DNA from: Ectocarpus siliculosus
Lineage: Eukaryota; Sar; Phaeophyceae; Ectocarpales; Ectocarpaceae
Direction of reading: 5' to 3'
Length of the DNA stretch: 43,516 nt
NCBI GenBank assembly: GCA_000310025.1
Contig: FN648622.1
Location: 18,858 to 62,373 of the forward strand
Part shown: piece by piece, positions 1 to 43,516 of the stretch
Layout: each line of letters starts with the position of its first letter
Position numbering within the stretch: the stretch's first letter is position 1
Made by a program: the position numbers and the translations under genes
Notes under the pieces: model-generated
The model's database searches: none
What the model was told of the DNA's origin: nothing
The model's input: the letters and a program-made list of their open reading frames with translations, nothing else

Positions 1-21
1 CCCCCCCCCCCCCCCCCCCCC
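1..21. repeat. poly-C tract at the window edge
   Basis: An uninterrupted run of about 21 C opens the window, inside the intron that precedes the first visible exon. Similar C or G runs recur in introns and intergenic DNA throughout the window, several of them at the ends of retroelement copies. No element body is visible here, so this may be a plain homopolymer or the tail of a copy lying upstream. Confidence 0.8.
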
Positions 22-90
22 TCGCCGCGTGCGCACGCTCGCGCCGAACTAACGTTGCACACTCACACTGACATGAATTGGACCGAAAAG

Positions 91-226
91 TGGCTGTGTC
101 CCAAGTGCGTGAAAAAGGTCCTCGACGCCAGCGGCGACGACGACGTGCCCGCCAGCGCTAGCACGACAGGAGCAGCAAGGAAGGGCAAAGGCTCCTCTGC
201 CTCGAAGGCGACCGCCAAAGGTGCTT

Positions 227-265
<39 letters not shown>

Positions 266-1937
266 AAGAGGAGGAGGCGCGGAAGGAGAGAGAGCAGCAG
301 GAGATGCGGCTTGCGGCGTTGGCGGTGCTGGAGGAGTCTTCTGAGGACAACGTGAGAGGGCCGGAGGGAGATAGAGATACAGAGACAAGAGACAGGCAGA
401 GAGGCAGACTTAGGCAAAGGCTCACGGAGAGACAGACACAGAGACAGAGACATGGCAGGCAGAGACCCGTAGACAAAAACTGCCGAAGGCACGCCGCCGT
501 ACCGCCTACCACATCTCCACTTGCTCCAACTTTTGACGCCACCGGACGACTGTGTGTGTGTGTGTGTGTTTGTTTTGCTGCTGTTGCTCTAAGCTGCTCC
601 AACTCTCTGACGCCACCGGGCGACTGACTGGCTGTTCTTTTGCTGCTGTTGATCCTCTGCTTTTCCGACTTTTTTACGCCACCGACGACTGCCTGTTTCG
701 TTGCTCCTCTGCTGAACGAACGGGACGTGGACTGTAGGAGGAACCGGCTAACAACGCTAACGGTGTGGTGGACGCGAACGAGTCGGGAGAAGAGACAGAG
801 TCGGACGGCCCCGAGGCTACGGCTGCCCGGCGTGGCGATGATGGCGGCTCTGATGCGGTGAGTGAGGGAGAAGTGAGGCCGGTAGGGGAGCCGCTGCCGC
901 TGTTGTAGCGAACCTCTCCTCCGCGTTCTCCTGCTGGTGGTTCGTGTGTTCCCTCGCCATTCTCGGTGGCGGTTTTTCCGCCGAGTTTTTGTTGTGGACG
1001 GGTGTTGCTGTCGCGGAACGGCAACAAGGAATCCCCGGCGGCAGCTGTTCCTTTTCGTTCACGTTCGTCGGCATCTCCCTCTCTACCTTCCTCTCTTTTT
1101 ACATGTTGCGTGACAAGGGCTTTGTTTCCGGCCCCACTGCTGTCAGGATATATGACACTTCCCCCCCTGCTCTGGAGGTTGTTGTTGCTGCTGTGTTGTT
1201 GTTTTCGGTATTGTTTTGTTGTCGTCGGCGTGTACACATTGATTGTTGAACTTGCTGTCGCTGTTGGTGGTGGTGGTGGTGCGATAATCAAAACAATATC
1301 TCTTTCCAGCCAGTTCTTCCTCTTCCGTTCTGTCAAGTCTTTTCGAGACGCGAAGAAATGAGTCTCCTTGGTCACAAGCCAATAGTTTAGTCATTCATAA
1401 GAGAAGAGAGGCACAAGGAAAGGGGAAATCCCGCCGCTTGCGAAACACACCTACAGCAAAACAACACAACAAATGTGGTTTACAAAATCACCGAAAGGAA
1501 GCGGAGACCACCCCTCTAACCCCAGATCCCAAGTGAAAAACGCTGACTCGCGATTTCTGTAGCGCTATAGCTTTTGCACTATGTCCATTCCATCAGCTGG
1601 TACGCAAGACTGATTATCTTATCCTCCTTACGGGTGTGTCGTGTGTTTTGTGCTACCGTACCCCACAGGAGGCGGACGGGACCGAAGAGGAGGAGGAGGA
1701 GGATATTTGCCTCGTCTGCTGCGAGGTGCGCGATCCGGACAGGATCCTCCGGTGCTCCAATTGCTCCGGGGGGGGCAGCGGAATGGGGATATACCACAAC
1801 GAGTGCCTCCCGAAGCCCCTGGAATCCATGCCCGCCGAGGGCGAGGTGAGCGCTTCGCGTATGATTCGGTGGCGTTTTCATCATTGGTATGTTGTCGTTT
1901 GCTTGTTTTTGTTGTTGTCGTTGTCGTTGTCGTTGTG

Positions 1938-1969
<32 letters not shown>

Positions 1970-3215
1970 GGTGCTTCATTATGGTTGTTCCCCATTTTGT
2001 GACGATGCGAAAAAGCTGAGAAGGAGTCATCGTGCGTCATCGTGGTTTATCCCGATCGGCAATCTGTTACTCAGAAGTACCTCTTTCGTCTCTCGGGGGT
2101 TGGCTACTGAAGATTCAATCCTTATGAGCAACATGTCTTTGACACCCCCCCCTCTCCGTGCCCTCCCCTTCTCTTCACCGTGTACTCGTCTCAAAAGCCT
2201 CTTTAGCCATCCGTACTTGGCAGCTGGTTGTGCGTTTCGCTTTATTTTATCGTCGGCTTTTTGGTGCCTGAATCACATCACGGCAATCTCCCACATCTCT
2301 TGTCGCACCCCTGTCATTCAAGTCTTCTTCCGAGCTCGGAAGAAGACAACGACGCTACTATGGCACCGTTTGTTTGTGCCTTCAATTGCTCGGAACTGTC
2401 TCGCGAGGTCTCTCCTAACCTACCCCCCCCGCCCTCCCGTTGCTCCCCACGAAACGGTATACTCAGTGGGTGTGCCCCCGCTGTGTCACCAAGAAACGAA
2501 AACATGGGGGTCCCGGCGCGGGAGGCTCCAAGTCCACAGCGGTCAAGAACAAGGGCGGCGGCAAGGAAGGTGGAAGCAAGAAGACCGCAGCAGCAGCAGC
2601 AGCAGCAGCAGCATCAAGAAAGAGGAAGGTTCCCTCTCGAGAGGATGCTGGTGGCGGTGGCGGTGGCGCGGACCGGGGCGGGGAAGAGGGGGGCGGGGCG
2701 AAGAAACCAAGGCGAGCGTGGTCGTCAAGTATGGAGGCCCTGCTCGCCACCGCGGTCAAGAAGGTGAAGTATAGCCGCCGCCTCCGGCGCCATTCCTTGT
2801 TAGCAAGGCCAAACGTTGACAAGAACAGAGAACACGCTCGAGGAAAACATGAACGTACATACGTACATACATGCCTCCAAATTATTTTTGGAGAGCTTCT
2901 TTTGCTCTTCGTGTGCTGCCTCTTCATTCTGTTATCGCGATACAATCTCTTGTTGTTTTTTGAAGAAAAAGCTCCTTTTCTTTTGCGCCATGTTCAACAA
3001 ATATAATGTCCTTGCTTGTAAGAGAAACACGTTTTATTTTTGTGCCATGTTCAACGCTTTCCTTCGTCGCGGCGTTTTTTGTTTTTTTTCGTAAGCAGAT
3101 GGGCGCTGGCAAGTGGAAGGAGATGGAGGAGGATCCCGAGTTCGACTTCGAGGGCATGCCGGCAAACGCTCTCAGGCAAAAATGGAGGACTCTCTCGCAG
3201 AAGCGGCGCAGCTGA
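91..3215 (+). CDS. PHD-finger / Myb (telobox-like) chromatin protein, 5' end missing
   Basis: Probable nuclear chromatin reader and DNA-binding protein. Visible exons are 91-351, 738-857, 1669-1845, 2467-2763 and 3099-3215 (stop TGA 3213-3215), all phase 0, giving 323 residues. The first exon opens with the end of a PHD finger (WLCPKC); its earlier zinc ligands must lie upstream of the window. Exon 3 gives a second PHD (ICLVCC, then CSNC, then YHNEC), completed by WVCPRC at the start of exon 4. In both fingers the intron falls exactly before the W-x-C-P-x-C codons, which points to internal duplication. Basic, Ala-rich linkers follow, encoded by GCA and GCAGCA repeats. The C-terminus (exons 4-5) reads as one Myb/SANT domain: helix MEALLATAVKK, then GAGKWKEM, then ALRQKWRTL. 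The last motif resembles the telobox KDKWRNL (family knowledge). A telomere role is inference only. Confidence 0.82.
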
Positions 3216-4358
3216 GCGGGGAGGAAGCGTTTGTTGTTCTTGGTCGATCGATCTATTGGTTGATGGAATGATCGGCAAATTGTTTTGTGGAGACCACTGG
3301 TGTGTCGTGACGTTCTAGGTCGTCGAACACACGTGTAAACCAAAAGAGGAAGCCGGATGGGTCTCACGGCGGAAGGAAGCCTGGCTTACCACACCCTTGA
3401 GTTTTTTACGAGGTAGGTCCCCAGCGGGGAATGGAGGAGTCCTTGTAACCGTGATGAGTTTTGGACGTACCTACGGAGTCTATCGTTCCATCGAGAGCGT
3501 GGATGATACTGCAGTAGAGGTCCCTGTTTAGTGCCGGTTGAATAGTGCCGGTGCCCCTCAATAGTGCCGGTGTTTTCGGCGGGCACACTCTGAATTTCCA
3601 AATAATTATCAATGCTTTGATTAGTGCCGTTGAATTTTCTGCACAGGGACCTCTACTGCTGTACTGACAAAGTTTTTGGATGGACGTCGCTGCAGCCGCA
3701 TCGTGTGAAGATTGAGGGTGTATGAGCATGGCCCTTGTTTTGGTTCCGGGGGTCGGGGGGCTGCAGACATCGGGCTGCCCGTTCCTTGGTCCATGTGGCA
3801 GGGCATTCTGGTACCACGGTACTCTACCGTCAGCGCAACACTTTTGGTGATAGATGGGCATCGAAAAGAGCGACTGGGGCGGGGCTGGTTAGAGGGTTGC
3901 CGTTCCACGAGGCGATCACGCCTCGTGACGACAGTGCAAATTGTAAGTTAGAGGGCAGTCACGCTCGGGGTCCACCGGGGAACGCTTTGTTTGCAAGCGA
4001 GGATTAGTGTAGAATAGTGCGTTGTGTGATGATTTGAAAATAGCATGTTAGCGTTTCTGTAGTTTTTTTAAGCGTACATAGCCAAGGAACGAAGCATTCT
4101 AGCGCCTACTGCATGAAGCAGCGAGTGCTAATTAGAACTCGGGACTCGTGAGTTAGCACGGGAAGCCGTTTGCACTGGCGGCGTTGTTGGGTCCCAGACG
4201 GGGTTAATTACACAACATGCCACCAAAACCGGATCAGGGCGGCCGTCGTCGGCAACATGAATCGATCAGCAGTCGGTGTGCTACACGAAGAACAACGAGC
4301 TTTTAACCCTTCGTCAAAATATCCTCTCTATAGCAGACAACCGCCACCTCGCGCCATT
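3216..4358. other. intergenic region between convergent gene ends
   Basis: About 1.1 kb separates the stop of the PHD-Myb gene from the stop of the minus-strand membrane-protein gene. It contains the MITE at 3509-3661. No open frame here shows a recognisable domain or phase-consistent splice pairs, and I see no RNA gene. The 3' UTRs of both neighbours are expected here. Confidence 0.6.
3509..3661. mobile_element. 153-bp MITE with TA target-site duplication
   Basis: The ends are near-perfect inverted repeats of 19 bp. The left end reads CTGCAGTAGAGGTCCCTGT; the reverse complement of the right end begins CAGCAGTAGAGGTCCCTGT, with one mismatch. TA dinucleotides flank both sides (3507-3508 and 3662-3663). 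Inside the left half the motif TAGTGCCGGT occurs three times, and a variant, TAGTGCCGTT, lies near the right end; such arrays look like subterminal transposase-binding sites. Size, TIRs and TA duplication fit a non-autonomous Tc1/mariner-pogo type element (family knowledge). It has no coding capacity. Confidence 0.85.
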
Positions 4359-5786
4359 TTACCCCGACGACATATTACCCAGCCTTGTCACAGCGGTGCT
4401 GCTTAACGTCGGAAGTCGCCGATGATAGGTCGCTGTCGCGCTGTACGCGAGACGCCGGTAGGCCGACACGACGGCCCGTTTCCCCTGGGCGGCCGCCTGG
4501 CGGAGCCTTAGCCCGAGCTCCTCGGGGGGATGTAGTATCCCCACTCCCATCCGATCGGCGTCCATCGATTGCGCCGCGATGGCTCCAACGTAAAGGATGG
4601 AAGGCGGCTTGTTCGACCTGCCGCCGCCGTCGCCGTCGTCGTAGTTGGCCGGTCTAAAACCCTCCGCGTAACCACCCGGACCGGTAGTGCGTAGGCCGTA
4701 ACCACCACCGGTAAGCTCAGAAAACGGTTGTTGCAAGGGCTCCGGCCGGCCGTTGGCCGCGAGCTCCCCTGCCTGCCCGAAGGCGAACACGCAGAATCGT
4801 AGGGGGTCGACCGCGCCGAGCACCGTCGGGACCGGCCGGACGTCCCACGACGCCTCCTCCTCGTCCAAAGCCCTGTCCACCACCACCTCGCCGTAGACCG
4901 TGAAGCTTGTCGCGAAGGGCACGGCCAGGGTGAGTGATGCCGCGAGGAGGAGGAGCCCCTCTCGCGCCAGCGCGGCGGCGTGCTTCCGGAGCCCGGCACG
5001 GTGGTGGTGGGCGTGCCCAGATGCGCCGACGGAGGCGACGAGCGCGACCCACGCCGCGGCGACGAGGTACAGCGGGCCTCGTGCGAGGCCCTCGAGCACG
5101 GCGAGCGGGGCTTCGCAGAGACAGCCGTGCAAGAGCACGGACCACACAAAAGCACGCGACGTATCATTAAGAGCGGAAGGAGAGCTGCTGTTCGGGGTAG
5201 CTTGCGTTGCATCGTTGTGGTGATAGAGGGGGAGACGCCGTGCGGGTTGTAGAACGGCCCCGGTTTGGTGGTGATGGGTGCGATACTTGTTGTTGAAGTC
5301 GTTCTCGTGCAAATGGCTGGTTGCACTACCGGCCACATGGTGGTGGCGATAAGGTCTCTGACTGGTACCAACATGATCGTTATCGCCGTCATAGCCAGGT
5401 GCAAGCTGCCCTGCTGGCGAAGAGTTACTTCCGTGAAGGCCTGCCCTCGTTGGAGCCAAAACGCGCAGGTCTTCTGCAGAGCTACTTGCAGCACTATCGG
5501 TACGGTGTGTCCTCGCTCTTCCGCTGGCTGCTCTCTGATTTTCCTTGAAAGGCCGGCGCGCCAAGGTCACTCGTCCTGGCGTTGCCGTTGCCGCAGGGTC
5601 TGTCATTGACGCCGTTTTGCCTCGGAAAGCGGCATCAAACGCCTCCCATTCGCTCTCGCCATCGTCATCGCTACTGCTGCTGCGTGGGCCGCTGTCGACG
5701 GAACCGCTAAACCGGACGCTGAGTTGTTTGTCTTCCTGCGGGTGGCGGCGGCAACAGCACACAACAAGGGTAAGCCCGCTGTCCAT
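4359..5786 (-). CDS. uncharacterised membrane protein, Ser/His-rich N-terminus
   Basis: A 475-codon uninterrupted frame on the minus strand. I recognise no family. Residues 1 to about 200 are low in hydrophobicity and rich in Ser, Asp and His, with acidic Ser clusters such as SSSSDDDGESEWEAFD. From about residue 205 come two or three hydrophobic stretches (FVWSVLLHGCLCEAPLAVLE, then PLYLVAAAWVALVASVGA, then LLLLAASLTLAVPFATSFTV) separated by a His-rich loop, which fits a membrane protein. A soluble Gly-rich C-terminus follows. The ATG is uncertain: the sequence just after it (minus strand, about 5770-5741) looks like a pyrimidine tract ending in CCGCAG, so the first about 16 codons could be intron and the true 5' exon could lie between 5787 and 6200. 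Reading-frame length and codon composition support a real gene; function is unknown. Confidence 0.6.
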   Translation of the reverse strand: MDSGLTLVVCCCRRHPQEDKQLSVRFSGSVDSGPRSSSSDDDGESEWEAFDAAFRGKTASMTDPAATATPGRVTLARRPFKENQRAASGRARTHRTDSAASSSAEDLRVLAPTRAGLHGSNSSPAGQLAPGYDGDNDHVGTSQRPYRHHHVAGSATSHLHENDFNNKYRTHHHQTGAVLQPARRLPLYHHNDATQATPNSSSPSALNDTSRAFVWSVLLHGCLCEAPLAVLEGLARGPLYLVAAAWVALVASVGASGHAHHHRAGLRKHAAALAREGLLLLAASLTLAVPFATSFTVYGEVVVDRALDEEEASWDVRPVPTVLGAVDPLRFCVFAFGQAGELAANGRPEPLQQPFSELTGGGYGLRTTGPGGYAEGFRPANYDDGDGGGRSNKPPSILYVGAIAAQSMDADRMGVGILHPPEELGLRLRQAAAQGKRAVVSAYRRLAYSATATYHRRLPTLSSTAVTRLGNMSSG

Positions 5787-6262
5787 TAGCCATTGGTGGT
5801 TACGTGCACAAGCTTTTGAGTGTTTCGGTGCCTCATTGCGTCACACTCCACGTGATCGGCGGCTTACAAAGAGATGTCACTCACCATTGTTTCGAACGTG
5901 GCATCAAGATATACACTTTTCATGCAGGCATATCTTTCTTCGTGCGTTGAATCCACGGCGTGGAACCTTGAGCCAAATCACCCAGGCGTCGAACAGGCGC
6001 AACGCAAAGCGTCCTGAACACAACAGAAGTGTAGGTGTAGAGATGGAAGCTCCCTCTCCTCTCTCGCAAGTGCTCGCGCGTAGAGCGTCGTCGTCGATCA
6101 TGATTTATCTCTTTTCAGAGCGGCCACACACATGGGACTCCCGGAACCCGGGGGGGGGGGTGTGACAAAGATCGAGATCTTTCTTGTGCTTGCTGTTTTT
6201 GGTGGAAGTCGAGCTACAAGTACCGCAGATAGAATGCATTTTACGTACTCATACTTGCGTGA
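5787..6262. promoter_or_regulatory. intergenic region between divergent genes, likely shared promoter
   Basis: The 476 bp between the start of the minus-strand membrane-protein frame and the ATG of CFAP418 must hold the promoters of both, unless the minus gene has a further 5' exon here. I see no clear TATA box. A run of about 10 G sits near 6151-6160. The assignment rests on gene orientation alone. Confidence 0.4.
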
Positions 6263-9200
6263 ATGGATCTCTCGATAGATGACCTCCTGGAAGAAGTGGA
6301 AGGGGCCCTTGAGGAAGGTTCTTGTCCTCAGAAATCATCAAAGTGAGAACATATTGTTTCCAAGTTCAACGAGGAGGGGGGTTCCGCACGTTTATTGTTT
6401 AAAAACTTCTTGTAATAAGTGTATACCGTTTGCGCAGCAGTACGCACATTTGCCTGCCGCCGCGGCCATAACCCATCGTGTCATGCTACCAGGACGCATC
6501 TCGAAGCGTCGCAGTAGAATCGATGTCTTGTTACTCATGCTCCCCACATGTAAACACTGCTGTCCGGTGTTTTTTGTCACCCCCCCGCGTATCACTTTGT
6601 TGGGCCGTACAAAGCCGCACATACTACATGATATCGTGCACTTGCTGCTGGCTTGTGGCTAGCCAGGATGCGATACGCCCCATGCACATGAACATAGGTA
6701 CAGCACGCATTCAATTGCTCTTCGAATGTTTCTGTTCTGTGTCATCCCGTGGCGTGATGCAAGATATTCGCTCACCACACTTTATACCTCCCGAATGAAT
6801 CTGGATCGACAATATGTAGACTATGTGTATTACAGACCCTACAGTAGATCTTTGTAACCTTGTATCCCGTTGATAATCTGTCACGCGAAGAACGTGTTTC
6901 TCTAACTACAGACAGTGTAAAACATGTGTTAGATAGTGAAGTTTTCACGTGTGTGTGCAGCCCGGTCCGTATCAATACGCCGGCTCGGGGCCGTAAAGAA
7001 CAAGTTTTGTTCTTCTCGTGTCATGAAAGCAAACATGATGACATGATAGTACATGCCGTCTGTTACAGAGGTGACCGGAATCAACCGCCGCGTGCCGCAA
7101 CCGAGTGCTGTCCTCCTCTTCTCTGCGAAGACCCTCCAGAGCCGTTGGGCTCAAGCCAATACGCACCCGCTACGGTGAGTTATCTGCCTCAAGCGGACAA
7201 CACTTTCATCTTGACGATATTTGGTCTACGACAGAAGAGCAGTTTGTTCGGCTAGAGTTGATTGATGTTGAACGGCGACATCCCTCCAAAGTAGCACGCT
7301 TCCATACTTGCCAAAGAATATAGGTATGACGCTACGTGGAGCACGCATGCATCCCCATCACCCCTCCATTATTTGTGAAGAAGGCGTTGGTGCCGAAACA
7401 ACCTATTCTCCCCCCCCCGGTGACACTACCTTTTTTGCCGTATCTCCTCTCAACAGTTACTCTACGAGATATCGCTTTCGAGCCCACGAAGTATACAAAA
7501 CTCCGCCGTTCATTACCGTTTCTCCCTGCCGGATTTCTCTCTTCGTCTCGTTCGGCAACAGACTCAGCAACAGTCGGAGCAAGGGATCACAGCGACAGCT
7601 GCGCCGGCGATGACATCCCCGCAGCCTCTGACTGCAGGCCAAACGAGCTTCTCCGTCATGAACATCGACGACTTCGATTCAGAACTTTCTCCGGTACAAG
7701 AACCGGTCCCCGGTGCTGCTGCTGCTGCTGCTGCTGCTGTAGATCGCGAGGTCGATCCAATATCTCCTCGTACCCTCGGTACGCGTGATTCAGTTCCGCG
7801 TCCACTTCCCGCGGCAGTCCCTGGCCCTTCAGCCGGCGTCGACTTCGATTCAGAGTCTTCCCCGGTTGGTACGACTCCGGTTTCTTTCACTGCTGATGAT
7901 ACAGCTGGAGACGACCGCGATCTAGGCCTCCCAGTCGTGACGATAGCTCCTTCCGCGGTCGGCGACGGCTTTGATTCAGATTCTTCGCAAGCGCAGGCGG
8001 CCGTCGCTAGCACCGTTGGTGTGGACTTTGACGAAGACTCCCAAGACGGGGTCGATGACTCGCTAGGTTTGGTCTTCTCAGCCGCTCCAGAACACGTCAA
8101 AGAGAGAACCAGCGGCATCAACAGCGACCTGACAACAACCTACAGCAACGGCAACGACGACCGCAGCGTGAAAGATAAAGTTACCCCAGAGTCGCCGCAA
8201 CGACATCGCGCAGAAGCGGAACGACGCCCGACAATCACCGAGATAGCGTCAGAACAAACCGCTGCCACCATCATGGTCACGCCCTCCACGATGCCGGGAG
8301 AGGGACGTTGCGCTGGGGGGACGACGACCGCGGCGGTAGCGGTGCCCCCAACGAAGAAGAGGCGGAGGTGTGGGACGGTGTTCGTGGGAGGGGTGGCCAC
8401 GGACCGAGGATTTTGCGCCTCGTCGTTGTCGCAGCGGTAAGAACAGACACACACACCGAACGACGTGAGTGGTGTTGTGACAAGAGCTTCAGAGGACGTT
8501 CAGTGGGACATACTCCGGAGCGCACCCCTCCCCCCCTAAACCCAGGCCGACTACAGAGTCCACGATGTTGCGTGCCCATAAAAAAAAATCGAACAAACAC
8601 AAAAAAACTGCGTGCCAACGATAGGGACAGCGGTAAATATAGGTGAACGTGTGTCCACGATCTGGGTATTCCGGTCGAAACGTATTCGTCGCACACAACA
8701 ACATGGTGTAGTACCCGTCCAACATAAAGGACGCGGTACTTTCCCTTACAACGACAACGCGGCCCATCATATAGAACAACATGATCACCATATTTATTTG
8801 TTGGCACACATTCAGTTCGTAAGGGCCAACTGGCCAATCCGCTACTACACCCCTGCCTGTTTGCTATTTACACATCTCCCTCTGCTTTTGATACATACGG
8901 ACGCGTACCGTCCGTCTTGCATGATGTGCACACAGGGCTTGCGACAAACTGCGATGCACAGACTGCAACTTCGAGGTCCTGTGCTTCCACGGGCGAGCGT
9001 GGGATGACCAGACGGACTACATGTTCCTAAGGAACAACGTGCCCGACACGGACAAGCTGAGCGCGAGGCTGACGCCCTGCTCAGGTGCCAATTTTGCATC
9101 TTTTATCGCCTCCTGTGAGAGGAATCTCAACCGCTAGATAGAACTCAACTGCCGCGAGGGAGCTGCTCTCCAGGGACCCAGAGAGTCATTTCACCTCCAA

Positions 9201-9668
9201 CCTCTCGATATATTTGGGGGGGGGGTGGTTTTGCTTTCGTAGAGGGGAGGGTACTTTGAGGGAAGGGGGCACGCGGTCGGGGGCAACGCACAAAGAACGG
9301 TTGAACTATTTGAAGTACGGGGAGTGTCAAGCCTACATAAGGGAACTTGGTTTCAAGGAACCAAGTAACGCCGAAGGCCACAACCTACAGTAGAAGGCCA
9401 CAACCTACAGTGTCCCTCTCGCAGGACGACAAGCTTTTAATTGCCAAACTGTTATCTGCCTGGCCCGATGGGTGCAGCAGTCCCGTGCAAGGTAACCCCT
9501 CCTTCCCCAACCCGGCCCCCCTTCCTCCGACACACCGCCGTCTCTTATTGTTTTCCCTCAGATTCGTGTGCATATGCGTGTCAGTGCTCCTGGCAAAACG
9601 TGAAAGACGTTCGTGCTCTATCTCCGACCGAGCGTCCACGATGGGCTTGCGGCGGACACAGTTCGTGA
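6263..9668 (+). CDS. CFAP418: CFAP418 (C8orf37) ciliary protein
   Basis: Ciliary/flagellar protein whose human counterpart is mutated in cone-rod dystrophy and Bardet-Biedl syndrome (family knowledge). Exons: 6263-6342, 7069-7174, 7562-8436, 8936-9084, 9411-9491 and 9562-9668 (TGA), 465 aa; all phases agree. The N-terminus MDLSIDDLLEEVEGAL matches the family's conserved acidic start. The C-terminal domain is unmistakable: RRCGTVFVGG, then ACDKLRCTDC, then YMFLRNNVPD, then CAYACQCSWQNV, and WACGGH before the stop. Cys pairs near residues 356/361/364 and 433/437/439 are probable zinc ligands. The animal protein is about 207 aa. The extra length is mostly the 875-bp exon 3, an acidic disordered segment with four copies of a (D/G)FDS(E/D)-S type motif. 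Exon 5 (27 codons) is an in-frame insertion in the conserved domain. An alternative exon 3 acceptor at 7574 also keeps frame. The gene fits an organism with flagellate zoids. Confidence 0.92.
9373..9410 (+). repeat. tandem 20-bp duplication containing the CFAP418 exon 5 acceptor
   Basis: The 18-bp sequence GAAGGCCACAACCTACAG occurs at 9373-9390 and again at 9393-9410, separated by TA, so the unit is 20 bp. The second copy ends exactly at the acceptor AG used by CFAP418 exon 5. Using the first copy would add 20 nt, shift the frame and soon meet a TAA. Confidence 0.85.
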
Positions 9669-11903
9669 CCTCCCGCTCCTTGTTTGTGTTCTGCTTTTAG
9701 GCCGGCAACGCCACTACAGCCACGTTCTTTAGTTGACGTTTTGTCAAAGAAGTCAACGGTCGACAGCCTTCACGGCGGAAAGTATTACATATGTTTGTGC
9801 GTGTTATTGGCGGGTGGATTTTGATGCTCATCATGGCATTGTATGTACGTTCGACTGCGAGTTGTTTATGACTCCTAAGAAGATAGCAGGAAGTTCTTCA
9901 CCAGATCCCAAAACTGTTTTAAAGCACCGATGGATGGATGTGATTCATGGGCAATGGCATGCACTTGGCTTTTGTTTTCTTGTCATTGGGACAACTTGCA
10001 CTCGCCTCCCCTCCCGCAAAACGGCAATATTTAGGTAGTTTCATGTGGTACCGGTAGGGACGGATATCAGAGAGCGAAGCGTTGTCTTCGTCCATGGCAT
10101 TTCGTTGTTGCTAGTCCATCGGCGTCGTAGCGCAACAACTACCAAACCAATCCTGTTTGAAGAAGAGCACGACAATTTGCATATCATCGGGAGGAACACC
10201 GGTCAGAGCGCTTGTTTTCATTTCTGTCCAACCCGTGACAACCCAAATGCAATGAACATAACAGCCCTTTGTCTTATTCTGTCACCTCCGGTATTTGTTC
10301 TTTTTACGTGCCGATAAGGTTGGCTGTTGGTGAGATGCACGAAGCATGTTGGTTACTTGACATCGCGGCACACGCTGCTACCAAGTACCACAAACTGCTG
10401 GATCCTTGTTTATTCGGGCGCAGATCGACCAGCTGGAGACGGACAACACTCAAGTACTATTTTTTTGAGCGCTCACAAATACGCGGGGGGAGAGGTTGGG
10501 TCACGATCAGTTTCACTCATGAACAAAGAGAGCACTACACTACTGTACGCCACGTTACTCTCTTCTCGACGATGCTCATGCCTAGTTGGTCCAATGGAAT
10601 GCAGTTGCACGAAACCAACCGGCCAAGGATAACGAAAGGCAACCTGTATGATGGCGAGTGAGATACTGACGGCCAGGCGACAACACGTTCCTCATTGTAA
10701 TCATTTGCGGCTGTTGTTGTTGTCCCTCGCAATGTGGTTGGGGCCTGGTAGTGGTTGTCGTCCCCGAAACTTTTGCACTCCTTTCCTATTGTAGCTGGTC
10801 ACTCGGTCGACGGCGTAACGATGAAAAGGGTGTTCCTGGGTAGGAAAGTCCCGCGTCTAACTCAGGGTCGCCACCAATACGGCGGAATCAGGAGGCGGAT
10901 TCTTCGTACTCGCCTTCACTGACGGGTGCAAGATCTCAATCATGCTCCCCTAGTTCCCCTGTCACTTCCAACTCACAAACAAACCCTCTCAGCTCCGCAT
11001 ACATGCGTTTTGAAGCTCCTCAGCCCCGCCTCTCGTTTGGTCGCGGCTCGCAAGCACGTACTTCTTTGGCGGTGTCACTTGCAAGTAGCATGATCGTTTC
11101 TTGGCGAGAGAGAGGTGGCACGTTCTTCGGATCTTGTTAACCTCCACGTGTGTGCGTGTGTGCCGAGTTATGGACTTTCACAGCTTGTGAGAGCGTGGAA
11201 GTTCGTGTGTTGGCCTCTCAAAGGGTCCGGAAAAACGAGGGTGCTTTCTGCCAAGCGGTTAGAGAAGCGTTTTTTTCTCATGCAACGACAACACCACAAG
11301 AAACAACACCCTAGGCCAAAAACCACTTCTTAAAGGTTATAGGTCACCGAGAGCATGGTCTTGCCCGGCAAGTACCCCTACAAAAACGAGATGAAACACG
11401 TAAACTCCTTTTTCCTCCCGACTGTCGACCTTTGTTCCATCCCCATTCCCCTCCCTCTGCCACACAACTACCACCACCATCACCACCATAAAGAGCGAGA
11501 AACAGTTCCGGGACACGCTCTCCTTTCGATGCACGGGTAACGGGAACACGATCTGTGACGGCTGCGTTACGTCTGGCTGGTTGTCAACCAACATCGAGAG
11601 AAAATCCAAACAGCCTATGACGGAGGGGCGGTTCAAGCAACGCCCCACGTTGTTATTATCGTTTTCGTGAAACAAGCAAAACTCTCCCACACATCTCCCT
11701 TCCCCTTACGCGTTTTGCATTTCGTAAAAAAAAACACAGGAATTCTCCATGAGCCTAGAGTACATTGTACTTTTTATCACAATTCGTCATGGAAATGTAA
11801 AGCTTCTCCCGCCACTTCTCTCTCTCTGTCTCCCTCCATCGAACACCACAGAGCAACACACAAGACTCAAAAACCATGCACCACCTAACATGCAGACCAA
11901 AAA
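9669..11903. other. intergenic region between convergent CFAP418 and the plastid-protein gene
   Basis: About 2.2 kb with no exon I can support. Several frames of 60-130 codons exist on both strands, but they have mixed composition, no recognisable motifs and no matching splice phases. No tRNA, rRNA or inverted-repeat element was seen. The two 3' UTRs must end here. Confidence 0.55.
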
Positions 11904-14900
11904 TCAGAACTTCTCCATGGGCAAAAACACCTCGGCATCCTGCGTTCCGATCTCCGTCACCTCTAGCCGGCGGAGACTGCCGTCTAGGACATCGAACACC
12001 CTGTCCGCCTGATACCGCCTGCTCCCAGCGGTCCAATCTACGGAGAACACGCCCCCTTGCCCCTCCTCCACCCGCAGGGGGAACCTGCCGAACCGAGCCA
12101 AATCGTGCGACAACACGGGGAACACCGAGAAACGTTCAGGCACTTGTACTCGAGGGATAAACAATCGGTGTTAGCGCTCCAGGAACGTCTTCTGATTGGG
12201 TGTGTGTGTGTCCATGTGGGACACTTTGGATGGCAAGCGGAGCGACAAAAACGGTTCGGTTCCGGGCGAGTTCGACCGGCATCGTGTCATGCGTGTGCAT
12301 GTCATCGTCTACTGCATCTGTGAGAGTGTCCTCATGGACGGCCTATCATCCCCCGGCTATGCTATGAGAACTGCGAAGACAAGGGGCAACCGCCCTTGTT
12401 TCCCCTGCCTTTTTGCTCCTCGCAAGGGTTCGGGGAGCCGTTCTTGCTAGTAGAACACCTCACCGTTATTGAAAACGCAGGTTTTGATCACGCTAGACAT
12501 TCAAACATCGTTTGCCACGTCACAACTTTCCGGGCGGAGACTATATCAGCTTTGAGGTACTACTACATCATGTCATGCTTCCGGCCGTCCAATTCCAAAG
12601 AGATCAAACCAACCAACCCCCCGATCCCCGATCGCCCGCCGCCTTTTCATGAAGGGAAACCTGGGTGACTGCAAGAACAACCATCCGCGAGAAAAAAGCA
12701 CGGTCGGAAGGAAGTACATCGCTCTCCTCGCGGTCGTCCTAACAGGTGCATGTTGGCGGTAATGTCAACGCGGCGGCACACGGCGGCTGTATCGTAACTC
12801 CACAAATCCCCCCCCCGCGCCCTACCTTTGGCAAAGTAGGAAAGGACACGTGGTCAATGGTCTAACCGCTAAGGCATGAAAAACATGAGCTCGACCCTCC
12901 TCCCGCTCCGCATCGAAACATCCATCATCCGACTGTTGAATCATAGCCTGCAAGACGGTCGGTTGTCAAAATACCCCTTTTTCCCCGTGAGGTAACGCAC
13001 CTCATGGTAAGCCCGCCCTCCGCGTAGATGGAAAAGTACAGGGGGCTCCGTGAGAGCGAGGGAGGGTCGTACAACCCCTTGCCCGCGGAGCCGTACAGCT
13101 CCGGCTAGAGATGGGGGGAAGCGGGAGAGGCGCGAGACGGCGACTGTTACAATCAGGACGGCGCTTTCTAGGGGGGGGCGGGAGAAGAGTAGTCATAGCG
13201 GGAAATAAAAACTGCAAAGGGGTCGGCGTGGCGTCCCGTAGCGGTTTGGAGGGATAAGGTGAAGGGTGAGAGGATGATCGGGTGTTCGGGGTTTGGGGCA
13301 CCCACAGAGTGCTCGGCACTTGGTGGCCAAAAACACACACACACACACACACACGAGCGCACTCGATGATTATTATTGAAACCGGCTCGTGAAAGCGAAA
13401 TTGATCACTTTGTACTGTACTGCTGTTTTGGTGCGCAAGAGATGAAGAACGGATTGATCGATTCGTCCAACGACCAAAGGCAAAGCACGCAGCAGAGCAC
13501 CATACACAGACAAGCCTCCCCCGGAAGCACCCTCACACATCCGCATAATACACACCCCACGACGAAACACGACCCCCCCCCCCCCCCCTNNNNNNNNNNN
13601 NNNNNNNNNNNNNNNNNNNNNNNNNNNNNNNNNNNNNNNNNNNNNNNNNNNNNNNNNNNNNNNNNNNNNNNNNNNNNNNNNNNNNNNNNCCCCCCCCCCC
13701 CCCCCCCCCCGCTCGGTGTTTGCCATTGGGGTTGGGCTTTCGTCGCGTGGCAACGACGTTGTAAAACAAGCTGCCCCCCCCGGTGTTTGCCATCGGGGTT
13801 GGGTTTTCGTCGCTTGGCAGCGATGTTGTAAAACAAGCCGATCACTTCGTGAGCTCGACAACCAGGTTACCGGTTTTTTTTTGCCTCTGTTTTTTTTTTG
13901 CGGTAACCGTGAATGGTAGTCGAGCAGATCATGTTGTGCGGGGTCGATATCCCTCACTCCGCGCGAAGGGGGTAATCGCACCACGTTGTGTTAAAATAGT
14001 CAAGCATCCTCGAGGCAGTTACACAGTGCTTATGACTGTCTCTGGAAGTGAAAGCACCAGAAAGTAAATTAAGTCATACGCAGCTGTCATCCGTGCGCAA
14101 GGAAGTAAGCACAAGATGCCGAACACCCTTAGCAGGATGCAGCGCACCCTTCATGCGACTCGCCGAATACCTCATGGCGCTTCGTGCTAGGTGATGTGAG
14201 AGTCTGGTCCGGTGCGAACCCGGCGTACTCCGTCCCGGCCTTGTAGCGATGCGAGGTCAATGGTCTAACGACTACGGCATGCACGACTATGGTCAATGGT
14301 CAAATGACTAAGGCAAGCAACAAATATGTACGCCCCCCCCCCCCCATGCGACTCGCCGAATACCTCACGGCGCTTCACGCTTGGTGATGTGAGAGGCTGG
14401 TCCGGTGAGAACCCGGCGTGCTCCGTCCCGGCTTTGTAGGGATGCGAGGACAATGGTCTAACGACTACGGCATGCACGACTATGAGTGCACCCCCCGCCC
14501 CCCGCCCCAATCCCCCCCTATAGGGGATCACACTGTTGAACACAGTAGGAAAAGTGTTCTGTAAGCTGCTCAACGATAGACGGTGAAGTCGACAAGTTCA
14601 AATGTGAAAGCAGACCCGAGTACGAAGACCGGGTTCACGTAGTTGCGGAATGTCCGTTGTACAAGAAGGAGAGGGAAGTGTTATGACTGAGCTGGGGAGA
14701 GTACAAGGAAGATACAGGGAGATGTTTGAGGCATGGAATAGCCAGGAGAAGACAGTATCTGTACTAGGACATAGGAAGTGGGTTGAAAAGCGGGAAGTGA
14801 TATCGATAGGATATATAGGCTAACGACTACGCCATGCACGTCTATGAGTACCCCCTCCCCCTCCAAATTCCATTGTTCTGCCTTCGATCCCCCTCTCTTG

Positions 14901-17806
14901 CTGTTCACCTCCTTATCGGCGTCCTCCGGCGGCAGTCTGTCGAGCCCCTCCCGGACCACAAACACCCTCCGGATGCTCGTCGACCCTGCTGCTGCTGCTG
15001 CTGCCTCTGGTACCGGTACCCCCCCCCCCCCCTCTGCGTCGACGGAGCCCCCCGCTCCCGGTCCATACTCGAAAACGCACCGCATTCGAACGTCCTGGAC
15101 CCGAAGGCCTACCTCTATCCAGGGGCCATCTGCGCCCCCCGCCGCCACTGCAAGAGTTTCCGCCGAGGTGTACGCGTTTCCGACGACCTTGTTCGCGTCC
15201 GTGGCGAGATGAAGGAGGACCGGGTTGTTGGTGGTGGTGGCGGTTGCGGCCGATGACGCCGTTGTGGCACACGCGTCGAAGGATGGCGCAAGAGCAGCAG
15301 TAGCAATAGCAGCAGCAGAGGTGCAACAACAGCAGTATCGTCAAATACCCGACAACAACCGGATAGGCAGGCCGCTATCAACCAACACCCCCCACACACA
15401 CACACACTTGACACGACGGTAACCGACCACGCCATCGCAGACGAGGATCCATTACTCTCTACCTCTCGTTCGGGCGAACTAAGCCCCCGTTCTGCCAACA
15501 CCACTACTTCACTACCCACTACATCAACGTAACAGGAAAAAAAACACCGACAGGAAGAAGAATGTCATATATGACCGCCCCCCCCCCCCCCCCCCCTCGC
15601 CATACGAAAGCAGGCGCGACCCTAAAAATCCGGTACGCTAAAGACACGCACCTGGGTGCCGTTGCCGCCTCGGAACGAGTCGGAGAAGAGGGTCTCGACC
15701 ACCGGCTGCGGACACGCCTCGGATTCGTATCCCACCGCCCCCTGCCCTTCACCCCCCGTCGCCTGCCCCTGCTCGTGCTCGAATATCTTGGTGTCTTCCG
15801 CCGACTCGATAACCCTGCGCGTTGTTGACGTGGGAACAACATAAACACGGGGCGTGTGAGAGCATCCCTCCGGCGCATCTTGGCTGAGCCCGACTCTCGT
15901 CGTCGTCGTCGTTGTTGTTGTTGTTGTTGTTGTTGAGGGGTCGTGCCGGAAAACAGATAACAGTATCGGAGGGTGAACACGTGTGCACCAGAGGGAGAGG
16001 TGTTCGTTGTGGGTACCGAGATCGAGCAACATGTGTTGGTCTATACACCGAATTCTCTTTCAGGCCCTGATGACGTGCGTGCCGATTTGACATTCCGCAC
16101 AGGAAATAGGCGCCATGTAGTCCTTCGACTTGACAACGGTTTGTTTCCAAAAAAGACGGTAGGTTTCTCACGACGAGGTCCGTGTGCCCCAGCGTCATAC
16201 ATGCACTACACGGGCAAGACACAGGAGTCATAATTCTCTGCGTCCTGGGCACAAAAAAGAAAAAACACATACGGCGTGCCAAAAACGCGTTTCCATCCGC
16301 GAATAAGCACACAAACCTGCGGGTGATCTTGGTGGTGGCCACGAATTTCTTTCCCGGAATGATGCCGATCATGGCCCCGATGTCGCTCTCTGGGTCTGAC
16401 CCCGCGCTGAGGTCTTCCGCGACGTACTCCTGCCAGCTCCCTAAAATAAATGCGAGCGACGACGACACCAAGCAAGACCATTCGCGAAATCAGTCAGCCA
16501 CGCCAAAAACGCGTGCGCTACAACTTTCCCCGGCAAAAGCAAACAAAACACCGACACATCTGCGGAAAGAACCGGGTTTCCCCTCAACCTCGACCAACTA
16601 TTCGCTATTTTTGGTTCGGCGCACGGGCGGGGAGCCGGCGTAGGTTAACGGCTCATCTCGGGGAGGAGAGGCCAAGCACACGCGTACGATCTCACAAGCC
16701 GTGCTTGAATTGAAGCACGGGAGCGCCCGGTTCTGTTAGCGGCGGGTCCTATTTAGATGGACACGCAACACATGCACCCGCCCACCCGAAATGACATATC
16801 GGCACAACTGGCGACATGGACACATGCTGTCGCGCTCCACAGGCATCGCGGACTTGATGTTGCACCTTGCGTATTCCAGAAACAAGGCTTAAAAGAAGAA
16901 GAAGCGCAACACCACCGGACCCCGTCACTCACCGATCCAGTTGCCCACGTTTTGCGTCCCGTACTTGCCGAACTGCCACCGGTCGTTGGCAAGAAGCTTC
17001 TCCAACCGCCACCTCGCCAACGTCTCTTCGTCCGCGTTCGGCTCCTCCCCCTGTAGCTCGAACTCCGGCTCGTAGCCGTACTCGGAGTAGTCAGCGCTCC
17101 CCTGCGCCCACGTCCGCGCAAGTGAGGGCCGACACAAGATATTAAACGAGCTTATTTACCAACACCCACAGAAAACGCCACCAAACCGAATCACATGCGT
17201 ACCAAAAAGACCGCCCCCTCAACCAGGCAGGTCGAAACAACATATTAACGAACCCATATAGTACCAACATCAACACAGCACGCCACAACCGAACCACATG
17301 AGTACAGTACCAAAAAGACCTCCCCCCATCTAGGCAGAGTTCACTACAGCAGTACCACCGACACTGCTGCTGCTGCTGCTGCTGCTGCTGCAGAAACTCA
17401 CGTAATTGTCGTCTTCGTCGTCTCCAGCGGCGCACTGCAGCACCGAGGAGGAAGCCGCCGTCGCCCGCCCCGAATATCTCCGCCTGCTACCGCCACCACG
17501 GGGAGCGGCGTCGCTCCTTGAGCCACCGCTGCCGCCGACGCTACCTCCGCCGGCCATCAAGCTTGACCCCCAGCCCCGGGCTTGCTGTTGCGCCGCCTCC
17601 ACAGGCGTGGGGCTCCTTCTTTGGTTGGACAACTGTTGCTGGGGGGGAGGGCTAAGCGCCTGCCCCGCTGGGCGGCGGCGGACGCGGCGGGCGGCGCAAG
17701 GGTGATGGAAGCCGGACACCGCGGTCGGGAGGGTTCTTGTTGTAGTTGCTGCTCCCAGGTAGTAGCAGAGGAGCGCGAAGGTCGCCCTGCCTCTTGGCTT
17801 CTGCAT
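11904..17806 (-). CDS. plastid-targeted protein of unknown function, seven exons
   Basis: Minus-strand exons in transcript order: 17806-17402, 17101-16933, 16440-16317, 15814-15652, 15187-14909, 13104-13001, 12084-11904 (TGA), giving 474 aa with consistent phases. Residues 1-32 form a signal peptide (RATFALLCYYLGAATTTRTL) ending in AVSG, followed by Phe33 and an Arg-rich stretch. That is the heterokont bipartite presequence pattern for import into complex plastids (established rule). The mature part contains QFGKYGTQNVGNWIGSWQEY across exons 2-3, then RRVFVVREGLDRLPP (exon 5), LYFSIYAEGGLTMR (exon 6) and FSVDWTAGSRRYQADRVFD (exon 7). Alternating short hydrophobic and charged strands suggest a beta-rich, possibly lipocalin-like fold. 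It faintly recalls cyanobacterial/plastid DUF3598 proteins, but I cannot assign the family. The least certain boundaries are the exon 5 acceptor (AAG at 15188) and the exon 7 acceptor. Confidence 0.75.
12852..12878 (+). repeat. possible relic of the C-tailed retroelement 3' tail
   Basis: In intron 6 of the plastid-protein gene, GGTCAATGGTCTAACCGC followed by TAAGGCATG closely resembles the element tail GGTCAATGGTCTAACGAC followed by TACGGCATG seen at 14258-14282. No C tract follows, so this is at most an eroded fragment. It also loosely resembles a tRNA A-box, but no tRNA fold is visible. Confidence 0.35.
13333..13354. repeat. (AC)n microsatellite
   Basis: About 11 AC units inside the fifth intron of the plastid-protein gene, just left of the retroelement cluster. 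Confidence 0.9.
13590..13689. other. assembly gap (100 N)
   Basis: Exactly 100 N, flanked by C runs on both sides (about 13572-13588 and 13690-13710). The right flank is the start of a minisatellite-bearing retroelement copy. A collapsed poly-C or minisatellite is the likely cause. The round length suggests a placeholder, so the real size is unknown. Confidence 0.97.
13690..14344 (+). mobile_element. non-autonomous C-tailed retroelement, copy 1 (5' end in the gap)
   Basis: Order along the + strand: a C tract; at least two units of a roughly 66-bp minisatellite (GGTGTTTGCCATCGGGGTTG...GTTGTAAAACAAGC); a unique body of about 430 bp; and the tail GGTCTAACGACTACGGCATG-CACGACTATG followed by a second tail-like piece and a C tract near 14331-14344. 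The same body and minisatellite recur inverted at 42750-43463, which fixes it as a dispersed repeat. I find no coding frame in the body. It lies antisense inside intron 5 of the plastid-protein gene. Confidence 0.8.
14345..14511 (+). mobile_element. non-autonomous C-tailed retroelement, 5'-truncated copy 2
   Basis: About 150 bp nearly identical to the last part of copy 1 (compare 14150-14290): CATGCGACTCGCCGAATACC, then GGTCCGGTGAGAACCCGGCG, then the tail CTAACGACTACGGCATGCAC. It ends in GACTATGAGTGCA plus a C-rich run (CCCCCCGCCCCCCG). The missing 5' part with a preserved 3' end is the usual outcome of target-primed reverse transcription (established knowledge). Confidence 0.75.
14575..14865 (+). 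mobile_element. 3' end of a non-LTR (LINE) retrotransposon
   Basis: The translated start reads FKCESRPEYEDRVHVVAECP then LYKKEREV, the Cys/His-Cys-Pro signature (C...H-x-x-x-x-CP) found at the C-terminus of many non-LTR reverse transcriptases. After a frameshift near 14680 the frame continues as ELGRVQGRYREMFEAWNSQE to GYIG and a TAA at 14820-14822. That TAA lies in the tail GGCTAACGACTACGCCATGC, which is shared with the non-autonomous copies; GTCTATGAGTA and a C-rich run follow. The copy is 5'-truncated and frameshifted, so inactive. Confidence 0.7.
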
Positions 17807-18787
17807 GATGTGGTTGCCGCCGCCCCCGACTTGACGCTGTACGGTGTCTGAATGGACGACGGTTGTGAGCCAGCGATACGAAGTGGGGTGTTCGGTATAG
17901 GCTATCTTATCTTCGCAAAGTGCATATTGCTGCTGAAACAAGACTTGCTCCAGATGCGTGTATACCGACCAAAACTTGTCGCCTTGCCACATGATCGAAC
18001 CCGAGGGAGTTCATGAGAACAAAATCCTGATCGAGTTGGAAGTGCGGGTGACACACTGCTGTTGCAATCTTTCGACGTGGCCATGGATACATAACATCAT
18101 CACAGCTCGGGAGCAATAGACAGCAAGCAGTAGACGAGGAGCAAGACCGCTGGCAAGCATCGCACGTAAGAAACCAGATCCCGCCCCCCACCCCCTCCGT
18201 GAGGCATGAGGCATGTGGGTTCATGTTGGGCAGAGCGCACACGTCGAGACAGAAGATGCATTCGTGTGTGGTAACAACGGATGGTCGTAGAAGTTGTGGG
18301 GAAGTATGTTGGGGTAAGAGAGTATTTGGGGTAGCCGACGGGGACAGCAAAGCTCTTCTCAGCTGAGTGTGCCGCCAACGCTGCAAAAGATCATGAGCAG
18401 ACCTTGGTGCCGCATAGCGAAATGTGATGGTATGACACCATCAAACACTCTACGCAAAGACCATCACGCCTTATCTCCGCCAAGTACTCACCCTCACTAA
18501 TTCAGCAGCCTCCAGCGGCGGAGAGCGATAGCAGAGGAGCCCCTGCTGTGCAATGTGCACAGCGTACACAGCACAAACAACACAGGAGGCTTCGCCCACC
18601 AGGGGGGCTCCGCGATATCGTACTGATTCAGCGGAGCTCCAGCAGTGGATGCATGACATGTGACATGATCCACGGACTTCGACGTACAGCAACAAGAGAG
18701 AGAGCACAACGATGCCGTCCACGATGCGTTGCGTATGCAGACGGTCATTCCGTGCGATAAACGCGCGTTGGCTTCTTTCCGTTCTTA
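17807..18787. other. intergenic region between divergent genes
   Basis: About 1 kb upstream of the plastid-protein start (minus) and of the first supported exon of the next + strand gene. It should contain the promoter of the former and perhaps 5' exons of the latter; an ATG at 18712 is one possible start. No other feature was recognised. Confidence 0.4.
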
Positions 18788-21700
18788 TTGTCTTTACCTG
18801 CCAAGCAACCAGCACCCTACGTAGTCGCGGAGCAACACCTGCCGCTACTTCTACATGTAGTAGTGCCCGCAGCAGTTCCGCAGGCGCAACGTCTACATGT
18901 CGTGCGTCGCGGTCCGCGTTTCTGCTATCGGCGAGATGCAGGACAACGTTTCGGAGCCAACCCCACCGGCGAGGCGTCCCAACCCGGCGTGGAACTCACC
19001 ACCGAAGTCGCCGACATTTTCCGCACCGCTATACGGAACTACTACGGATGGGGGCCAGATCAGGCGACGGTAGTTACCGGGGGGGACCGGCAGGGCCCCG
19101 GCCGAAGAAAAGGCCATTGGTGTTTCTGTGCCAGGCGATGAACGACGCGATCTTGGAGATGTGCGTGGAAAACAAAGGGCGACCTCTGGCGAAATCCATG
19201 ACGGATTTCGTCGAGTTCAGTATGGAGGGTCTGGCATCAGGTGAGCAGGAAGACGCGAACAGGAATGAATATCTTATAGCCGTGATGGCGAGCAGAGCAG
19301 CACAGATGATGTCGGCTGAGACCGCTCCCCTTCCGATGTGTGTGCTATAATGGCGGGGGCTGGCGAGGACGGCAACGCCGTACTACAGAGACACACATAT
19401 ATTCGGCTAGAAACCTTGGTTGGAGTAATTGTTCGCCAGGCTCCGCGACGGCGCGCAACACGCGCGCTTCGTCAAGTGCCGCAAGCACGGCTACGCACTG
19501 GTGCTCTTGCCGATCGCACCTCCCCTTGTGAATGTCCAGCCGCGCCTTCACCCCCTTACCACGCACAGAGAATTCGGCGTCCTTGCGAAATTTCTGAAAT
19601 GTAAGAAAAAGAGCGAACGACGCCTGCTGATTGGATGGTGCAGACAGTTCTATCCCTGGGTGCAAGTGCAAAGCTGCCTTCCCACTTGAGCCGTCTCTTG
19701 TCTATAATCCCTATCAATTGTCCCCTCGTGATTATAGACAGCAACCGGCGGGAGCGTGGTAAACGGGGCACGAAAAGGAGGTTTTTAAGATATTTCTCTA
19801 GAGGGAAAGCGAGACCTTCTAACTCAAGCCCTAGGTTGCTCGGTGCCTCCTTTCAACGGTGGGCTAGGTACTTCTTCCGCGCTTGCCCCTAGTAGCGCTT
19901 TCCACCCAAGGGTAGACGGACGCGGCGCAACTTAGCTGTTGAACCCGCGGCGTAATCGTCCCGTGATTCGACCTGTTCATTACCCTCATACTCCTCCACT
20001 CCACAAAGCATCCATACTAGACTAGAGCCGTCCCTGTGTACCCTGGCACCCCCCTGGTGGAGTAGTGCAAAAAGGAGACAATCATGCCATTCTTCGCGAG
20101 GTAGAGCAGGTGAAGAAGATGGGGACAAAAAGTGTCCCCAAAAGGCGATCCACCCCTAAAGGGGTTAAGGTCTCGTGTCTGTTTGCGCATGTCGTTGGGG
20201 CCTTTCTGCCCTCTGCAGGCTACTCGAAAGAACAGCTGCTGTTAGAGCTGCAGCTGCTGGACAGCACGACTCGAGTGCCAGGCCAGACTCTCACGGGTGT
20301 GGAGAAGCGCTATCGCACGCAGTGGATTTCGGCGTTGGACTTCGTGATGCAGAACGTGAGTGACTTCCACGCGCCTACGCAACGGCTCAAGGCCTTGGTT
20401 GTGTCGCCAAATGGCTATTCATTTATAGTTAGAGTCGGGTCGAAACCGTCCTGTTGAAAGAATATTTAATTTCAAAATTCCGCAGACATCGACCCGCGTC
20501 GGTCGTCGGCCAACCGACGTCGCAACTTGCATTCGAGGCACACCTGTGCTACCCTCGGTAAAAGGCCTTGTCCCTTAGAAGATCTCCGGGGTGTCCATGG
20601 TTCACTCATCGCCGAGGGGAGCCCGTTTTTTTGGGACATGTTGACATGTTGTGGGCGAAGGAGGTGGTGTTGGGAATGATTTGGCACCGAAGGTGTTGTC
20701 CCGGTGATGCTTGTTGATGAAGGTTTATGTGTGCCTGCGAGGACTTGTGCCTCGCGGGACAAGCAAGCAGGAGAAACCTCGCTATAGTGCCCCGAGTAGC
20801 AATAGGATTAGTCACCCACGTTCTTCGCGGGATTCAGTAGAAGGCAACCGTCCTGTCGTGCCGCAGCGAACAATAGGAAGACAGGAAGAGTCCAAGATAT
20901 GGATCTTGGATGTCAGGAGCACTGCACGGCCCCCGGTACAACCCCGTCTTGGATTGCCTCTCAGCCAAACGTTCGCGTACAACCCTCAACGTCTTCTCCA
21001 CGCGCCACCCACACCTTTCTTGGCCCTTTGTGATGCGTCGACACCGGGCCCGCTTTTCTTGATCGAGAGTAGCTGAAGTTCATCGACGAGCAGGAGCCGA
21101 AGTCGGTTGAGGAGTTCCACATCAAGAGCCAGGCAAGCGTTGAGCCCCTAATTTGGCTCGAGAATTCAAGTCATTTGGCAAACAAACGCGGTCACCTCCT
21201 GTTCTTGTTCTGTTCAAGAAACTTTGTGGTACGTTTCCTTGGTGGAGAGAAGCATTGAGCGTGCGATCGGTGCGTTAAGGAACTTCGGTGAAATGCAACG
21301 GAGTTCTACTACCCCCATGACACTCGTTGCCGTAAACCGCGTGTAAACGTTCGCGTATGCCCCCATGACCTCTCGGCAGGTGGACGTGGTTATGCGAGGG
21401 AGACAAACTAACGATGAGCAGACTTTCGTCAAGTTCGACAAAGCGTTGGCTACGGGCGGGGTCGCTGGCGGCGTTGCCACCGGTAAGACTCCCGCTCTTC
21501 CCCTCGCCGCAGCTCCGGTTGCGCGTGCCGGTTTTCGCACATCTAGACACCATCTATGTTTGCAACACGCTAGTCGACAGACGCTAGATTTCTTGTGTTC
21601 GAATTCGATGGACCGTTTGAGGAGTAATTGGATTCATGAACCACGTGGGTTTCCTGCAAGACTAGGCTTGATTTCCTTGCGAACGCGAGAATTCACACAG

Positions 21701-22096
21701 GTGATCGATGCACTATTCGCGTCGACTGTGTTGGGCCGTTGTGCTCGTGTGATGACAGAGCAGGCTGTACAATAGGTCATGCACCCTGTCCTCCCAACTC
21801 TCCCATGTTCCAATATTTAGTTTTCCTTTTCCCACGTCGCTAACCCTTGTCGCTCGCTCGTTTCTTTTCTGTTCCCCTCGTTCCCCTCCCTTTTCCCCAC
21901 GCCACTGTTGCTTCCGTCTCCTCCACCCGTGGGCGCTGCTCTGGTGCCGTCTGTCTGTGCTTTGTGCATGGATCAAACCGTCGTGACTGGCTCGGAAGAA
22001 TGCATCGCGATATCGCCGCAAATGGTGCCTTTGTCCCAGTTGGTGCTCTTGGGAATCCGCGCACTTCAAAAATTGGAGGATGCGGCGGAGGCGTAG
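18788..22096 (+). CDS. unrecognised multi-exon gene
   Basis: No family recognised. The phase-consistent exon chain is 19135-19337 (tentative), 19440-19600, 20219-20355, 20486-20557, 21073-21132, 21380-21482 and 21999-22096 (TAG). Typical coding pieces are FVKCRKHGYALVLLPIAPPL, YSKEQLLLELQLLDSTTRVP, LKFIDEQEPKSVEEFHIKSQ, DEQTFVKFDKALATGGVAGG and the C-terminal MVPLSQLVLLGIRALQKLED. The intron after 21132 begins GC (CAG/GCAAGC). The 5' end is unclear: between 18790 and 19069 two frames look coding, one with the helix TTEVADIFRTAIRNYYGW ending at a GT at 19070, the other reading through into the 19135 exon. I could not settle start, frame or a possible 65-bp intron. The protein looks soluble, with no signal peptide or membrane segment in the firm part. 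Confidence 0.5.
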
Positions 22097-23531
22097 TTGA
22101 GAGTTCTCCCGACGTATGCTTGACAACACAGAAGAGCGCACACTCTGTGACGTTATTTGTGTACCTCTAAGGAGCCACTTGCGTGGATAACGTAATTCAC
22201 TCGCAAAACGACGCACGGTTTCTGGAACCGTTTGACGTGCATCACACGCGTTCGTGACCGATGGTATGCATACCGCTTTTAAACTCAAAACGTCATTTGT
22301 TTTTAGGTGACTACGGTCAATAGGTGGATTCCGCAGCTTTAGCCTCACCATCGTTGTTCGTGTGCACACCATTTTTCCTTCCCTCCTTCCCTGGTACCAT
22401 AGGTGTGTCACCGCTCACGCCGCCACGGCGATCTCAGTTTAGGGTTTGTTCCGATGCTATCGTACCGCCGCTTTCAGTACGCGAAAAATTCCTGAGCAGA
22501 CGACTCTTCTTTCGCAGGCCCACACGGCACCTGGGCTACTTTTTTTCTCTATCAGAGTGCGAAGTCACCTCCTGTTGGATCGTTTTTTCGATTCGTTTGA
22601 CGCGGAGAGGGCAACCGACCGGTGGACCTACACTTTTCCGTTCACGGTCGTACACGCTTGCTTGTTTGATCGAGTTCATCACAGGGCGGCACACACCAAA
22701 AGCCAACAAGAAGGCTGCACGACGTGGTCACGACGATGATCGGTGCAAAAGGCAGACTGGCACTCTAGTGTCATTTGGAAAAAAAACGGGCGGCAGACTT
22801 CCATTTGATGTTTGCGCTCTAGAATACATGTAGAGTCTTGGCTAGGCCAAAAACACTCGTGAAGAGCACGAACGATGGACGGGTGATGCAGCGTCGGCTG
22901 AGAAGTGACACACAAGAACACAAAATGAGGTACATCGATCAAGCATGAGGAAGCAAAGTGCGACGTGCGTGTCGCCCGGTCAACCGAACATGATGTTGTG
23001 TGTGGCAGCTGCTGTATTTCACTAGATGCAGCAGTGACTCCAACAAAAGCAAATGTCGAGTGCCTCCCTCTGGACAGTGATGCATGCGGGTGTCATCGCA
23101 CAACTTTTTTTTTTTTCATCAGCGCTCCTCACTACATGGGCTCACACACACAGCATTTCCGCCGTGTAGGAGCTCCAATCCGTGGCCACACAGAAGGGCC
23201 CCTCCGCTTGAGGCCCGCTACAACACTAGAGTTGTATGCATATCGAAAGTTACTTAGTGAGATGATTGCGAAAAAAAAAAAAAAAAACTGACCAGACGGC
23301 GAGACTAGCCAGGTTTGGCGGTCGGCCCAAGTCGGCAAGTCGGCCGACTGTTTCAAGTTCCGCCGCCGCAACAGGTTGCCCCGCAAATCGCGTGGTTCCA
23401 CCGCAAAAATATCGAGAGAGGCATTAAGGAATAATAGGCATGCGAGAGAGTGCCTCACGGCTGTGTGCCCGGACAAGTACGCTACCGCAGGCCACGGCTT
23501 TTGTTGTGCGGCATGAGCGAAAGCCTTCCTC
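22097..23531. other. intergenic region upstream of the giant kinase gene
   Basis: About 1.4 kb. The longest frame (22324-22833 +, 169 codons) is pyrimidine-rich with no domain and no splice partners, so I do not call it a gene. T and A homopolymers occur at 23105-23117 and 23271-23287. The promoter of the kinase gene is expected here. Confidence 0.5.
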
Positions 23532-26500
23532 ATGGGTGCAGCAGGCTCAGTGGGCACCAGCTCCACAGCCCCTCGCAAGAGCACCCATAGCTCCGGCAAA
23601 TATGCAGCAGTCGATGGCGAGGTTCAGTCAGCGGAGCAATTCGAAACTAGCGCGAAGGTGTTGGTGTCGAAGTACCATGATCTTCGCCTTAGCAGCAGTG
23701 GTGGAGGCGGAGGCGCTGCTGGTTCTGCACCTTTGTTGGACAACGGTATGGTATCGTTGGCGCCCATGCCATCCCGGTCGTCGTCTCCCCCCCACCCGAA
23801 AGTACGCAATACGAGGCTGTCCGTCCAAAGGCGGCTAGATGGCGTGGCTGAGTCGAAAATTGATGATGAGGTGTGCGTTACGACAGCACCCCCCACCTCT
23901 GGACGGTGAGAGGCTGTTCTGAAACCGGGCATGCTTGTGGAAGTAGCATTGGTTCAGAGGTGGAGTCCCGCCCCGAGGGTATTTCGGGAATGTGCAAGTG
24001 CTCTCGATAGGCCCATATTGCTGTAGCATATTCTATACAAGTAGTAGGGAATGATGTGTCGTTTGGTTTGCTCAGGTTCTGCACTTGTACACGAAAAGCT
24101 TCGTCCAGGTGTCCTTTTGCATCCACGTGTGGTAAAGCAAGGAGATACGCCAAGCTCGCAGAAAGATCTATGGTATCGTTGCAGTAGTATTTTGCGGCGG
24201 GCCGTTCAGCGAGAGCAAAACGCGAACACGGCAAGGCAGGTACGACTGCTGCTGTCGAATTCACGACTCCTCGCAGCCAAATTCATGCCAGTGTGTACAT
24301 ACATCCGAAATGCCAGCGGCCGTTGAATGCCATTAAATTCGATGACGGTTTACCTCACGCGCAGTCAGAATGGAGGCCAGGGCATTAGTGCGAATACCCG
24401 CACGGGGCTGTCTCCGGGGATCGGCAATGTGGCCAACGCCAACAACGGGAATGTGGTAGAGCGTGGAGCTCGAGCGGGGTCATCTTTAGATCACTTCGTT
24501 CATCGCGATGACATGATCGGGTTAGCTCGAGACCTTGGGTAAGCATAAAGCTTGACACGGGTGTCACTCGGCCAGCGAGACCCAGACAAATCATGGAAAT
24601 TTTTTGTATCTATGTTGTGAAAGAGTTCGGCTGCAAAGCTTAAATCGTGCAGCCGGCGCCCTCCATCTATTGTGAACGGCTGCGGCCGAGCGCTCGTCGT
24701 TGCTACAAGTACAGCCGAAGCTCCACCTCCGACTTGACGCCGGGTCTTTCGCTAGACCATATCAATTGCTCGCTCGTCCCAAGAAAGGCGCTCGCTTTTC
24801 CTCTGCCTTGGGTAATTTCCCGCCGTCATATTCACCAAAACACTGCTATTCACGATGGTGTCAAATCAAGGTATGATATCACCCCGGAACAGGCGACGGC
24901 AATGTTCGACATGCTAGACTCTGAACGCCAGGGCAGGGTTTTAGAAAGCGATCTCTTCAAACACTTTCTTCCCCTCCTGGAGAAGACGGGCCTTTCTGGT
25001 CCACCGAGGAAAGAGTCAACGGGGCGGAGGAAGTCGTCAGTGAAAGGGGTAAGGAATTGTGACGCTCTGATCATTGGCCGTCCGATATTGTGAAATGTAA
25101 TGGGATACGTTGTTTTCTTCGCGGATATTGAATTTTCTCTTTGATTGCGGTGCCATCGTTCAAGTTTTAGAAGGACTGGGGCGAAACCCTGCCTGTATTC
25201 CCGAATGCTACATGTGTTCGAAAGCGGACGTCATGGCTGTGTTGCCGGTCTTACCCGGTACAAAACGCAGATGGAGTCAGGCCACACGATCTCAAAGGAC
25301 TGTGCACAGCAAGCTCGTTCTTTGGTTCTGTTGTAGCGATGTTGGCACAATTTTCCTCTCTTTCGGACATATTTTTGGCGCGGTTGTAGTAGTAGACTTA
25401 AGACACTTAATTTGAACCAAACAGAACCGCCCGCCGAGGTAAGAATGGCGAAATATTGTTGTAGATATACATACGTTATCCATGGTTCAACTACCAGGGC
25501 GAGCAACAAATGCGAACGACCCTACCATATTCCCCACGTCCTCGCATACGCCCAACCACTTGCTCCTGTTCAGTCGGTGCCCAGACGCCCACGTCCTAGT
25601 GCCCCTCGTCCATCAGGGCCGAAAACACCACCGCGACCAGCGGGAACCCCTCCCGCAACCGCGAAAAGACGGATTACTTCTCCCACCCCCGGAGGAGGGC
25701 TAAGGGAAACATTCTCCGCCGCTCCTACTACCGTGAATCAGACTTCATCCTCGCCCTCGAATGGCTCCCCACAGGGGCCAAAAAGGAATTCTGCCGCAAG
25801 TGCCGATGGCTTGAATCGAACGTTATCTCCAGGATACCTTCGAGAACGGCCTTCCAAATTCTGGGTCACTCCGGAGCACGGCGGGGGCGGCGATCCTCCT
25901 GCTTCTGGTCCATTCGCTCCCCTCCAAGACCGGGTGGATCCGGTAGAGAGCCGGACTGCTTCTGGTCCGCTCCCTCCTCTCGAAGACCGAGTGGCACCGA
26001 TAGAGCTCGGCGTGGAACGCAACAATGAAACGAAGAACGTGAGCGGTACAAAGGGAACCAGCCACCACCAGACCGAAAGTGAGCAAGGAAAAGAAGCAAC
26101 AGTCACCACCGGTAGGGCGGAAAATGGCACGAACCGGCAGGCAGAGGAGCAAGCCGGAGGTACATCAGGAGCGGCGACCGAGGAGGCTAAAGAAGCTGTC
26201 GCCTCTGGAGATTCAGATGCTGAACCAGCGGTAGATCCGTTGGCCGGCAAAGACGTTCTAGAGTGGACGGCGGCTGACGTGCGGACGTGGATCCGGGCGC
26301 TGCCCCGAGGTTTGGCGACTTTCGCGGAGGCGGAAGCCTTTGCGAAGGGTCGAGTGGATGGGAAGAAGCTTGCGACCCTGACGCTTTCGGACATCAAGCG
26401 CAAAGAGTTTCGTCACGCCAAGTTCAAGGCTAAGGTAGGTGCTGATTGGTCCGTCCGGCTGGCTGATCTCCCCCCGTGTGCCGGTGGTACGCTGCGTAGT

Positions 26501-29042
26501 GCCCGGGTGGGATCACCAAGTCGTCCCACAAGCGCAGCGCGTGGGGCACAAACAAAAGTATAGCCAGAAATGGCAAGCCGACGTAGTTTCTCCGATGCCG
26601 ACATCGGGGTTGATCCGACAGCAGTTCTCCGTTTATCACCGGCTCCGTTTGCTCGGTCCTTACGTTGTTCCGGGTCTCTACGTCCATTCTCAGATACCCA
26701 CGGCACTGTGGGTCGAGATCAAACGGATTCAGCAGACCGTACCTACCCCCGTCACGGCGGTGACGGTGGCGGCGGTAGCGGCCACCACCGCAGCGGCGCT
26801 GCCTTCACGTTTTTCACCGGGGCAAACAATCGTGGACGAGGCCGTCAACACACCCCTTTGCACTGTGAAGCAGTCCGTCGGCCAGGGGGCCTTTGGGGAG
26901 GTTTATCAGGTCGTTTGGACGGGGATCGGGTCAGACAGGGGTTCGACCCTGGCCATGAAGACTGTGCGCCTGGCGGATATAAGCTCGGATGAGCGAGACG
27001 AGTACCGAGTTCTTCTCGTGGAGGAGATCCTGGCGGTGAGGACAATGAACCCCGTCGCCTTTTCTCCATAGCTTTACGGGGGGAAAAAGATTAGGTTTTC
27101 AAGTGGTCGAGAAATCCCCCTTGCAGAGCTTTGCTCTCGGCGTATAATATTTCGAGTGAAAGTGGTTTGTTCACGAACGTGAGGAGTCAGGCTATATTAA
27201 TGGTGCCTCAGTCGTATGAGACGCACAATCCCGTGGTTGACAGAAGATTTTTATGCGACTGCTCGGCTTTCGATTGAGCTCGGCTCGACCCTGTGCACCC
27301 TGCTACTCGTGGCCTCACGTGTGTCGTCTGCTGGCGTTTACCACACGGCTTGCAGGCGGTGCGCGTGAAGCCCCACCCAAACGTCGTTAACGTACGGTTT
27401 GCGCACATCATGGGGTTCTGCAGCGAAAACGAGGAATACTTCTGCTTTGAGGACTTCGTGACCGGCAAGAGCCTCGAGGAACTTGTCGCAGAGGGCGAGG
27501 GAGAGCTGTACGATGGAACCCCGGCCGAGGTGACCCGACGTCGCACTTTTGACGCCAATAGAACTCTCAATGACGCCGTGTCACTCCTCCCTTTTGAACT
27601 GATTCTGCAATAGTCGCCAACGGTAATCCTGATTGAGCGGAACTTCGCATCCGTGCTGTTCTACAACGGGGAGAGCCCGAAATCAACAACTGTATGTTGT
27701 AAATTGCATAGAAGTATGAACGACATCATCTCCGCACGCTTGCCATGGAGGTATTTTCTGATTTTCGAATCCTTCATACTTGTGTCGAAACAATCCTAAA
27801 CATGGAAGTTGACGAGGGAAGAGCCAACCGGTTCAGAGTGAGGTAGTCTGCGCAGCGCTGCATGAAGTTGAGAGATGCCTAAACCTTCTTGATACATACC
27901 AGTTCGCTCTCTCGTAAGAGTCCCTGAATTTCGATTGTTCGGTTCCCCCCACGTGCGACACGTTGACTTTTCGGGATGCATGGATGACTCGTTTTTACTA
28001 TTTATGATGCAGATCCAGGGGCGCCTACTGAGCTATTCCATCCAGCTCGCGCGCGGGCTCGGCCATATTCATCGCTCCGGCGTTCTGCACCAGGTGACGA
28101 ATTCTCGCTTCTTCCGCACTGTTAGTCACCACTCGGGCGAAGGGAACACACCAGATTTATCTCACCACTCTCCGGAGGCCATCATCCCCCGAGGCAAGAA
28201 TCGATCGCCACACCGTTGAGAAGTCGTTTTCCTTAATCGTACAATTTTTTCCTGAGAGAACCGAAAGCGCGCAGCCCTGCCCGTTTTCCTTACACCCACA
28301 TCCATTTTTCGTCTAGGATATTAAATCAGCGAACATTATGGTGAGCAACGACGCGGGACTACTCATCACAGACTTCGGCTTCGCCACCGTGGGGCAGTTC
28401 GGCCCACCACCGCAACTGCCGGCTGAAAAGTCGACCGCGGTTCCCGCCATCGCCTCCACCGCTGCTGGGGTAGAACCAGTGGGAGAAGGTTTGGAAAAAG
28501 GATGTGGTTGCGGCAAATCTTCCCCTTCAGGAAACCCTCAAAGTGGTGTCGACACGGGAAGTGGCAACGAGCCTGAGGTACCATCCGGGTGGATCCCCGG
28601 CTACAGCGAGTCCGGAGGACCCCATACCTCAGCCAGTGGAAACAGGTGCTGCGGCAGCATGGAACGGGACATGAGTGCAGCCGAAGGCAGACAGGAGGCT
28701 AGGACGGCCGCGGGTGGTTCTGCCGAGCAAGCCCAGGTACAGCATTCCTGCCCCGTAGTAGGGACAGGGGCGGGGCCACCCGTGATCACAAAAGTGAGCC
28801 CAGCAACGGCTGCAGCCGAGCCAGCAGGTAGGCGATCCCCGCTAGCGGGGAACGGTGGCGGCCCCGGCGGTGCTGGGAAAGAAATCATGGACGGAAGCGG
28901 GGGGGGGTCGGGGCTTTTGCAACAAAATGGCGATGGCGGAAGGCCGCCGAATCGAGACAGCGTTCTCTTAGGTACCCTCAAAGGGTACACACCAAGATAC
29001 CAGTCCCCGGAAGTTAGCGCAATCATGAAAAAGAAAGATGAA

Positions 29043-29081
<39 letters not shown>

Positions 29082-32000
29082 GTGCAAGAAGGCGGCCGAT
29101 CGATGAAAATCGGAGCCCAACAGGTCGGTGTATGGTTTTGTGAAACGCAAGGCATGATCGCTTCTCCGCAATAGGATTGCAGTTCAGTAGGAAGGCCTCT
29201 CGTGTGCCCGTTGGGTCCCACAGTGCCCGTCCCACTCCGAGCCGAGTCGACACACGTGAGGGACACGCTCAGCCAGGACTCCGTTGTCGTCCGCTCGAAC
29301 CTGGTCCTATGCATTCAAGACAGCATCAATCGAATAGCAAAGTTCCCTTGGTGTTCCAGCACGATCTGCCGAGCAGGCAGTCCCAACACACCATCCAACC
29401 CGCACTGAACGAACCCTGTTGCTTGCACCCTCCTCCTTTCTCCATCTTCGTCCGTCCTAACTCCCATCCTTACCCCACCTTCAGCACCCACCCGCATCAC
29501 GGTCGGAGAAGAATCACGACACGGTCGACGCGTGGCGTTCCCAATTTTCCCACCGGAGCGACATGTGGGCGGCAGGGGTCGTAGTGCTCGAGATGTACGC
29601 GGGCGGTCTGGGGAACCTGCCGGCAGGCCAGGGCGAAAATGCCCTCGAACTACTTGAAACCCTGGTTCGCAATACCGTCGGGCACGACGGTGGGCGTAGA
29701 AACTGTGCAAGCGCAGACGGAGAAGATAAGACCAAGAAAGGGCGAGACACGTTTCTGGTGGATATGCCGGAGGGGGTGCTCGCGGTTTTGCGGGAAGTTT
29801 TCCAGCGAACGGCTGGAAACCGACCGTTTTCAATGGAGGTGGGGTTTTTGTCGGGGTTGCGGCTTTGACTTACGGGCGATAGTTCAGGCACCCGCTTGTA
29901 GACGCCAGGTTTGGGTGTGAGAAAAATTGCCAGGGGCAATTTCGTGGCAAACGCGTGCTAGATGCAGACATTTTTGCTACTATGACTGAGAGCGCTACTC
30001 TTCGGCCTGGAGTTCTGAAAGCCTTTCTGACCAAATACAACATGTCCGCCGCACCACAAGCGCATTAACAACGGAGAAGAGGGAGTGTCTTGCCAGTTGG
30101 TGGCCTACGTGCTCTGTGTCCTCGTCTTGGTAACGTTGAGATTGACAAAGACATCATCAAGATTCTCCAACTCGTTCCCGACGCGCTTGCCCTACTGCTA
30201 TGCCGTGTCACGTTTTTCTCTCTGCCCTTGCCGCCCAGGCGTTGGCGGCACGCCTTTCTGAAACCCTTGGCGGCATGCTGGAGAAAAAGCTCGCCGTTGT
30301 TCCGTGCCCTTCGGCCGGGGCCCCCTCGTCTTCCTCGCTGTGCGAACAGGCGCCGGTCTACGTCGAGTGTGACGAGAATCACGCCAAGGTGAGGCTAAGA
30401 GGATGACTCGGAGTCAACCCGCATCCCAAGAGCTCCAAACATATCCCATGTTTTGAGCGTCATCAACACTGCCCACGAACGTGGTCACGAACAGTATGTT
30501 ATCCTTGGCCGGCATAGACAAAGGGTTGGTTTGTTGCTGCCTTGGTGTGTTGTTGGGCCAATGTCACGAAATGACGGGAGGCCTGTATCTCGTTTGCTTT
30601 CTTGCGCTCGGCTGGAGGCGTAGCGCGGTGTTGGCTCGGTGCACGTTCGCCAGGGTATAGGTATACTTCCTGGAGAACTGACGCAAGAAGGGACACCAAT
30701 TCCACACGTCATTCAGCTTGACGGTATGCGAAGTTCCCTGGTTTCACGCCCATCTAGGGTCAGATGATGGCACAGAAACAAACCAAAGCCCCACCATTTT
30801 TTGCGGCACGGGCGTTTCCTAAGGCCACATGCACAACAAATGGAAAGAGGCACGCAACGTTAAGAAAGCACCACGATTCCTCAACAACATCACGAAGAAA
30901 ATCAATGCGTGCTGCTCTCACCCGAGAACGCGTGACAGTAACCGCGCAAATGCGAGCACGTGCGTTGCTGCTTGTGTCGCGAGGTACGAGCAAACCATCT
31001 CTCATGTTTGCCTGCCGTGGAGAAGTAGCCCATGACAACGCGCCTCCTTTTGCTCCACAACGAACCTCGCGTGGGCAGGTGGGGCGCCTGCATATGTGGC
31101 TTGGGAAAGCCCTCTTCTTGAAGGGCGACGACCGGCGCGAGCAGGCTCTGCAGGAGTACCGGGAGGGCGTGAGGGTACTGCTAGAGAGCGAAGCCGAACG
31201 ACGGTCACCGAGCATGGCTCTCTTCCGTTGGTACCTGGGTAAAGCTCTGCTGGAGAATGGCGAGGTAAAAGCTGTATACAGTACCAGGTGTTCTGCTGCA
31301 AGAACGGGTGGGTGAAAGCAGACCACCAAATCATCGCATGGCTCAAGGCACTCGAAACCATGGTCGACATGAAGGCCGACACAGCTAGTCCTCTGAAATC
31401 TGACATGTTTTTCGCTTGCGCCCCTATCGATCCTTCCGTTGGACCGATATCGCTCCGCCCGCTCGCTCGCCGCACTACCCCTGGCCTTTGTAGATCGACG
31501 AGGCCCTGCCCCACCTCGCAGAGTCGGTTTCGATAGACCCAGAAAATGCCAAGTACCGCCACACCCTCGGCCTGGCCAAGTGCGTCACGGGTGACGAGGC
31601 CGGAGCACGGGAGGATCTCCTCGAGGCAGCGCTACTGGACGAGGAGGACGCAGAAGATCGGTACCAGCTCCGCATGCACCGCATCGACGAGAAGCGGAGA
31701 AAAAGCGCAGAGGAGGAACAGCAGCGCGTTTCACGGTCATTGCAAGAGTCTGAGGGGGCTGGCACGCCGCAGGTTTGACATGTCCCCGCAGTTCTAGCGC
31801 TAGTAGAGTGCGGTGTGCGCCCAAAATATTGGACTGATCGGCTTGAGACTGGTGAGGAACGGTTCTTGCACTAGGTTTGTAAATCATGTCGACCCACGGG
31901 AAAGAGGACATTCCGATTAGTTCATATTTCGCTGAAGGTGTTTAATCGATCACTCCGGTGGGGAGCATTCTTACTTCGCGCTCTTCGTTGTTTCCTTCGA

Positions 32001-35000
32001 AAGCAGTCCCCGTCTGTTCACGTCGCTGCGTTTCACCACCTGTTTTTGTTTCCCCAGGGAGCGGCGTCCCCCAAGCCAGGCGATGCAGAGGAAAGCGGTA
32101 CGCCCCTGGCGGCGACGACACCAAGTGATGAGCCTACCGCCGCAATGTCCGGCTTTGCTCAATCGCGCCTCCTGGCGCTTGAGAGGGCCTCTTCCTCGAC
32201 TCGCACCTATGCCCTCGAGAACCTCAGCGACTACCGGAACCATAAATTGGCGGGCAAACTGATCGGCGACACTTGGGGAAGTGGCGGGGGGGTGGCTCAC
32301 CCCATCGATTACTCTTTTGGGGATAAGAACACCCGAGATGCGGCGACTCTTGCCGAGGTGGGTGGCCCGGCTGCGATCGGGAATCGTGCCCCAAGCTAAT
32401 GTCCCGAGATTGACGACAAACGAGATAGTGCTGTCTCGCCGTGTATTGCTGTATTGACGCGTTTGAGGCTAACACCACCTCTACGTAACTCCTCGCCGTA
32501 GATCGGTAGAACGGGCGGTGGCGCACGGACTGTGGGATTCCTCATCTCTTGACTTTCCCTATGTCTGCAACATCCCCCGTTGTTGCAGGTCCGGCGGTTC
32601 TCTGTCGGAGACGAAATTGTCGGGGGGCCAGACATCTCCGCTTCTGGAAAACCGCTAGAACCACTACACTGTTGCGGCTTCTCTTCTCCGTACGATGACA
32701 CGCGTGTTGACACGGAAGTCGACGGAAGGTTTGTTATCTGCGGTCTCTTGTCCCCAGGACAGGCTAGCCTGCATATTCCGGGAGAAGCGTACACGGCGAC
32801 GAGGTCGACGACGAACCGTTGTCGGCAACAGCCAGACGAGTGCAGCAGGTCTTACCACGTAGTCCACGTTCGGTTCGAGACCGGTAACACTACGCAGGCT
32901 GCTAGTCCTATGTCTGCGACCCCCTCAGTGGCAGAAGCCATAACGGGGGAAATTGGTGACAATCACCTTGGAACGATTGACGAAAGACAGGGCAAGGTTC
33001 GCAGGGCCGGCACCGAGGCGACGGTAGGCCCGGGGGCGGGGTGTTCTTCCGGTGTCACCGGCGGCAACAAGACCGGCAGGTCTTTGTCGTCGTCGCGAAG
33101 CATATCGCCAACGAATCGTCTCGCTCTTCTGAGCTCAACCCGCTGCAAGCGAGAGGAGGAGTACGTCCCAATGCTGAAGGCGACGGGGCGGGCGGCGATG
33201 GTGGGTTTCCACGCGCAGCTGGCGGGAGCGGTGCGGCAGCTGAGGTGGGAGGCTTGCGACCTCACGCTTATCGCCGATGACCTTCCCGGTGCGTGCTTGA
33301 CGCTACGAGAGGCGTGCACGTCCGGCAGTCTGTACCGGGGAACCGGGATAGGGACTAGCAGCAGCAGCAGCCGCGGTCACCACGCGACAAGGGACGATCA
33401 GCGAGTGAACGCGCCGGTGGTGGTGGACAGAATCTTGAAGCTTGCGAAGCAAATGGCCGCAGCGATTCTGCACTGCCACCGCAAAGGGGTGAGCGGGCGT
33501 GAAGTTTGCACTGCATCTAGTAGTGGGCATTGTTCCATGGTTGAGCAGGCGTTATCTGTGGCATACAGCCAGTGGATTTGGATTTGGTCGCGGCACGAGC
33601 TGATCCTACGATGTAAAAGCGCGGGTTGCACGGGATGTTTCTGCGCACAACCAAAACCTAAACTGACGTCGCATGAAGGCACAGAAACCGCACTGGTTCT
33701 CAAAACAAAGACCCGGAAGGGCGCGAGTGCGGAAGGCATGTGTAGAACCAAATCTACACGCGGCTGAAGTCGGTGGGAGGCCTGTCGGAGCAGGCGGGTA
33801 AATACTGCTACGACGATGAACGTTCAATGGCGACTACCGTATACACCCCCTGGACCGATTTTCAAAGCTCGATTACTCCACGACGAAGAGGATGCATAAA
33901 GCTCTCGACCAGACGACTTCAAGGCCGCCGTTCTCGGCGCCCCGGCTCTTCCTGCTGATGATAAAATCGAGCTTTGAAAATTGGTACAGGAGGTGTGTTA
34001 TCGTGTGTCGTATACGGCATGTTTTGACACAGCACCCTCAACAAAGTAGTGTTTAATGGCGAACAGATTGTGGTTCCACGATCAGAAGGATTGAGACGGC
34101 GGGAGAAAAAGGCGGCGCCGTCGCTGTTTCTCTCCCTGTTCTCAACGGGCCTTTGTTCTTCGTCCCATCTTCATTGCCATCGGAAACACGTGTCCGTTGC
34201 ACGTGTGTAAAACAGGTTCTTCTGCGAACTACCACCCCTGACAACGTGCTCGTGACACCTGAGTGGGACGCTATTCTCCGCCCGAACTACTCTCACGCGT
34301 ATGAGGCGCAGAGGTGGACAACCGTTTCCGTTCGCGCTCAGCAACAACAACGGCAGGCCCCCACGCGGTCCGGTGCTAACCTGGATAAACTGCTTGCCGC
34401 TCCATTCACAAACGCCACATCTTTGGACTATCAGGCGAGTAGTCTGAGCAAGCAAGCACTAATAGCGCCATTCCCGAAGGATAGCATGGAACGTGAGGAT
34501 ACAAAATCACGGCGGGAAAAACACTGAGTAACTGCCATGCGGCGACGTCGTTTTGAGCTGGCGTCCGACGTAATGACCTCCGAAGCGTGATCTGGGTGGT
34601 GTGCAGTATGCAGAATCTCGCGAGACCGGGTGAAGGCAATCAATTGACCGGCAAGCGACGGGCGGAAGCGCAAGGGTATCAGTTGCCGCCGATCGTTAAG
34701 ACACGGGTGACGTCATTGTAGTTTCCGACAGAAAACCTTCGCAGGCTTCGCGATGTTCTCCCCCTGTTTCCAAATACTGCCTCATATGCTGTTAACCTTT
34801 GCGCCGCATCCCCTCCATCTCGGGCGAGCGCATTGTTGTCATGAGGTTCCCTCTACACCCAGCGTCCCTTACCGATTTATCGCTGTCGCTCGTTTGCAAC
34901 CACCGTGTAAACGGCGGACACATATCTTCTATGCGCGTGGCGACAACAATAATTTTCGTGCTTCTTGTCCTTGCTGGTTGCACAATCACTGCCGTTCGAA

Positions 35001-38000
35001 GCCTCGTTCCCGTACACCGCAGCCTGATCTAAAAAAAATGCGTGCTTGTCTTCCCAGAGCCCGGAAATAGCGCAAATGCGGAGCGAGAACGAACCCCGTC
35101 AGAGGGTTTCAGGTCGAGCGCAACGGCGTTCGGCGGCGTTGACGGGCACAGGTGTTCAAGAAGAACGACCGCGTTCGATGTCTTCCCCAACCCGCAGCCA
35201 CCCCAGCATAAGCCCCGAGCATGCCACTACAAGGGGGCGCGCACAGAGCCGAACTGACTACTACGTCGCGGGTGGTGCTGCGCACTCAGCAACTGCTGAC
35301 AAGGATCAGCAACAAACGGACGCCAGTAAGCGGGGAAGGACGGGGAGGCGTAGTCTCGGTCGCCGGCAAGGAGGGGCTGCCGCAGACGACACCGGCGAGG
35401 ACGCACAACCCTCGTCCCCCTCCTCGGTGTCGAGAGGTACCGGTGCGGCCGCGGGCGGTGGACAGCCGATGATCACGGCTTGCGAGAGCGACATCTGGGC
35501 GTGGGCGTTGATGGTCCTGCAGATGTTCTCCGACGACGTGTGGCCCCCCGGTAGCGGCCAGGTGTGGGTGGATGTCTCTGCGTTAACAAATATCGTGGCT
35601 CGCCCGTACGTTTGGATGGCCGAACAGGACCGAACAGCCGGCAACTGTTGCACAACGAGTGCTTCCGATAGGCTTAGCCTGAAGCCTACCCGTAGCTGGC
35701 ATGAACAGTGCGACACATCTCTTGCGTTTCATCATTGCACTTTTCTGAGCAGCAATCTGGCAGGCCGGAGGAAATGAAAACGGCTAAAACTCTCAGGTAT
35801 GACGTTGATAGTCAAGAACGCCACAGGTTCCCAGGCGCTGGATCAATGTACGGCAGACATTGCAGGGTTTAGAGTACTTGCTGAACGACACATTCAAGCG
35901 CTTTCTCGTTTTCGAGATTCCAGTAATCCCTGTCATCCTTTCCGTGTCTTGCTACAGAAAGGGCTGCCGGCCTTAGAGGCTTTGCTGCTTAGGAGGCAAG
36001 GCGTGGACTCTTGGACTACGGAAGACGTTATCTCATGGCTCCGCGATATTGGGCTGTGGAGCGAGAAAACCGAGAGAGAGGCAAGCTGCGTCATGCCGTA
36101 CCCCCTTGGCCGTCAATAACCAAAGCCAACAAAGTTCGCGCGTGTGCTTGTTCGGCCTGTGCGTTCTACTTTTAGGCGCCGGGAAAGATGGAAGACACGA
36201 TACCGTGGCACTGATCCCGAGATCGATGCTCTAAACTTTGGTTGTCTCACCAGTTAAAAGAAGAAATAGTGGAGGTACTTTTCGTATTTCGTGGTAGAAA
36301 CATGCAACTCAATCGAGCGGGAGGTGCCAACCGTTCACGCCGTCTCTCCCAATCTCTCGGCCTCGCCTCCGGCACGATGTTCACATGTTGCTTCTTGACC
36401 AGATTGTCGGCAGACTGCTCTATCAATTGATCTTTTATCGGATCGTGTGCGTCTTCAGACTGCTGTAAGTTTTCGACGTTTTCACGTATCGAGAACTTCA
36501 ATAAAAATCGGCTGCTGACGCGCAGATTCGCGCTTTCAAGATAGATGGGCCGCACATGCTGGTGCCCACGTGCCGTCGAGATATTGTCGAGAAACTAGGG
36601 CTTTTCATCACCGATGGAGAGCTGTCCTGCAAGCTCTGGGACAGCATTGCCGGGGGGCTGCAGCGGTGGAGCATGCCGTTCTCTCTGGCGCAGGTTTTAC
36701 GGAGGTGAGTGTGAGACGAGTGAAGTACCAACGGTCCGGGATACGAGCTGAAAAGAGGGAAACGGAAACCCCGAAAGCTTCTGATTCAAGTTTCGGCAGT
36801 GCATCACAGGAAGGAAGAACTGATCCTTAGCATCCGTCCGAGGACCATGGGAATCTTAATTTGCCGCCACAAAACGTATACTTGCGACGCATGAAGGGGG
36901 GGGGGGGGTAATGTGGATGACGCGTATATTGGAAGCGTAGGATCCACACCTTCAACACTTGTAGGCGCGGCGCGCCGATGACAGGTGCCTGGCTGACAGC
37001 CCGAAGGACCGGTATTCAAGCATGGAAGAAGTTTGTAGGCTTCTCCGCGGGATCGCGGCAGGCGATGGTGGACGCGATGATGAGGCTTCCGCGGTATCAG
37101 CGGCGAGCGACTACAGCTGTGACGAAAATGTTGCATCCGACAGAGTGCGCACGGGCATGATTCTCAACGACATCGGGGTGAGTTTGGGGCTACGAGACCT
37201 GCAAGGTTAGAGGGTGGCGAGGGCGGGCGTTTAAACGGCATTGAAGCACCTTCGGCAAGTGAAGAACGCCGGAGAGGATGGAAAGGGGGGATGGAGAGGG
37301 GGGTTGTGTCACAGTAGCACGCTAGACTACGGACCTCGTTGGGTTATGAGATGGCCGGCGTATCACAGGATCCAAAGCGCTTGGGCGTACCTAACAATGT
37401 GAACGATACAGGATAAGCGGATCGGCGCACAATGCGCTTCACTCTGCGCACAGGTCAACATGCCCCCTCCCGACCCCCCGATTCGCCACACGATAACCTC
37501 TGGAAACAAACTCCTTCCCTGTTGTTTTATTAGGTGTGCCTGAGCAGCAAAGGCGAGACCGAGGAATCGGAGCGGTACTACAAGATGGCCCTGCTTTCGA
37601 GCGAAGATGTCTTCGAGGCGTACTACAACCTCGGCCTGCTATATAGCACAGCGGCGTTTAACAAGTGAGAGCTGGTGTGTACGCCCCTTACGTCCTCCGC
37701 ATACATAGGAAGGCCCACTAGTCGTCGATCATCACAGCAAGAGCCATAGCAGAGACTGCAGAACATTTCGCCAATCCACATGGCATCGTTCGTCGCTCTT
37801 GAGAGCGTTTCGAAGTCTGGAAACGCTTCCGGTGACACGTACAGGGCGTCTGCGATAGTTATTCTCTGTGTGCTGGGATTCGCGCATATTCCGGCGTGCT
37901 GAGCGAGGTCGCTTGTTTGGTGCGGGGACGGCGCCAACACAAACAACAATAGCCTAAACGAAACAGCTACACTTTGCAACCCACAAGTGAACACCACTTG

Positions 38001-39068
38001 GGTGTAAGCCCGTGACTCTACGAGATTCGTGCCCAACCAGGTTCCGAGAGGCCCAGCAAATGTTTGACGCGGCCACGGAAAGAATGAGTCCCCGCGACCC
38101 GCGCCGCAAGTCCAGCATCGAGCATTCTAAGGCAGCCGCACGCAAGTCCAACTACCACCAATCCCAGGAGGTGGGGCGACATATTTTTGTGTGTTCATGT
38201 GCCCTGACGATGTCACCCGAACGGTACGCGCGCATGCTGATTGGCTCTGTCGTGTGGCGCCACTCGATACCGTGATAAGAAATGCTTGACGGGATATAAA
38301 ACTGAGAGTGTCTTCGACTCTCCGCACACTCTTGCGATCCGTCATTGTGCAATCATACACACTATCTGATGTTGCTATATATCTCTCTCTGTCGACGGAC
38401 GTCTATGGACACTCGTTAACAGGTCCCTGGACGTGCCCATGGACACTCAATCAGGCGACTCTGCGAGAGTATTCACGCGGCCTGTTTTCAAGCACGTGAT
38501 TTAGTTGTCCGATGTACGCCAACGCAACCCAATTCTTTGAATAACGACCTGATCAACCGCTGTCGGCGGAAAAGTTGCAACGTTCGTAGTTCGTTTTTCA
38601 AGTTTGGAAACCACCGCCAGGCCAACCAAAATGCCGGCCTTGCACGAGTGGGTATCGAATTCGCACCCTGTCAAGTCACGAACTAAACCCCCTTTTGTCT
38701 GTCCCTCACTTTTTTCACCCAACCAGATAATGAAAGCTCTCTCCGGGAAGTACAATTGCGTTTCGCCAAACAGTTCCAGGGATAGAGGAGGGTCGGTGGC
38801 CGCACCAACAGGTGGGGCGGCCAGGAGCAGTCACCATGGCGGTGGAAGGGGAGCAATGAGCGAGGGCGCCGACGGCGACAACCGTCGAGCATCTTTCCCC
38901 CCCGAGCAGAAGCACGCGGGCTCGACCTCCGTCAAATCGTTGGGTAGGTCGAGGGCCTCTTCTGCGACGTCCGATGCGTCTGGGACGACGGGAGTTACGC
39001 AGACCCCGCCGTCTTTGCGATCACCACCCCGCATGCGAAGCCCAACCCCATCTAGAGGATCAGGTTAA
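23532..39068 (+). CDS. giant SAM-kinase-TPR-pseudokinase-TPR protein, 23 exons
   Basis: Exons: 23532-23905, 24365-24538, 24871-25048, 25574-26434, 26694-27035, 27356-27529, 28013-28093, 28317-29123, 29485-29838, 30239-30388, 31079-31264, 31494-31772, 32058-32357, 32589-33488, 34216-34434, 35058-35561, 35835-35873, 35958-36080, 36526-36704, 36985-37177, 37534-37664, 38041-38170, 38727-39068. They sum to 7,020 nt (2,339 aa) with every phase matching. Domains: MGAAGS start (possible N-myristoylation); EF-hand-like segment near residues 190-225; SAM about 466-529; kinase 1 with GQGAFGEV (592-599), Lys618, HQD (727-729), Asn734, DFG (747-749) and SPE (958-960), so likely active; TPRs 1166-1320; pseudokinase about 1600-2100 (HRD replaced by LRT at 1723-1725, DFG by PNY at 1743-1745) with a SAM at about 1975-2055 in its C-lobe; TPRs 2130-2226; Ser/Pro-rich tail. 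Likely a signalling scaffold; substrate unknown. Two introns start with GC. Confidence 0.85.
29044..29080 (+). repeat. coding (GCG)n trinucleotide repeat
   Basis: A run of GCG codons in exon 8 of the kinase gene encodes poly-Ala directly after KKKDE, in an insert between the SPE motif and the SDMW motif of kinase 1. Its length is likely to vary between strains. Confidence 0.85.
33844..33995. mobile_element. 152-bp MITE in a kinase-gene intron
   Basis: Inverted ends of 31 bp, 28 matching. The left end reads CACCCCCTGGACCGATTTTC and continues AAAGCTCGATT; the right end, reversed, reads CACCTCCTGTACCAATTTTC and continues AAAGCTCGATT. TA precedes the left end, but TG follows the right end, so a target duplication is imperfect or lost. 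It has no coding capacity. It lies in the intron between exons 14 and 15. Its sequence is unrelated to the MITE at 3509 although its size is nearly equal. Confidence 0.7.
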
Positions 39069-41129
39069 TTGACAAAAAATTATTGCCGTTGTTGTTGAAG
39101 AAATTGCTCTCATGGGTCCCCTAATTTTACTCGGTCGGTCGTCAGTGCCCCGCCCTCTCCAACCCCCCCCCCTTTGGGCCATCGCCCCGAAGTGCATGGA
39201 GTGAGGTGACTGCCTCCCGTCCTAGGAAATTGTGGTCAAAGTGACCGCGTTTGTTCGTAGCGTCCCAGTGTGCCGGACTGACTGACGGGTGTAAGAGTAA
39301 GAATGGCTGGTGAAACATTTCCGTCAGGACATAAAACAAGAAGTTTTTTTTTTGTAAGGCTTACCATATTTTTAAGAAATATACATTACCTCACAGAAAG
39401 ACTACCCGTTCGAGATATTACCATATTTGTTTGTCGGTACGTCGTACTCAAAAATGTGTGATAGGGATTGTATCAAACCTGTGTACCCGTCGGGGGAGGG
39501 TTCTTGTTGCATCATTAAACCCTGTGTTTCTGTTGCTCGCTGGAGGTGCTGTGCCCGCAAAGATTTCCAACCTTTTTCTATAGTGTACCACTAGGTGCTT
39601 CGATGATAGCGTACCATTAGGCACCACGAACGAGAGTAAATCTAGGGAACCTGTCGGACGTTGCTACACGGGCTTCGCCACAATCGACATCCAACGAGAG
39701 AGAGGAGGAGGCGAAATGCGCTCATGAAGAATTTTGTGTGTGTACGGGACCGCACGGGAATCTAACACGTGCTTACCGTAGCATCGACTTGGTCGGGAAT
39801 CACGCAAAATATGGTACCAAGACAATGAGGGCCTGTTCGCAACCCATGCCACCCAGGAACCATGTATATAGAGTCTCGGCGCGAATATCATGTTCGGTTC
39901 GCCCCGATTCCTTGATACTCAGCGATGGAGAAATTCTCTCTCTCTCTTCTCTCGGACCCTGTCGTCAAGCCTCTCTGGTGCGTGTGCAGACGACTACGTA
40001 GGTAAGGAGAACGGAGATAGTTCACTCAGACGAAGTCTACGTCCATCGCCAATGTCCTGCGTGCGTGTGCTTCACCAGTCGGTGCAATGTCCCATCCACC
40101 CCTTCCCGCTCTTGAGTGAACAAACACCTCCCATTTCTGCCTAGCAAGCAAACGAATGTTTTACTTTGACGACGCACGAAACTAAAAACCTTTGCCTACG
40201 TGGAATCGTTTGAGGCGACGATATCCACGGCTCGTACAAAACGCAAGTCTACGGGTTAAAGATGTCGCCGACTCTTCCTCCACCGCGGGAACATCGTTTC
40301 AAGTAGAAAAAAAGATTTAGTCTTCGGTCGGGAAGCTTCACGAAATGCTTCCCTACCCTCTCTGGCCTATACGGTACAGGCGACGAGCGAAGCAGAGAAC
40401 GGCACCGGCGTCGTTGTAGAGCAGCGTTTCAACCACGCGCCAAACGTTTACGCGTGAACGTATTAGCGTTAATTCATTATCCGGAGCGATGCGGCGAGCC
40501 ACCTCTCGCCTAGCCCCCCCCCCAAACCACCCGGACTTGTGCCCCTTAAACTACGCACTCAAATCAGCGGAATATCAAAAACGATGCAACACACAGCAGT
40601 GGCACAAACACGAACACACGCTTTAGAATAGAACCAACGTCTACGACAACGGAAATCAACATACCCCCGAGACCGAGAACAACGAACGAAAACACCACGC
40701 GCTGGTGCGCAGGCAGGTGTCGTACAGACACCCAGATGCACGGGATGACAATACTCATGACTCCACACGGCCCCCTCACGCTATCGTAAAGGCGCGCCCA
40801 ACAGGTGCCTCTACCATGAAAATAGCAGTAAGGAGAGGGCTGCCCCGTGTGGAAGTGCTGGGCGATCATTAGTCAAACTAACCTATGCACCCCTCCCCTG
40901 CCGACCAGTGATTCGACGAAAAAGAGTTGAGCCACAACGATCGTCTTCACATTCACCGGTTCGCGGGTCCCAGACGTTCCACTGCTGTCACCCTACCCTC
41001 AGTCTGCTACCGTCTCACGCTACGCTGAGGTGTAAGACAAGCAACCGGTCGATGATACAACCACGGGCGAACATTGCACACTGCCGCAGTCTGAGATAGA
41101 GCGAACGAAAGATTCGTCAGATCACATCT
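39069..41129. other. intergenic region between convergent kinase and YIPF6 genes
   Basis: About 2 kb holding both 3' UTRs. The minus-strand frame 40564-40869 is hydrophobic (FSFVVLGLGGMLISVVVDVG) but has no splice partner or family and is probably chance. Poly-C/G runs occur near 39164-39173 and 40507-40515. No RNA gene was seen. Confidence 0.5.
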
Positions 41130-42716
41130 TCAGTGTATAACAATCATCCAACTGATGAAGGTGTAGAAGAAGAACACTGGGTACACGGCCAACATCTTGC
41201 GCTCGTCTGAGATGATCTCCGAGATGAACACCTTCGACGCTGTCATTGGGAGCAAGGTAACGAACAGAGACCCGCAACAGAAACGCAAAACAAGGAGGTA
41301 TGTCATGTCGTTGGTCAATGGCTTAAGGGGCAGGAGAAGTAGAGGGGGGAGTAGCAAAAGGAACTCGGCAAGAAAAAAAGAGTCGGAGAAACACAACAGT
41401 TGCAGGGAGGCAAGACCAAACATAAAAACCTCACGAACTCCCCGCTGTGGGGTCGGGGCGGGGCGCAGAAAACAGAACAAAGCATGCCCTTGTGCGACAA
41501 AAGAGCATGACACAAGCGACCAACACAGGATGGCCAACAGAAATGACACATGATAGCGTGTGGGGCATTGCAACCATGTCTGAGATGAACTCCAGCGATC
41601 TCTTTTAGATCCTGTGCTGCCTTCGTAAGAAGAGAGGGGCGGGGGATGGGCTGGCAGGCAACACACACTTTGTGATTTGAAATAACGGGGTTATGATTAT
41701 GGCACAGAACAAAATGATAATCGAAATCCCGAAGAAAGACACGGCTGTCTCGAGTACGCGCAGAAGAAAGTGGGGTGGAAGAGGGTAAAAAACATAATAA
41801 GGCGTTCTGTGTGTCGATTTGAGCTCTTCGGCTGAGAGAAAATCATACCATGGACACGTCGTGTTTGATTGTTGGCAGTCGTCGCCCCTGAACTGTTAGG
41901 CAAGTCAGCTAGAGAGATCAAGACAAAGTCGCCTTGCAGACTCTCCACCGCGAGTACCCAAGGGAACGCTTTCGGAACGTCAGATGGATGGTGTTTACCG
42001 TAAAACCACGGACAACGGAAAAGACGAACGTGTTACTGCCAGGAAATGAAGGGGGTAGCAGTGGAATGAACCCATGTGCGTCTTCGAGCACGTGTCATGG
42101 GGATATCCATTCCACAAAAAACGAGTCAAGAACACAGAACACGAGCGCCTTCAAAGGTGCTACACGGTGTTGCCCCTCCACAAAGCAGTCACCGGTGTGT
42201 GATCGTCCCACATCCGCACGCACTACCTCTGGAGCATCCCGCGTCATGCGCGCGGCCAATCAACAAGTGAAGATAGGCTGGCACTTCGGTTCCCCAGACA
42301 ACGCGAGCTTACCAGCAAGCAACCACCCCAAGGGGCCACGCAAAATACCACCACAACCCCCCCCCCTCCTCCGATCAGACAGGGCGCATGCTCAGCGGTC
42401 GGCCCGGGAGCGCGATCGACGCCAACTGAATCAACACACGGAGTACACACACACACAGCAGGCAAGCAAGACTCGCGGCAGTACTCGGTGCCCACATGTC
42501 TGTTAACTATTTCGCGCACATGCGCTGAGAGAAGATGGACACATCGTGTAGGGCGCATGCATACCTCGGGTTGCCCAGACGAAGCCTACCAGCACAACGG
42601 CCACACGCACGAAGACGTTCATAAAATTGAAGAGGCTCAGGATGAGGCAGACCACCGCCGACACCAGCAGCGGGAACACGCAGTAACCCAGCACGCACAC
42701 GCTCTGGAAGAAGGAG
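41130..42716 (-). CDS. YIPF6: YIPF6-type Yip1-domain Golgi membrane protein, 3' exons only
   Basis: Two exons in transcript order: 42716-42565 (phase 2 in, phase 1 out) and 41239-41130 (TGA at 41132-41130). The joined protein reads FFQSVCVLGYCVFPLLVSAV, then NVFVRVAVVLVGFVWATRAS, then ISDERKMLAVYPVFFFYTFI and SWMIVIH. The signatures SFFQ-VCVLGYCV-PL, FVWATRAS and LAVYPVFxFYxxISWMI are those of YIPF6, a multispanning Yip1-family protein of the Golgi/ER-Golgi membranes that binds Rab machinery (family knowledge). Three or four membrane segments are visible here. The N-terminal cytosolic part and first membrane segments must lie on exons beyond 43516. The last intron is 1,325 bp (41240-42564). 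Confidence 0.9.
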
Positions 42717-42749
42717 CTGCGCACGCGGGCGGCGGGGGGAACCGGGGGG

Positions 42750-43463
42750 GGGGGGGGTGTACTCATAGTCGTGCATGCCGTAGTCGTTTGACCATTGACC
42801 TCGCATCCCTACAAAGCCGGGACGGAGCACGCCGGGTTCTCACCGGACCAGGCTCTCACATCACCAAGCGCGAAGCGCCGTGAGGTATTTGGCGAGTCGC
42901 ATGAAGGGTGAGCTGCATCCTGCTAAGGGTGTTCGGCATCTTGTGCTTACTTCCTTGCGTACGGATGACAGCTACGTATGACTTAATTTATTTTCTGGTG
43001 CTTTCACTTCCAGAGATAGTTGTAAGCACTGTGTAACTGCCTCGAGGAAGCTTGACCATTTTAACACAACGTGGTGCGATCATCCCCCGTTGCGCGGAGT
43101 GAGGTTTCTCGACCCCGCACAACATGATCTACTCGACCACCATTATGGTTACCGCCAAAAAAAAAACCAGAGGTAAAAAAAAAAGACGGTAACCTGGTTG
43201 CCGAGTTCACGAAGTGAATTGGCTTGTTTTACAACGTCGTTGCCAATCGACGAAAACCCAATCCCGATGGCAAACACCGAGTGGGGGGCTTGTTTTACAA
43301 CGTCGTTGCCAAGCGACGAAAACTCAAACCCCGATGGCAAACACCGGGGGGGGCGGCTTGTTTTACAACGTCGTTGCCAAGCGACGAAAACCCAACCCCG
43401 ATGGCAAACACCGAGGGGGGCGGGACGGGGCGGGGCGGGAACGGGGGGGGGGGGGGGGGGGGG
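42750..43463 (-). mobile_element. non-autonomous C-tailed retroelement, most complete copy
   Basis: Read on the minus strand: a C tract (43463 down to 43443), three minisatellite units, a body of about 430 bp matching 13845-14290, the tail GACTACGGCATGCACGACTA followed by TGAGTACA, and a C tract ending near 42750. It lies in an intron of YIPF6, in the same orientation as that gene, and stops about 35 bp before the acceptor of the exon at 42716. Length is about 714 bp. I see no terminal inverted repeat and no coding frame. Confidence 0.8.
43223..43424 (-). repeat. minisatellite, three units of 66-68 bp
   Basis: Units start at 43223, 43289 and 43357. Each contains CTTGTTTTACAACGTCGTTG, then CGACGAAAACCCAA, then CCCGATGGCAAACACCG, and is separated from the next by a short G-rich spacer of varying length. 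At least two inverted units of the same sequence stand at 13712-13840 beside the assembly gap. Confidence 0.92.
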
Positions 43464-43516
43464 TATTACCTATAATATTTTAGCCGCTGTCCGCACGTTT
43501 GCTGCGAAAAGACCGC
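43464..43516. other. window end, intron of YIPF6
   Basis: Fifty-three bases after the G run, AT-richer, with no recognisable exon. Upstream YIPF6 exons must lie further to the right. Confidence 0.4.

Follow-up and report, generated by a model that had tools for sequence, protein, structure and literature searches.

A predicted brown algal protein combining SAM, kinase and TPR domains with a probable pseudokinase that appears to enclose a second SAM domain

Kinase and pseudokinase domains are carried on one chain by the JAK kinases and by plant tandem kinase proteins; in JAKs, the pseudokinase lies N-terminal to the kinase and restrains it. To our knowledge, neither the JAKs nor the plant tandem kinase proteins have a SAM-TPR arrangement, and the plant BSKs (RLCK-XII) possess neither a second pseudokinase-TPR half nor a SAM domain. 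The BSKs are described as proteins with a lipid-tethered N terminus, a kinase domain and then a TPR region thought to inhibit the kinase (PMC10317173). In Phytophthora infestans, PITG_16204 is reported as a TKL kinase with eight TPRs (PMC3019232), and in apicomplexans the SAM domain of PfTKL3 is reported to be required for activity (PMC3227725), whereas PfpTKL is a SAM-containing pseudokinase proposed to be a scaffold (PMC6544628). The kinase-TPR, SAM-kinase and kinase-pseudokinase pairings are thus already known, each by itself. We found no report of the whole combination in the literature searched, where no description of the complete architecture was recognised among the matches listed, in line with the preliminary description of the locus analysed here, which had assigned this architecture to no named family.

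The locus lies in a 43,516-nucleotide stretch of the Ectocarpus siliculosus genome (contig FN648622.1; hereafter the window, to which all nucleotide positions refer). The predicted domain order, which holds up in the present analysis, is an MGAAGS start, a weak EF-hand, a SAM domain, a non-RD kinase (kinase 1), TPRs, a pseudokinase and further TPRs. Compared with the JAKs, in which the pseudokinase precedes the kinase, the probable algal pseudokinase follows kinase 1 in the single-gene model. The algal protein resembles the BSKs in that TPRs follow the kinase and in a putatively tethered N terminus, the tethering being suggested here by a motif, and differs from them in coming from another lineage and in adding a second kinase-like unit to what is a single kinase domain in BSKs. 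It shares with PITG_16204 a stramenopile origin and C-terminal TPRs; the cited account mentions no second kinase domain or SAM for that protein (PMC3019232). The apicomplexan SAM-TKL proteins likewise join a SAM domain with a kinase or pseudokinase, but there the SAM is separate, not inside the kinase, and the accounts cited mention neither a kinase-pseudokinase pair nor TPRs (PMC3227725, PMC6544628).

23532..39068, + strand: whole predicted coding region, 22-23 exons, 2,326-2,333 residues (exon model with phases and codon log-odds)
36254..36274, + strand: exon 18, 21 nt, doubtful (SAM score falls when it is included)
38727..39068, + strand: exon 23, low-complexity tail rich in Ser, Arg and Pro, with the stop codon (sequence)

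The rebuilt gene model runs from the ATG at 23532 to the TAA at 39068 and joins 23 exons in phase, without internal stops, into 7,002 nt encoding 2,333 residues with a calculated mass of 247 kDa. The earlier statement that 23 exons join without phase conflict is therefore retained, whereas the 2,339 residues given with it become 2,333 and the accompanying '2.3-kDa-scale' has to be replaced by the calculated mass. In a leave-one-out codon log-odds analysis, the model frame contained no stop and scored highest in 22 of the 23 exons, the exception being exon 7 (81 nt). Codon log-odds were negative in all three frames in 19 of the 22 introns, and in introns 19, 20 and 21 one or two frames rose slightly above zero, reaching no more than +0.10 bits per codon. 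Note that the negative intron scores are partly built in, because the codon-score background was drawn from the introns of the same gene model. Twenty introns are of the GT-AG type and two (introns 15 and 17) of the GC-AG type. The start of exon 20 was set to 36985, yielding the junction QVLRR/CLADSPKDRYSSMEEV; a start at 36965 following exon 19 (end 36704) was rejected, since it places the downstream sequence out of frame. A reading worked out by hand, in which a poorer-looking upstream donor after 36693 is used, brings the 36965 start into phase but loses VLRR. Inclusion of exon 18 reduces the score of the SAM domain around it (SAM_2, 17.2 bits with the exon vs 19.5 bits without it, the latter under the cut-off of 20.5; SAM_1, 14.3 vs 15.8 bits), and this exon may therefore not be coding; the model without it has 22 exons and 2,326 residues. 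A search of six neighbouring frames against Pfam yielded nothing at E 0.01.

23532..23549, + strand: start MGAAGS, N-myristoylation-like (sequence compared with the consensus)
24872..24988, + strand: EF-hand-like stretch in exon 3 with a degenerate loop (EF-hand_7, 18.1 bits, cut-off 30)
26255..26741, + strand: putative SAM domain 1, across the exon 4/exon 5 junction (SAM_1 profile, weak PDB matches)
26859..30274, + strand: kinase 1, exons 5-10, every catalytic residue kept (Pkinase profile, motif positions)
28401..28967, + strand: low-complexity insert in the kinase 1 activation loop, about 190 residues long (sequence)
31079..31655, + strand: first TPR set, exons 11-12, about three repeats by eye (TPR_2, 33.0 bits as a piece, cut-off 27)
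37139..38089, + strand: second TPR set, exons 20-22, about two repeats by eye (TPR_12 profile)

Kinase 1 is a eukaryotic protein kinase. It matches the Pkinase profile with 98 bits (E 8e-28), above the cut-off of 31.7, and its Gly-loop (residues 591-600), K618, D729, N734, D747 and E960 were all located, bearing out the Gly-loop, Lys, catalytic Asp, Asn, DFG and SPE assigned to it previously. The catalytic loop reads HQD, so that kinase 1 is a non-RD kinase. A PDB search with kinase 1 returned 739 distinct sequences at E 1e-6; the best 60 of these 739 mix TK, RSK, NEK, PAK and other kinases, and we therefore claim no group for it. When relatives of kinase 1 were sought in IMG/VR, seven stretches fitted a pattern and none was confirmed. 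The putative SAM domain 1 upstream of the kinase scored 22.3 bits against SAM_1 in the whole protein and 19.8 bits as a piece, below the cut-off of 23, and had 10 weak PDB matches (best E 0.026), 9 of which are SAM proteins. The N-myristoylation consensus consists of Gly2 plus a small residue at position 6, which the predicted N terminus resembles. The TPRs announced after both kinase units were recovered: when pieces were scanned, TPR profiles exceeded the curated cut-off at both sites, the second set reaching 30.5 bits with TPR_12 (cut-off 30.1) as a piece and 27.6 bits in the whole protein. In the whole-protein scan, TPR_1 scored 30.6 bits against a cut-off of 27.8.

32058..32357, + strand: exon 13, linker between the two halves (open; coding score 27.4 bits; pyrimidine-rich acceptor by eye)

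Both halves probably belong to one gene, as the preliminary description had assumed: a single open in-phase model spans them, with matching codon usage and a coding-like exon 13. An alternative that we regard as unlikely is a pair of adjacent genes derived by tandem duplication, the first (SAM-kinase-TPR) terminating within or beyond exon 12 and the second (pseudokinase-TPR) beginning in exon 13. Intron 12 has a donor, GTTTGA, that seems weak by eye, and reading through it leads to a stop at once, so that a first gene could end there; an in-frame ATG is present at 32145 within exon 13; and tandem duplicates could equally account for the similarity of the kinases. However, the 29 codons of exon 13 preceding this ATG form an open stretch with a coding-like score (13.5 bits vs 4.6 and 7.5 bits in the other frames), and the acceptor ahead of them is rich in pyrimidines, as judged by eye. 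Furthermore, intron 12 measures 285 bp, to be compared with the values given for Ectocarpus, namely, a median intron of 531 nt, a median intergenic distance of 2,529 nt and a mean 3'UTR of 845 nt (PMC6337836). By these figures, the gap is intron-sized and short for a 3'UTR, a promoter and a 5'UTR together, which makes a gene boundary at this position unlikely.

32589..37054, + strand: probable pseudokinase, exons 14-20 (sub-threshold Pkinase profile; likeness to kinase 1)
35487..35561, + strand: alphaF of the pseudokinase and the following exon 16 stretch SDIWAWALMVLQMF... (matches SDMWAAGVVVLEMY of kinase 1)
36000..36660, + strand: putative SAM domain 2, exons 17 and 19, in the alphaG/alphaH interval of the pseudokinase (SAM_2 profile, PDB matches)
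36673..37054, + strand: alphaH-alphaI of the pseudokinase, exons 19-20 (weak Pkinase match; in-register local matches)

The untrimmed second kinase-like unit, a piece of 678 residues, scored 14.4 bits against Pkinase (E 0.025), and removal of the inserts and of the SAM domain, at cut points chosen by us, raised the score to 27.9 bits (E 1.9e-6); two part-pieces scored 15.9 and 11.8 bits. Thus, the kinase profile sought in exons 14-20 was found, but no form of the unit (untrimmed, trimmed or part-pieces) reached the Pfam kinase cut-off of 31.7 bits. These scores, in particular the untrimmed one, would suit a SAM protein that resembles a kinase by chance and has no kinase fold. Such a protein is nonetheless very improbable: Pkinase was the top Pfam match for both the untrimmed and the trimmed pieces, several kinase landmarks follow each other in the correct order, and three segments compared with kinase 1 (A, B and C, below) each beat 500 of 500 shuffles, a fourth (D) beating 499 of 500. 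A trimmed piece had 218 PDB matches at E<=10, the best being Aurora kinase B (E 5.8e-4), and the best 60 of the 218 all bear kinase names. A kinase fold is thus supported for the second unit by its landmarks, by the segment matches to kinase 1 and by profile evidence that hinges on taking out the inserts. A structure predicted for exon 14 alone had a mean pLDDT of 34.4 and was unusable.

If the alignment is right, the second unit has lost catalytic residues. The catalytic Asp position is occupied by T1725 and the DFG Asp position by P1743, the same substitutions as those initially noticed, and the unit is therefore a probable pseudokinase; N1730, the SPE motif, D1938 of alphaF and R2078 of alphaI are retained. 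A second SAM domain appears to sit within the C-lobe of this pseudokinase. Its PDB search gave 4 matches at E<=10 (best E 0.0012), all of which are SAM proteins; the SAM proteins matched by the two domains include liprin, SHANK2, SARM1/tir-1 and aveugle. When SAM domain 2 was removed, its flanks aligned as one stretch to Pkinase positions 177-256, albeit weakly (E 0.15). The SAM in the pseudokinase, the non-RD loop, the large activation-loop insert and the myristoylation-like start are features absent from the preliminary description.

We compared kinase 1 with the second unit by local alignment against shuffled sequences, in segments drawn after both sequences had been seen. The catalytic loop (segment A, z 10.9), the YQSPE region (segment B, z 5.6), alphaF-G (segment C, z 11.4) and alphaH-I (segment D, z 4.1) were similar in the two units, whereas no likeness was detected between the N-lobes (segment N, z 1.6). 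For alphaH-alphaI, the best local matches to kinase 1 were in register, yet not beyond shuffles (top match 47 vs 48 for the highest of 60 shuffles). The same segments were compared with 50 control kinase loci, 14 of which overlap others, leaving 36 distinct loci. Summed over segments A-D, kinase 1 scored 191 and the best control 161. Distinct control loci scoring at least as high as kinase 1 numbered 2 for A, 1 for B, 0 for C, 20 for D and all 36 for N (3, 1, 0, 27 and 50, respectively, among all 50 loci). This test is conservative, because every control locus was searched over its full length in all six frames and so offered a larger space.

The two units also have in common the YQSPE motif and an insert between APE and alphaF, the stretch from YQSPE through SD.W...G/A measuring 73 and 152 residues. 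The same stretch has 22-23 residues in 7 distinct control frames, two further control matches having been set aside, one of 76 residues (two overlapping loci) as a probable unspliced intron and one of 158 residues as probably spurious. Taken at the level of the C-lobe, these similarities make it likely that the second unit arose by an old internal duplication of kinase 1. Of the kinase-TPR module duplication proposed at the outset, the kinase part is accordingly upheld for the C-lobe, by the segments, the insert site and YQSPE, and not for the N-lobe or for segment D, which favours other kinases. A different kinase fused into the same gene would explain the dissimilar N-lobe and the control loci that equal or exceed kinase 1 in segments D (20 of 36) and A (2 of 36). 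It would also fit the search of the Ectocarpus genome with the pseudokinase, which recovered just its own exons at E<=0.1 and did not find kinase 1, the likeness between the two units thus being beneath the sensitivity of that search. Such a fusion is nevertheless improbable, given that kinase 1 yields the highest summed score and the highest alphaF-G score, no control locus matching it in segment C, and that the insert site and YQSPE are common to both units.

Protein searches of the own genome covered 189.5 Mb in 492 contigs. This assembly contains at least 150 matches to the EsV-1-7 motif (PF19114; 150 of 880 candidates scored), against none in 14 control genomes, as fits an Ectocarpus-like brown alga, the motif family being expanded in brown algae. 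Queried with the N-terminal part, SAM domain 1, kinase 1, the kinase 1 C-lobe plus first TPRs, and the trimmed pseudokinase plus SAM domain 2, the genome yielded no close second copy, although weak matches can escape searches of this kind. For kinase 1, the next kinase in the genome appeared at E 8.7e-6. Since these queries gave no close second copy, the gene could be amenable to a knock-out test.

Considering all parts together, we somewhat favour a single gene for a scaffold kinase of ~247 kDa, organised as [myristoylation-like start]-[weak EF-hand]-SAM-kinase-TPR-pseudokinase(inserted SAM)-TPR. The protein would likely serve as a scaffold kinase anchored at a membrane, with its pseudokinase-TPR half controlling it in cis. 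In such a protein, the N terminus would provide the tether to the membrane, the SAM domains would gather copies of the protein or its partners, and kinase 1 would act as a non-RD Ser/Thr kinase. By analogy with the TPR region of BSKs and the pseudokinase of JAKs, the pseudokinase-TPR half could hold or release kinase 1 in cis, while the TPRs may dock substrates. A more specific scenario, which we consider rather doubtful, is that a duplicated kinase-TPR module became a kinase-pseudokinase switch, in which the dead copy gained a SAM domain in the alphaG/alphaH interval of its C-lobe; assembly driven by this SAM would then directly reshape the pseudokinase and thereby switch the active kinase of the same chain.

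Complex body plans arose in brown algae separately from those of plants and animals, and signalling proteins of this lineage have received little study. If the above scenario is true, regulation of a kinase by its own dead copy, independent of the JAKs and of the plant tandem kinases, would show that such switches arise readily, and a SAM domain nested in a pseudokinase lobe would represent an uncommon structural solution.

Besides the kinase gene, the following features of the window were read from the sequence:

1537-2019, + strand: frame with a Cys-rich stretch
13707-13838 and 43221-43423: 67-bp tandem repeat
29043-29079: GCG triplet run giving a poly-Ala stretch in exon 8 of the kinase gene
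41130-41690, - strand: frame of membrane-protein character

By eye, the Cys-rich stretch resembles a PHD-finger, and the reverse-strand frame, which would be convergent with the kinase gene, resembles YIPF; Pfam profile searches of the two frames returned nothing at E 0.01.

A 33-base core of the 67-bp repeat occurs 2,963 times in the Ectocarpus siliculosus assembly (both strands, at most 3 mismatches), and its reversed control, counted allowing 3 mismatches, 0 times. Among the matches listed, many of the core sites fall in short arrays.

Elsewhere in the same assembly, a SAM match and a kinase match lie ~2 kb apart on one strand of another contig (C1:1232316-1234543, - strand). This locus is possibly a SAM-kinase gene of the Ectocarpus siliculosus genome.
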